Part shown: in pieces, positions 1 to 64,000 of the stretch
How positions within the stretch are numbered: the first letter of the stretch is position 1
Layout: each line of letters begins with the position of its first letter
Source of the DNA: Sulfobacillus thermotolerans
GTDB lineage: Bacteria; Bacillota; Sulfobacillia; Sulfobacillales; Sulfobacillaceae
DNA: 64,000 bases
NCBI GenBank assembly: GCA_002951815.1
Contig: CP019454.1
Location: 372,001 to 436,000, forward strand
Direction: 5' to 3'
The notes under the pieces: generated by a model
What the model was told of the DNA's origin: nothing
Databases searched by the model: none
What the model saw: only the letters and a program-made list of their open reading frames with translations
Made by a program: the position numbers and the translations under genes

Positions 1-206
1 AGAACCGCGCCAGATAGGCCACCCGCCATCAAGAGCAATCCCACGTCGACCGCACTCCAACCTCTTGCTTTGAGATAGAGGGTAAAGTCGACAGCGAGGG
101 CACCTTGGGCGATACTCCGAAGAAAACGGGCCGCAATGAGGCGTTGGGCAACCGTGCCTAGAGAGTGCCAGCCTTTGCGTGTATAAGGAGAGGGAGCGCT
201 GCTCAC
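1..206 (-). CDS. MFS-type transporter, N-terminal part (runs off the window)
   Basis: The reverse strand opens with a GTG whose last two bases lie in the stop codon of the upstream marR gene (GTGA overlap). It then encodes about 68 residues to the window edge. A basic stretch (RKGWHSLGTVAQRLIAARFLR) leads into a first hydrophobic segment, as in major facilitator transporters; the visible part continues FTLYLKARGWSAVDVGLLL, typical of MFS helices 1-2. Translational coupling to a MarR regulator suggests an efflux pump controlled by that regulator. Only the N-terminus is visible, so the substrate is unknown and the family call is moderate. Confidence 0.6.
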   Translation of the reverse strand, partial: MSSAPSPYTRKGWHSLGTVAQRLIAARFLRSIAQGALAVDFTLYLKARGWSAVDVGLLLMAGGLSGAV

Positions 207-631
207 GATAGGGTCATCTTCTTTCCATAGGACATAGTCGGATCGGTAATCTTTTTGAGTAGAGTGAGAAGGTTTTCTTGCTCCTCCGGGCTTAAAGGTT
301 TGAGCAAGCTTTGGACTCTCGTCAAGAAAGCCGCCTCTGCGATGTGCAGCACCTGCCGCCCGGTTTCGGTGAGGGTGACACAGACCGTTCGTTGGTCGCC
401 TACAGGACTGTGACGTGCGACAATGCCTTCAGCTTGAAGTTTGTCAATCATTTGCGTTACACCTGGCGACGAGATGTTGAGACGCTCGGCTAATTCGGAA
501 ATCGTGAGAGAGGAGTGCGTCAACTTTAATAGCAACCGCAACTTAGGGCGAGATAAAGTGCCGTATTGTCCGCCCAAAGCATCTTGCAGAGCGATGAGTG
601 CCATGAGCATTTGGCGAGATTGTGGGTCCAT
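203..631 (-). CDS. MarR-family transcriptional regulator
   Basis: A 142-residue winged-helix protein. The HTH lies at about residues 45-75 (SLTISELAERLNISSPGVTQ), followed by a wing with the family's D-x-R-T pattern (GDQRTVCVTLTETGRQ) and C-terminal dimerisation helices. I chose the ATG at 631 because an AGGAGG sits 8 nt upstream; an in-frame ATG at 664 has no such site. The stop overlaps the GTG of the downstream MFS gene, so regulator and pump are probably one transcript, the usual arrangement for a ligand-relieved repressor of its own efflux operon. The ligand cannot be inferred. Confidence 0.85.
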   Translation of the reverse strand: MDPQSRQMLMALIALQDALGGQYGTLSRPKLRLLLKLTHSSLTISELAERLNISSPGVTQMIDKLQAEGIVARHSPVGDQRTVCVTLTETGRQVLHIAEAAFLTRVQSLLKPLSPEEQENLLTLLKKITDPTMSYGKKMTLS

Positions 632-670
632 TGCACAAACCTCCTGAATATGAGGCGAGCACACTCATTT

Positions 671-690
671 TAGTAACTTACTTAATTATA
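671..690 (-). promoter_or_regulatory. marR promoter -10 with overlapping small palindrome (possible MarR operator)
   Basis: On the minus strand TATAAT lies at 690-685, preceded by TG one base upstream (extended -10). Directly downstream, around the expected transcription start, is AGTAA-C-TTACT (672-682), a small inverted repeat that could be the autoregulatory MarR operator. Function is inferred from position only. Confidence 0.45.
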
Positions 691-888
691 ACAAGAAATC
701 CACGGTCCTATGCAACAAAGACCCGCTGGCAGAATTTCTGGAAAAAATTCCCGAGGACGTTGTGAGAGAGAAGTTTCCCGCCTAAAATAATTGAGGAGAG
801 AAATGGCTCCACAAGTGTTATGGGAGACTATAGGCAAGAGGCTCTGTAGCGATGCTAGCTTGCGGCCCGGAATAAGGGTCAAATGATT

Positions 889-898
889 ATGGTATAAT
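889..898 (+). promoter_or_regulatory. extended -10 promoter upstream of dusB
   Basis: TGGTATAAT (890-898) is a full extended -10 element; no good -35 is visible. Expected transcription start near 905 lies after the GTG at 902, which argues against that upstream start for dusB. Confidence 0.5.
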
Positions 899-970
899 AG
901 CGTGGCAAATTTTAAGAAGGTGATCGTTGTTGTTCATCACCAAACGGGAAGGAGGCTACGGTTTTCCGCG

Positions 971-1957
971 ATGAAAATTGGACCCATGACGATTGATCCA
1001 CCTGTGATGCTTGCTCCGATGGCAGGCGTGTCTAACCGGGCGTTTCGTGCGATTGCCCGAAAACAGGGTGCAACGTTATGCATTACAGAGATGGTGAATG
1101 CGAACGCCTTATTGCATAAGAGTGCTAAGAGTTACTGGTTGATGGAAATTGATCCGCAAGAAACTCCTGTGGGGATTCAAATAGCAGGGTCAGACCCTGA
1201 GATGATGGCAGAGGCAGCACGCGAGGCGGCCGCACAAGGATGTGACCTTATTGACATCAATATGGGCTGTCCCGTGCCCAAGGTTGTCAAGAACGGTGAT
1301 GGGTCTGCGTTGCTAAACGATATTCCGGGAGCCGTAGCCGTGGTGCAAGCGGTGGTGAATGCGGTCGATATTCCTGTTACCGTGAAGATGCGTGCCGGAT
1401 GGGACCATCATTCGATTACCGCCCCGCAACTGGCTGAGGCTTTTGAGCGCGTGGGAGCGGCGGCATTAACCATTCATGCGCGTACCCGAGATGACCAATA
1501 CGTACGGCCAGCGAACTGGGACTTTATTCGTCAAGTGAAAGAACGCGTGTCTATACCCGTTATTGGCAATGGAGATATCAAAACGCCCGAAGATGCTGTG
1601 CGGATGATGGAACAGACCCATGCGGATGGGGTCATGGTGGAACGCGCCTCATTTGGTGATCCGTGGATCTTTCGCCGGATTACGGAGTTTGTTCGTACAG
1701 GTCAGCATCTCTCCCCCCCATCAGCTGAAGAACGCGCAGCAATGGCGCGTTTACACACGCAAAGGATGGTTGAAGTGAAGGGTGAGGTGGTGGGGATTCG
1801 CGAGATGCGCAAGCAATTAGCATGGTATTTGCGGGGCACAACGGGATCCGCGGCTTTTCGCAGTCGGTCGACGTCGATCGAGACGTTGGAAGATGCCGAG
1901 CGACTCATTGCGGAGTGGTTGAATCATGCACGCAATGAGGATTTGACGTGGATTTAA
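971..1957 (+). CDS. dusB: tRNA-dihydrouridine synthase DusB
   Basis: An FMN-dependent TIM-barrel enzyme that reduces specific uridines in the tRNA D-loop. The sequence shows the N-terminal FMN signature VMLAPMAGVSN, the active-site motif INMGCPVPK with the catalytic Cys, VKMRAGWD, the HARTRDDQY segment and IPVIGNGDI, and ends in the helical tRNA-binding domain (REMRKQLAWYLRG). The start at 971 gives a typical length of 328 residues; an open frame from 902 would begin before the predicted transcript. Oddity: the usual (I/V)GRA phosphate-binding motif reads MVERAS here, with Glu for Gly. The next gene overlaps by 10 nt. Lying next to lysS resembles the Bacillus yacF-lysS order. Confidence 0.93.
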   Translation: MKIGPMTIDPPVMLAPMAGVSNRAFRAIARKQGATLCITEMVNANALLHKSAKSYWLMEIDPQETPVGIQIAGSDPEMMAEAAREAAAQGCDLIDINMGCPVPKVVKNGDGSALLNDIPGAVAVVQAVVNAVDIPVTVKMRAGWDHHSITAPQLAEAFERVGAAALTIHARTRDDQYVRPANWDFIRQVKERVSIPVIGNGDIKTPEDAVRMMEQTHADGVMVERASFGDPWIFRRITEFVRTGQHLSPPSAEERAAMARLHTQRMVEVKGEVVGIREMRKQLAWYLRGTTGSAAFRSRSTSIETLEDAERLIAEWLNHARNEDLTWI

Positions 1958-2505
1958 TCCGCATCGGAGACAAAGTGGTCAGTTTGTCCCGCATTACCGA
2001 TATGGCCGAGCAAATTCTTTTGGCCCGCTCTCAAGGTCTGTCTCAACAAGATGTGGCCCGAAAGTTTCACGTGGATCGATCTTTTGTCTCGCGTCTAGAG
2101 ACGGTTGGTGAGCTTCGTAAAGGACGCTCGATAGCCGTGATTGGCTTTCCTGTGCAGAATACGGAGGAAATTCGTAAGACGTGCCAGGATCTTGGCGTAG
2201 AACTGTGTTGGGTGATGACTAACCAAGAGCGTTGGGAGTACGCGCAGTCAAAAAATGGCATAGAATTGATTAATGAGATCATGGACCTTGCCAGCCGATT
2301 TCGTCAGTTTGATGCCATTATCTTATTAGCCTCCAACGCGCGGGTGCGCCTAATGGCGGCATTGCTAGACAGCCGTGCTGTAATCCCGGTAGTGTTAGGG
2401 GAAACGCCTCTCAGCGCTGATGTGGTGGTGGATATTGACTCGTTGCGAAAAACTATTCTGGCTGTGTCTGAAGGCGGGCTATCTTTGAACGATTCGCCAA
2501 AATAG
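1948..2505 (+). CDS. HTH-domain transcriptional regulator, 185 aa
   Basis: It starts inside dusB (10-nt overlap), so the two are translationally coupled. Residues 20-55 form a clear helix-turn-helix (ARSQGLSQQDVARKFHVDRS) of the XRE type. The remaining 130 residues look like an alpha/beta Rossmann-type domain: RSIAVIGFPVQNTEEI, then FDAIILLASNARVRLMAALL. It may sense a ligand or partner. I know of similar proteins near greA in Clostridia but not of any with an assigned function, so only the DNA-binding domain is secure. Confidence 0.75.
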   Translation: MDLIRIGDKVVSLSRITDMAEQILLARSQGLSQQDVARKFHVDRSFVSRLETVGELRKGRSIAVIGFPVQNTEEIRKTCQDLGVELCWVMTNQERWEYAQSKNGIELINEIMDLASRFRQFDAIILLASNARVRLMAALLDSRAVIPVVLGETPLSADVVVDIDSLRKTILAVSEGGLSLNDSPK

Positions 2506-2517
2506 TGATACGGATTA

Positions 2518-2545
2518 TTGCATGGCGGCGCCAAATGTATATAAT
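2518..2545 (+). promoter_or_regulatory. promoter upstream of greA
   Basis: TTGCAT (2518-2523), a 16-nt spacer and TATAAT (2540-2545) form a good sigma-A-type promoter just after the regulator gene. It probably drives greA-lysS. Confidence 0.6.
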
Positions 2546-2624
2546 GGGTCCACATAGCATACGAGAGCAAATTTTTCCGTAACATTCATCAGTCAGCGTT
2601 AACTAAAGAAAGCGGGGTATCATT

Positions 2625-3098
2625 TTGAGCGACAAGGAGTTGCTAGTGTCCGAAGAGGGCCTCAAAAAGCTCGAGACAGAACTGGAAAATCTTAAGACGG
2701 TCAAACGCCATGAGGTTTCAGAACGTATTAAGACGGCTAGGGAATTTGGGGATATATCCGAGAACTCCGAGTATGAGGACGCGAAAAATGAGCAGGCTTT
2801 TGTAGAAGGCCGAATTCAGACCCTTGAAAAAATGCTCCGTCAAGCTAAGGTTGTAGACAATCACAATGTCGACCCCAATGCCGTTCACATTGGGTCGGTG
2901 GTGACTGTCAAAGATTTGGAAGAAGATTTTGAAGAAGAGTACACACTAGTGGGAGCTGCTGAGGCCGATCCCAACAAAAATCATATTTCAAACGAATCTC
3001 CCGTTGGTAAAGCGTTGATGGGAGCGAGAGTCGGACAAATTGTGGAAGTGTCTGCGCCGGTTGGCAAAATTCGGATGCAGATTGTGAAGATTTCATAA
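2625..3098 (+). CDS. greA: transcription elongation factor GreA
   Basis: GreA binds the RNA polymerase secondary channel and stimulates cleavage of backtracked RNA. The 157-residue protein has the N-terminal coiled coil with the acidic tip (FGDISENSEYEDAKNEQ, about residues 40-56) and the C-terminal FKBP-like domain (ESPVGKALMGARVGQ). The start is TTG with a modest GCGGGG ribosome-binding site. lysS follows after 17 nt, so they are probably co-transcribed. Confidence 0.95.
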   Translation: MSDKELLVSEEGLKKLETELENLKTVKRHEVSERIKTAREFGDISENSEYEDAKNEQAFVEGRIQTLEKMLRQAKVVDNHNVDPNAVHIGSVVTVKDLEEDFEEEYTLVGAAEADPNKNHISNESPVGKALMGARVGQIVEVSAPVGKIRMQIVKIS

Positions 3099-3115
3099 CT
3101 TTTGGAGGGCTGATT

Positions 3116-4597
3116 TTGGCAGAGGAAAGTTTTGATCCCCGCGCGGTGCGGCTTGGAAAATTGCAGGCGTTGCGAGCGCGGGGCGTCAATCCGTATCAGC
3201 CGACCCGCTTCGATGTGACAGCGCATAGCGCTGATTTACATGCAAACTACGAGGAGTGGGAAGGTCGGACCGTGCGGGTCGCAGGTCGTGTGATGGCGAT
3301 TCGTACCCATGGTCGGGCCATGTTTTTGGATTTGGCGGATGAAGAAGGCAAAATTCAGTGCCACATTCGGGAAGACATTGTGGGACCCGAGTTGTTCGGG
3401 CTCACCGAGTATCTAGATCTCGGTGACATCCTAGGAGTAGAGGGCACTGTCTTTAAGACGCGCCGTGGAGAAATTTCCATTGAGGTGCAAACGTTTGAAT
3501 ATCTGAGCAAAAGTTTGCTAGATTTACCCGATAAGCGGCATGGGTTGACGAATATCGATTTACGCTATCGGCAACGCTATCTCGACTTGTTAGTCAATCC
3601 GGAAGTGCGGAGAGTTTTTGATATCCGCAGTCGAACCATTACGTTTATCCGCCAATTTCTCGCTGAACGCCATTTTACCGAAGTTGAAACTCCGGTCCTC
3701 CTGCCCTTGGCAGGAGGTACTGAAGCTCGGCCCTTCGCGACCCACCACAATGCGCTCGACATGACGCTTTATCTGCGCATTGCGCTTGAGCTGCATCTCA
3801 AGCGCTTGATTGTAGGGGGCTTTGACCGGGTTTACGAGATTGGCCGCGTCTTTCGCAACGAAGGGGTATCGACTAAACATAATCCGGAATTTACGATGTT
3901 GGAGTTGTACCAGGCGTATACAGATTATGAGGGCATCATGCGCTTAGTCGAAGACTTGTTGGCCGCGTTGGTCCGCCACTTGCAAGGAAGCTCGGAACTG
4001 ACCTACCAGGGACAAGTCCTACACTTTGCTCCGCCTTTTGCTCGGGTAGATATGGTAGAACGGCTATGGGAAAAAACCGGTGTGCGTTGGGAAGACATTC
4101 ATTCGACTGCCGATGCTCATGCGTTGGCGCGCAAATTGGGGATTGCGGTCGATCCCCAATTTGACCGCGCACAAGTTATGGACAAGATTGTTGGGTCAGT
4201 TGTGGAGCCGGATTTGGTACAACCCACCTTTCTGTGGCATCATCCCGTGGATATTTCGCCCTTAGCGAAACGCGATCCGCACCATCCACACCTCACGGAG
4301 CGCTTTGAATTGTTTGTGGCAGGGCGTGAATTGGCCAATGCCTTTTCTGAACTCAATGACCCATTAGACCAGCGCGAACGGTTTTTAGCCCAGCAAGAAC
4401 AGCGGCGTCAGGGTAACGATGAAGTGCCTCCCCTTGATGAAGACTTTCTTAACGCCCTAGAGCATGGAATGCCACCGACGGGGGGGTTGGGAATTGGTAT
4501 TGACCGCCTGATAATGTTGTTGACTGATAGTCCGTCTATCAAGGATGTCATTCTTTTCCCGACGATGCGACCCTTAGGAAGTGTAGACGAGCTCTAG
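3116..4597 (+). CDS. lysS: lysyl-tRNA synthetase, class II
   Basis: It charges tRNA-Lys in the cytoplasm. The 493-residue protein has an N-terminal OB-fold anticodon-binding domain (VRVAGRVMAIRTHGRAMFLD, about 55-75). The class II catalytic core follows: motif 2 includes RVFRNEGVSTKHNPEFT, and motif 3 GGLGIGIDRLIMLLT near the C-terminus. The start is TTG 6 nt after TTTGGAGGG. A strong intrinsic terminator follows at 4624-4655, closing the dusB-lysS region. Confidence 0.96.
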   Translation: MAEESFDPRAVRLGKLQALRARGVNPYQPTRFDVTAHSADLHANYEEWEGRTVRVAGRVMAIRTHGRAMFLDLADEEGKIQCHIREDIVGPELFGLTEYLDLGDILGVEGTVFKTRRGEISIEVQTFEYLSKSLLDLPDKRHGLTNIDLRYRQRYLDLLVNPEVRRVFDIRSRTITFIRQFLAERHFTEVETPVLLPLAGGTEARPFATHHNALDMTLYLRIALELHLKRLIVGGFDRVYEIGRVFRNEGVSTKHNPEFTMLELYQAYTDYEGIMRLVEDLLAALVRHLQGSSELTYQGQVLHFAPPFARVDMVERLWEKTGVRWEDIHSTADAHALARKLGIAVDPQFDRAQVMDKIVGSVVEPDLVQPTFLWHHPVDISPLAKRDPHHPHLTERFELFVAGRELANAFSELNDPLDQRERFLAQQEQRRQGNDEVPPLDEDFLNALEHGMPPTGGLGIGIDRLIMLLTDSPSIKDVILFPTMRPLGSVDEL

Positions 4598-4623
4598 GAA
4601 TAAGAAGAAAAAGGCGATACACT

Positions 4624-4655
4624 AGCTGTGTGCAATATTGTGCACAGCTTTTTTC
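4624..4655 (+). terminator. intrinsic terminator after lysS
   Basis: AGCTGTGTGCA (4624-4634) pairs with TGTGCACAGCT (4639-4649) to make an 11-bp stem with two G.T wobbles and a 4-nt loop. A run of six T follows. Confidence 0.85.
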
Positions 4656-4678
4656 TATGGGAGGCTTTGAGAAATTTA

Positions 4679-5599
4679 ATGAAACACGTGGTCAGTGTCA
4701 GCCTTGGTAGTGCGCGCCGTGATCATCAGACGACCGCAGTCATATTAGACCAGGCTGTGGAGATTGTGCGGCAGGGTACAGATGGCGATATGGAACGTGC
4801 ACGGCAATGGATTGCATCGTTGGACGGGAAGGTCGATGTGATCGGTTTAGGTGGCATTGACCGGTATCTTGTTGTTAAAAGTCAGCGATATGAAATTCGA
4901 GATGCTCAAAAGCTTGCCCAAGCCGCGCGCCATACGCCGGTTGTGGATGGTAGTGGGCTCAAAGCGGTGTGGGAACCCCATGTGATTCAGCAATTGGTGG
5001 AAATGGGTCTTATCAGCCCGCATCAAAAAGTTCTTTTAGTCTCCGCAATGGATCGATTTGGAATGGCTGAGGCCTTCTATACCATGGGCTTTCCAACAAT
5101 CGCGGGCGATTTGATTTTTGCCAGTCATATTGATTATCCTATTCAATCCCTAGGAGAGCTCGAAGAGTTTGCCCGAAAGCTTTTGCCAGATCTCATCAAA
5201 ATGCCTTTCTCGATGTTGTATCCTACGGGTTCTGAACAAGACCATACCGTGTCCAACAATGCTTATGGAAAATATTTTAATGAAGCCGACATTATCGCTG
5301 GAGATTTTCACTTCATTCGCCGCTACTTGCCCGATCAGTTACAGGGTAAGGTAATCGTAACGAATACCACGACGAGAGACGATCGCTTGTTGTTGGAGGA
5401 ACGCCATTTACAGACCTTGGTGACCACGACGCCGTTCTTAGACGGGCGTAGTTTTGGTACGAACGTGATGGAAGCGGCGCTGGTGGCGATATCGGGTGTG
5501 CGACCGGAAGACAACGGCTGGGCGGATGTTGTGATGAATGCGGGACTGCAGTGGCATGTGAGCCGATTTGAAGGTGCAAAGGGAAATGCGTCCCACTAG
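4679..5599 (+). CDS. conserved protein of the family annotated 'quinate 5-dehydrogenase'
   Basis: A 306-residue protein starting MKHVVSVSLGSARRDH. I recall close relatives in Moorella, Symbiobacterium and other Clostridia that share the patterns GTDGDM, VIGLGGIDRYL, VVDGSGLK and NGRSFGTNVMEA (here DGRSFGTNVMEA). They are annotated as quinate 5-dehydrogenase, but I see no experimental basis for that name and no classical shikimate/quinate dehydrogenase motif. Alternating hydrophobic strands and helices suggest a Rossmann-like enzyme. The gene follows the lysS terminator; a TTG at 4667 is a possible alternative start. Function should be treated as unknown. Confidence 0.6.
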   Translation: MKHVVSVSLGSARRDHQTTAVILDQAVEIVRQGTDGDMERARQWIASLDGKVDVIGLGGIDRYLVVKSQRYEIRDAQKLAQAARHTPVVDGSGLKAVWEPHVIQQLVEMGLISPHQKVLLVSAMDRFGMAEAFYTMGFPTIAGDLIFASHIDYPIQSLGELEEFARKLLPDLIKMPFSMLYPTGSEQDHTVSNNAYGKYFNEADIIAGDFHFIRRYLPDQLQGKVIVTNTTTRDDRLLLEERHLQTLVTTTPFLDGRSFGTNVMEAALVAISGVRPEDNGWADVVMNAGLQWHVSRFEGAKGNASH

Positions 5600-5629
5600 A
5601 GAATAACGTGAAGAAAGAGGCTAACAGAT

Positions 5630-5965
5630 ATGCTCAAGACCCTAGAACATTTTGCTGCGCAATGCAATGCTAATTCCCGTCTGCGTCAGATGAATCGCGA
5701 TTGGACTCGGCGGATTGCCATTGTAGCGACGGACCGCGCGCAATCTTTTTGGCTGACCAGTCAAGAGGGCGTGATTACGGCAGGCGAGGGACCTGCTGTA
5801 GAACCTGATTTGCAGATTCAAGCCCCTTATGACATCATCCAAGCTATTTTTTCAGGTGCAATGAGTCCGACGGAGCCTTATAATGCGGGGGACCTTTTGG
5901 TGAAAGGGAGCCAAGATGATTTGATGCGGCTGGATATTATTACGCTGTTGATTTGGGGGGAATAA
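5630..5965 (+). CDS. SCP2 sterol-carrier-like domain protein
   Basis: A 111-residue single-domain protein. The pattern WTRRIAIVATDRAQSFWL ... PDLQIQAPYDIIQAIFSGAMSP ... GDLLVKGSQDDLMRL is typical of the SCP2 fold, a hydrophobic-ligand pocket often found alone in Firmicutes. It lies one base upstream of the APC permease start and probably shares its transcript. The ligand is unknown. Confidence 0.65.
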   Translation: MLKTLEHFAAQCNANSRLRQMNRDWTRRIAIVATDRAQSFWLTSQEGVITAGEGPAVEPDLQIQAPYDIIQAIFSGAMSPTEPYNAGDLLVKGSQDDLMRLDIITLLIWGE

Positions 5966-5966
5966 G

Positions 5967-7313
5967 ATGGCCTCGAGGCATGTGTTGCCGCTTCGCACGG
6001 CCGTTTCAACGAGTGCTGGTTTAGCTTCTGCCGCTATCAATTTTTTGGCCTGTGTAGAAGTGGCCGAATACGCTGGTGGGGCTTCGGCATGGATTGCCTT
6101 GCTCGTGGCAGGAGGCCTCATTATTTTTTCTGCTAGCAATTTTGCAGAACTCAGCGGTCTTTATCCATCGGCGGCCGCTATTCGGGTCTGGACACGCAAG
6201 GGCCTAAACGACAGGCTATCGTTAATTATCTCTTTGGTCTATGCCGCCACGGTGGTTTTTGTGATTGCGGCGGATGCTTTTGTATTGGCCCAAGCATTTC
6301 ATGCCGCCGTGCCGATAATACCAGGTTGGCTATGGATTGTTTTGTTGTTAGGGGCGATTGCAGGAGCCAATCTGCGTGGTATTAGGGTATCAGGTAAAAT
6401 CCAAGATATTAACGGTGCCGTGCTCTTGATGACTCTGGTTGTGATTTCACTAATTATTTTAGGAAAGACTCCTTGGCCTCATGGCCAACCGCTATTTCAT
6501 GTCGGTCCTGGAATTTTTCAAGCGGTGGCGTTAGGGGTATTTATTTATGTAGGCTTCGAATGGGTGACGCCATTGGCAGAAGAATTTGATGATGCCAGAG
6601 CGATTTCGCGCGGCATGTACATGGCGTTGGGGTTGATTGCAGTGGCTTTTGGCCTTTTTACCGTAGCGATTAGCGTGATTTTTCCGGATATCCGCGCTTT
6701 GCATGCTACACTCATCCCGCAATTGATTGTCGGAGAGAAAGCCTTGGGGCGCTGGGGATTTTGGTGGATGGTGATCATTACCATGACGACCGCCATGACG
6801 ACCTTCAATGGGGGACTCTTTACCGCCTCGCGATTTGTTTACGCGTTGGCGCGCGAGAAGACCCTGCCACGGGGTTTGTCTCATCTGAATAAATATTGGG
6901 TGCCGTCTTATGCGCTCTTGCTTCTAGCTGGGTTATCCTTAGCGCTGGCATTAGGAGTCATGGCGACGGGATGGTATACCGTTTTGATCAACGCCGGAGC
7001 GGGCGTCGAAGGATTGGTGTACGCCTTATCGGCGTGGCTGGTATTTTCCCTCCGTAGGCGGGAAGCGCAGCGACCCCGGCCTTTTCGGGCGCTGGGTTAT
7101 CCGTGGGCCGCGCTTATTGTCGGCGCCGTATTTTTGCTGTTAGGAGTGGGAGCGTTGCTCACCACGACCGGGGGCATACCCACGGCGCTCTTATTCGTTA
7201 TGGGGTTGACAGCCATCGTGACCGGCTATGTTTGGTATTATGTTCCACGTCTTAAAAAGGCTCCTCGGCGGAACCCGGTGATGAGTTCGGAGCCCGAAGA
7301 AACCACAAGGTAA
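5967..7313 (+). CDS. APC-superfamily amino acid permease
   Basis: A 448-residue integral membrane protein with about 12 hydrophobic segments. The N-terminal helix region (TSAGLASAAINFLACVEVAEYAGG) and the conserved ELSGLYPSAAAIRVWTRKG loop are typical of amino acid-polyamine-organocation transporters. Later segments such as FNGGLFTASRFVYALAREK match the family's helix 8 region. The substrate cannot be read from sequence. The last 62 nt overlap the end of the convergent histidine kinase gene. Confidence 0.85.
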   Translation: MASRHVLPLRTAVSTSAGLASAAINFLACVEVAEYAGGASAWIALLVAGGLIIFSASNFAELSGLYPSAAAIRVWTRKGLNDRLSLIISLVYAATVVFVIAADAFVLAQAFHAAVPIIPGWLWIVLLLGAIAGANLRGIRVSGKIQDINGAVLLMTLVVISLIILGKTPWPHGQPLFHVGPGIFQAVALGVFIYVGFEWVTPLAEEFDDARAISRGMYMALGLIAVAFGLFTVAISVIFPDIRALHATLIPQLIVGEKALGRWGFWWMVIITMTTAMTTFNGGLFTASRFVYALAREKTLPRGLSHLNKYWVPSYALLLLAGLSLALALGVMATGWYTVLINAGAGVEGLVYALSAWLVFSLRRREAQRPRPFRALGYPWAALIVGAVFLLLGVGALLTTTGGIPTALLFVMGLTAIVTGYVWYYVPRLKKAPRRNPVMSSEPEETTR

Positions 7314-8658
7314 AAGCAGCTCCGTGGGCCGTAGAGTGTACAGTAATTGAGCCTCGTTGGGATTTCATTAGCGCCTCTGCAATACTCAACCCGAGTCCAG
7401 TTCCGGGCTTGCCATGCCCATTAGTCCCGCGAAAAAAGCGCGTAAAAATATGGGGAATATCTTCTGGTGGGATTCCTGGCCCATGGTCTTGGATGGTGAT
7501 TCCTAAGAATGGTCCTTGGGGAATGATGTCGATATCAATGGCCCCCCCAGGCGGACTATACTTGACGGCATTTTCGAGTACGGCCCATAACGCCCGCCGT
7601 ACGAACGGTTCGTGGCCCAAGATGCGGTGGGTATGAACGGCGTGAAGGGTAATGTGCAGGTCTGGGTTAAGAGCTCGCGCATCTTCCACCGCATCTTCTA
7701 ACAGAGGCCGCATAGAGTAGGGAGCCAGCTCGACCGGTCCGTCATTGCGCACGTGTTCCAACGTGAGAAGATCTCCCACTAGCGTAATCATTTCCGAGAC
7801 GGCCCGGTCAATAGCGGCAATCGTTTCTTCTTCCATAGCGCGATCGATCGTATCCCAATCGCGGAGGATGTCTAAATTGCCGCGAATGACTTCAAGAGGA
7901 GTACGCAATTGATGGGCTGCGTCAGCCAGCAATGTTCGGTCCCTTTGCCACCTGGATTCCAGCGTTTGCACTAATTGAGAGAGGAGTCCAGCCAGTCGGC
8001 TGAATTCATCATCGGTGCGCGACGGGTTTTCCACCGGCAAAAATTGATTCGTAGCCAACATGCGTTCGACGGAATGCGTCATACGCTTAACCGGCTCAAG
8101 GACTCGGTGTGTCGTCCAACGACCAAGCAGGACGCCACCCGCTGCTGCCGCTACCCCTGTTATGCCCATGACTAAGACTAAATCGCCTAACAGATCAATG
8201 TCTGGGCGCAGGGGCCAGTCTACAACGTACTGCAGGCCTTCCCGCTGGTGGACTAAGCGCGAGGAGAGCGGATGGGGGACGATGGCATTGGTTAGGGGGC
8301 CAAAGGGATATGGGGTCGTATTAGGTGAGCGAAATAAGACGCGATGGTCTTTCAATATCCAAACATGCGGATCGACTTTGCGGGTATATTCATGCAAAAG
8401 AACCTGCAGTGTAGTGCCATGCGCTTCAGAAATGCCCGAATAAACGCTCGAGGCGTCACTGACAGCAGCATCATACAAATGAATACTGACGGCAAAAAGG
8501 GTAATCAGGGCAAAGGCAACAACTAAACTAACGATAGCCCCACCCGTTTGAATGGTGAAACGTGTGCGCAAACTTTTAGGATAGGTAACCAGGTGCTTTC
8601 GAGAAACCTGGGTGCGCCCGGCTCCGCCGCCTTTTGGCGGAACAAAGTTGTTGTCCAT
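7252..8658 (-). CDS. sensor histidine kinase
   Basis: A membrane sensor kinase of about 468 residues. A first transmembrane helix (AIVSLVVAFALITLFAV) precedes an extracytoplasmic domain of about 110 residues. A second helix and a HAMP linker (RVLEPVKRMTHSVERML) follow, then the HisKA phosphoacceptor region (LADAAHQLRTPLEVIRGNLD, H is the likely phosphorylation site). The HATPase domain has an N box (ALWAVLENAVKYS), a G1 box (DHGPGIPPE) and a G2 box (GTGLGLSIAE). ATG 8658 is preferred because AGGTGG lies 4 nt upstream; ATG 8673 has none. It lies 105 nt downstream of its response regulator. Confidence 0.92.
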   Translation of the reverse strand: MDNNFVPPKGGGAGRTQVSRKHLVTYPKSLRTRFTIQTGGAIVSLVVAFALITLFAVSIHLYDAAVSDASSVYSGISEAHGTTLQVLLHEYTRKVDPHVWILKDHRVLFRSPNTTPYPFGPLTNAIVPHPLSSRLVHQREGLQYVVDWPLRPDIDLLGDLVLVMGITGVAAAAGGVLLGRWTTHRVLEPVKRMTHSVERMLATNQFLPVENPSRTDDEFSRLAGLLSQLVQTLESRWQRDRTLLADAAHQLRTPLEVIRGNLDILRDWDTIDRAMEEETIAAIDRAVSEMITLVGDLLTLEHVRNDGPVELAPYSMRPLLEDAVEDARALNPDLHITLHAVHTHRILGHEPFVRRALWAVLENAVKYSPPGGAIDIDIIPQGPFLGITIQDHGPGIPPEDIPHIFTRFFRGTNGHGKPGTGLGLSIAEALMKSQRGSITVHSTAHGAAFTLWFLRAPNSSPGSAEEPF

Positions 8659-8763
8659 AATGCCACCTGTCATTGTTCAAGAAGTGATAAGACGCGCACC
8701 TAGATTACGGGGCCGCATCGCTTTGATGGCCCGCTTGCCCTTCATCTCCGCTGGTTGTGGAGT

Positions 8764-9450
8764 CTACGCTGGAGACGCTTCGAATTTTAACACATAACCG
8801 ACGCCGCGAATTGTGACCAGGTTGAGTTCTTCGGTGGGAAGGCCTACTTTTTGCCGCAGATATCCGACATAGACATCGACAATATTTGAAGCCCCCGAGT
8901 AACCCCATCCCCATACGCGGTCGAGAATCATATCGCGCGTTAGGGTAATCCCGACATTTTGCATAAAGTATTGCAACAAATCGAATTCGCGACGGGTCAG
9001 ATCAATCGTGCTGTTCATTAAGCGAACTTCATGGCGCATGGGATAGAGCTCTAGGGGTCCTACTTTAATCATATCATCTTGATGAAATACGTTGGCAGGA
9101 CGCCGTGTTAAGGCTCGCATTCGTGCAAGCAGCTCAGCCGTTGCAAAGGGCTTGACCAGATAATCATCGGCCCCAGCATCAAGCCCGCGCACGCGGTCAA
9201 TGACGGCATCGCGTGCCGTCAAAATGAGAATGGGCGTATCTGAGACTTGGCGTAGCGATTGGCACACTTTCAACCCGTCGATGTCAGGCAGCATCAAGTC
9301 CAATATCACGACATCGTAGCTACCGCCAACGGCTTCTGACAATCCATCACGACCTTTGGCGCACCATTGCACATCCCAACCGGCATGTCGGAGTTCTAAT
9401 GTTATCAATCGAGCAACACGATCATCATCTTCGATGAGTAAGGTATGCAC
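8764..9450 (-). CDS. OmpR/PhoB-type response regulator
   Basis: A 228-residue two-domain regulator. The receiver domain (residues 1-118) has the acidic pair EDDD, phosphoacceptor Asp in VILDLMLPDIDG, Thr in ILILTARD and Lys in LVKPFA. The C-terminal winged helix has the usual LTRREFDLLQYF, RDMILDRVWG, VDVYVGYLRQKV and TIRGVGYVLK. It is the first gene of the operon with the histidine kinase. The signal and targets are unknown. Confidence 0.94.
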   Translation of the reverse strand: MHTLLIEDDDRVARLITLELRHAGWDVQWCAKGRDGLSEAVGGSYDVVILDLMLPDIDGLKVCQSLRQVSDTPILILTARDAVIDRVRGLDAGADDYLVKPFATAELLARMRALTRRPANVFHQDDMIKVGPLELYPMRHEVRLMNSTIDLTRREFDLLQYFMQNVGITLTRDMILDRVWGWGYSGASNIVDVYVGYLRQKVGLPTEELNLVTIRGVGYVLKFEASPA

Positions 9451-9473
9451 GCGCTCCCCATCCTTTCACGATT

Positions 9474-9479
9474 ATTATA
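9474..9479 (-). promoter_or_regulatory. -10 element of the response regulator/histidine kinase operon
   Basis: On the minus strand TATAAT lies 24 nt upstream of the ATG at 9450. The -35 region is weak. Confidence 0.4.
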
Positions 9480-9544
9480 CTGAAAAGCCCGTCTAAATAG
9501 GCAGTGGCCCGCATAGAATGCATTGAGATGAAGGAGGGGCGTGA

Positions 9545-10663
9545 ATGTGGTCGCCAATATCAGGCCGAAGGCATCCAAGGACCGTCATTATGGGAATTAT
9601 CGCCTTGATTGCCGTGATTGGAGCCTTGCTCTATCTTCAAAATGTTCCTGTCGTGGCCAGTTGGGACCGGGCTCTTTTGCGCCCGGCGGAGGTTTCCGTG
9701 TCCTTGCGTCATCGTGCTAATGCCAAAGCGCGTCAGGCGTCGCCGACTGATGGATTGCCCCCAGGAATGGTGTTGGGATATTTTTATGACCCGGGCAATC
9801 AAGGGAATGCGGCAGCCATGCTTCAACATTATTTGCCTTTTTTAAGCGGGATTATTCCTTTTTGGTACACGATTGAAGCCAACGGGACCATTACGGGGCA
9901 AACGAATCCAGCGGTATTGAAAATTGCCCGCGAACATAACCTATGGACGTTTGCTCTCGTCGAAAATATGGCAGGCCAATCGGTTTTCGGACCGTTATTA
10001 AATAGCGCGCAGGCGAGCAATCGTGCTATAGAAAATATGTTAACCCTAGTAGAAGATAACGGTTTTGATGGGGTGAATCTTGACTGGGAAGGCATTGCCC
10101 CTGGAGAACAAAATGCTTTTACGTCTTTTGTTCAACGGTTAGCGCAGGTCTTTCATCAACACGGATATTATGTCACCTTGTCTTTGCCAGCAGAGACAAG
10201 CTATCAACCGCAGAATTCATGGACAGGTGCGTATAATTACGCGGCGTTAGCGAAAAGTGCAGACTTATTGATGATTATGGCTTACGACGAGCATTATGCA
10301 GGTGGCGCTCCCGGTCCGATTGCCTCACCCTCTTGGGTTCAATCAGTTTTGAATTACACTATTTCTGTTGTGCCGCCTCGCAAAGTGATTCTTGGGATCC
10401 CGGGTTACGGCTATGATTGGGGTGGTTCTGGCGCTGTTGCGTTAAGTTATGGTCAGGCACAAGGCTTAGAGGAGCAATATACCCATCAATCAGGGCAAAA
10501 CCACTTTGTTTATGTTCAAGATGGGCAAACCCATTCGGTATGGTTTGAAGACACTCAAAGTCTCTTATCGAAGATAAATTTGGTATCAGGATATGAGTTG
10601 CGGGGCATTGCGTTGTGGCGACTAGGCATTGAGGACCCAAAAATTTGGGATTTCTTGCAGTAA
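9545..10663 (+). CDS. glycoside hydrolase family 18 protein, membrane-anchored or secreted
   Basis: A 372-residue protein with an N-terminal signal/anchor (VIMGIIALIAVIGALLYL, about 14-31). The catalytic TIM barrel shows the GH18 signature GFDGVNLDWEG (DxxDxDxE type, with Glu as acid/base), then LLMIMAYDEHYAGG and VILGIPGYGYDW. It resembles the catalytic half of spore cortex-lytic/peptidoglycan N-acetylglucosaminidases such as SleL/YaaH. No LysM repeat is present in the roughly 70 residues before the barrel. The start has GAAGGAGGGG 5 nt upstream. A cell-wall or spore-wall role is inferred from family. Confidence 0.85.
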   Translation: MWSPISGRRHPRTVIMGIIALIAVIGALLYLQNVPVVASWDRALLRPAEVSVSLRHRANAKARQASPTDGLPPGMVLGYFYDPGNQGNAAAMLQHYLPFLSGIIPFWYTIEANGTITGQTNPAVLKIAREHNLWTFALVENMAGQSVFGPLLNSAQASNRAIENMLTLVEDNGFDGVNLDWEGIAPGEQNAFTSFVQRLAQVFHQHGYYVTLSLPAETSYQPQNSWTGAYNYAALAKSADLLMIMAYDEHYAGGAPGPIASPSWVQSVLNYTISVVPPRKVILGIPGYGYDWGGSGAVALSYGQAQGLEEQYTHQSGQNHFVYVQDGQTHSVWFEDTQSLLSKINLVSGYELRGIALWRLGIEDPKIWDFLQ

Positions 10664-10705
10664 ACCTTCCGTCCCAACGGTTTTAAAAAGGTTTAAAAAA
10701 AGGGC

Positions 10706-10852
10706 TTGCATTGGCGCGAGTCCGGTGTTATTATATCAAAGCTGTCCGCGAGGACAGTGAGCCCCCCGCTTTAGCGGGCGGCGTCGGTCCTTGAAAACTA
10801 TATCGTCATGAACGCGTCAAGGGAAACAGAAACAGTCAGCAAGACAATGAGT
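10706..10852 (+). promoter_or_regulatory. rrn operon 1 promoter and leader
   Basis: TTGCAT (10706-10711), a 17-nt spacer and TATTAT (10729-10734) preceded by TGT make a near-ideal extended -10 rRNA promoter. The leader has a GCGA-capped hairpin (CTGTCC/GGACAG, 10742-10757) and a second GC hairpin (CCCGCT-TT-AGCGGG). Bases 10783-10810 are complementary to 12385-12412 in the 16S-23S spacer (26 Watson-Crick pairs, one wobble, one mismatch), forming the pre-16S processing stem. Confidence 0.85.
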
Positions 10853-15330
<4,478 letters not shown>

Positions 15331-15371
15331 TCTCCTGTGAAGTTGTTAGGGCCCGAGATGGTCCGACCCCT

Positions 15372-15490
15372 TTGTCGGTGCCTCAGAGGAAGTGTGTTGA
15401 CCCGTTCCCATGCCGCACACGGTCGTCCCCCACTCCCTCGCTGGTGGTACTGGATCCGCAGGGATCTGGGAGGCCCAGTCGTGCCGACAA
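15372..15490 (+). rRNA. rrf: 5S ribosomal RNA, operon 1
   Basis: A 119-nt gene. The terminal helix TTGTCGG pairs with CCGACAA, and the loop contains GACCCGTTCCCATGCCGCAC. The base at 15368 just upstream is C, but G in the other two operons. Confidence 0.93.
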
Positions 15491-15499
15491 GTTTTTTCA

Positions 15500-15529
15500 C
15501 CCCTCGTCTAAAATAGACGGGGGGTTTTT
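15500..15529 (+). terminator. terminator of rrn operon 1
   Basis: CCCCTCGTCTA pairs with TAGACGGGGGG, with an AAA loop and a T tract. Its sequence is unrelated to the terminators of operons 2 and 3. Confidence 0.85.
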
Positions 15530-15530
15530 A

Positions 15531-16119
15531 GTGCTTTCTGAGGATCGATCGGGTTCTGGACCCCAGTCTCATTTCGCGTCAGCCGCGAATGGGTTGGAGG
15601 CCGAACATTCACCCGTGATCACACCAGGTTTCCTGCTGCCGATACCGCGAACCCGCCACGATCAGAAATATCCGGATGGTGTCAACAAAGCCGGAATTAT
15701 AAGGATGACTATCGTCCTCAAACTGGCCGCCTCCTTCACCAAGGCAGAGCGGACAGTGCATGGCAACGGCCACATGAAGCTTGGGACGCCAACAACCGCG
15801 TGCCCCAGCTCTCGCAGCACTCCTTGCGCCGTCCGATCCACGCCAACGTCCACCCAGCCCCAGGATCGGTTTTCTCTTGGTGGCCCCCCCATCTCCGGCT
15901 GGGTCGTTGCCTTTCACGCGGTGTGTTGTAGAGCCCGATCAGTGGTTTGTCAGTATCACGACGATTTCCTCTCGTCCTGCCAAAAGCAAGGTGCGACCGG
16001 GCAGATTAAGGGGGCAAATGCCGTGTTGCCGAACACCAAGAACGTGACGTTACACCCAGAGGGTTTTAACAGTTTGCTAAAAGTTTACCTATGGTTACCC
16101 ATTATTGTATAATTTAGGT
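15531..16119 (+). other. gene-poor stretch between rrn operon 1 and the IS607 element
   Basis: No convincing gene is seen. On the minus strand a short frame reads MHCPLC ... and later GSRYR, faintly like the zinc finger of a transposase, but frames are short and broken. The stretch may be decayed mobile DNA or the left end of the IS607 element. Open frames running out of the 5S gene here are not credible. Confidence 0.4.
16108..16113 (+). promoter_or_regulatory. -10 element of IS607 tnpA, possibly leaderless
   Basis: TATAAT ends 6 nt before the ATG. A weak TTTACC lies 18 nt upstream. The predicted start point coincides with the A of the start codon. Confidence 0.4.
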
Positions 16120-16749
16120 ATGCATAGAAAACTTGTCGGCATTCGTGAAGCGGCGGAATTTTTAGGTGTGACCCCATCGACGTTACGTCGATGGGACCAC
16201 GAAGGAACGTTGTTGCCCGATGAACGCACAGCGGGTGGGTATCGGCGTTACGACTTGGCCCGGTTGCGACCTGACCAGTTTCACCGACGCAGCCCGCCTC
16301 GCAAAACCGTCGCCTATGCCCGCGTATCGAGCCACGACCAGAAAGACGATCTGGAGCGGCAAAAGCCAGTGCTGGAGATCTATTGTGCCCGTCAAGGGTG
16401 GACCTTTGAGGTCGTGGCGGATCTCGGATCCGGGATGAATTATCACAAAAAGGGTCTCAAGCGCCTCTTAAATGACATCCTCGCCGACCGGGTCGGTCGG
16501 CTGGTTGTGACCCATAAGGACCGTCTCGTGCGCTTTGGGGCGGAGCTCGTCTTTGCGATCTGCGAAGCCAAGCAGGTGGAGGTGGTGATTCTCAATCAAG
16601 GCGAGGACACGACCTTTGAGGAAGAGCTGGCTCAAGACGTCCTCGAAATAATCACCGTGTTTTCGGCTCGGCTCTACGGCAGCCGCTCCCGCAAGAACCA
16701 AAAATTGCTCGACGGCGTGAAACACGCCGTGGAGGAGGCGTCATCATGA
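16120..16749 (+). CDS. tnpA: IS607-type serine recombinase (TnpA)
   Basis: A 209-residue transposase. The N-terminal MerR-like HTH (IREAAEFLGVTPSTLRRWDHEG) precedes a small-serine-recombinase catalytic domain: YARVSSHDQKDDLERQ with the nucleophilic Ser, DLGSGMNYHKKGLKRLL, and VVTHKDRLVRFG. The HTH-first order is the IS607 hallmark. The ATG at 16120 is about 7 nt after a TATAAT (16108-16113), so the message may be leaderless. tnpB follows with a 4-nt overlap. The gene looks intact. Confidence 0.92.
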   Translation: MHRKLVGIREAAEFLGVTPSTLRRWDHEGTLLPDERTAGGYRRYDLARLRPDQFHRRSPPRKTVAYARVSSHDQKDDLERQKPVLEIYCARQGWTFEVVADLGSGMNYHKKGLKRLLNDILADRVGRLVVTHKDRLVRFGAELVFAICEAKQVEVVILNQGEDTTFEEELAQDVLEIITVFSARLYGSRSRKNQKLLDGVKHAVEEASS

Positions 16750-17937
16750 TTCTGGCCCATAAGATTGCGCTCGACCCGAATAACGTTCAAGAGACGTATT
16801 TCCGCAAGGCCGCCGGGACGGCCCGTTTCGCGTACAATGGGGCCTTGGATCAGTGGCAACAACAGTTCGACGCATGGAAAGCCGATCCTACGTTGCCCAA
16901 GCCGACCGAAGCCGCTCTGCGGCGTCAACTCAATGCACTCAAGCGCGACGCCTTCCCCTGGATGCTGGAGGTTACCAAGAACGCCCCCCAGATGGCGATT
17001 ATGCACTTGGGTCAAGCGTTCAAGAATTTCTTTGCGGGGATCGCCGAGTATCCCACGTTTAAGAAAAAGGGCCGACACGACAGCTTTACGCTCACCAACG
17101 ACCCATTCACGGTCAAAGGGCAAAAAGTGCATATTCCCAAATTAGGCTGGGTGCGCATGCACGAACCGTTGCGATTTATCGGCACAGTGGTAGCAGGCAC
17201 CGTGTCGCGGACCGCTGATCGCTGGTTTTTGAGCGTCACCGTCGAACTTCCCGATCCCCCCAGTGTCCGCCGCGAACGCCAAGCGGTAGTCGGCGTGGAT
17301 TTGGGCGTGTCGGCGTTGGCGACGCTCTCGACCGGAGAGAAGATCGTGGGACCGAAAGCCTATGCGGACGCCTTGGCACAGCTTCGTCGGTTATCGAAAC
17401 AATTCAGTCGCCAGATGGAAGTCGCCAAAGTCCGCGCCGGGCTTCAGCCCGGCCAGCCCACCCCGAAAGGGATGCCCATGCCCTTGTCCCAGAATATGCG
17501 AAAGACGCAGCGGCGCATGGCCCGACTCCATGCGCGGATTGCGAATATCCGGGCGGATGCGTTACACCAACTGACCACCGATCTTGTGCAGCGCTTCGAT
17601 GTCATGGCCATCGAGGACCTGAACGTCGCCGGGATGCTCAAAAATCATCCTCTCGCCCGGGCGATTGCTGATATGGGCTTTGGGGAATTCCGTCGGCAAC
17701 TCGCATACAAAAGCGGCCCAATGCGGGAAAACGGTGGTCATCGTGAGCCGTTGGTATCCGAGCAGCAAAACGTGTTCCGCGTGTGGATACAAAATGCCGA
17801 AAATGCCGCTCGCTATGCGGGAGTGGACGTGCCCAGAATGTCACACACACCACGACCGCGACATCAATGCGGCGATCAATTTGCGAACCGTGGCCGAGAG
17901 TTCGGTGAGGGGCTCCTCACCCGTGTCTGCCTGACGG
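16746..17937 (+). pseudogene. tnpB: TnpB (RuvC-like RNA-guided nuclease of IS607), frameshifted before the zinc finger
   Basis: TnpB is the ancestor-type RNA-guided nuclease related to Cas12. The first frame has the N-terminal region, the first catalytic Asp (VVGVDLGVSALATLS) and the Glu motif (VMAIEDLNVAGM). At the AAAA run 17709-17712 the reading frame is lost: after LAYK the correct continuation AAQCGKTVVIVSRWYPSS lies one base further on. The zinc finger (CSACG ... CPEC) and the last catalytic Asp (HDRDINAAINL) are in that second frame. A single extra A would explain it. It may be a dead nuclease, or a programmed slippage site. The frame overlaps tnpA by 4 nt. Confidence 0.85.
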
Positions 17938-17945
17938 CAGACCTG
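17900..17945 (+). ncRNA. putative omega/reRNA scaffold at the 3' end of tnpB
   Basis: Two perfect back-to-back hairpins lie at the tnpB 3' end: GGTGAGG-GGCT-CCTCACC (17904-17921) and GTCTGCC-TGAC-GGCAGAC (17925-17942). Guide RNAs of TnpB families are made from the 3' end of tnpB and the transposon right end, and contain such hairpins. The exact ends and guide are not resolved. Confidence 0.45.
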
Positions 17946-17999
17946 CTCGGTGACAGCCTGTGGAGTGCCCGCCCGTGGACGACCGGCCAATGGCCCTAA

Positions 18000-18342
18000 G
18001 AAGCGGTGGCATGATGACACAGGAAGGTGGCTCCGGTTGATCAATTGATTAACGATGATCAGACTTGGATAAGTCCATCAGAACGGGAACGCAAGGAGTA
18101 ATCGAAGTCGTACGCAGGCTATTAATAGGTTTGGGGCCGGCACCTGCGGCAAACCTGAATAAAGCCTGTAACCATGCTACAATAGGAGAAGCTTGGGCTC
18201 ACGGCAACTTTAGTACAAAGTGTCTAGGAGCCGCCCTGAATTGTCGCCTCATGGCACTGGGTCATTGGTCTGCAACAATGGCCGAAGGGGAGTTCACTGA
18301 AAAGCCAGCTCAAGGCTGTAGTAAGAAAGGCAGGTATAATTT
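18000..18342 (+). other. metA upstream region with several nested inverted repeats (possible structured leader)
   Basis: No credible gene is present. The + strand can fold AGGCT/AGCCT around AGGTTTG/CAAACCT around GCCG/CGGC (about 18115-18172). Further down GGCTC/GAGCC encloses ACTTT-AGTAC-AAAGT. A GGCAAC next to a hairpin followed by GTG faintly recalls the SAM-I riboswitch core, but the canonical 5' kink-turn sequence is missing. The right end of the IS607 element must also lie in or before this stretch. Confidence 0.3.
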
Positions 18343-19260
18343 GTGCCCATAAAAATTCCCGATCATCTTCCGGCCAAAGAGATTTTGCACCGTGAGAATA
18401 TTTTTGTCATGGGCGACCAAAAAGCAGGACATCAGGATATTCGACCCTTGCGAATCATTATCTTGAATCTTATGCCTCTTAAGGAGACGACCGAGACGCA
18501 GTTGTTGCGATTGTTGGGCAATACGCCATTACAAGTTGATGTGACTTTGCTCCGGATTAAGAATCATAATTCGAAAAACACGTCGCAAGAGCATTTGATG
18601 GCTTTTTACAATACCTTTGACGAAATTGCGGACCAGTATTTTGATGGCATGATTGTTACGGGAGCTCCTATAGAGCATCTCGCTTTTGAAGAGGTGGACT
18701 ACTGGCCGGAAATACAGCGGATATTGGACTGGAAGTTAGAGCATGTGACATCCACTTTTCATATCTGTTGGGGGGCACAGGCTGCTCTTTACCATCACTA
18801 TGGCATTCCTAAATATGACTTGCCGCAAAAAATGTTTGGAGTTTTTGAGCACCGCCTACGTGAACAAACACCTCTTGTCCGAGGCTTCGATGAACAATTT
18901 TTCGTGCCGCACTCGCGCCACACAGAAATTCGAGAGGAGGATGTTGTTAAGATTCCGGCTTTGAAGATTTTGGCGGATTCAGCGGATGCAGGATTATATC
19001 TTTTGGCCACTAAGGATGGGCGGCAGGTTTTTGCCACCGGTCATGCCGAATATGATAGTGACAGCTTGAGCAAGGAGTACGAACGCGACAAGGGCCGCGG
19101 ATTAGACATTGCAATGCCGCGCGACTATTTTCCAGCGAACAACCCGGCCAAAACTCCGGTGCATAAATGGAGAGCTCATGCGCACCTACTGTTTAGCAAC
19201 TGGTTGAACTACTATGTTTACCAGGAAACGCCCTATGAGTTGGGCAGGCCGCGCGTTTAA
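18343..19260 (+). CDS. metA: homoserine O-acetyltransferase (MetA type)
   Basis: It activates homoserine for methionine synthesis. The 305-residue protein has the catalytic Cys in [16 protein letters not shown] and the His/Glu pair in ATGHAEYD, with RHTEI and [18 protein letters not shown] also conserved. The residue that sets acyl-CoA choice is Glu ([15 protein letters not shown]) where the succinyl-CoA enzyme of E. coli has Gly; in Bacillus this Glu goes with acetyl-CoA. I therefore infer acetylation despite the usual 'succinyltransferase' label. The start is GTG with AGGCAGG about 8 nt upstream. The following gene is convergent. Confidence 0.93.
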
Positions 19261-19272
19261 AGGAGAAGGAGG

Positions 19273-19578
19273 TTATTGCAGCTGGGTCAATGCGTGCCTT
19301 TGGGCGTCGAATTGATCTTGTGTAATCCGTCCGTTATTGCGTAGCGCACGTAGGTTTTCCAATTGGTCATGAAATACCGTATTGTAGCGGTCATCAAATT
19401 GGTCATCGGTCATCGAAAAAATTCGGATAGCCTCAATGAATGAGGCAATCATGGGAATAAATGTCCAAGAAAAGAGAACATAGAGCACGCCTTGTGCGGG
19501 TTTCCTGAGATAAAATTTCTGTAGGCCAAATGCGCCCAAAAATAGGGCTAAAAGCCCGGCGTTGACCTTGTCCCTCAT
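19273..19578 (-). CDS. TM2-domain membrane protein with SHOCT-like tail
   Basis: A 101-residue protein. Residues 7-55 form the TM2 module: two hydrophobic helices linked by FYLRKPAQG. The C-terminal 30 residues (LRALRNNGRITQDQFDAQRHAL) match the short helical SHOCT pattern (G-x-I-T/S ... F). Such proteins sit in the cytoplasmic membrane with unknown function. msrB lies immediately upstream on the same strand. Confidence 0.75.
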   Translation of the reverse strand: MRDKVNAGLLALFLGAFGLQKFYLRKPAQGVLYVLFSWTFIPMIASFIEAIRIFSMTDDQFDDRYNTVFHDQLENLRALRNNGRITQDQFDAQRHALTQLQ

Positions 19579-19608
19579 AATGTGCCCTCCTTCGCAGTGG
19601 TGGATGCG

Positions 19609-20118
19609 CTATTTCTTAAAAAGATCTAAGTAACGGCCATATCCGGCTTCTTCGAGCTTTGTGATGGGAATAAAGCGCAGCGCTGCGGAATTAATGCAAT
19701 AGCGTAGTCCGCCCTTATCCCGTGGGCCATCATCAAAAACATGTCCTAAATGGGAATCTGCTTCTGTACTGCGCACTTCAATCCGGCGCATTCCGTGACT
19801 GGTATCCAGAGTCTCATGAATCACGTCCGGGCTTAATGGTTTTGTAAAACTTGGCCATCCACAATGCGAATCGAACTTGTCGCGAGAAGAGAATAATGGG
19901 ATCCCGGAGACGACATCAACGTACAGCCCTTCTTCATGGTTATCCCAATATTCATTTTGATACGGAGGTTCTGTTCCGTTTTGTTGGGTTACGAAGAATT
20001 GAAGGGGCGTAAGCTTCGGTAAAGCGTCGTCCTTCTTTGACAGTGGAATCACCTCATTGTTGCTTTTGTTTGGGATGTGCCATCTATTAATATTAACGTT
20101 GGTACCCTCACCATACAC
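19609..20118 (-). CDS. msrB: peptide-methionine (R)-S-oxide reductase MsrB
   Basis: It reduces methionine R-sulfoxide in oxidised proteins. The core has [42 protein letters not shown] and the catalytic [11 protein letters not shown]. The zinc CxxC pairs of many MsrBs are absent (SGIPLFSS instead of CG-PLF-S), as in Bacillus MsrB. Start is uncertain: homology begins about 32 residues in, and a GAGGTGAT sits just before an in-frame CTG at about residue 26, so the 169-residue frame may be too long. Confidence 0.88.
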
Positions 20119-20186
20119 CCATTAGTTGGAGAAGAGCAATGCGGTGAGAGTAAAGTTCAGCCAACCAAAAAACTTTAAAAAAGCTA

Positions 20187-20334
20187 TAGACAAATCCTGT
20201 GCCATGGTGTTATTATATCAAAGCTGTCCGCGAGGACAGTGAGCCCCCCGCTCCAGCGGGCGGCGTCGGTCCTTGAAAACTATATCGTCATGAACGCGTC
20301 AAGGGAAACAGAAACAGTCAGCAAGACAATGAGT
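20187..20334 (+). promoter_or_regulatory. rrn operon 2 promoter and leader
   Basis: It shares the extended TGTTATTAT (-10 at 20211-20216) and leader with operons 1 and 3 but has a different upstream sequence. The best -35 is TAGACA (20187-20192) at 18 nt. The leader hairpin loop reads CTCCAG where operons 1 and 3 have CTTTAG. The pre-16S stem arm is 20265-20292. Confidence 0.75.
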
Positions 20335-24812
<4,478 letters not shown>

Positions 24813-24853
24813 TCTCCTGTGAAGTTGTTAGGGCCCGAGATGGTCCGACGCCT

Positions 24854-24972
24854 TTGTCGGTGCCTCAGAGGAAGTGTGTTGACCCGTTCCCATGCCGCAC
24901 ACGGTCGTCCCCCACTCCCTCGCTGGTGGTACTGGATCCGCAGGGATCTGGGAGGCCCAGTCGTGCCGACAA
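24854..24972 (+). rRNA. rrf: 5S ribosomal RNA, operon 2
   Basis: Same 119-nt gene as in operons 1 and 3. Confidence 0.93.
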
Positions 24973-24979
24973 GTTTTTT

Positions 24980-25020
24980 AAGAGGTCCCTTTCTATAATA
25001 TGAAAGGGACCTCTTTATTT
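24980..25020 (+). terminator. terminator of rrn operon 2
   Basis: AAGAGGTCCCTTTC pairs perfectly with GAAAGGGACCTCTT around an 8-nt loop, then a T-rich tail. Confidence 0.9.
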
Positions 25021-25269
25021 ATCATTTCGATCGTGGAGGGATATTGCTATAGAGGACAAAAACTCATTCGAGGAGTTTGTCCCTTAGGGATTTTTTAGGA
25101 GACACGGCATACAATACCAGAAAACTTTACCCTAGATCACAGATGACGCGGGCGCTTGTCTGCCACTTCGGATGATCATACACTGATATTCAGGGCCAAT
25201 TCTATTCATGATAGATTCATGATACATGGGGACAATCATTGTAGGTAGGAAAACGGGGGAATCATTCTA

Positions 25270-26748
25270 ATGGACCAACAGCTGCGCATAACCGAATCCG
25301 GTTGGGTAATTGGCCCTGCGGTCAGGGGGATTCGTATGGATTCCCGCATGGTGGAGCCGGGCGATATTTTTGTTGCCGTCCCGGGGGCTTCCCAGGACGG
25401 CCATCAGTTCATTGCGCAAGCCGTGGCCCGTGGAGCTGTCGCGGTCGTAGGGGAAAAACATCTGGTGGACGTAACAGTTCCCTATATTCAGGTGAAATCA
25501 AGCCGCCAGGCGGCCGCTGATCTAGCGACGCAGTTTTATGGGCATCCTTCACAGCACCTTAAAGCCGTGGCCGTGACAGGGACCAATGGAAAGACCTCCG
25601 TCGTTTACTGGCTTAGCGCTTTGCTCAATGCTGCGGGCATTCGTACCGGGCTCATTTCTAGTGTCATTAATGATGTCGTTTGCAGTCAGGAGCCAGCCGC
25701 GTTAACGACGCCCGAAAGTCCAGATCTTCAGGCATATCTTGCTAAGATTGTCGAGTGTGGTGGAGATGCGGCAGTGGTTGAAGTCTCTTCCCATGGGATT
25801 GTGCAGCAGCGGGTACGCGGCACGCAATTTCAGATTGCCATCTTAACCAATATTACTCGGGAGCACTTAGATTTTCATGGCACCATGGAACGTTATGTAG
25901 ATGCTAAAGCCACGCTTTTTCGGATGCTGCCTGAAGATAGCTTGGGAGCGGTCTTGAACGCCGATGATGAGCATTTTTCAACCATTGCTGCACAAAGCAA
26001 AGCTGCCGTCACGAGCTACGGTATTGCACGTGGAGCCCTACGTGCTCGAATTGTGGAAGAGTCGCCGTGGTACACCGAAATCGAATTGCAGGGATTAGGG
26101 GTAGCATTTCAGACACGCCTGAATCATCCCGGTCGATATAACATTTACAATGTGCTAGCCGCTTCGGCCGCGGCAATTAAATTGGGAGTGTCGCAAGATA
26201 TACTGGCTCAAGAAATTCCGCGTTTGCCCCAAGTGCCTGGACGTATGCAAGTCACATCCCGTGCGGGGGCTCCTATGGCTATTGTTGACTACGCCCATAC
26301 CCCCGATGGCTTATACCAATCATTAGTGACAGTTAAGAAACTGACTACGGGGGCCGTGTGGTTGGTGTTTGGAGCGCGTGGGGGCCGAGACCGCGGGAAA
26401 CGGCCGGAGATGGGGCGAATTGCTGCTACGTATGCCGATCATGTCGTCGTAACAGCTGACAGCCCCAATTACGAAAATGCCCAAAACATCGCGAATGCCT
26501 TAGTGGAAGGTATTCGTGCCATTGATCCTGACAAGCTGGCGATTGTGGAGTTGGACCGGTCAGAAGCGATTCGTTACGCCATTGGTCATGCCAGCCCGGC
26601 TGATGTCGTGCTCATTACGGGGCGGGGGCCTGAAACCACTCAGCATTTTGGCGATAGGGATATCCGTTTAGTTGATGCTGAAGTGGTGGAAGCAGCACTC
26701 CAAGAGCGACAGCAACAGGAGGGCAACGATGTCTCAGGAGTTAGTTAG
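25270..26748 (+). CDS. MurE-like UDP-N-acetylmuramyl peptide ligase
   Basis: An ATP-dependent Mur ligase of 492 residues. It has the P-loop VTGTNGKTS (about residue 104), the UDP-MurNAc region ALTTPESPDLQAYL, VEVSSHGIVQQRV, ILTNITREHLDFHG with the carbamylated-Lys segment (VDAKATLFRML), VPGRMQ, VDYAHTPDGL, and VFGARGGRDRGKRPEMG. The third-amino-acid pocket motif DNPR, diagnostic for diaminopimelate, reads DSPN here (about residue 397), so the amino acid added is uncertain. Sited between two rRNA operons with a glycosyltransferase, it may be a paralogue. The 20-nt overlap with the next gene suggests co-translation. Confidence 0.85.
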   Translation: MDQQLRITESGWVIGPAVRGIRMDSRMVEPGDIFVAVPGASQDGHQFIAQAVARGAVAVVGEKHLVDVTVPYIQVKSSRQAAADLATQFYGHPSQHLKAVAVTGTNGKTSVVYWLSALLNAAGIRTGLISSVINDVVCSQEPAALTTPESPDLQAYLAKIVECGGDAAVVEVSSHGIVQQRVRGTQFQIAILTNITREHLDFHGTMERYVDAKATLFRMLPEDSLGAVLNADDEHFSTIAAQSKAAVTSYGIARGALRARIVEESPWYTEIELQGLGVAFQTRLNHPGRYNIYNVLAASAAAIKLGVSQDILAQEIPRLPQVPGRMQVTSRAGAPMAIVDYAHTPDGLYQSLVTVKKLTTGAVWLVFGARGGRDRGKRPEMGRIAATYADHVVVTADSPNYENAQNIANALVEGIRAIDPDKLAIVELDRSEAIRYAIGHASPADVVLITGRGPETTQHFGDRDIRLVDAEVVEAALQERQQQEGNDVSGVS

Positions 26749-27616
26749 TGTTATCGTTCCAGCCTACAATGCAGAGAAGACAATTAGCGATGCCTTGAAT
26801 TCGGTATTTAACCAAACTTACCGATCTCTTGAAGTTATTGTGGTCGATGATGGTTCGACCGATGCTACACCGCAGGTAGTCCAGGAGCAATTTCCTCGTG
26901 CGATTTTTAAGCGAATAACGAATCAAGGGCCGTCGTTTGCTCGCAATCAAGGCATCGCGCTAGCGTCAGGGGAGTGGATAGCATTTCTCGATGCCGATGA
27001 CATGTGGCATCCGGAGAAAATTGCCCAACAGCTGGACGTTGCCAGTACGGACATACATATTGGACTGGTGGCCACAGATTGGATAAGGGCGGCAAGTTTT
27101 GAGCCGATTCCCCCAGCGCTACCCGTGTCCGAGATTACATATGAAGAATTATTGATATTGAATCGCTTTCAAACTTCAACGGTGTTGGTCAAACGGGAAA
27201 TTGTTGAGGATTTGCAGGGATTTGATAGGGCGGTTGATGGAGCGGAAGACTGGGATTTTTGGCTGCGGGTGGCGCAAGTGGCCCGCTTAGTGAAGATTGA
27301 CTGGCCACTAGTCATGTATCGTGATGTGCCGACCGGCTATAGCAAAAATGTCTGGCGCGTGTATGAAACGATGTTGCCTATGTTAGAGAAACACCGAAAT
27401 TCTCGGGAGATTGGACGGCGTGACTTTGCGATTATTGAAACATGGCATTATCTACGATTTGGGGTGGCCTTCGCCTTGATGAAGCAATATGACCGAGCGT
27501 ATGCAGCCGTGAAACCCGCGTTGTCCCTTAAAAGGTTTTGGTATACAATGCCTGCGGCAACTCGGTATTTGGTGCCTTTTTTGTGGACAAGATATCGACG
27601 CAGACGTCCGTCTTAG
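26729..27616 (+). CDS. family 2 glycosyltransferase
   Basis: A 295-residue GT-A enzyme. SVIVPAYNAEKTISDALNSV starts the fold, followed by VVDDGSTDAT (nucleotide binding), ARNQGIALASGEWIAFLDADDMWHPEK with the DxD-type metal motif, and a catalytic GAEDWDFWLRV segment. ATG 26729 is chosen for the CAGGAGGGC 5 nt upstream; it lies within the end of the MurE-like gene. Coupling to that ligase suggests a cell-envelope glycan role, which is inference. Confidence 0.88.
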   Translation: MSQELVSVIVPAYNAEKTISDALNSVFNQTYRSLEVIVVDDGSTDATPQVVQEQFPRAIFKRITNQGPSFARNQGIALASGEWIAFLDADDMWHPEKIAQQLDVASTDIHIGLVATDWIRAASFEPIPPALPVSEITYEELLILNRFQTSTVLVKREIVEDLQGFDRAVDGAEDWDFWLRVAQVARLVKIDWPLVMYRDVPTGYSKNVWRVYETMLPMLEKHRNSREIGRRDFAIIETWHYLRFGVAFALMKQYDRAYAAVKPALSLKRFWYTMPAATRYLVPFLWTRYRRRRPS

Positions 27617-27655
27617 CACTTTGGATGACTTTTTAAGCGAGATTTAAAAAAAGGC

Positions 27656-27802
27656 TTGCATTGGCGCGAGTCCGGTGTTATTATATCAAAGCTGTCCGCG
27701 AGGACAGTGAGCCCCCCGCTTTAGCGGGCGGCGTCGGTCCTTGAAAACTATATCGTCATGAACGCGTCAAGGGAAACAGAAACAGTCAGCAAGACAATGA
27801 GT
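27656..27802 (+). promoter_or_regulatory. rrn operon 3 promoter and leader
   Basis: Same TTGCAT (27656-27661), 17-nt spacer and TGTTATTAT as operon 1; homology to operon 1 starts just upstream, in a TTTAAAAAAA tract. The pre-16S stem arm is 27733-27760. Confidence 0.85.
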
Positions 27803-32280
<4,478 letters not shown>

Positions 32281-32321
32281 TCTCCTGTGAAGTTGTTAGG
32301 GCCCGAGATGGTCCGACGCCT

Positions 32322-32440
32322 TTGTCGGTGCCTCAGAGGAAGTGTGTTGACCCGTTCCCATGCCGCACACGGTCGTCCCCCACTCCCTCGCTGGTGGTAC
32401 TGGATCCGCAGGGATCTGGGAGGCCCAGTCGTGCCGACAA
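32322..32440 (+). rRNA. rrf: 5S ribosomal RNA, operon 3
   Basis: Same 119-nt gene as in operons 1 and 2. Confidence 0.93.
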
Positions 32441-32450
32441 GTTTTTTACT

Positions 32451-32486
32451 AAATCCCTCTTTTTCAAAGAAAAGAGGGATTTTTCT
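32451..32486 (+). terminator. terminator of rrn operon 3
   Basis: AAATCCCTCTTTT pairs with AAAAGAGGGATTT around a short loop, followed by T residues. Confidence 0.88.
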
Positions 32487-32532
32487 TTGGGCCGACTCCG
32501 TTGGCTGTAGACGGAGGCTTTGCTCATCCCTA

Positions 32533-32541
32533 TGTTACAAT
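32533..32541 (+). promoter_or_regulatory. extended -10 promoter of the MBL-fold gene
   Basis: TGTTACAAT (TG, one base, TACAAT) lies 28 nt before the ATG. No clear -35 is seen. Confidence 0.4.
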
Positions 32542-32568
32542 GCTATCGACAGGGAAGGGGAAAGCAAC

Positions 32569-33864
32569 ATGGCCAAAGTGAGCTTTTGGGGTGGTGTGGG
32601 AACAACAGGGTCGAGTAAAGTGATGGTCGAAGAAGACGGGTGGCGGGTTCTTTGTGATTTAGGCTGGGATCGTCCACGCTCTGATTTGTATCATCACCCT
32701 GTCGATCCCAGACCAGGCCGTGAATTAGCTGACCGTTTGAGGGCGGGCGATGCGCCGTGGATTCCGCATTTATTTCGTGAGGAGGCGGTTGTGGGAACGG
32801 GACTGGCCGGCGGCAGTGATGGGCGCACGGTTCTCTTTATTACGCATGCTCACGTCGATCACATTGGCCTCATAGGCTGGGTGGATCCCGTCGTTCCGAT
32901 TTATGCGGCCAAGGAAACGATTGCGATTCGCGACGCGTTAAATGCCGTTGGGCGCGCGGCGCAAGCGGATCCGACATTTGAATTAATCTTTGCGGAAAAA
33001 GTGATGTTGGAAGGCGAACGGCCTTACATGCTTCCCATGGAAGCGGGACGGCCTCTGTCTTTTGGCCCTTTCACGGTGACGCGTTACCCCGTTGATCATG
33101 ATGTCCCAGGGGCTTCAGGATACATCGTAGAAAGCCGTGGAAGGCGGGTGGCCTATACAGGGGATATTCGCTTGCATGGTCGTCATACCGATTGGGTTAA
33201 AGAATTCTGTCACCAAGCCCGTGGCGCCGAGGTCTTGGCCATTGAAGGGACCACACTGGGAGCGAAATCAGCCGAAACAGAAGACCCTGTGACAGAGGCA
33301 CACGTCGACTATGTCTTTGGCCAGATTTTGCACAACACGCGCGGGTTGGCGTTGATGACTCTTAGACCCCGAAACATCGAGAGAATTGAAGCATTTGACC
33401 GCATTGCACGGTCTTATGATCGCACGATCTTATGGTCCAAGGAATTTGCGGTGTTTCTTAAGGCCTATGGCATCGATGCCCACATGGTGACTTATTCGGC
33501 TGGCCAATTGGAAAACATCAAGGCGTCACCCAATCGGTACATTCTTCAAATGTGGCCCAAAGATATTCCTTGGATGATGGATTTGTCATTAGGGCCAGAC
33601 AGTGTTTTTATTCATGCCGACGGGGAGCCCCGCCTTTCGTCTCCTGCCGGCCGCTCGTTACAGCGTTGGTTGGCCCAGTACCATGTCCCTTTACGGACGA
33701 TTGGTTCACGTGGACATGGCAGTCCTAAAGCCATCCATCAGATTGTGGAATGGATCAAGCCCCAGGTGGTCTATCCGATTCACACTCATGCTCCGGAGTT
33801 GTTGGAGCCTAGCCCCCCGACGATTCGGATCGTGCCCGAATATGGTCGACGCTATGACGTGTAA
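32569..33864 (+). CDS. metallo-beta-lactamase-fold hydrolase, RNase J-like
   Basis: A 431-residue protein with the zinc motif THAHVDHIG (HxHxDH), followed by PVDHDVPGASGYIV, VAYTGDIRLHG and a C-terminal SRGHGSPKAIHQIV ... IHTHAPEL. The order of MBL, beta-CASP-like and final His motifs resembles RNase J/CPSF nucleases, but it is shorter (RNase J is about 555) and lacks an obvious C-terminal domain. RNA processing is possible but not shown. The ATG 32569 has GGAAGGGGAAAG upstream. Open reading from within 5S should not be counted as coding. Confidence 0.78.
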   Translation: MAKVSFWGGVGTTGSSKVMVEEDGWRVLCDLGWDRPRSDLYHHPVDPRPGRELADRLRAGDAPWIPHLFREEAVVGTGLAGGSDGRTVLFITHAHVDHIGLIGWVDPVVPIYAAKETIAIRDALNAVGRAAQADPTFELIFAEKVMLEGERPYMLPMEAGRPLSFGPFTVTRYPVDHDVPGASGYIVESRGRRVAYTGDIRLHGRHTDWVKEFCHQARGAEVLAIEGTTLGAKSAETEDPVTEAHVDYVFGQILHNTRGLALMTLRPRNIERIEAFDRIARSYDRTILWSKEFAVFLKAYGIDAHMVTYSAGQLENIKASPNRYILQMWPKDIPWMMDLSLGPDSVFIHADGEPRLSSPAGRSLQRWLAQYHVPLRTIGSRGHGSPKAIHQIVEWIKPQVVYPIHTHAPELLEPSPPTIRIVPEYGRRYDV

Positions 33865-33899
33865 ACAGCCCGGCAGCGGTAGGTGGCTGCCGGGCTGTT
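33864..33899. terminator. bidirectional hairpin between convergent genes
   Basis: AACAGCCCGGCAGC pairs perfectly with GCTGCCGGGCTGTT (14 bp) between the MBL-fold gene and the small membrane protein gene. T tracts are short on both sides. Confidence 0.75.
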
Positions 33900-33908
33900 A
33901 TGAGATAC

Positions 33909-34118
33909 TTAATGCGTGAGCTCGAAGGCGTTGATGACGACGACGACCACCATGAAGAGGACATAAACCCGAAGTCCCCAAATGATAACCTTCAGAGTGG
34001 GGGACAACGGCAGGCGGCCCAGTTTCTCCACTTTCTCACGCGCGGATTCGTGATCCGCGAGCAATTCTTCGACCGATAGGTCAGGCACTTGTTGGGTGTC
34101 AAGCGTAAGGGAATTCAT
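33909..34118 (-). CDS. small single-pass membrane protein (69 aa) downstream of NRAMP-like gene
   Basis: The ATG at 34118 has an ideal AAGGAGG 8 nt upstream. The N-terminal two thirds are acidic and helical (VPDLSVEELLADHESAREKV); residues 44-64 form one transmembrane helix (VIIWGLRVYVLFMVVVVVI). I do not recognise the family. It follows the NRAMP-like gene by 56 nt on the same strand and has a better ribosome-binding site. A small modulator or subunit of the transporter is a reasonable inference, as with other miniproteins of metal transport, but unproven. Confidence 0.7.
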   Translation of the reverse strand: MNSLTLDTQQVPDLSVEELLADHESAREKVEKLGRLPLSPTLKVIIWGLRVYVLFMVVVVVINAFELTH

Positions 34119-34174
34119 CGATAAGACCTCCTTAATTTGGTATTGGCAGGCGGGCGTTGGATAGTCCAGAGTGT

Positions 34175-35509
34175 TCAAAACAGACGGGGAAAGATAACGG
34201 AGATGGCATAAATGATGCCAGCTATCGTGACAAAGATGCCAACGGTGAGTCCCATGGCATTGAGCCACCATGTGCTCCGGTGGGGGCCCATGATTTCGCG
34301 GTCATTGGCGAGAATGAGAAGAAAACCAATGGCCGGCGGCATCGTTAGCACAGCAATGACATTGACCATGATAACGACCATTTCCAAGGGGAAGCCAGGT
34401 AACAAAACCAAAGCGCCGGCGACGGCTGCGATGCCAATGAGGATGAGATAAAACCCTTTGGCCTCGTGAAAGGACCGGTTAAGGCTGTGAGCCGTGCGGG
34501 TCACTTCGCCAAAGGCATAGGCGGAAGATGTGGAAATTACCGTAGCGGCTACCAGTCCTGCTTCCAACACGCCGAGGGCAAATAGTGCTCCTCCAATGCG
34601 ACCAACATAGGGGACAAGCGCTTGGGCAAATTGTGCAGTGCCAAACTGGCTTGCATTCATGTGATGTACATAGAGGGGCGCTGTGGCTATGATGCAGCCC
34701 AGCGCCGCAATAGCCGCAAGGGCAGCTCCTAAGGTGGTATCGATGCGGCCGTGGCGTATGTCCCGTACGGTGAGGCCTTTGTCGCTGACGGCGCCTTGTT
34801 GAAAGAAGAGCATCCAGGGGGTGATGGTGGCACCGATGTCGGAAAGCAATAAAATCAGCATATTGACATTAAACCCACCGGCTAGGGGTTGCCAAGACCA
34901 AAGAGCGTGAACCACAGAACCCCAGTGAGGATGGGTCATGATAGCGACTGGAACAAAGACGAGATTGCACAGGGCCAAAGCCAAAACAAGACGTTCCCAT
35001 GCCCAATAGCGACGCACGACAACCGCAATGCTAACGATAACGACGCCGCCGCCTACGGCGGCCCATGCGGGAATCCCAAAATAGCCAGCCCCAGCGACCA
35101 CACCAACAAATTCTGTGACCAAGGTCAAAAAATTGGTAAATAACAGGTCAATCATGGCAAAATTTCCCCAAAATCGGCCAAAACGTCGATAAATCAAATC
35201 GGCGTGCCCCGTTTGGGAAGCCGCGCCCAAGCGGACCGTGATTTCCTGGGCGACCAACGCCATCACAAACGTGAGAACAACGAAGGGGAGAAAGAAGCCT
35301 ATGCCGAATTGAGAGCCTGTGGCTGCATAAGATAGCATGCTAGGGGCATCATTTTCACCGAGCATCACCAAAAGACCGGGACCAATCAAGAGCCACAGAA
35401 GCTTGGCAGGGCGGCGAGTCAGGCGGGCGGTCTCTACCTGGCGCCGGTCGGCAGCACGGTGCAAGTGCTCTTGCGTTAATGGGGTCTTTGGGGGAGTCTG
35501 GGGGGTCAT
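34175..35509 (-). CDS. NRAMP-like divalent metal transporter with variant metal-site motifs
   Basis: A 444-residue membrane protein with about 11 helices and the overall NRAMP pattern (GPGLLVM in helix 1, IGATITPWMLFFQQ in helix 6). In classical NRAMP the metal is held by DPGN in helix 1 and MPHN in helix 6; here the corresponding segments read GENDAPSM and TPWM. The family therefore fits, but the metal may not be Mn/Fe; Mg-type NRAMP-related transporters also vary at these sites. The start has GAGGTGA 7 nt upstream. A 69-residue membrane protein follows on the same strand. Confidence 0.8.
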   Translation of the reverse strand: MTPQTPPKTPLTQEHLHRAADRRQVETARLTRRPAKLLWLLIGPGLLVMLGENDAPSMLSYAATGSQFGIGFFLPFVVLTFVMALVAQEITVRLGAASQTGHADLIYRRFGRFWGNFAMIDLLFTNFLTLVTEFVGVVAGAGYFGIPAWAAVGGGVVIVSIAVVVRRYWAWERLVLALALCNLVFVPVAIMTHPHWGSVVHALWSWQPLAGGFNVNMLILLLSDIGATITPWMLFFQQGAVSDKGLTVRDIRHGRIDTTLGAALAAIAALGCIIATAPLYVHHMNASQFGTAQFAQALVPYVGRIGGALFALGVLEAGLVAATVISTSSAYAFGEVTRTAHSLNRSFHEAKGFYLILIGIAAVAGALVLLPGFPLEMVVIMVNVIAVLTMPPAIGFLLILANDREIMGPHRSTWWLNAMGLTVGIFVTIAGIIYAISVIFPRLF

Positions 35510-35629
35510 GCGTGCATCACCTCAAGTTTCTTAGTAGTAGTTTTCTTTGTTAGCCTCAGGCAATAACACACTATGGTGGGACAAAAGCAGAGGTGAAAGT
35601 GATTCCTGATTTTCTTGATCTGTGCAGTG

Positions 35630-35657
35630 TTGGCAAAAATTTGGGGTATGGTATTAT
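35630..35657 (+). promoter_or_regulatory. promoter of the ctsR operon
   Basis: TTGGCA (35630-35635), 16 nt, then TATTAT (35652-35657) with TG one base upstream. Confidence 0.55.
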
Positions 35658-35715
35658 GTGGGTGCATCCTCCATGGCTTGACAGAAGTGGTATACTACAA
35701 ATGAAAAACAACAAA

Positions 35716-35731
35716 AGTCAAAGTCAGCAAA
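35716..35731 (+). promoter_or_regulatory. possible degenerate CtsR operator
   Basis: AGTCAAA-GTC-AGCAAAG resembles the tandem heptad GTCAAA-NAN-GGTCAAA bound by CtsR; the second half is imperfect. Located just before the ctsR ribosome-binding site, where autorepression would be expected. Confidence 0.35.
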
Positions 35732-35743
35732 GAGGGGAGCGTC

Positions 35744-36208
35744 ATGGCGAGTCTTAGCGATGAAATAGAAGAATACTTAAGACGCTTGCTATCGCAATCT
35801 GAAGCGGGTGTGATTGAGATTCAGCGTGCCGATATCGCCGAACGTTTCGACTGCGTTCCGTCCCAGATTACCTACGTGCTGATGACGCGTTTTACACCAG
35901 AGCGTGGATATTTGGTGGAAGGACGCCGTGGAGGCGGGGGCGGCATCAAGGTGTTGCAGCTCATTGAAGGCTTTGAAGATGTGATGCTTGCAGTCCAAGG
36001 CTTAGAAAGCATTGATCAAAATCGTGCGGTGAGTGTGGTGGAAAGGCTTTTCGAAAGCGGGCATATTACCGAACGGGAACGCGCTATGTTGCTTGCGGTG
36101 GTGCGTCGCGACGTCTTGGGAGTAGGATTGCCAGAACGTGACCGCTTACGGGCTAGGTTATTGCAGGCAATGCTGACAACTCTCTTGCGGCCTAAAGGGG
36201 CGACTTAA
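35744..36208 (+). CDS. ctsR: transcriptional repressor CtsR
   Basis: It represses heat-shock clp genes and is released by heat and McsB. The 154-residue protein has the N-terminal winged helix (VEIQRADIAERFDCVPSQITYVL-like, about 22-45), the thermosensing glycine-rich wing (EGRRGGGGGI) and the C-terminal dimer domain (RDVLGVGLPERDRLRARLLQAML). It is the first gene of ctsR-mcsA-mcsB-clpC; mcsA starts 2 nt later. Confidence 0.95.
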   Translation: MASLSDEIEEYLRRLLSQSEAGVIEIQRADIAERFDCVPSQITYVLMTRFTPERGYLVEGRRGGGGGIKVLQLIEGFEDVMLAVQGLESIDQNRAVSVVERLFESGHITERERAMLLAVVRRDVLGVGLPERDRLRARLLQAMLTTLLRPKGAT

Positions 36209-36210
36209 CG

Positions 36211-36786
36211 ATGGAAAATACTCATGAAGCGCGTGGTGATCGCGCGCAGCTGTGTCAGCGCTGTGAAACGCGGCCAGCCTCTGTGCATATGACGACGGTG
36301 GTTAATGGCGAAAAGTTTGACCGGTATTTGTGCGAAGAGTGCGCGCGACAAGAAGGGGCCTATCATTTTATGCTAGCACCCCAATTTACGATTCAACATG
36401 TATTAGGGGGATTAATTGGCCTAAATCCCTCGGGACAGCGGGCTGCACCTATTCCCGACAAACAATGTCCCACGTGTGGCTATTCCTATCAACAATTTGC
36501 GGAGACCGGACGGCTAGGATGTGACCGCTGCTATCAAGCTTTTGGGAACGAGTTAGAGCCGTTGGTCAAACGGTTGCATGGAAGTGTGGAGCATCACGGC
36601 AAAGTGCCGCGCCGAAGTGGGCAAGATATTTTGCATCAACGCACGCTTGAGGATTTACGCGCGAAAATGCGAGAAGCCATTGCGCAAGAAGCCTTTGAGG
36701 ATGCAGCACGGTTTCGTGATCAAATTCGCACGCTTGAAGAACAGCATGTCGAGTCACAAGGGAGCCAAGACCATGGAACCGTTTAG
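36211..36786 (+). CDS. mcsA: McsA, zinc-binding activator of McsB
   Basis: The 191-residue protein carries four CxxC pairs (CQRC, CEEC, CPTC, CDRC) that bind zinc and sense stress. A C-terminal UVR domain (DLRAKMREAIAQEAFEDAAR) mediates protein contacts. McsA activates the arginine kinase McsB. The gene overlaps mcsB by 14 nt. Confidence 0.94.
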   Translation: MENTHEARGDRAQLCQRCETRPASVHMTTVVNGEKFDRYLCEECARQEGAYHFMLAPQFTIQHVLGGLIGLNPSGQRAAPIPDKQCPTCGYSYQQFAETGRLGCDRCYQAFGNELEPLVKRLHGSVEHHGKVPRRSGQDILHQRTLEDLRAKMREAIAQEAFEDAARFRDQIRTLEEQHVESQGSQDHGTV

Positions 36787-37819
36787 TGCGTGGATGCAGG
36801 CCCAAGGACCCGATGCGGACATTGTCTTATCCAGTCGCATTCGGTTGGCGCGGAATCTGAAGGATACGCGCTTCCCCAATCATATGACCGCTGATGGTGC
36901 GCAGACAATGTTGGCCCGGGTGGAGCAAGCTATTTTAGGCGTGCAAGGGGGATGGGCGCTACATTTTCAAAAACTTGCGGATTTATCACCGGTTAACCGC
37001 CAGGTCTTGATGGAAAAGCACCTCATGAGCCCGGCCATGATGGAAGATCCCATTGCATTTCGAGCCGTTGCCATCGACGAGCGAGAAAGCATTAGTATTA
37101 TGGTGAATGAGGAAGACCATCTCCGCTTGCAAGTGCTGTTGTCCGGCTTGCAGCTCTCAGAGGCATGGTCAGTGGCTGACCGGTTGGACGATACGCTGGA
37201 AGCTACGCTAGACTATGCGTTTGACGCCCGTCTGGGATATTTAACGGCTTGTCCAACCAATATTGGGACGGCCATGAGGGCTTCTGTTATGGTGCATCTG
37301 CCCGCCTTAGTTTTGACACGCCAGGCGTCTCAAGTCTTTACCACCTTAGCTCAAATTGGGATGGTTGTTAGGGGACTATATGGTGAGGGCTCGGATGCGG
37401 TCGGCAATATTTTTCAGATTTCCAACCAAGTGTCCCTCGGGCTGAGTGAGGAAGAATTCATTCATAATCTCGCAACGGTGACCCAGCAAATTGTCGGGCG
37501 CGAGCGCCATGCCAGGGAATATCTACAACATAACGCGGAGTTGATGCTTGCCGATCGTGTGGAGAGGGCATGGGGTCTTATGAGTCACGCCCGCATTATG
37601 ACGTCAGAAGAGGCATTGCGTCTGCTTTCGGAAGTGAAACTGGGCCAAGATTTGAAGTTATTACCGGCAACGAAAAGTACGTTCGCGCAACTCACACTCG
37701 TCACGCGTCCGGGATTTTTGCAATCGCAGAGCGGCCGGGAATTAAGTGCAAGCGAACGGGATCAAATGCGGGCAACCCTGTTACGCAAACGGCTGCAAGA
37801 TGAGGCCCAGTCAGCCTAA
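36773..37819 (+). CDS. mcsB: protein arginine kinase McsB
   Basis: It phosphorylates arginines of damaged proteins, marking them for ClpC-ClpP, and inactivates CtsR. The 348-residue protein has the phosphagen-kinase fold: DIVLSSRIRLARNL near the N-terminus (nucleotide-binding Arg cluster), the catalytic NEEDHLRLQ loop, LTACPTNIGTAMRASV and the C-terminal RPGFLQ region. ATG 36773 is preferred over upstream in-frame codons because AAGGGAG precedes it and it matches the family start. It overlaps mcsA by 14 nt. Confidence 0.95.
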   Translation: MEPFSAWMQAQGPDADIVLSSRIRLARNLKDTRFPNHMTADGAQTMLARVEQAILGVQGGWALHFQKLADLSPVNRQVLMEKHLMSPAMMEDPIAFRAVAIDERESISIMVNEEDHLRLQVLLSGLQLSEAWSVADRLDDTLEATLDYAFDARLGYLTACPTNIGTAMRASVMVHLPALVLTRQASQVFTTLAQIGMVVRGLYGEGSDAVGNIFQISNQVSLGLSEEEFIHNLATVTQQIVGRERHAREYLQHNAELMLADRVERAWGLMSHARIMTSEEALRLLSEVKLGQDLKLLPATKSTFAQLTLVTRPGFLQSQSGRELSASERDQMRATLLRKRLQDEAQSA

Positions 37820-37864
37820 AGGAATAGGTATCAGGGGATGCTTTAGAAGGGAAGGGGAATAGCG

Positions 37865-40330
37865 ATGTTCGGACAATTTACCGAAAAGGCGCGGCGTGTG
37901 GTGATTCATGCCCAAGATGAAGCGCGCCGTATGGGACATAATTTTGTAGGCACGGAGCATCTGCTGTTGGGATTGATTCGCGAAACGAACTCATTGCCCG
38001 CGAAAGTACTCCAGTCAATCGGGTTGGACCTGGAAACAGTAAGAGCCGAAGTGTTGAAGGCAACCGGGCGAGGACCTGCTATTGGCCCCAATGAGGAGGT
38101 CACATTTACACCCCGGGCGAAAAAAGTCGTTTTGGAATTGGCTGGGCAGGAAGCAAGAGCTCTCAATCAAAATTACATTGGGCCTGAACACTTGCTCCTC
38201 GGATTGATTCGTGAAGGTGAGGGTGTCGCGGCACAAGTATTGTTGGCAGCGGGCGCCGATTTAAACAAAGTCCGTCACCAGCTCTTGCACAATGCGGCGG
38301 GAGGACAACAAGCGGCTAGCAATGCGTCGGAGCAGGCGCCATCGGTGAATACGCCGACCTTGGACCTCTATGGACGGGACTTAACTCAGATGGCACGAGA
38401 GAACAAGTTGGATCCGGTCATTGGCCGAGACACGGAGGCTGAGCGCGTCATTCAAATTTTGAGTCGGCGCACGAAGAATAATCCGGTGTTAATTGGAGAG
38501 CCGGGTGTAGGCAAGACGGCTGTGGTTGAAGGCCTGGCAGAGCGCATTGTGGAAAACAAGGTGCCAGAAATTCTCAAGGACCGCCGTGTGGTGGCGTTGG
38601 ACTTAGGGGCCATGCTGGCGGGCTCTAAATACCGTGGAGAGTTTGAAGATCGTCTAAAACGCGCCATGAACGAAATTCGTGAAGCGAAAAATGTCATTTT
38701 ATTCATCGACGAGATGCACACGATTGTGGGCGCTGGCGCTGCGGAAGGAGCTATTGATGCGGCCAATATTTTAAAGCCAGCCTTGGCGCGGGGTGAGTTG
38801 CAAGCCATTGGAGCGACCACCTTGGACGAATATCGCAAATATGTTGAGCGGGATCCGGCCTTGGAACGACGGTTTCAGCCGATTATGGTGGAGGAGCCTT
38901 CCGCAGAAGAGACGCTTCAGATTTTAAAGGGCTTGCGTGATCGCTACGAGGCCCACCACCGGGTCAACATTATTGACGAAGCCCTGGAGGCGGCGGTGCG
39001 CCTCTCTGACCGTTATGTTTCGGACCGGTTTCTTCCCGACAAAGCGATCGACTTGATTGATGAAGCCGCGTCGCGGGTGCGTTTGAAGAGCTATGTCGCT
39101 CCGCCTGACTTAAAGGACCTGGCCGAAAAATTGGAAGACATTCGCAAGGAAAAAGAAGCGGCCGTCCAAGCGCAAGAATTTGAGAAAGCGGCGCAAATGC
39201 GGGACGAAGAGCAGAAGCTGCGTGAGGAGCTAGAACGTGAGACTCAGGAATGGCACGCCCGCCAAGGGAAGGAAGCCATCAATGTCACGCCCGAAGATAT
39301 TGCGCACATTGTCTCGTCGTGGACAGGAATTCCCGTCGAAAAACTTAAAGGCGAGGAATCGGAACGTCTCTTGAAGCTGGAGGATGAACTACATGCCCGG
39401 GTGGTGGGGCAGCAAGAGGCCGTTGAAGCCGTAAGCCGTGCCATACGCCGGGCCCGGGCTGGGTTGAAAAATCCGCGCCGGCCGATAGGATCATTTCTCT
39501 TCTTGGGGCCCACAGGAGTTGGGAAATCTGAGCTGGCCAAGGCCTTGGCGGCGTCACTGTTTGGCGATGAAGAGGCCATGGTGACGATTGATATGTCCGA
39601 GTATATGGAACGCCATGCCGTGTCACGACTCATGGGCGCTCCGCCCGGATATGTGGGATATGAAGAAGGCGGTCAATTGACAGAAGCGGTGAGACGCCAT
39701 CCGTATTCTGTGGTTTTGCTTGATGAAATTGAAAAGGCGCATCCTGAGGTTTTTAATATTCTTCTGCAAGTGTTGGAAGAAGGACGGCTGACAGAAGCTA
39801 AAGGGCGCACGGTGGACTTTCGCAATACCGTCATCATTATGACCTCAAATGTGGGAGCTGACCTGATTAAACGTCAAAACACCATTGGGTTTCGTCGGGA
39901 GTCGGATGAAGGGCATTACCGCGAGATGAAAGATCGGCTGATGGATGAAGTGAAGCACACATTTCGTCCCGAGTTTATCAATCGTGTGGATGAGATTATT
40001 GTGTTCCATGAGCTTTCTGGCGATCAACTGGCACAAATTGTGGGGATTATGCTGAAAGAGGTTGAAGACCGCCTGCAACAAAACGGCTATACGTTGGCGA
40101 TTACTGATGCGGCGAAGCTCGTTATTGCTAAAGATGGCTATGATCCCGTGTTTGGTGCTCGTCCCTTGCGCCGTGCAATTCAACGGCTGGTCGAAGACCC
40201 CTTGGCAGAGGCGATTCTGGCGGCGAAGTTCCCGGAAGGGGCGCATATTTTGGTGGATGCGGAAGATGGGAAACTAACGTTTACCGAAATGACGACCAGT
40301 GACACTGTGCTTAATGACCAGCGGGGGTGA
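37865..40330 (+). CDS. clpC: ATP-dependent Clp protease ATPase subunit ClpC
   Basis: An AAA+ unfoldase that feeds substrates to ClpP. The 821-residue protein has two N-domain repeats ([19 protein letters not shown] and [18 protein letters not shown]), a first ATPase with Walker [10 protein letters not shown] and Walker B LFIDEMH, a coiled-coil/UVR middle region ([20 protein letters not shown]), a second ATPase with GPTGVGKSE, and the GYVGYEEGG pore loop. It ends in the D2-small domain ([20 protein letters not shown]). The stop overlaps the GTG of radA. Confidence 0.97.
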
Positions 40331-42450
40331 GGACAATCCGAGAACAGACGCGGTATGTGTGCCAGGTTTGTGCCACCACCAGTGTTCGCTGGATGGGCCG
40401 CTGTCCGGGGTGTGGTGGGTATAATACCATGGAGCAGGAAATCGTCCGGAAGGAGCCGACTCCGGCTCCTTCCGCTTCCGGTTCGGGAGCCACGCCGGTG
40501 CCGATTACCACGATTGAAGCGGAAAGTACTGTACGGATATCGACCGGGATTGCCGAGGTTGACAGGGTTTTGGGTGGGGGAATGGTGCCTAACGGATATT
40601 TTCTGTTGGGAGGCGATCCTGGGATAGGCAAGTCGACGCTATTGCTCCAGATCGCGGCGTTTGTTAGCAGGCAAGGACCGGTGCTCTATATTACCGCTGA
40701 AGAGTCTGCCGCCCAAACCCGAATTCGTGCACAGCGACTTGGTGCCTTACCTGACCAACTTTATGTTATGGCCGAAGGTAACATTCGCATCATTGAATCG
40801 GTTATCACCTCCCGTTCATGGCAACTCGTGGTAGTCGATTCGTTGCAGACCGTCTATGACGCGGAGATCGAAAGCGCACCGGGGAGTGTGGGTCAGGTTC
40901 GCGGCATTGCCGCTCGTTTGATGAAAGTGGCTAAAACGATGTGTCCAATTTTTTTGGTTGGGCATGTGAACAAAGAAGGGTCAATGCGGCCCGCAGCTTA
41001 GGGTAACTTAGGCTGAGGCACTGGGCTATATGCATGAAACACTGGGAGTGGCGCGCGAGAGCCCGCCGCAGCGGTCAACGTGCAGGAAACGGAGACAACT
41101 TTGGATCCTCAGAGACAATATGCCCAGCTCCTAGCGTTATGGGCTCAAGGTAATAAGGTTTTGCGTCGGCAATTCAATGGACAGGCACACACCCGTTCCT
41201 TAGAGGCTTGGCAGCTTGGACAAAGCATCGCGAGTCATGGCATAGGTGTATTGCCCATGCAATTGAATCCCGTGATCTTCTTTATCGCAGATGACCCAGA
41301 TGACGTGAATGCGTGGTGTGTTCTCGTGGACGAGACGCTCAACAGCCAACGTGAGTGGTTTCGGCGACCAATCTGGCTCTCTTGGGATAATCGCTGGCAG
41401 TACAACGGGACATGGACCCTGCCTGCGGCGTTCATGGCGCGTTTGGGAAAACGTCAATGGCAAACCCTACGCCAGTATGTGGAAGGCCATGCAGATTCTG
41501 TTGTCTGGCACACCCATGGGGACGTGCAAGACGTCTTGGCGGGACTTCGACACGAACCTCGCCGGATTGGACAAGCGCCCGCCGCCTTATGGCTTCCGCT
41601 GGCTCAATTATGGCGTCACCGTGGGTCATGGAGGCAGGTTGCGTTAGATCCGACGGACCATCTGCCGTGGCTGGAGTATGATGCGAACACCGACAAATTC
41701 CTATGGCCCCGAACGAAGGATGAAGACAGTGTCCAATAAGCGCTAGCAGGGCCCCGGGTGGTAGAGCATTTAGTCGACGTCGTGCTCATGTTTGAGGGGG
41801 ACCGACAAAATATCTTCCGCGTTCTGCGGGGCGTTAAAAATCGTTTTGGTTCGACCAGTGAGTTGGGACTTTTTGCGATGGAAGGGGAGGGATTGGTTGG
41901 GGTTGAGGACCCGTCCCGTATGCTTTTAGAAGAGCGACCTGTCGATCGGCCGGGATCAGTCGTTGTCGCAGCGTTTGAAGGCACGCGTCCCTTAATGGTG
42001 GAGGTTCAGGCGTTGTTGGTGCGGAGCTTTGGGACCCCTAGGCGCGTGGTCTCAGGCATGGATCCACACCGCGTGGCATTAGTCTTGGCGGTCATTGAAC
42101 GGCATTTACGCTTGCGGATTTCCGAAATGGATGCGTATTTCAAAGTCACCGGCGGCGTATCCATTGATGATCCCGCGATGGATTTAGGCATTTTAGCGGC
42201 CGCAGTATCCTCATTGACCGGCCAAGCGATCGGGCCTGAGTGGGCGGTCTGTGGGGAAGTCGGGTTAACAGGTGAAATTCGACGCGTTCCCCGCTTAGAG
42301 GAACGTGTCAAAGAAGCGGGGGGGCTCGGGTTTACCCGTTTAGTGGTGCCCGGCACGGTGTCATCGGTTCAGCCCGGGATATTAACATTTGCCGCGACGC
42401 GCATAGGCGACGTGATTGCGCGGCTCGGATTAGAAAGTCCGGAGGACTGA
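40327..42450 (+). CDS. radA: DNA repair protein RadA, split by a group I intron (join 40327-40981, 41741-42450)
   Basis: RadA is a RecA-like helicase acting on recombination branch structures. Exon 1 has the zinc finger (CQVC ... CPGC), Walker [11 protein letters not shown] and Walker [10 protein letters not shown]. Exon 2 has [22 protein letters not shown], the RadA-specific [13 protein letters not shown] and the C-terminal Lon-like domain. Joining at the splice sites given makes KEG-S-LAGPRV and a 454-residue protein, the normal family length, with 1365 nt exactly in frame. Without splicing, translation stops at 41001 after 224 residues, losing the KNRFG motif. The GTG start overlaps the clpC stop; disA follows. 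Confidence 0.9.
40982..41740 (+). ncRNA. group I self-splicing intron in radA (759 nt)
   Basis: The 5' exon ends in T and the intron ends in G. The guide GCGGCCC (40986-40992) pairs with exon GGGT (P1, with U.G at the splice site) and exon CGC (P10). P3: GGGC-T-ATAT (41023-41031) with ATATGCCC (41118-41125). P4: GCATG (41032-41036) with CGTGC (41079-41083). P6: AGGA/TCCT, with P6a CGGAG/CTTTG. P7: GAGACA (41112-41117, bulged A) with TGTCC (41730-41734). P8: TCCT-AG-CGTT (41129-41138) with AACG-A-AGGA (41712-41720). The segment AAGACAGTGTCC (41723-41734) resembles the conserved J8/7-P7 consensus AAGATATAGTCC. Element order is exactly that of the group I core. Confidence 0.9.
41101..41739 (+). 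CDS. unrecognised intron-internal protein, tryptophan-rich
   Basis: One frame stays open from inside P4 to a TAA ending one base before the 3' splice site, so the protein overlaps P8' and P7'. Start is uncertain: TTG 41101 (GGAG 6 nt upstream), TTG 41161 or ATG 41257. Most of it lies in the P8 loop, a common site for intron-encoded homing endonucleases. I see no LAGLIDADG, GIY-YIG, HNH or His-Cys motif. The sequence is unusually rich in Trp (about 17 in 219 codons of open frame) and Gln. It could be a divergent endonuclease or maturase, or not a protein at all. Confidence 0.5.
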   Translation: MDPQRQYAQLLALWAQGNKVLRRQFNGQAHTRSLEAWQLGQSIASHGIGVLPMQLNPVIFFIADDPDDVNAWCVLVDETLNSQREWFRRPIWLSWDNRWQYNGTWTLPAAFMARLGKRQWQTLRQYVEGHADSVVWHTHGDVQDVLAGLRHEPRRIGQAPAALWLPLAQLWRHRGSWRQVALDPTDHLPWLEYDANTDKFLWPRTKDEDSVQ

Positions 42451-42454
42451 GAAC

Positions 42455-43468
42455 GTGAATGAGGATCCACTTTTAGAAATATTGGCTGGCGTGGCGCCAG
42501 GGACACCTTTGCGGGATGCGTTGGACAATATTCTGCGCGCCCGTACGGGGGCCTTGATTATCATTGGAGGGGAACCCGCCATCGATGAGGACTGCGATGG
42601 CGGGTTCCCCCTGGATGTGCCCTTTCAGCACCAGTTAGTGTATGAACTTGCTAAAATGGACGGGGCTATTTTGTTAGATCGTCACCTCGAGCGCATTAGG
42701 CGGGCGAATGTCGAAATGATTCCGAAAAAATATGCCCCGTCTCATGAGACGGGGATGCGCCACCGGACGGCAGAGCGGATTGCCCAAACCCGAGATGCCA
42801 CGGTTATCGCTGTTTCGCAAAGGCGACAAGTGGTGACCTTGTACCGCGGCCAGATGCGCTATATGTTGCATGACCTCAGCTACATTTTAACCAAGGCTAC
42901 GAATGCCTTGGCGTCCTTAGGACGTTATGACCGCTTGTTTCGTAGTGCTACACGTCGCCTGGGGGAGGCTGAACAAGAAGGCTTGGCCACGCTGGGCGAA
43001 GTTGCCGAAGTGATGCGCAGAGGCTATATTGCTTTAAAAATTCGGCGAGAAATCAAACGCTACGTGGTTGAATTGGGCCGCGATGGCCATTTGATTGATT
43101 TGCAACTGGAGGAATATCCCGATATTTACTGGGAGTGGTTATGGCTGTGGAGAGATTATCAGCGAGAGGCTAATGCGCCACCTCCTCCCTGGGAAGAAGC
43201 GGAATCTTGGAACACCACGGCTTGGGGAATCGCTCTGGGATTTGATAGTCTGGGCCAGCCCCTATCTCCACGCGGATATAGGTGGCTATATCACCTACAA
43301 CTCCTGCCAGGGCCTGTCATTGACCGACTCGGTAGCCACTTTGCAAGCCGGCAGGCATTAGCTGAAGCGACGCCTGGGGAATTATCCCGCGTTGGGGGCA
43401 TAGACCACGATACGGGGTATCAGCTCTGGACGGCTTTGCATAGCGGCCTTGGCAAAACCGACGCCTAG
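42455..43468 (+). CDS. disA: diadenylate cyclase DisA (c-di-AMP synthase, DNA scanning)
   Basis: It makes c-di-AMP from ATP and scans DNA for branched structures; RadA is a known partner and regulator. The 337-residue protein has the DAC domain motifs DGAILLD and GMRHRTAER (the RHR motif), a helical spine (NALASLGRYDRLFRSA), and a C-terminal helix-hairpin-helix region (LARVGGI-like: GELSRVGGIDHDTGYQLW). It is slightly shorter than Bacillus DisA. The GTG start lies 4 nt after radA. Confidence 0.94.
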   Translation: MNEDPLLEILAGVAPGTPLRDALDNILRARTGALIIIGGEPAIDEDCDGGFPLDVPFQHQLVYELAKMDGAILLDRHLERIRRANVEMIPKKYAPSHETGMRHRTAERIAQTRDATVIAVSQRRQVVTLYRGQMRYMLHDLSYILTKATNALASLGRYDRLFRSATRRLGEAEQEGLATLGEVAEVMRRGYIALKIRREIKRYVVELGRDGHLIDLQLEEYPDIYWEWLWLWRDYQREANAPPPPWEEAESWNTTAWGIALGFDSLGQPLSPRGYRWLYHLQLLPGPVIDRLGSHFASRQALAEATPGELSRVGGIDHDTGYQLWTALHSGLGKTDA

Positions 43469-43523
43469 CTGTAGGAGTCGGGTGTGTTTTTGCCAAATTC
43501 TTTGCTTTTTCTCATGTGTTCGG

Positions 43524-43532
43524 TGCTATCAT
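43524..43532 (+). promoter_or_regulatory. extended -10 promoter upstream of yacL
   Basis: TGCTATCAT (TG, one base, TATCAT) sits in the 200-nt gap between disA and yacL; TTGCTT lies 19 nt upstream. Confidence 0.35.
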
Positions 43533-43670
43533 AGAGAGCACGGGGGTTTTAAATTCTGTTTATTGGACTTGTAAATTAAGGTATTTATTCCACACCTCCG
43601 GGAGACACTAGAAATTGGGATGGCAAGAATTTGCTGGGTCATCTGAACAGGACAGGAGGAGGTGGCAGAT

Positions 43671-44771
43671 ATGGGAAAGACCATGCGCCAAATTATTATG
43701 CTTCTTGGGGCCGTTCTCGGGATTGGCGGCGTATTTCAAAATCTTCACATGCTCAAGGCTCTGCCATATCTGAAGGGGTTCGGGCCGGATCGCGGTGTCA
43801 TTTTTCTCGCTATAGGATTGGTAGGCGGTGGGATTTTAGCCTATGTGTTGGGACCGTGGCTGTGGGGCGGAGCATCAAAGGCCATGGAGTGGGGGGAAAG
43901 TCGGCTGCAGAAAACGCCGACACAAGACTTGTTGTCTGGTGCCGTGGGCTTAATTGTTGGACTGTTGATTGCCTTCCTTCTCACCTCGGAATTGACGGGA
44001 TTTGGCTTGTTGGGCATTCTCGTGCGAATCGCTATTACCGTTGGTCTTGGCTATGTGGGTTTGCGCGTGTCGATTCGAAAAAAAGACGAACTTATGCGGC
44101 CGCAGAGCTGGTTGCCTCGGGTTAAACACCGAGCTGCCGCCGACAGTGTCAAGCCGAAGATTCTCGATACGTCGGTGATTATCGACGGTCGTATCGCAGA
44201 CATTTGCCAGACGGGATTTTTGGAAGGACCTTTGGTGATTCCGGGGTTTGTTCTTGAAGAGCTTCGCCACATTGCCGACTCGGCCGATGTGCTCAAACGA
44301 AATCGCGGACGCCGGGGCTTGGACATCTTGAACCATATCCAAAAAGAGCTCAAAACCCAGGTACAAATTTACGAGCGTGATGTGGATCCCAATTTGGAAG
44401 TGGACTCGAAATTACTGAAGTTGGCCAAGATCTTAGACGGCAAAGTCATTACAAACGATTTCAATTTGAACAAAGTGGCTGCCTTGCAAGGTGTACCGGT
44501 GCTGAACATTAACGAGTTGGCGAATGCCGTGAAGCCGGTTGTATTGCCCGGGGAAGAGATGGTTGTCCATGTGATTAAAGATGGGAAGGAATCTGGGCAA
44601 GGCATTGGCTATTTGGATGATGGAACCATGATTGTAGTGGATGGCGGTCGCAAATTTATTGGACAGACTGTTGCCGTCGTGGTGACGTCCGTGTTGCAAA
44701 CAGCGGCGGGCCGCATGATTTTTGCTAAACTGAAAGCGGCCTTAAATAGTGTAGAATTGAGTGAAGCCTAA
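43671..44771 (+). CDS. yacL: PIN-TRAM domain membrane protein (YacL family)
   Basis: The 366-residue protein has four N-terminal hydrophobic segments, then a PIN nuclease domain: KILDTSVIIDGRIADI with acidic residues, VIPGFVLEELRHIAD, and KVITNDFNLNKVA with the second Asp pair. A C-terminal TRAM domain follows (DGKESGQGIGYLDDGTMIVV). PIN domains are typically Mg-dependent RNases and TRAM binds RNA; the cellular target is unknown. ATG 43671 is chosen for AGGAGG 9 nt upstream. The place between disA and ispD matches Bacillus. Confidence 0.93.
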   Translation: MGKTMRQIIMLLGAVLGIGGVFQNLHMLKALPYLKGFGPDRGVIFLAIGLVGGGILAYVLGPWLWGGASKAMEWGESRLQKTPTQDLLSGAVGLIVGLLIAFLLTSELTGFGLLGILVRIAITVGLGYVGLRVSIRKKDELMRPQSWLPRVKHRAAADSVKPKILDTSVIIDGRIADICQTGFLEGPLVIPGFVLEELRHIADSADVLKRNRGRRGLDILNHIQKELKTQVQIYERDVDPNLEVDSKLLKLAKILDGKVITNDFNLNKVAALQGVPVLNINELANAVKPVVLPGEEMVVHVIKDGKESGQGIGYLDDGTMIVVDGGRKFIGQTVAVVVTSVLQTAAGRMIFAKLKAALNSVELSEA

Positions 44772-44787
44772 GCGCAATACGGTGAGA

Positions 44788-44815
44788 CAAGAACCCGGCG
44801 GAGGCCGGGTTCTTG
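44788..44815 (+). terminator. strong hairpin between yacL and ispD
   Basis: CAAGAACCCGGC pairs perfectly with GCCGGGTTCTTG around a GGAG loop. There is no good T tract, so it may act as partial terminator, RNA stabiliser or processing site. Confidence 0.6.
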
Positions 44816-44848
44816 TGATCTCGACACAATGACAACGGAGGATGATGG

Positions 44849-45541
44849 GTGAGAAGTTTTGGGTTGTTATTGGCAGCAGGTCAAAGCCTACGCATGGGCC
44901 CTTATGGGGCCAAGCTCTGGATCATGTTGCAAGGGCGACCAGCCTTCGCCTGGAGTTTGGAACATTTTGCGGTGCACGGCCGTTTTGATGGCGGAGTGGT
45001 GGTGGTCCGCCCCGAACAAGAGGCGGATGTGTTGCGGTGGTTAGAGATTTTGCAGTTGACACACTGGAAGACGGTTACGGGCGGACGTGACCGTTATTTA
45101 TCGGTGCAAAAGGGGCTCGAAGCTCTACGTCCTCAGATGGATCCACTCGACGTTGTGCTGATTCATGATGCAGCGCGTATTTTAGTGCCAGAGGCCGTCA
45201 TTGACCGTGTGCGACAAGCCGCGGCCGAATGGGGAGCGGCGTTGCCGGGAGTGGCCGTCACCGATACCGTCAAACGGGTAGACGAAACACAAGACGGGTG
45301 GGACGTCGCCCAAACCATCGCGCGCACGTCCTTGCGTTTAGCGCAGACCCCGCAGGGATTTCATCAGCATGTCATATGGGAGGCGCATCGGCGTTGGACG
45401 CATGGGATCCCGACGGACGATGCGGAAGTCGTGGAGGCGATGGGGCACCGCGTGGTGATGGTGGACGGCGATCCCAATAACCGGAAGTTGACGACGCCTG
45501 AGGACATTTTGTGGTTTGAATGGAGGCTAAGCCATGGGTAA
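44849..45541 (+). CDS. ispD: 2-C-methyl-D-erythritol 4-phosphate cytidylyltransferase IspD
   Basis: Third step of the MEP isoprenoid pathway. The 230-residue protein has the nucleotide-binding LLLAAGQSLRMG, the GGRDRYLSVQKGLEAL segment, IHDAARILV, and QTPQGFHQHVI ... TDDAEVVEAMG. The start is GTG after ACGGAGGATGATG. It overlaps ispF by 8 nt. Confidence 0.93.
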   Translation: MRSFGLLLAAGQSLRMGPYGAKLWIMLQGRPAFAWSLEHFAVHGRFDGGVVVVRPEQEADVLRWLEILQLTHWKTVTGGRDRYLSVQKGLEALRPQMDPLDVVLIHDAARILVPEAVIDRVRQAAAEWGAALPGVAVTDTVKRVDETQDGWDVAQTIARTSLRLAQTPQGFHQHVIWEAHRRWTHGIPTDDAEVVEAMGHRVVMVDGDPNNRKLTTPEDILWFEWRLSHG

Positions 45542-46016
45542 TTCCACCCGTATTGGCCAGGGCATTGACGTTCACCCTTTGGTCGAAGGACGCCCGTTGA
45601 TTGTGGGCGGGGTGGGTATTCCTTATGACCGGGGTCTTGAGGGCGACACGGATGGCGACGTATTAACTCATGCACTTATGGATGCAATTTTAGGCGCCTT
45701 GGCCTTAGGAGACTTAGGCACCTACTTTAAAAGCGACGATCCGAGGGTGCAAGGCGCCTCATCATTGACGCTCTTGCAACAAGTGGTCGTGATGATGAAA
45801 CACCATGGATATCAACTTGTCTCAGCGGATATGACGATTGTGGCCCAAAAACCTAAGATGGCTCCTTATATTCTGCCCATGCGCGAAAATCTCAGCAGAG
45901 TCTGTGAGTGTGATCTAGACCGCATGTCCGTAAAAGCCACCACGACCGACCATTTAGGTGCCCTAGGACGTGAAGAAGGCATTATGGCCTTATGCGTGGT
46001 GCTCTTGGGGATCTAG
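45534..46016 (+). CDS. ispF: 2-C-methyl-D-erythritol 2,4-cyclodiphosphate synthase IspF
   Basis: Fifth step of the MEP pathway. The 160-residue protein shows RIGQGIDVHPLVEGRPL with zinc-binding Asp and His, GDTDGDVLTHALMDAILGA with the second His, and KATTTDHLGALGREEGI. Its end overlaps the convergent cwlD by 27 nt. Confidence 0.95.
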   Translation: MGNSTRIGQGIDVHPLVEGRPLIVGGVGIPYDRGLEGDTDGDVLTHALMDAILGALALGDLGTYFKSDDPRVQGASSLTLLQQVVVMMKHHGYQLVSADMTIVAQKPKMAPYILPMRENLSRVCECDLDRMSVKATTTDHLGALGREEGIMALCVVLLGI

Positions 46017-46685
46017 CGCTAGATAACGCGTGATGCCTTGGTTGATGGCGCGGGCCAATTGGATTTGGTAGGCCGAGTTCACCAGCCGCGATTGGTCAAG
46101 CGGGTGGGTAATAAAGCCTACTTCTACGTTAATGGCCGGAACGCCCGTTTCTTGTAATACTAGCTGGCGGATGGGACGGGGAGGAACGAGGCGTCCGGCA
46201 AGCGGCGCAAGCGATGACGCAACCTGTTGAGCTAAAGCGTAGGAACTGCGGGAGCCGGCCCGATAATAGACAATGGGCCCTAGGGCTTTGGCCGTGGGCT
46301 CGGCGTTCGTATGAATCGAGACAAAAATAGCCGCGTGCCAATGGCGGCTTAAAGCCGCGCGCCAGTGCAGGTCGCGTGTGCTATGGTAAGGAGTGGGACT
46401 CACCGCTTGGTCGGTGGTGCGCGTCAAGTAGGTCTGGATACGGTTAGATTGCAGAAACGTGGAAAGCGTCAGGGCAATGGCCAGATTAATGTTTTTTTCG
46501 TAAGGTCCTGTGGGGCCCGCGATGGCGCCGGGATCGGGGCCGCCGTGCCCCGGATCGATAACCACGACGGGAAGCGGGCCATGCACGGCTAGGGATTCAT
46601 GGGGCAGTTTCCACAGCACCAAGCTGGCACAGAACAGGGCAACGAGGGCGAGTACGGGGCTCATGGCCGCAACCCGACGGATCAT
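45990..46685 (-). CDS. cwlD: N-acetylmuramoyl-L-alanine amidase, CwlD type
   Basis: CwlD removes the stem peptide when muramic-delta-lactam is made in the spore cortex, allowing germination enzymes to act. The 231-residue protein has an N-terminal membrane anchor or signal (ALVALFCASLVLW) and the Amidase_3 core with zinc ligands in VVIDPGHGGPDPG, a Glu in GPYEKNINL, SIHTNAE, and the catalytic Glu in INVEVGFITHP. Location beside a germination receptor operon supports a spore role. It is divergent from gerA. Confidence 0.87.
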   Translation of the reverse strand: MIRRVAAMSPVLALVALFCASLVLWKLPHESLAVHGPLPVVVIDPGHGGPDPGAIAGPTGPYEKNINLAIALTLSTFLQSNRIQTYLTRTTDQAVSPTPYHSTRDLHWRAALSRHWHAAIFVSIHTNAEPTAKALGPIVYYRAGSRSSYALAQQVASSLAPLAGRLVPPRPIRQLVLQETGVPAINVEVGFITHPLDQSRLVNSAYQIQLARAINQGITRYLALDPQEHHA

Positions 46686-46846
46686 AGCGTATCCCTCCTG
46701 TTGAAGAATTCTATGCGTCCTCGGGCAAGCTTAGACGAGCATAACATGGAACTTCCTCTTCTCCTCCAATATCACCAAAACCGGCATAAATTGGCCGTGT
46801 GGCGGGCACGCTCTCATTAACTCAGGTGTTGTGAGGAGGTCGTGCG

Positions 46847-48436
46847 GTGTTAGATCCGTCAAAAATCCGCGATGTGCAACAAATCAGCGAATCGTCCGGA
46901 CGGTTGCTGGCTGAGCTTGCCGCATGGAAGGAATTAACCCCCGATACCATTTCTGGCGATTTGCCGGCCATTGAGCAATATCTGAAATCCGAGTTAAATA
47001 AGAGCCCTGATGCGATTGTGCGCGTTGTGGAATGCGGATCCCAACAACGGGTTTTGATGGTGTACATCGATGGGCTGGTCGATACCGAGATGGTCGACCA
47101 AGATATTATTGCTCCCTTGCTTAAGACCACCGCACCTCCCGACCACTGGGACCAGAGCACTTTGCATGTGGGGCACATCAGTCAAGAAACCCACTGGAAT
47201 AAAATTTGGCCCAAACTATTGGCGGGGAACACGGTTTTAGTGCCCGAAGGGTCCACGTATGCGTGGTTGGTCGATACGGTTCAGTATCGTCAACGAGCGA
47301 TCGAACGGCCTCAGACGGAATTGGCCATCCGCGGGCCCCAAGAAGCGTTCAACGAGATTGGGCTGACCCAAATGAACCAGATTCGCCGTCGGCTTAGAGA
47401 CAAACGTCTTGTGTTTCAGCAGATGCAATTAGGCACATTGGACCATCATCCTATTGTGGTGGCGGGGCTGCATGGCGTGGTAAACCCAGGCCTTTGGGAA
47501 ACGGTGCTATACCGGTTGCACCGCATCCGTTTGGATGCGGTCCCCAATGCCACGCAAATCGGGAGTATGATTCGCGATCATCCCTATAGCATCTTTCCCA
47601 CGGTGCGCTATACCGAGCACGTAGACTTTGTAGTATGGGCCCTCGAACAAGGCAAAGTCGCGGTGCTTGTCGATGGGGACCCTTTTGTTATTTTGTTGCC
47701 TGCCACTCTTTGGGACTTCTATCAAACGGGAATGGATTACAACTCGCCGTGGTATGATGCCTCGTTTGCACGGTTTATTCGCATGGCCGGTTTTTTCATT
47801 ACGCTGTATTTTCCGGGACTCTACATTGTGTTTACCACGACGAATCAGAATCTGGTGCCCTATCAATTGTTGACCACCATCATCGGCAGCCATATTGGTT
47901 TACCGTTTCCTCCCATTCTTGAGGCCATTATTATGATTTTTGTGATTGAAATTATCCGTGAGGCCGCGCTGCGTCTTCCGAAGGCGCTGTCGACGGTACT
48001 AGGGACGATGGGGGCCATTGTGGTAGGCACAGCGATTGTGAAGGCGGGATTTGTGAGTAGTCAGATTATCGTCATTATGACGGTAACGGCCTTAAGTTTT
48101 TATTCCGTGCCTGCTTACGAATTGGTGGGATCATGGCGCCTCGTCAACTTTGCCCTGATTGCTGCGGCCCAATTTTGGGGGCTCTTTGGCATTTTATGGG
48201 TTTCGTTAGCCCTGATTATTGAGCTTGGGAGTATGGTGTCTTTTGGCGTACCATATCTGGCTCCGTGGGTTCCTGCTTATTGGCGCGATTTAAAAGACAG
48301 TGTCGTACGGCTGCCGTTGATTTTGTGGCGCCAGCGCCTTCGCGCTGTACGGCCGATTAGGCAGGCATGGCGCAGGCCGTTGCCTGGTCCTGGAGGACAG
48401 CCGCGCCTTAAAAGGCGTCAGTTGCGGGCGCGATGA
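46847..48436 (+). CDS. spore germination receptor subunit A (GerA family)
   Basis: The 529-residue protein has a long hydrophilic N-terminal region and several membrane helices from about 300 on (YLPGLYIVFTT-like: FITLYFPGLYIVFTTTNQN). The conserved PFPPILEAIIMIFVIEIIREAALRLP region is typical of GerAA/GerKA. Germinant receptors in the spore inner membrane are A, B and C complexes. The start is GTG with GAGGAGG upstream. The gene overlaps the C subunit by 4 nt. Confidence 0.93.
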   Translation: MLDPSKIRDVQQISESSGRLLAELAAWKELTPDTISGDLPAIEQYLKSELNKSPDAIVRVVECGSQQRVLMVYIDGLVDTEMVDQDIIAPLLKTTAPPDHWDQSTLHVGHISQETHWNKIWPKLLAGNTVLVPEGSTYAWLVDTVQYRQRAIERPQTELAIRGPQEAFNEIGLTQMNQIRRRLRDKRLVFQQMQLGTLDHHPIVVAGLHGVVNPGLWETVLYRLHRIRLDAVPNATQIGSMIRDHPYSIFPTVRYTEHVDFVVWALEQGKVAVLVDGDPFVILLPATLWDFYQTGMDYNSPWYDASFARFIRMAGFFITLYFPGLYIVFTTTNQNLVPYQLLTTIIGSHIGLPFPPILEAIIMIFVIEIIREAALRLPKALSTVLGTMGAIVVGTAIVKAGFVSSQIIVIMTVTALSFYSVPAYELVGSWRLVNFALIAAAQFWGLFGILWVSLALIIELGSMVSFGVPYLAPWVPAYWRDLKDSVVRLPLILWRQRLRAVRPIRQAWRRPLPGPGGQPRLKRRQLRAR

Positions 48437-49497
48437 GCAGCAAGCGCTGGAAATGGGCGGTTGTAATAATGGCGGTGTTGCTCGGAGTGTCTGGATGTGG
48501 AGGTGTGACAGGCATTAATCAAACCGGTGTGGTGCTCGCGGTGGGAATAGATCCGGGCATCCACGGCCAATATCAATGGACATTTATGTTTCCCAATCCG
48601 TCGATTACGCCCAGCAGCGAATCGAGCATACAACCCAATCAAGAATTCTATCTCTTGAGCACTCAAGCGAGCACACTGGCCCAAGCGGTTGAGAAAGTCA
48701 GTGCGACGACCGACCGTCATGTGTATTTAGGCGATACGCAGGTCGTGGCACTCAATGACACATTTTCGTCAGCAGCGATGAGGCGTCTCGTTCAGGTGTT
48801 GATTACCACGGGTAATTTGCCGCCTCGTGTCTGGTTGACTTTGGCCGAGCCTTCCGCGGTCAAAACCTTGCGCACATCGTCACCAGAAGAGGTGGTGCCC
48901 ACATTATTTCTCAGCAGTTATTTTAGTTGTGATATTTGCCATGCGCTACACCTTGCCACCCGGTTGTGGCAAGTTTGGGATGACATGCTGGTGCCAAGCC
49001 AGACGGCCGTCATTCCCGTCACCACGGTGATGCATAAGACGATTGAGGTGAATCGGTGCGCATGGCTGACACCATCGCGGGTGATTGTGTGCTCTCCTGC
49101 GCAGACGGTTCATTGGGCCATGGTTATGGGGCTTTATCAGAATGGCGCGTTGCAAGTTCTGGACAACAAACGCTCGGCTTATGCCGAGGACGTGCGCATC
49201 TCGACGCGGCGCCGAGTCGACATTCGTGGAAGGCGTGCGGTGGCTTACTGGAAAATTTCTGTGGCAGGCCATTGGCAGTCCGTTCAGAGAAACGCGGCCA
49301 ATCAGGCCCTCAATTTGGCCGCTGAACGAGAGATTTTGCATAATGTGTTGGCACTTTACCGGTGGGCGGGTCAAGAACAGGCCGACCCCTTTGGGGTTAG
49401 GAACCAATTGGTATGGCTCTCAGCTCCTCATTCATCGATGCCACCCTTGGAGGTGAGTGTCCAGTGCCACATCACATCTACCGCGCGAACCGTGTAA
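48433..49497 (+). CDS. spore germination lipoprotein, Ger(x)C family
   Basis: The 354-residue protein has a lipobox (VLLGVSGCGG, Cys about residue 21) and the GerC-type start of the mature part (GVVLAVGIDPGIHGQYQWTF). Its N-terminal region (STQASTLAQAVEKVSATTDRHVYLGDTQVVAL) is characteristic of the family. It should be anchored to the outer face of the spore inner membrane. It starts with an ATGA overlap and is itself overlapped by the B subunit gene. Confidence 0.9.
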   Translation: MSSKRWKWAVVIMAVLLGVSGCGGVTGINQTGVVLAVGIDPGIHGQYQWTFMFPNPSITPSSESSIQPNQEFYLLSTQASTLAQAVEKVSATTDRHVYLGDTQVVALNDTFSSAAMRRLVQVLITTGNLPPRVWLTLAEPSAVKTLRTSSPEEVVPTLFLSSYFSCDICHALHLATRLWQVWDDMLVPSQTAVIPVTTVMHKTIEVNRCAWLTPSRVIVCSPAQTVHWAMVMGLYQNGALQVLDNKRSAYAEDVRISTRRRVDIRGRRAVAYWKISVAGHWQSVQRNAANQALNLAAEREILHNVLALYRWAGQEQADPFGVRNQLVWLSAPHSSMPPLEVSVQCHITSTARTV

Positions 49498-50636
49498 CCT
49501 TTTCCCAATCCATGGAGCGCATGGGCTTATTTGAATTTCTCATGGTCATCCTTGCCGCCTATGCGAGTGGAGGCATTTATGTTTGGCCTCGGAGTTTATG
49601 CCAAATGGCGGGGCAAAATGGGACTATTGCGTTGCTGCTATCGGGCCTATGGGCTGTCTTGGTCTTTGGGGGAGTGGCGTATTGGGCGCTTAAAGCGCCT
49701 GGTCAAAACGCATATCAAAAACTCGAGTCAACGGTCGGCAACGTGCTGGCGGCCAGCATTGCGATAGCTACGGGGCTTATGACGGCGGCATATCTGGCAT
49801 TAATTAGTGCTTTGTATATTTCCGTGTTAACGACGGTGGTCATTCCAGGACACCGAGCATGGAGTTTAGGGGTAGTATTGGTGATTTATGTGTTTTGGTT
49901 AAGCACGAGACCACCCATTTCGGTGGTGCGAATGTTTACGCTTACGATTCCAGGCCTTACAGTTTTAACGTTGATAACCGCCGTGCTAGGATTTCACAAC
50001 ATACAATTTCCCAATGCGCTACGCCCTCACTTCCCTATTGCTTTAAAACCGGTGGCTATGGCGAGCGTCTCTGGCACCTTCTTCTGGATTCCCATCATGC
50101 CGACGGCGACGGCGATCGGCATGATGCGTAAAGCCGTGAGGGCTCGGGCGGTAGGGGTGACGTTGTGGGGTACGGGACTACAAATAGCGTTGCTTGTCGT
50201 CCTTTATGTGCTCGCGGTTTCGACGCTTGGACCGCAAGGAGTGGCTCATTCCACATGGCCCATTGTGTTTGTGTTTGAAAACATTGACCTCTCGAATTTC
50301 TTCATTAGTGAGATTGGTTTTGGAGTGGCAATCATTTGGACGGTCAGTTTTATGGGGTTTATCGGTTGGCATATCTGGCATCAAGGCTTGCTATTGGATC
50401 ATTTGCACCATGGGAAGCCCAGTCAAAGCAAAGTTGCGGTGGCCGTCGCGATTGTCATGGTGGGGGCCATGGTCTTGGAAGTGAGCTTTAATCCGGCCAT
50501 TTTAGAGCATTTGCTCTTGGTAATTTTAGCTCCCATCAACTTTGTGGGGACCTCGTTATGGGTGAGTACCTTGGTGCTTATCACATGGAGGAAAGGACGG
50601 CGCCAAAGCTCCCAAGCGCGAAGTGTTTCCCGCTAG
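49464..50636 (+). CDS. spore germination permease subunit B (GerB family)
   Basis: A 390-residue APC-like membrane protein with about 10 helices and no long loops, as in GerAB/GerKB, which binds the germinant. The N-terminal pattern MGLFEFLMVILAAYASGGIYVWPR fits the family. GTG 49464 is chosen because TTGGAGGTGA lies 8 nt upstream; it starts 34 nt inside the C gene. Gene order A-C-B completes the receptor. Confidence 0.88.
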   Translation: MPHHIYRANRVTFSQSMERMGLFEFLMVILAAYASGGIYVWPRSLCQMAGQNGTIALLLSGLWAVLVFGGVAYWALKAPGQNAYQKLESTVGNVLAASIAIATGLMTAAYLALISALYISVLTTVVIPGHRAWSLGVVLVIYVFWLSTRPPISVVRMFTLTIPGLTVLTLITAVLGFHNIQFPNALRPHFPIALKPVAMASVSGTFFWIPIMPTATAIGMMRKAVRARAVGVTLWGTGLQIALLVVLYVLAVSTLGPQGVAHSTWPIVFVFENIDLSNFFISEIGFGVAIIWTVSFMGFIGWHIWHQGLLLDHLHHGKPSQSKVAVAVAIVMVGAMVLEVSFNPAILEHLLLVILAPINFVGTSLWVSTLVLITWRKGRRQSSQARSVSR

Positions 50637-50658
50637 AGGGGGCCGAAGCCGGGGCGGA

Positions 50659-51837
50659 TTAGGGCGTTTTCGGTGTGGCCGAGATGGTAATGCGCTTGGC
50701 GACTACACGTGCTTGACCGATATCGGTGCCGTAGCCAATTAGTAATTGTCCCTCGGGGCCTGCGACAATGTGGGGGATTGGAGGCCAATTAGCGGTTACG
50801 CCGACTGTATGGTGGGAGAAGGATGCAGCGCTGGCGGGGTAGGATAAGGATGGCCATGGCCATTGTTGCAGAGGCTGGCCTGGAATCCAAAGACTTAGAT
50901 GACGCAGGCCGGCGATCCATAGCCCATGCTGAGTCGCCGATTGTGCGGCTAGAGGACTTAGGTGCAGGTGTGCAATCCACTGCAACGTCGTGTGGTGGAG
51001 AACTTCACCAATATTGCCATTCGCATCGAGCAGCCATAGGGGACTTGGCCCCGTTTGATGACCCATCGCGACAAAAAAATCGCCGGGCGCGGCGCTGACA
51101 ACAGGTGTCCATAAATTTTGGGCGATATCAAGAGACCATAAGGCGTCAGCGGTTAACAACCACAAATAACCGGGGCGTCTAGCAAATGCAATGGCCACCG
51201 GATCCTCGGGACTGGGAAGCGTAAACGACTGCATGTGTCGTGTGGTGGTATTCATAATACGCACGAGCTGGCTGCCTTGAAATGATGTATACACGGAGGC
51301 AGTTTCATTCTGCGCATGAACGGTTGGACCGGGAATACCGTAATCGCCCGGGACAAATGCTCCGGTGCGGGTCCATCCGCCGACATAGCCCCAGTGCCGG
51401 TACCAAACGGTGTCACTGCCACTTACAACGAGATCAACCGCGCCCCAATAGGCCGACTGTGCAAGGCTTAGAGTGTGAGGATTGAGGCCCGATCCCGAGG
51501 GGAAAGCGGTCGTTGGAGGGACAGTGGTCCAGACATTGCGGTGGGTGGCGAAGTTGTACCATCCAATCGTGGTGCTGTCCCCTAGCGGGTTACTGGTCCC
51601 GTAATAAATTCGTTGGTCGGGTCCCCATAATACGGACGAAATCGCCGTGCCTTCATTGAGAAGCACTTCAGGGCCTATGGAGACCGATTGCCACGAAACA
51701 TTGGCCGTTATGAGGGTTTTGGTGTGTTTGGGTGCGTTTTGAATGGGGCCTTGGGCGGGCATCGGGGAAGAAGAACCGCAACCGGTAAGAGCCGTTGCAG
51801 CTATGGCCAAGACTCCTAAAAAACGGCGAATAGGCAC
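50659..51837 (-). CDS. secreted lipoprotein of unknown function, probable beta-propeller
   Basis: The 392-residue protein begins with a lipoprotein signal (FLGVLAIAATALTGCGSSS, lipobox Cys about residue 20). The rest is rich in Trp, Ser and Gly, with repeated strands (TVWYRHWGYVGGWTRTG, HGLWIAGLRHLSLWIPGQP, GYLWLLTADALWSLDI) spaced like propeller blades. No catalytic motif is recognised. The start is GTG. It lies convergent to the germination operon; whether it has a spore role is unknown. Confidence 0.65.
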   Translation of the reverse strand: MPIRRFLGVLAIAATALTGCGSSSPMPAQGPIQNAPKHTKTLITANVSWQSVSIGPEVLLNEGTAISSVLWGPDQRIYYGTSNPLGDSTTIGWYNFATHRNVWTTVPPTTAFPSGSGLNPHTLSLAQSAYWGAVDLVVSGSDTVWYRHWGYVGGWTRTGAFVPGDYGIPGPTVHAQNETASVYTSFQGSQLVRIMNTTTRHMQSFTLPSPEDPVAIAFARRPGYLWLLTADALWSLDIAQNLWTPVVSAAPGDFFVAMGHQTGPSPLWLLDANGNIGEVLHHTTLQWIAHLHLSPLAAQSATQHGLWIAGLRHLSLWIPGQPLQQWPWPSLSYPASAASFSHHTVGVTANWPPIPHIVAGPEGQLLIGYGTDIGQARVVAKRITISATPKTP

Positions 51838-51937
51838 ATCGTTCCCTCACTTTCCTAGTCTTAGTGTATCGCCTGCATAAGGGGAGGGCAAGCTATAACA
51901 CGATTTGGCGGAGGGTTCCGCAAGGGATGGTGAAGCG

Positions 51938-52576
51938 ATGAACACTTGGGCTCACGGTATAGCCATAGGGCTGCAAGTCATTGCGTTAGGTTCCGGACTC
52001 ACGCCGGGCCAACGTCAGCAGATGGTTGCCTACCTCGCCACAAGTCACGGCCCTTCTGTGATTACCACGGTGTTTTTACATCCCGGAGAGGGGCGGTTTA
52101 TGGGGTGTGCCTCCCTAGAAACGACTGAGAGAGACGGCGGACTATCGGTTCACGTCTACCATATTACCCAGGTTCGGGCGCCGATGTACCGAGCCGTACT
52201 GGAAACAGCAGGCATGAATAAAGGTTCTGTTGTGATTGCTGCTCCTTACGGGATTCCTGGTATCCATGTGTTGCCTGCCCTGTGGGCGGCGGCACGTTTA
52301 GCCCATGAGCCGGTGAATCCCCATGTACAACATGACGCTCAAGAGGAGCTTGCGGTGATGAGCCAGTTGACGCACCATGGGCATGATGCGGCGGGCGTGG
52401 TGCGTCTGGTTACCGTCCTGACACAACTCGCAAAGCGCACCCCGAATTTGTCCGCTCCCCAAAGAGCGGCTGAGGTTGAGCGCCTAGCACGGCAATGTCA
52501 GGTTTCGGCAACCGCAGTTCAACGTCAGCAATTGGCCGACGCTATTTGGCAGACTATACGAGACCAACAGGCGTAG
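51938..52576 (+). CDS. DUF1002-like protein
   Basis: The 212-residue protein begins MNTWAHGIAIGLQVIALGSGLTPGQRQQM, close to the DUF1002 pattern (VTLGxDLTxxQ) found in secreted Firmicutes proteins, and has the SVVIAAPYGIPGIHVLPALW segment. No clear signal peptide is seen from this start. The C-terminal half is helical and Gln/Arg rich. ATG 51938 is preferred; an upstream TTG at 51905 is possible. Function unknown. Confidence 0.6.
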   Translation: MNTWAHGIAIGLQVIALGSGLTPGQRQQMVAYLATSHGPSVITTVFLHPGEGRFMGCASLETTERDGGLSVHVYHITQVRAPMYRAVLETAGMNKGSVVIAAPYGIPGIHVLPALWAAARLAHEPVNPHVQHDAQEELAVMSQLTHHGHDAAGVVRLVTVLTQLAKRTPNLSAPQRAAEVERLARQCQVSATAVQRQQLADAIWQTIRDQQA

Positions 52577-52598
52577 GCAAGCCTCCCGTGACCTTGGA

Positions 52599-52627
52599 TT
52601 GACGTCGGGTCCAACTTTTCCTAAAAT
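52599..52627 (+). promoter_or_regulatory. promoter of cysS
   Basis: TTGACG (52599-52604), 17 nt, TAAAAT (52622-52627). No T-box motif is found in the 60-nt leader. Confidence 0.6.
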
Positions 52628-52684
52628 GCAGGGAACAGTCAGGGGCTCCCATGCATCGGGGCCGGGTCAGAAAGGCGGGGTCCG

Positions 52685-54082
52685 ATGATCTATATCTACG
52701 ATACGTTAACGCGGCAGAAGCGGCCGTTCATCCCTTTGAAGCCGCCCGAAGTTTCGATTTATGTATGCGGTGTGACACCCTATGCGGAGGCGCATGTGGG
52801 CCATGCCCGACCGGCCGTGATGTGGGACGTGATCAAACGGCACTTGACGCGGCGTGGGTATTTCGTACGGCATGTCCAGAATTTCACAGATATTGATGAC
52901 AAAATTGTGCGCCAAGCATTAGCAGAACATGAGGATCCTAAAGCGTTAGCCGAACGATATATGGCCCAATATACGGATGTTATGCAACGTCTGCGGGTGA
53001 TTCCGCCCGATTACGCGCCGCGTGTGACCGAAAATATCCCACAAATTATCGCGTTTATCACCGAGCTGCTTAACAAACAGATGGCATATGTCTCCGGGCA
53101 TGATGTGTATTTTACGGTGACAGATGATGGCACTTATGGTCAATTATCCGGCCGCAAGATTGAGGATTTGTATGCGGGGGTGCGAATGGAAGTGCACGAA
53201 GGTAAGCGTGCGCCCCAGGATTTTGCGCTATGGAAAAGTGCTGACGATACGGAACCCGGGTGGGTTAGCCCCTGGGGCTATGGACGACCTGGATGGCATA
53301 TCGAGTGCTCAACCATGGCTGCGCAATATTTAGGACGGCAATTCGACCTGCATGGGGGCGGCCTTGACTTAGTGTTCCCGCATCATGAAAATGAAAGGGC
53401 CCAATCCATGGGGTATTTCGGATGTGAACCCGCTAGCTATTGGGTCCACAATGGACTGATCACCCAAGATAACGTCAAGATGTCGAAATCCCTCGGCAAT
53501 GGGCTGGGGCTTCGGGAGATTTTGGAGCAGATTGACCCTGTCGTTTTGCGTACCTACCTCTTGAGCGTTCACTACCGATCGCCCTTAGACTTTCAGCTAG
53601 CCTCTGCTGAGGAGTGGGGGCGAGGCTTGCAACGGATATGGCGCCTATGGGACGAAGCAAAAAATCAGCCAGCCCCTAGTGAATGGGTGGATGAACCGTG
53701 GGCACGGCGTTTGGAAAGTTTTGAACAGCGGCTGGCCGAGTGCTTAGACGATGACTTTAATACGGCCAAAGCCTTTGCGGAAGTTTTTGAAATGGCGCAT
53801 GATGTGCGATATGGCATGGCCCAAGGCCATGGGGCATTGGCACTCGCATGGGCGCGTAGGAACTTGCAGGCGGCGGACCAGATCTTGGGTCTCTTGCCGG
53901 AAACGTCCCAAGTCCTATCGTTATCGACGATGGCTGAACGGCTGCTGAGCATTCGCGAGCAGGCACGAGCGCGACGAGATTTTCAGGAGGCCGATGCTAT
54001 CCGCAATTTACTGGCAAAGGCGGGATATACCATTGAAGACACACCAGAGGGACCGCGGATCTTATCTCAGCCGTCCGCGTGA
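52685..54082 (+). CDS. cysS: cysteinyl-tRNA synthetase
   Basis: A class I aminoacyl-tRNA synthetase of 465 residues. Zinc-binding Cys in IYVCGVTPYAEAHVGHARP, with the HIGH-type HVGH in the same segment; FTDIDDKIV; the zinc site GWHIECSTM and HHENERAQS; and the KMSKSLGN signature. The C-terminal anticodon domain follows. The downstream rlmB frame starts inside it. Confidence 0.96.
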   Translation: MIYIYDTLTRQKRPFIPLKPPEVSIYVCGVTPYAEAHVGHARPAVMWDVIKRHLTRRGYFVRHVQNFTDIDDKIVRQALAEHEDPKALAERYMAQYTDVMQRLRVIPPDYAPRVTENIPQIIAFITELLNKQMAYVSGHDVYFTVTDDGTYGQLSGRKIEDLYAGVRMEVHEGKRAPQDFALWKSADDTEPGWVSPWGYGRPGWHIECSTMAAQYLGRQFDLHGGGLDLVFPHHENERAQSMGYFGCEPASYWVHNGLITQDNVKMSKSLGNGLGLREILEQIDPVVLRTYLLSVHYRSPLDFQLASAEEWGRGLQRIWRLWDEAKNQPAPSEWVDEPWARRLESFEQRLAECLDDDFNTAKAFAEVFEMAHDVRYGMAQGHGALALAWARRNLQAADQILGLLPETSQVLSLSTMAERLLSIREQARARRDFQEADAIRNLLAKAGYTIEDTPEGPRILSQPSA

Positions 54083-54869
54083 GAGACAGGCGGAACTCCA
54101 TCAAGAGGGCGAGGATAATATTTTAGTCGGACGTCGGCCGGTGTTGGAGGCTTTGCGTGCTGGGCGGGGGATCCAACGCCTATGGGTTCTTGACCGCGAA
54201 CATGAAGGTAGTATGCGCGAGATTATTGGTCTGGGGCGTGAACGCGGCATTACAATCCAGATGGTGCCACGGGCTAAATTGGATGCGTTGGCGGGGCCTC
54301 TTAATCATCAAGGGGTTGTTGCGGCGGTCAGTGCAGTCCCCTTAAAAACATTGGATGATGTGAAAGAGATTGTGGCTGCTCAAGGTCAAAATGCTTTGGT
54401 GATTCTCTTAGATCAAATTCAAGACCCGCAAAATCTCGGGGCGATTATTCGCGTTGCTAACGCGGCGGGGGCGTGCGCCGTGATAGTTCCTCAGCATGGT
54501 AGCGCACCGCTTAGTGCTGCCGTGAGTAAAGCGGCGGCAGGGGCGACCGAATACGTGCCGGTGGCGGAAGTCCCTAATTTGGCACAAGCCGTGGAAACAT
54601 TAAAAACTTGGGGCCTTTTTGTGTATGCCGCTGATCCGGAAGCCCCGATCGTGTACACGCAAGCCCAGTTTCGAGGGCCTGTGGCACTGGTTATTGGAGC
54701 CGAAGGCCCAGGGCTGCGGCCGTTGGTGAAGAAGCGCTGTGATCAGATGGTGAAATTGCCTATGCAAGGCCAGGTCGCGTCGTTAAATGCAGCCACGGCG
54801 TGCGCGGTCTTGGCGTTTGAAGTAGTGCGCCAACGTAGTGCGGAGCGCGAGACAACGGATAGAAAATAG
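53994..54869 (+). CDS. rlmB: 23S rRNA 2'-O-methyltransferase, RlmB/SpoU family
   Basis: It probably methylates the ribose of a conserved 23S guanosine. The 291-residue frame has the N-terminal substrate domain (NILVGRRPVLEALRAG) and the SPOUT knot motifs: LLDQIQDPQNLGAIIRVANAAGA, LVIGAEGPGLRPLV and VKLPMQGQVASLNAATA. The ATG at 53994 has AGGAGG only 3 nt upstream and would overlap cysS by 89 nt; TTG 54033 is the alternative. Conserved homology begins only near residue 43. Confidence 0.9.
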   Translation: MLSAIYWQRRDIPLKTHQRDRGSYLSRPRERQAELHQEGEDNILVGRRPVLEALRAGRGIQRLWVLDREHEGSMREIIGLGRERGITIQMVPRAKLDALAGPLNHQGVVAAVSAVPLKTLDDVKEIVAAQGQNALVILLDQIQDPQNLGAIIRVANAAGACAVIVPQHGSAPLSAAVSKAAAGATEYVPVAEVPNLAQAVETLKTWGLFVYAADPEAPIVYTQAQFRGPVALVIGAEGPGLRPLVKKRCDQMVKLPMQGQVASLNAATACAVLAFEVVRQRSAERETTDRK

Positions 54870-54951
54870 TTACGACGCTTGACGCTAGGTCGGGGCTGAT
54901 GACGGATAGACTAATTTAGCAGACGCAACAAAAAAGCAAATTATTGCATGA

Positions 54952-54978
54952 TTCGCCGCCAGAACGCTTGACGGCGAA
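54952..54978 (+). promoter_or_regulatory. inverted repeat overlapping the sigH -35
   Basis: TTCGCCG (54952-54958) and CGGCGAA (54972-54978) flank a 13-nt centre; the right arm covers the end of the -35. It could be an operator or an RNA hairpin ending rlmB. Confidence 0.35.
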
Positions 54979-54997
54979 TTTCCTGCCTGATTATAAT
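54968..54997 (+). promoter_or_regulatory. promoter of truncated sigH
   Basis: TTGACG (54968-54973), 18 nt, TATAAT (54992-54997). Transcription would start near 55005, after the ATG at 54996, which rules that ATG out as the start. Confidence 0.65.
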
Positions 54998-55085
54998 GAG
55001 CGCAGACATTTATGTAAAGCGAATAGGCACCACGTGTATCGAATTTTCTGATAATAACAGAACGAGCGGTGGAGGCGATGATAAC

Positions 55086-55541
55086 GTGTTGGTGCCCTCT
55101 TGTGATACGACCCACAATTATGAAGACATGACCGATGAAGATATCGTAGCTGAAGCTCGGGATGGTAGTAGTGATGCCCTGGACTATATTATCCAGAAGT
55201 ACCGGAATTTTGTTCGGGCTAAAGCGCGGTCCTACTTTTTAATTGGTGCGGATCGGGAAGATATTGTGCAAGAAGGAATGATCGGCCTTTACAAGGCTAT
55301 TCGTGATTTTCGAAGCGATAAATTATCCTCGTTTCGAGCGTTTGCGGAGTTATGTATTACTCGGCAAATCATCACGGCCATTAAGACCGCTACGAGACAA
55401 AAGCATGTGCCGTTAAATTCCTACGTTTCCTTGAATAAGCCATTATTTGAAGAGGATTCGGACCGCACGTTATATGATGTGGTTTCCACGGCAAAAGTGT
55501 CGGACCCTGAAGAAATGGTAATTCACCGGGAAGATGTTTGA
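55086..55541 (+). pseudogene. sigH: RNA polymerase sigma-H-type factor, truncated (no region 4)
   Basis: The sequence is very close to SigH through regions 2 and 3: DSDALDYLI-like SSDALDYIIQKYRNFVRAKARSYF, GADREDIVQEGMIGLYKAIRDF (core binding and -10 recognition), AELCITRQIITAIKTATRQKH, and DPEEMVIHRED. There it stops, about 60-70 residues before the normal end, so region 4 (-35 recognition) is missing. The next gene is on the other strand and its end overlaps by 19 nt. Start GTG 55086 follows GGAGG by 10 nt. It may be an inactive remnant left by rearrangement, or a functional half-sigma. Confidence 0.8.
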
Positions 55542-57241
55542 CCGGCGTTTGTCAGATGGTGGCTGCTGGCTGCCGGTATTTGCGTGTAGTGAACTTTGGG
55601 GAGCGAAACCACGGGATTTTGCGCCGTTGGCTGTGCCTGGGGTGTGGTAGGGGGGCTTTTAACAATACCCGGCATATAAAACCCCGGGGTAGGATCAATG
55701 GCCACCCATCCGTAGGGTGCGATGTACACCTGAGCCCATGAATGCGCATCGATAGCGCGTACGACGTACCCATGTTTTTTGGCACTGTAGGTGCCGGGAG
55801 CATAGCCAACGACCCAGCGTGCGGGGATTCCGAGTGTGCGGGCCATCATTATAAAAGCGCTGGAAAATTGATCACAATAGCCCTCTTTGTCGTGAAACAA
55901 GAAATGATTGACAACATTAGTGCGGCTTGGTGTGACGACAAAGGAATAGCGGTAATGGCTATCGAGGTAGGCTTTCAGTTCAGAGACTGCTTGCCAAGGT
56001 CCTAGAGCGTCGCGGGTCACTTGGTGGGCTAATTTGGCGACATTGGGTGAGAGATTGCGGGGCACCTGCAAATCCTCTTTTAGGGCAGCTTGGGAATATT
56101 CTCCGAAGAAAACACTGCCCAGCTCTTGGGTCGTAAATTGGGGAATAACACTGGTTACATGATAGGTGGCAATATTCGATGCCGTGAACTGTTCTTTGCC
56201 AGGATAGAGCAAAAGAGAGGCGGGGGATTGGAACGTTAAGGGTACCCCGGGGTAAAAGAGTGTGTGGAATTTATAGCCGTTCAAGCCTTGAAAGGTCACA
56301 TTGGTGGTGGTTGTATGCACTAAGGAGTTGGTAAAAGGCAAGTTAAATAGAGGAATACCAGAATCCTCAGGGGTGATCTCAATGGCGTTTTGGGAGGCAT
56401 CAGTCCATTCTTTGCCGGTAAATGTGTTATAGATTTCGGCCTGCCAGTAATAGGGATACGGGGAATGCACCAGCATGACGGGCTGATAATCAGGGATGAC
56501 CGAATGCCCAATGTGATTAATACCGCTGGAAAAACCCGTCGTGGCACCCGTAGCGGACAACAGCCGCAAGTAGTGGAAGTTGGCGCCAAGCCAACTGGAT
56601 GTGGGGTGGCCAGGGCGTGGCGGCAGACTCCACCCCAACCCTAACGAGAAAATAATGGCAATGATTGCGATTGCACGGCCGGCGTAAGACGTGCGCACGG
56701 GACGAAGCGCTTGGAGTGTGCCGCTTGAGAGCAGCATCAAGCCTACCGCGGCATAGATGAAGAGAGGAAATGATGCGGGCAAGCGCCAGAACACGTGGTT
56801 CACAACCATGGCGATGATGCCCAGCATGAAAAGGATGCCAATCCGAGCTGGCGTCCGGGTTTGCCGGTATACGAACCATCCCAATAAGGCACCAAGTAAC
56901 AGCAAGGGCGTGGCGATATGGGCTGAAATCTGATCCCAATGGGCAAACGATAAAGCATGGAGCACACGCACGGACCGGGTGAATGTTCCGATGATGTGAC
57001 GAAATCCAGGCCATGACGACCATTCGAGGACGAGTTCCGCGGTTAAGGCAATGGCCCAAGTCAGGCTTTTGAGAAGCCAACGGGACCACAAATCGCCCAA
57101 GGCAAGCCAAAACGGGGTAAGTGCGAGCACCGCGGCATCATGAAAGCCTCCACTGTGGGTATAAGGCCAAAAGAGTGCACTCATCCAAAGTCCGCGCCAT
57201 AGCAGCTGTCGTGTGTTCACCCAACTCCTCCTTCGGGTCAA
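55523..57241 (-). CDS. transglutaminase-like membrane protein (TgpA type)
   Basis: The 572-residue protein has several N-terminal transmembrane helices (to about residue 205), an extracytoplasmic region, and a transglutaminase-core domain with catalytic Cys (KEGYCDQFSSAF), His (IDAHSWAQVYI) and Asp (VAIDPTPGFYMPG). A Pro/Ser-rich tail follows; no last transmembrane helix is seen. With DUF58 and MoxR upstream it forms the widespread moxR-DUF58-transglutaminase operon, whose role is not settled. Its 3' end overlaps truncated sigH. Confidence 0.87.
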   Translation of the reverse strand: MTRRRSWVNTRQLLWRGLWMSALFWPYTHSGGFHDAAVLALTPFWLALGDLWSRWLLKSLTWAIALTAELVLEWSSWPGFRHIIGTFTRSVRVLHALSFAHWDQISAHIATPLLLLGALLGWFVYRQTRTPARIGILFMLGIIAMVVNHVFWRLPASFPLFIYAAVGLMLLSSGTLQALRPVRTSYAGRAIAIIAIIFSLGLGWSLPPRPGHPTSSWLGANFHYLRLLSATGATTGFSSGINHIGHSVIPDYQPVMLVHSPYPYYWQAEIYNTFTGKEWTDASQNAIEITPEDSGIPLFNLPFTNSLVHTTTTNVTFQGLNGYKFHTLFYPGVPLTFQSPASLLLYPGKEQFTASNIATYHVTSVIPQFTTQELGSVFFGEYSQAALKEDLQVPRNLSPNVAKLAHQVTRDALGPWQAVSELKAYLDSHYRYSFVVTPSRTNVVNHFLFHDKEGYCDQFSSAFIMMARTLGIPARWVVGYAPGTYSAKKHGYVVRAIDAHSWAQVYIAPYGWVAIDPTPGFYMPGIVKSPPTTPQAQPTAQNPVVSLPKVHYTQIPAASSHHLTNAGQTSSR

Positions 57242-58371
57242 ATTGGCTTGGGGTCCGATCGAATCGCTTGTACGTCATTCAGGGGTCTCTCAAGGTAAAA
57301 TGGCAATTCTTCAAGACGGGACACGCCGTTTGGGCCGATGAATAATACGGGGGCATCTGGGGTCATCGCCGGATGTGTTCCTGAGCCTGTAATCCAAAGA
57401 GGAATGGCGTCAAGGGGAATGTAGGCCATGGAGGTCTCTTGCACCGTGGCGTCCATGGCGGGCAACGAGGCCAAATAGTTTTGCATTAACAGATAATGCG
57501 ACTGTCCGGTGTTGACCGCGAATTGTTGGTCACCCTCTCCCATCCACAATAGCCCCGCGGCTTGGGAATAACGTGCCGATAAATGAAGGAGCGATGCAGC
57601 AACTTGAATGGCAAGTTCCCATTGCTCCGCATTGTCAAAGGATGACAATGTATCTAAAATGATGCGGATGCGAGGATGGGTCATCGGCTCAAATTGCTTG
57701 ACTTTGAATGCGCCTGTGCGTGCCGAGGTGCGCCAATGAATTTGGGCAAGACGGTCACCTGCCACATAGTCCCGAATCCCAAATAACAGACTGGATTCTT
57801 CGGCAAAACGGCGTGGGGCTTCAGATGTTCCTTCCCACTGAGACAGTATGGCGCCAAAGCTGCGTAAGACAATCGTCTTCGGCCAAACGACGAGCGTAGC
57901 GGGCGGGAGATCAAGAATTCGGGATTTGGTCCATAATCCAAAGATATCCCCAGTAACGGCTACGGGTTGGCCTAATCGATAGACGCCGCGGCGGACGTTG
58001 GCTAATTGATACATTACGGTTGTGCGGCGATGCGGCCATAATGCCAGAACAAAATGCGGTGTAGCATTGGCTTTGAGGCTAAGAGGAAGAGGATCAGAGA
58101 CACAGACCCATCCCCACGGCCACCAGGCATCGAGCGACACCACCAGAGAAACGCTTACCGTGTCACCCTCCATAACCTCAGAGGGCTCGAGGTGGCGGAC
58201 CACATGAAGATGACGCAGTGGGAAAAGCAATTGGATGACGATGAGCACGGCTAAAATTCGTAAAGTATCCCATATGTGGTAAGCAAGGTAACCGCCTTGA
58301 AAGTAGGCAAAGCTCCAAGTGCTCACGGCTATGCCTATTGTGACTAGACTACGCCAGACAAGAGGTTTCAT
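57238..58371 (-). CDS. DUF58 domain protein
   Basis: The 377-residue protein has two N-terminal hydrophobic segments and the DUF58 hallmark LFGIRDYVAGDRLAQIHWRT followed by SARTGAFKVKQFEP, then a vWA-like region (IRIILDTLSSFDNAEQWELA). It overlaps moxR by 4 nt upstream and the transglutaminase gene by 4 nt downstream, so all three are translationally coupled. Confidence 0.9.
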   Translation of the reverse strand: MKPLVWRSLVTIGIAVSTWSFAYFQGGYLAYHIWDTLRILAVLIVIQLLFPLRHLHVVRHLEPSEVMEGDTVSVSLVVSLDAWWPWGWVCVSDPLPLSLKANATPHFVLALWPHRRTTVMYQLANVRRGVYRLGQPVAVTGDIFGLWTKSRILDLPPATLVVWPKTIVLRSFGAILSQWEGTSEAPRRFAEESSLLFGIRDYVAGDRLAQIHWRTSARTGAFKVKQFEPMTHPRIRIILDTLSSFDNAEQWELAIQVAASLLHLSARYSQAAGLLWMGEGDQQFAVNTGQSHYLLMQNYLASLPAMDATVQETSMAYIPLDAIPLWITGSGTHPAMTPDAPVLFIGPNGVSRLEELPFYLERPLNDVQAIRSDPKPI

Positions 58372-59360
58372 CGCTCACGCCGCTCGGGTTCAGGGATGGG
58401 CGTTTGCTTTAAGACATCACGCAAAACGTCTTGCGCTGCGGCAATTTGCTGATGGCGGTGGCCCCCTTTCAGGATAATGCGGTGTGCGGCGACGTCGAGG
58501 AGGAGGCTTTGAATGTCATCTGGGATAACAAAGTCGCGGCCGTGAAGAAACGCCCATGCCTGTGCAGCGCGTTGCAAAGAAATCGTTGCCCGAGGACTCA
58601 TCCCTAAATAGACGCGTGGATGCTCCCTCGTTTGGACGGCAAGTTGGGCAATATACTGACGGAGGGAACCTGACATATGCACCGCTGTCACGGCCTCAAT
58701 CAACGCGATCACCCGTTCTTGGGTTAACACAGGATGCAATTGGCTTAATGGATGGATGTGTGCCACACGCTCAAGCATAGCAGTTTCTTCCTCGACGCTA
58801 GGATAACCTAATGTGAGACGAAAGAGAAAGCGATCGAGTTGGCTTTCGGGTAATGGAAAGGTTCCCTCATATTCTATCGGGTTTTGTGTAGCAAGGACCA
58901 TGAATGGGGGCGCGAGCCGGTGGGCGACGCCGTCCACGGTGACTTGGTTTTCCTCCATCACTTCAAGCAGGGCGCTTTGCGTTCGGGGAGAGGTTCGGTT
59001 AATTTCATCCGCAAGAAGGAGATTCGAAAATACGGGGCCTGGTTGAAACACAAAGGCATTCTGAGCCGGATTATAAATATTGACCCCCGTGACATCCGTT
59101 GGCAGCAAGTCGGGAGTAAATTGAATGCGAGCATATTGTAAGTCCAATGTGGCTGCTAGGGCCTTAGCTAACGTGGTTTTGCCCACGCCGGGCACGTCAT
59201 CGAGCAATACGTGGCCTTGTGCCAGCACAGCACATACTAATTTTACGATAACGGTGCGTTTTCCGACGATTACGTGTTCCATATTATCAATTACACGAAA
59301 AAGTTCGGGATGTAACGGTTCGTCTGCCGGATTATTTGTGCGTTTAGGGGCTTCTCTCAC
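58368..59360 (-). CDS. MoxR-family AAA ATPase
   Basis: The 330-residue AAA+ protein has Walker A DDVPGVGKTTLAKALA, Walker B NLLLADEINRTSPRTQSALLE, sensor 1 VLATQNPIEYEGTFPLPE with the arginine finger region (SQLDRFLFRL), and a C-terminal lid. MoxR proteins act as chaperones for vWA-domain partners such as the DUF58 gene next to it. It is the first gene of the operon. Confidence 0.93.
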   Translation of the reverse strand: MREAPKRTNNPADEPLHPELFRVIDNMEHVIVGKRTVIVKLVCAVLAQGHVLLDDVPGVGKTTLAKALAATLDLQYARIQFTPDLLPTDVTGVNIYNPAQNAFVFQPGPVFSNLLLADEINRTSPRTQSALLEVMEENQVTVDGVAHRLAPPFMVLATQNPIEYEGTFPLPESQLDRFLFRLTLGYPSVEEETAMLERVAHIHPLSQLHPVLTQERVIALIEAVTAVHMSGSLRQYIAQLAVQTREHPRVYLGMSPRATISLQRAAQAWAFLHGRDFVIPDDIQSLLLDVAAHRIILKGGHRHQQIAAAQDVLRDVLKQTPIPEPERRER

Positions 59361-59458
59361 CAGAACAGCTCCTTCCTCTTACCATGGTGACCACGAATAA
59401 TCGCTCATATGTTAATGATACCGCAGTTGATGGAGCTACGCTTGGCATAACGTCACGA

Positions 59459-59500
59459 ACCCGCCTTGGGTCACGCAAATTCTTGGACCCAGGGGCGGGT
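59459..59500. repeat. imperfect inverted repeat upstream of moxR
   Basis: ACCCGCCTTGGGTC and GACCCAGGGGCGGGT are complementary but for one wobble and one extra base, spaced by 13 nt. It lies 100 nt before moxR and about 70 nt before the tRNA-Thr promoter; it could be a terminator hairpin or an operator. Confidence 0.45.
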
Positions 59501-59568
59501 AAGGTAAGAAGAGAAGGACGAAGTTGAATGAAAAATTTATGTGTACGGTCATGAAACCCTCAAAGTTG

Positions 59569-59577
59569 TGGTATAAT
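59569..59577 (+). promoter_or_regulatory. extended -10 promoter of tRNA-Thr(TGT)
   Basis: TGGTATAAT lies 15 nt before the tRNA 5' end. Confidence 0.55.
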
Positions 59578-59592
59578 AGCAGAGCAATTTGT

Positions 59593-59668
59593 GCTGGCGT
59601 AGCTCAATTGGCAGAGCAACTGATTTGTAATCAGTAGGTTGAAGGTTCAAGTCCTTTCGCCAGCTCCA
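59593..59668 (+). tRNA. tRNA-Thr (anticodon TGT)
   Basis: Acceptor GCTGGCG pairs with CGCCAGC; the anticodon loop is TTTGTAA, and GGTTCAAGTCC forms the T arm. CCA is encoded. Confidence 0.95.
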
Positions 59669-59674
59669 CAAACC

Positions 59675-59699
59675 ACTCCGCGATGGCCGGAGTTTTTTT
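59675..59699 (+). terminator. terminator after tRNA-Thr(TGT)
   Basis: ACTCCG pairs with CGGAGT around a 7-nt loop, followed by seven T. Confidence 0.85.
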
Positions 59700-59714
59700 G
59701 TTGTCTCCTACCAA

Positions 59715-60785
59715 TTATGCCGAAGAAGACGTGGATTTTCTAAAATATTGTTTTAGGACGGATTCCGCCGGTTTGTCACGCGGCGTGTAGCCATTATTAT
59801 GTGGCCCGCCTTGCCAATCGGGATTCGAGGGATTAGCCCACCAAAACCACATTATTCCTTTAAGCCACGGCCTACGCCAAATGCTTTCAAAAGTGGCTTC
59901 GTACAGCTGTTGCTGTAGACGTAAATTTACAGCCTTGTCCGGAAACCAGGAGCCCGGAGTAGCTGCTGCGCCATTTTCAGAAGGATAGCCGAGTTCTGTG
60001 ATGAGAAAGGGTTTATTGGCGAGCCCAGAGGACAGCCGCCAATTTTCAATTTGATTGGCTATACGGTTCCAACTAGCCGCTAAAGCGGACGTCGTGGGAT
60101 GGGGATCTTGGCTGAGAGGGAAATAAGCGTCCACACCGACATCTGTTAAGGCCGACCAAAATGTGACGCTTTGATAATTGGGATAATCCGCTCCATAGGT
60201 GATGGGGCCGTGATAATCATGGCGCACAATCTGAATCGCATGGAGCCAATAAGGACGATACGCGGGTACCGTATCGAGCGAATCAAATTCGTCCCCAATC
60301 GCAAACAGGTCAGCATGGTCCGCATTAGCTAGCTGAGCATAGTGAGCAATATAGACGTCAAAACTTTTAAACCACTGCGCCACATTGCGCGGATGGAACA
60401 GCGCTTGCCATCCACTGCCTTGAAGAGAATTGACGAAGGGATTTAAAAAGACACGCATGCCGTCATGATGGGCTAAGCGAATAAGTTGGGACACGCTGGC
60501 ATCTGTCGGCGTTTTTTTAGCACTGGGAAAAATCGTCGTAGAGCTATTGGTATTTTGATACCAAGCGGTTTGAATGGCCAGCCACGTTACTCCGTCGTGA
60601 TGAAGATGGTTCACGGCATTGCGAACAGCAGCCGAGTTAAAAACCAACGGCGTGTAACCGGCCTCTGTCATGCCTTTCATACGACTTGTCAAAGAAGGCA
60701 AGGGGGGTGGTTGGGATATGATGTCCCCGCATCCTGTATTTATAAATAGGAGCAAAGTGGCTAGAGCTATTCGGATAAGACGCAT
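59715..60785 (-). CDS. secreted glycoside hydrolase lipoprotein (GH113-like)
   Basis: The protein of about 356 residues has a lipoprotein signal (IALATLLLFINTGCGD). The TIM-barrel part contains LFAIGDEFDSL with a likely acid/base Glu, VGVDAYFPLS, and the nucleophile candidate in FLITELGYPSENGAAATPG, then IMWFWWANPSNPDW. This layout recalls family 113 beta-mannanases, known from Alicyclobacillus, but substrate assignment is tentative. ATG 60785 is used; a GTG 12 nt upstream sits too close to the GGAGG. Confidence 0.75.
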   Translation of the reverse strand: MRLIRIALATLLLFINTGCGDIISQPPPLPSLTSRMKGMTEAGYTPLVFNSAAVRNAVNHLHHDGVTWLAIQTAWYQNTNSSTTIFPSAKKTPTDASVSQLIRLAHHDGMRVFLNPFVNSLQGSGWQALFHPRNVAQWFKSFDVYIAHYAQLANADHADLFAIGDEFDSLDTVPAYRPYWLHAIQIVRHDYHGPITYGADYPNYQSVTFWSALTDVGVDAYFPLSQDPHPTTSALAASWNRIANQIENWRLSSGLANKPFLITELGYPSENGAAATPGSWFPDKAVNLRLQQQLYEATFESIWRRPWLKGIMWFWWANPSNPDWQGGPHNNGYTPRDKPAESVLKQYFRKSTSSSA

Positions 60786-60889
60786 CGCAATGAGCACGCC
60801 TCCACTTAATAGAGTTGGTGGTCAGTGTGCCCATCTTAAATACAATTTATTGCGCGTTGGTGGGAAAACGAGGGCAAGCCCAAAAAGCC

Positions 60890-61183
60890 TTATTTCCAGT
60901 CTGGTAATGAGAGAAGTTCCAGGAGATCTTTGACCGCCCGCCCTTGCTGCGCTGGATGGCGCATGGGCAGCTCTGGATGTATTTCATAGCGATTGTTGCG
61001 GCCATCGCGAAAACGGCTAATATAACCGGCCGATTCCAGGTCTTCCAGAATTCTTTGGACCGCCCGTTCGGTAATTCCAACGATTTCAGCAATTTCGCGG
61101 GCCGTCAAGCGTTCTTTTGTGCCATTGCGGGCAATGCACAGTAAAACTTGGCTGTGATTGGTAAGAAATGTCCACTCAGACAT
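60890..61183 (-). CDS. winged-helix transcriptional regulator (97 aa)
   Basis: A compact HTH protein: TAREIAEIVGITERAVQRILEDLESAGYISRFRDGRNNRYEIHPE is the helix-turn-helix plus wing typical of small MarR/ArsR-like regulators. SEWTFLTNHSQVLLCIA forms helix 1. An AGGAGG lies 10 nt before the ATG. A perfect 16-bp palindrome (61242-61257) stands 58 nt upstream and may be its operator. The inducer is unknown. Confidence 0.82.
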   Translation of the reverse strand: MSEWTFLTNHSQVLLCIARNGTKERLTAREIAEIVGITERAVQRILEDLESAGYISRFRDGRNNRYEIHPELPMRHPAQQGRAVKDLLELLSLPDWK

Positions 61184-61241
61184 TTCAAAGCGCCCTCCTT
61201 GCCCGAACAGTTTTCTTTATGATAAACCAATTGGAGCCGCT

Positions 61242-61257
61242 ACGCTACCGGTAGCGT
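61242..61257. promoter_or_regulatory. perfect 16-bp palindrome upstream of winged-helix regulator
   Basis: ACGCTACCGGTAGCGT is fully self-complementary. It lies in the regulator's upstream region; an operator for that protein is the simplest explanation. Confidence 0.5.
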
Positions 61258-61352
61258 GAAGGGCTTTTGCGTATCTCTTGCTAGGGTCAAAAGATCACAA
61301 GGTCTGAGATCAGGCGAAAGAAATTCCCAGGCTAGGGTTCTTCAAAATAGGG

Positions 61353-61381
61353 TTGTATTTTTGACTCACTGCCGTTATAAT
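61353..61381 (+). promoter_or_regulatory. promoter of the three-tRNA cluster
   Basis: TTGTAT (61353-61358), 17 nt, TATAAT (61376-61381), 70 nt before tRNA-Tyr. Confidence 0.6.
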
Positions 61382-61451
61382 AACTAAGCGGTCCGGTACT
61401 ACACAGCGTTTCCTCGGAGATGTTGGTGCAAGTGACCATGGATGTGTTTAC

Positions 61452-61537
61452 GGATGGGTGCCCGAGTGGCTAAAGGGGGCGGTCTGTAAAATCGCTGGCT
61501 AACGCCTACGTTGGTTCGAATCCAACCCCATCCACCA
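61452..61537 (+). tRNA. tRNA-Tyr (anticodon GTA)
   Basis: Acceptor GGATGGG/CCCATCC, anticodon loop CTGTAAA, a long variable arm (class II tRNA), and encoded CCA; 86 nt. Confidence 0.95.
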
Positions 61538-61538
61538 C

Positions 61539-61615
<77 letters not shown>

Positions 61616-61617
61616 TT

Positions 61618-61693
<76 letters not shown>

Positions 61694-61694
61694 T

Positions 61695-62078
61695 TTATTG
61701 TCCAGTTCCTAGCAAATACACAAATACTGCGATTCCCACTGCTACGAGAATAAATCCCGTCAATAGAGAAAATTTCATGTCGGTAAGGGTTTCACCGCGC
61801 TGAATACGAATGTAGTTGCGGTGATATTGCCATGTAGCAACAGCCATGATAATGACACCGCCTGCGACTAAACCCATACCCAATGCTCCATTTTGCACAG
61901 GACGGTGAGCGGTAATTTGCAAAAAAAGATCAAACTTCGATACGACAAAGCCAAACGCCATCAACGATATGCCTGTACGCAACCACGACAAAAAGGTGCG
62001 TTCATTCGCCAAAATCTCTCGCGGATCCGGTTTGTGCGCGATGATATATTCTCCTCCCTTGATGAGCCGATCCCGCAT
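61695..62078 (-). CDS. DUF202 (YidH-like) membrane protein
   Basis: A protein of about 127 residues with three transmembrane helices and the DUF202 signature DPREILANERTFLSWLRTGISLMAFGFVV. The start is unclear. ATG 62078 has no ribosome-binding site, while a perfect AAGGGAGGAGAA precedes an in-frame ATC at 62045, exactly where homologues begin. A rare non-ATG start is possible. Function unknown. Confidence 0.8.
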   Translation of the reverse strand: MRDRLIKGGEYIIAHKPDPREILANERTFLSWLRTGISLMAFGFVVSKFDLFLQITAHRPVQNGALGMGLVAGGVIIMAVATWQYHRNYIRIQRGETLTDMKFSLLTGFILVAVGIAVFVYLLGTGQ

Positions 62079-62084
62079 CTGATT

Positions 62085-62918
62085 ATGCAAGCGCCTTTTT
62101 TCCAGCAAATCGCCTTGTTGGATCGTTTAGGGTTTTCTGGCATGATGCAACTCGTGTACACGGACCCTCCGTTTTATTCCGGAAAGGTGCAGAAGGCGGA
62201 TGCAGGGGCCTTTGTAGATCGGTGGCCCACCCTCACGGCTTATTTAGAATTTATCCGGACTTATATGGTCTCTATTCTACCCCTTTTAGCGCCTACGGGG
62301 TTTTTTGTCTTACATTGTGACTATCATGCGAGTCATTACATTAAAGTGATCGGCGACGAAGTCTTTGGGTATGAGAATTTTCGCAATGAAATTGTTTGGC
62401 ATTATACCGGCCGCCGGACTCCGGCGGGCCTACGGGTGAACAGTAAACATGATGTGTTGTTGATTTGGGCCCGCAGTGGGGCGGCACGGATGCAGCCGTT
62501 GTCTGATCCATGGGGGCGCGAGCACTACATACGCATGAAAAAGCAGCAAGTGCACGTCGATGAAAATGGTCGCGAGTGGATCTGGGGTCATAAGGGGCGA
62601 GGGCAATCTCACGCGTATCGGATTTACATTGACGAGGCCGTTCGGCAAGGACGCTACATCGACAGTGTCTGGGATATGCCCATCATTGCCATTTCCTCCA
62701 AAGAACGGACTGGTTATCCCACACAGAAACCGGTGCAATTGTTAGACCGGGTTGTGGAGTTATTGACGACGCCAGGCCAATGGGTTGGGGATTTTATGGC
62801 GGGCTCGGGAACCACCGGCGTAGCCGCTGTGAGTCGCGGGCGTCCGGTTGTGTTGGGGGATAGCAATCCTGATGCGGTCGCCATTATTCGCCGCCGAATG
62901 GCTCAGATTACCCGTTGA
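62085..62918 (+). CDS. site-specific DNA methyltransferase (N4/N6 type, beta-class order)
   Basis: The protein of about 277 residues has the catalytic TDPPFYSG near residue 25 and the SAM-binding DFMAGSGTTGVAAV near the C-terminus, i.e. catalytic motif first. HCDYHASHYIKVIGDEVFG and TGYPTQKPVQLLDRVV are typical of N6-adenine or N4-cytosine enzymes. No restriction gene is next to it, so it looks like an orphan methylase or a Mod-like remnant. The start may lie further upstream (GTG 62035), overlapping the divergent DUF202 gene. Confidence 0.85.
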   Translation: MQAPFFQQIALLDRLGFSGMMQLVYTDPPFYSGKVQKADAGAFVDRWPTLTAYLEFIRTYMVSILPLLAPTGFFVLHCDYHASHYIKVIGDEVFGYENFRNEIVWHYTGRRTPAGLRVNSKHDVLLIWARSGAARMQPLSDPWGREHYIRMKKQQVHVDENGREWIWGHKGRGQSHAYRIYIDEAVRQGRYIDSVWDMPIIAISSKERTGYPTQKPVQLLDRVVELLTTPGQWVGDFMAGSGTTGVAAVSRGRPVVLGDSNPDAVAIIRRRMAQITR

Positions 62919-62959
62919 GCGGTGAAGCGGTGGCTTGAAAGGTCGACCGTATTTGAGGC

Positions 62960-62987
62960 TCCCGCGCGTAAGCGCGGGGGTTTTTTT
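62960..62987 (+). terminator. terminator after the methyltransferase gene
   Basis: CCCGCGC-GTAA-GCGCGGG followed by GG and seven T. Confidence 0.9.
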
Positions 62988-63108
62988 ATGTCTTTTTACC
63001 GACGACTGCATAGAAGATGGCAGAAAAACACATACCACCACCGGACGGGTTACCCAGGTCAGTTAGAACAGATTACCAGTGATAACAACGAAAAAGGCAG
63101 GAGATGTT

Positions 63109-63417
63109 ATGAGAGGGAAATGGTTGTGGGGGCGCGGGGCTTTGGCCGCATTAGGGTTCGCGGTCGCGGCCGCAGGACTGGGGCCCGGATACGCGCAGGC
63201 TGCTCATGGATGGTCTGTGCCTGAATCCAAAGTGATTATTCGGGCGGACAGCGCCGCTATGAATGCCGTCGGCGGTGGACGGGTGGTGGCCTTAAATGGC
63301 GCCGTGCAGGCGGGGATTCCGGTTCTGGTGGTACGCGTCGTGCGGGGCCAGCACGTCTATCGAGTGAGCGTGAATCCTCAAACCGACCAGACGATGAGCG
63401 TTGTGAAAATTCGGTAG
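63109..63417 (+). CDS. small secreted protein, 102 aa
   Basis: A signal peptide (ALAALGFAVAAAGLGPGYAQA, cleavage likely after AQA) precedes about 70 residues: VVALNGAVQAGIPVLVVRVV ... VYRVSVNPQTDQTMSVVKIR, a pattern reminiscent of PepSY-like or periplasmic binding domains. ATG 63109 has GGCAGGAG 6 nt upstream. It precedes the cupredoxin gene by 33 nt and may share its transcript. Function unknown. Confidence 0.65.
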   Translation: MRGKWLWGRGALAALGFAVAAAGLGPGYAQAAHGWSVPESKVIIRADSAAMNAVGGGRVVALNGAVQAGIPVLVVRVVRGQHVYRVSVNPQTDQTMSVVKIR

Positions 63418-63450
63418 CCATAGGTGCGAGATTACAAGACAAAGGAAGGG

Positions 63451-64000
63451 ATGACGATGAGTCAGCCGCATGAACCAACAGGCATTATGGAACAGACCTG
63501 GAGCCGCAGGCAGCTGCTCTGGGGCGGAGCTGGATTGGCGGCCACAGCAGCCGCAGCCATCTTTGGCAAACAAGCGATTGTCAATGTGGCGCGGGATGTC
63601 TTTGGGTCCCCGGTCATGTCCGGTAAGATCAATCTCTATCAGTTTGACTATTATTTTGTACCCAATTATATGACGTGGCGGGTGGGCGACAAGCTCGAAG
63701 TGACCTTGCAAAATCAAAGCCATACTCATTGGCATGAATGGACGATAGGTCGCCATTTAAATATGGACTACTTTCAAGCCTTTGGTGAGATGGATGCGGA
63801 TGCGTGGGCGATTGATTTTTGGCAAGACGTCGATGTGACATTGAGTGACCCTTATAAGATCGATAACTTTGTGCCGAATACGGCACATGTAACGTATGTC
63901 GGACCCAAAGGACCCTATCAAATTCAGTCCGGGGGAGATTTTAGCCCGACCATTCAACCCAACGGGAGTCTTAAGCTGACGTTTACTGTGCCTAATAAGC
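63451..64000 (+). CDS. Tat-exported cupredoxin-like protein (3' end outside window)
   Basis: The frame runs from ATG 63451 (AAAGGAAGGG just upstream) to the window edge, 183 residues. A twin-arginine signal (WSRRQLLWGGAGLAATAAAA) is followed by a cupredoxin-type start (NLYQFDYYFVPNYMTWRVGD) and a His-rich copper-site segment QSHTHWHEW. Such proteins of acidophiles carry electrons or bind copper outside the membrane; the C-terminal Cys-His-Met ligand loop is not visible, so copper type is open. Confidence 0.7.
   Translation, partial: MTMSQPHEPTGIMEQTWSRRQLLWGGAGLAATAAAAIFGKQAIVNVARDVFGSPVMSGKINLYQFDYYFVPNYMTWRVGDKLEVTLQNQSHTHWHEWTIGRHLNMDYFQAFGEMDADAWAIDFWQDVDVTLSDPYKIDNFVPNTAHVTYVGPKGPYQIQSGGDFSPTIQPNGSLKLTFTVPNK

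Follow-up and report, generated by a model that had tools for sequence, protein, structure and literature searches.

What interrupts the repair gene radA of Sulfobacillus thermotolerans, and can a single RadA still be made from it? We analysed a stretch of 64,000 nt (hereafter the window; positions 372,001 to 436,000 of the forward strand of contig CP019454.1, assembly GCA_002951815.1) in which radA is split by a 759-nt insert, and which an earlier, sequence-only reading had taken to hold a complete group I intron. The explanation that we consider very probably correct is that a group I intron lies within a Ser codon of radA, is spliced from the transcript, carries a protein gene in the loop of its P8 helix and is inherited within the order of its host.

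The insert and the exon junction

Removal of 40982-41740 from between the exons (40327-40981 and 41741-42450) leaves a single open RadA frame of 454 aa containing KEG-S-LAGPR, so the exons join in frame as the sequence-only reading had claimed. Its borders also stand, as do the U at the 5' exon end and the G at the intron end (T40981 and G41740 in the sequence), but its placement of KEG has to be shifted: the GGG of KEG occupies 40978-40980, and T40981, the last base of exon 1, is the first base of a Ser codon split T|CG. Both exons are under purifying selection (five pairs compared), and a search of the genome with the spliced RadA (E ≤ 1e-20) returned the two halves only and no intact second radA, the copy whose presence that reading had set against its own proposal. 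Exon 1 ends in GGGT in 31 of 31 carriers; the Gly codon at the site is GGG in three of 14 intronless radA genes (Gly itself is present in 12), a weak contrast, the carriers being related to one another.

Ribosomes reading on from exon 1 would meet an in-frame stop upstream of the ribozyme core. This stop falls 18 nt into the intron in 27 of 31 radA introns and at nt 33 in the other four, uses TAA, TAG and TGA, and is present also in the three radA introns of another class described below (family f103); early in-frame stops are viewed in section 11 of the review PMC3984707 as a way for an intron to fold. The conserved stop, together with a 230-aa ORF of its own in exon 2, would also suit a split RadA, in which the two exons give separate polypeptides, the second starting at GTG 41758, and the insert between them serves as a structured spacer that is never spliced. 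We think this very improbable and reject it, as the junction is conserved to the base, the guide sequence of the insert (IGS) is complementary to both exons, the guanosine-site helix P7 covaries and precise intronless alleles exist; GTG 41758 moreover lies downstream of AGPR.

Predicted structure of the intron

The guide proposed by the sequence-only reading does pair with both exons, and P3, P4, P6/P6a, P7 with its bulged A and P8 follow in the expected order, to which P2 and P5/P5a can now be added (Table 1). The description of the intron as complete holds for these core helices but not for P9: in 31 of 31 radA introns only 3-6 nt, and no P9 helix, separate P7' from the terminal G. Since P9 is called essential, and its lack very unusual, in the passage of PMC3873408 concerned, we class the intron as a variant; a hairpin at the P9 position is present in the related introns found in G041 and G319 (by eye).

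Table 1. Coordinates of the radA intron, its parts and its flanking exons in the window, and of related introns in other genomes
Feature	Location	Strand	Remarks
radA exon 1	40327..40981	+	GTG start; ends ...AAA GAA GGG T; purifying selection
Group I intron	40982..41740	+	759 nt; ends in G41740
P1	40978..40992	+	GGGU 40978-40981 / GCCC 40989-40992; U.G at 5' splice site
IGS GCGGCCC	40986..40992	+	GCG 40986-40988 / CGC 41741-41743 = P10
P2 hairpin	40994..41015	+	GNAA tetraloop GUAA 41003-41006
In-frame TAG stop for exon 1	40999..41001	+	upstream of ribozyme core
P3 5' strand CUGGGC	41021..41026	+	pairs GCCCAG 41122-41127; all cells paired, double changes
P4 5' strand UGCAUG	41031..41036	+	pairs CGUGCA 41079-41084; all cells paired, double changes
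P5	41041..41075	+	41041-41044 / 41072-41075
P5a extension	41050-41067	+	GNRA-type loop
P6	41085..41108	+	GG 41085-41086 / CC 41107-41108
P6a	41090-41094 / 41099-41103	+	
Shine-Dalgarno-like GGAG	41091-41094	+	opposite P6a strand from TTG 41101-41103; assigned by eye
Intron ORF	41101..41739	+	212 aa from TTG 41101 (219 aa from GTG 41080); TAA adjoins terminal G
P7 5' strand G[A]GACA	41112..41117	+	A41113 bulged; pairs UGUCC 41730-41734; 100% of cells paired
P3 3' strand GCCCAG	41122..41127	+	
P8 5' strand UCCU	41129..41132	+	pairs AGGA 41717-41720; ORF fills P8 loop
J8/7 region UGAAGACA, P7' UGUCC 41730-41734, 5-nt tail, G41740	41721..41740	+	without P9
radA exon 2	41741..42450	+	first base C41741; purifying selection
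cheY intron L095	G214 C21:26437		compact; in-frame TAA downstream of junction in this cheY
cheY intron L096	G252 C15:157982		compact; cheY copy intact
L125	G319 C48:5219-5423		intron in bacterial Cpn60/TCP-1 chaperonin gene; P9-like hairpin
L088	G041 C44:112214-112356		compact intron-like RNA; R1 E 4.5e-9

P1 with the U.G pair at the 5' splice site recurs in 31 of 31 radA introns, and P10 is paired in 98.9% of cells (31 full introns), G057 keeping two of its three pairs; in the f103 radA introns both sides of P10 differ (by eye). The guide thus tracks the exon, with AAUCG facing CGAUU in the radA of G252 where the window type has GCG facing CGC of exon 2.

We examined the helices in several alignments: A1 (31 rows, without G020 and G040, which are cut by a contig end), A2 (without the near copies G004 and G021) and A4, which joins 13 of the 31 A1 rows with the G252 and G214 introns and two cheY introns into 17 diverse cores (G473, whose 3' end reads N, was excluded). 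In 29 5' domains the hand-made P1-P6a plus P3 was paired in 94.6% of cells (shuffled mean 82.4, 0/500 as good), both sides had changed in 26 of 46 pairs (0/500 shuffles equal), and pairing fell to 28.5-47.0% when the partner was slid by 1-3 columns. In the 31 full introns P3 and P7 were paired in all cells and P8 in 80.6%, and shuffles matched the alignment in 0/500 cases on four measures and in 2/500 on the number of pair types; the outer P8 pairs are broken in 6-20 of 31 sequences per pair, 14 of 29 sequences do not form the first P5 pair, and P1 is invariant within radA and hence shows no covariation there. The 17 cores, with f103 and cheY added, were 89.9% paired with both-side changes in 36 of 58 pairs (0/500 shuffles), in a MAFFT alignment with some helix columns out of register (e.g. 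77/115, unpaired in 9 of 17). P7, whose strands lie ~600 nt apart across the ORF in radA, was paired in 17 of 17 cores, with A-U replaced by C-G in five, double changes in two of its pairs, and the variants GACA/UGUC, GGCC/GGCC, GACC/GGUC and GGCC/GGUC.

The 160-nt 5' part of the intron in the window folds alone to P1-P6 (z = -3.34; 0/200 shuffles as good), and RNAalifold recovered P1-P6 with no structure given. On the joined cores RNAalifold favours a local 3'-end hairpin that uses the P7' strand; in our judgement P7 fits the changes better than this hairpin, having no broken cell.

In the proposed mechanism, the radA transcript would fold into the group I core, with the IGS holding both exons via P1 and P10. 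An external guanosine bound in P7 would attack after U40981, and the end of exon 1 would then attack after G41740 and so restore the T|CG codon. Translation of exon 1 would halt at 40999, upstream of the core, leaving it free to fold.

Recognition by Rfam and link to accepted group I introns

The sequence-only reading had named a match to the Rfam model RF00028 as a check, and here its expectation failed: the window stays below the gathering score, with no match at E ≤ 10 in 40800-41900 and none at E 0.001 anywhere in the genome (the same genome search was positive in four of 14 control genomes). Measured by that reading's own check, this result counts against a group I intron, and the argument was therefore built on relatives. 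The relatives L048, L054, L088, L092-L096 and L125 likewise gave no match at E ≤ 1, nor did L088, L095 and L096 at E ≤ 10. As the ORF-free cheY introns are among those missed at E 10, the presence of an ORF does not explain the failure. The relevant passage of Nawrocki et al. 2018 (PMC6125680) thinks it unlikely that any single alignment such as RF00028 covers group I diversity; in view of this statement, of the missed cheY relatives, of the covariation and of the link set out below, the miss is not decisive; RF00028 helps to detect group I introns but does not define them.

That link comes from a second model, R2, whose training set consisted solely of radA and cheY introns and which matches 12 of 398 genomes in a sample of the phylum: three of f1, three of f103, G319 and five others. 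Of these five, RF00028 (E ≤ 0.1) recognises G358, G270 and G197 and misses G523 and G299. The R2 E-values of the three are 2.5e-6, 0.0029 and 0.0077, the last two near the threshold, and their introns (L119, L120, L123) score 4.8e-16 to 1.6e-18 with RF00028; they are distant R2 relatives which, unlike the radA intron, are ordinary and within reach of RF00028. The R2 matches L114, L121 and L122 have no Rfam match at E ≤ 0.1, and L124 and the second G000 match represent, by position, the 3' ends of radA introns already counted. Covariation and the link to RF00028-recognised introns together support the claim of a group I intron in radA, and by its predicted fold we assign the insert to that class. 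G358 carries an ordinary group I intron (L126, C3:227252-227554; RF00028) in an apparent flagellin gene (by eye).

Distribution of the intron

The insert DNA matches 32 of 61 genomes, its own included, and the intron ORF the same number. All 32 copies lie in radA, flanked by both exons in 30 and by one exon in G020 and G040 (contig end), and radA is split at the same site in G057, a genome from a different family of the class. A model of the 5' domain (R1, E ≤ 0.01) found 34 of 154 genomes of the class, 33 of them the radA carriers and one (G041) with its match in another gene; in the 398-genome phylum sample it gave six matches, three belonging to f103, a new family in another class, where three of four members carry the intron in radA at the same site. 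In total, 36 genomes have the intron in radA, 33 of its own class and three of another. The site is uninterrupted in 14 genomes whose radA was read there, of which G036 and G037 belong to the same order. No relatives were found in viral contigs, plasmids or phages; the only contig-database match, L022 of Natrialba asiatica (33% over 89 residues), lacks radA exons and is put down to chance.

The lack of an Rfam match and the in-frame stops might suggest a decaying remnant, or else a pseudogene with an assembly artefact in it. We regard this as next to impossible, and it is refuted by the relatives: the insert is in the radA of 36 genomes, and selection acts on its structure and, in the pairs compared, on both exons and on the ORF.

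Eight members of the order (G002, G015, G022, G023, G028, G030, G032 and G041) gave no radA at E ≤ 1e-20, which may mean loss or missing contigs; five of the eight are at least 95% complete. In G055 the locus L057 (C67:2357-3108) matches RadA in two adjoining pieces (residues 7-159 and 319-423) and is a shortened or broken radA that does not hold this intron.

The intron-encoded protein

Across the 34 intron ORFs aligned (A3), whose other members are 21-55% identical to that of the window, the codon at the position of TTG 41101 is TTG in 28 and GTG in one (G011), and neither G035 nor G057 has a start codon at this position; the three f103 ORFs have ATG one codon upstream, preceded by AAGGAGG or GGAGG, and a GGAG-like sequence precedes the start in many ORFs, not all. 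In close pairs the differences are concentrated at the third position of codons (e.g. 13/8/37 and 19/10/71), a pattern of purifying selection on the ORF in the pairs compared. The ORFs of f103 and G057 match a profile built from those of the order at E 4.1e-13 to 3.5e-11 (nominal 10,000 sequences).

No homing endonuclease family was found at E ≤ 0.1 in the 34 members (Pfam, PHROGs, NCBIfam), and neither a profile nor conserved catalytic residues of the LAGLIDADG, GIY-YIG, HNH, His-Cys or PD-(D/E)XK types; there was no PDB match at E ≤ 1, and AlphaFold2 of the ORF alone reached a mean pLDDT of 39.5, and the model was set aside. Matches in a single member each (1/34), to DUF4253 (0.015), rve (0.04), Acetyltransf_3 (0.045), phrog_7860 (0.029), RHS_core (0.0011) and NF009467 (0.0018), we take as chance. 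The invariant columns are D2, P3, R5, A8, L10, L11, K19, R23 and R172, and the sole acidic one, D2, lies in sequence that overlaps the core. By these searches the ORF defines a new protein family with no known relatives, whose product is most likely RNA-binding, maturase-like rather than an active endonuclease, and hence a candidate splicing factor.

Several observations would fit instead an ordinary mobile group I intron, with an ORF that encodes a homing endonuclease of undescribed fold and with repeated homing into the conserved site as the cause of its presence across the order: the ORF sits in a peripheral loop like those of mobile introns, probably homologous ORFs occur in introns of two genes (radA and Cpn60/TCP-1), the spread across separate classes is patchy, and one ORF has the weak rve (integrase core) match noted above. 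We consider this rather unlikely, given the absence of endonuclease families and PDB matches, the position of D2, and the agreement between the ORF and RadA trees within the order.

The ribosome-binding site and TTG of the ORF lie in opposite strands of P6a, and the P7 and P3' strands supply its first codons, so that translation and core folding should compete. It is possible, and we propose it tentatively, that the radA and cheY introns form a new structural subgroup without P9, domesticated in Sulfobacillus-like bacteria, with a nuclease-free maturase and with splicing, hence recombination repair, tuned by the state of translation because translating the ORF and folding the core exclude each other.

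Inheritance

For 29 members of the order the ORF tree shares 21 of 26 splits with the RadA tree, against at most 2 in 1000 random comparisons; the tree of the short RNA domain agrees less well, with only 14 of 24 splits in common (27 members). G019, G020 and G040 were left out of the trees compared. This agreement indicates that the intron has been inherited with radA within the order, and the order's ancestor probably already had both the intron and its protein, which were passed on with the gene. The intronless G036 and G037 adjoin intron carriers on the RadA tree (support 0.986), which makes intron loss the simpler reading for them; on that tree G057 and f103 are placed away from the order, so the occurrence of the intron beyond it calls for a few transfers or else for many losses.

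The group I intron of cyanobacterial tRNA-Leu(UAA) is old and vertically inherited. It shares long inheritance with the radA intron, but has a tRNA host and no ORF, where the radA intron has a protein-gene host and a conserved ORF.

Related introns in other genes

The two cheY introns (174 nt in G214, 162 nt in G252) have neither an ORF nor P9, their P8 is closed by a short loop, and each has its own P1 of 7-8 bp and P10 of 8 bp (pairs counted by eye). The junction restores FMR-MMIKD, and the spliced G252 protein matches Response_reg at E 1.1e-32. To our knowledge these would be among the smallest group I introns, and we found no report of a cheY group I intron in the open-licence full-text literature.

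In G319 the host gene (PF00118, E 3.5e-37 for the spliced start) contains an intron with an ORF that matches the profile of 34 ORFs at E 5.4e-5, that of the 31 own-class ORFs at 0.0011 and that of the three f103 ORFs at 0.046, each profile being compared with 2000 shuffles of that ORF only (best shuffle 0.17, full profile). This ORF is probably homologous to that of the radA intron, which suggests that the pair of intron and ORF has probably moved between genes, yet within its own order it appears to have been inherited. The gene that holds the G041 copy is weakly similar to the phage tail fibre family phrog_772 (E 0.008), and splice sites with a U.G pair could not be placed in it.

Comparison with known systems

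The review PMC3984707 gives recA, nrdE/nrdF and flagellin genes as bacterial protein-gene hosts of group I introns, and radA and cheY are absent from the hosts named in its section 11. The radA intron resembles these introns in its conserved host, its P1/P10 with an IGS, its P3-P8 and its early stop, and differs from them in the RF00028 miss, the lack of P9, an ORF outside the endonuclease families and inheritance within an order. As the sequence-only reading had supposed, no described radA group I intron emerged from the open-licence full-text literature, and the main text of PMC6803676, on Sulfobacillus thermotolerans Kr1, mentions neither intron nor radA. New here are the lack of P9, the RF00028 miss, the protein and the inheritance.

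Archaeal RadA is a recombinase, a different protein from bacterial RadA. Its intein, reported in a passage of PMC8987985 to splice in response to single-stranded DNA, is likewise an intervening element in a 'RadA', but it splices as protein and is unrelated. IStrons (PMC4227781) also combine a group I intron with a protein gene; the radA intron ORF matches no transposase family besides the one-member rve match.

In the review's account (PMC3984707), bacterial group I introns have a limited distribution and are currently assumed to be benign selfish elements. The intron described here occurs in 33 genomes of one class, always at the same base of a repair gene, and follows the gene's tree (29 order members). 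RF00028 missed every copy searched, which makes an undercount of introns of this kind probable, and their hosts may pass for broken genes. Elsewhere in the window (10851-32440), three rRNA operons lie within 22 kb, all on the + strand and with nearly equal model scores.
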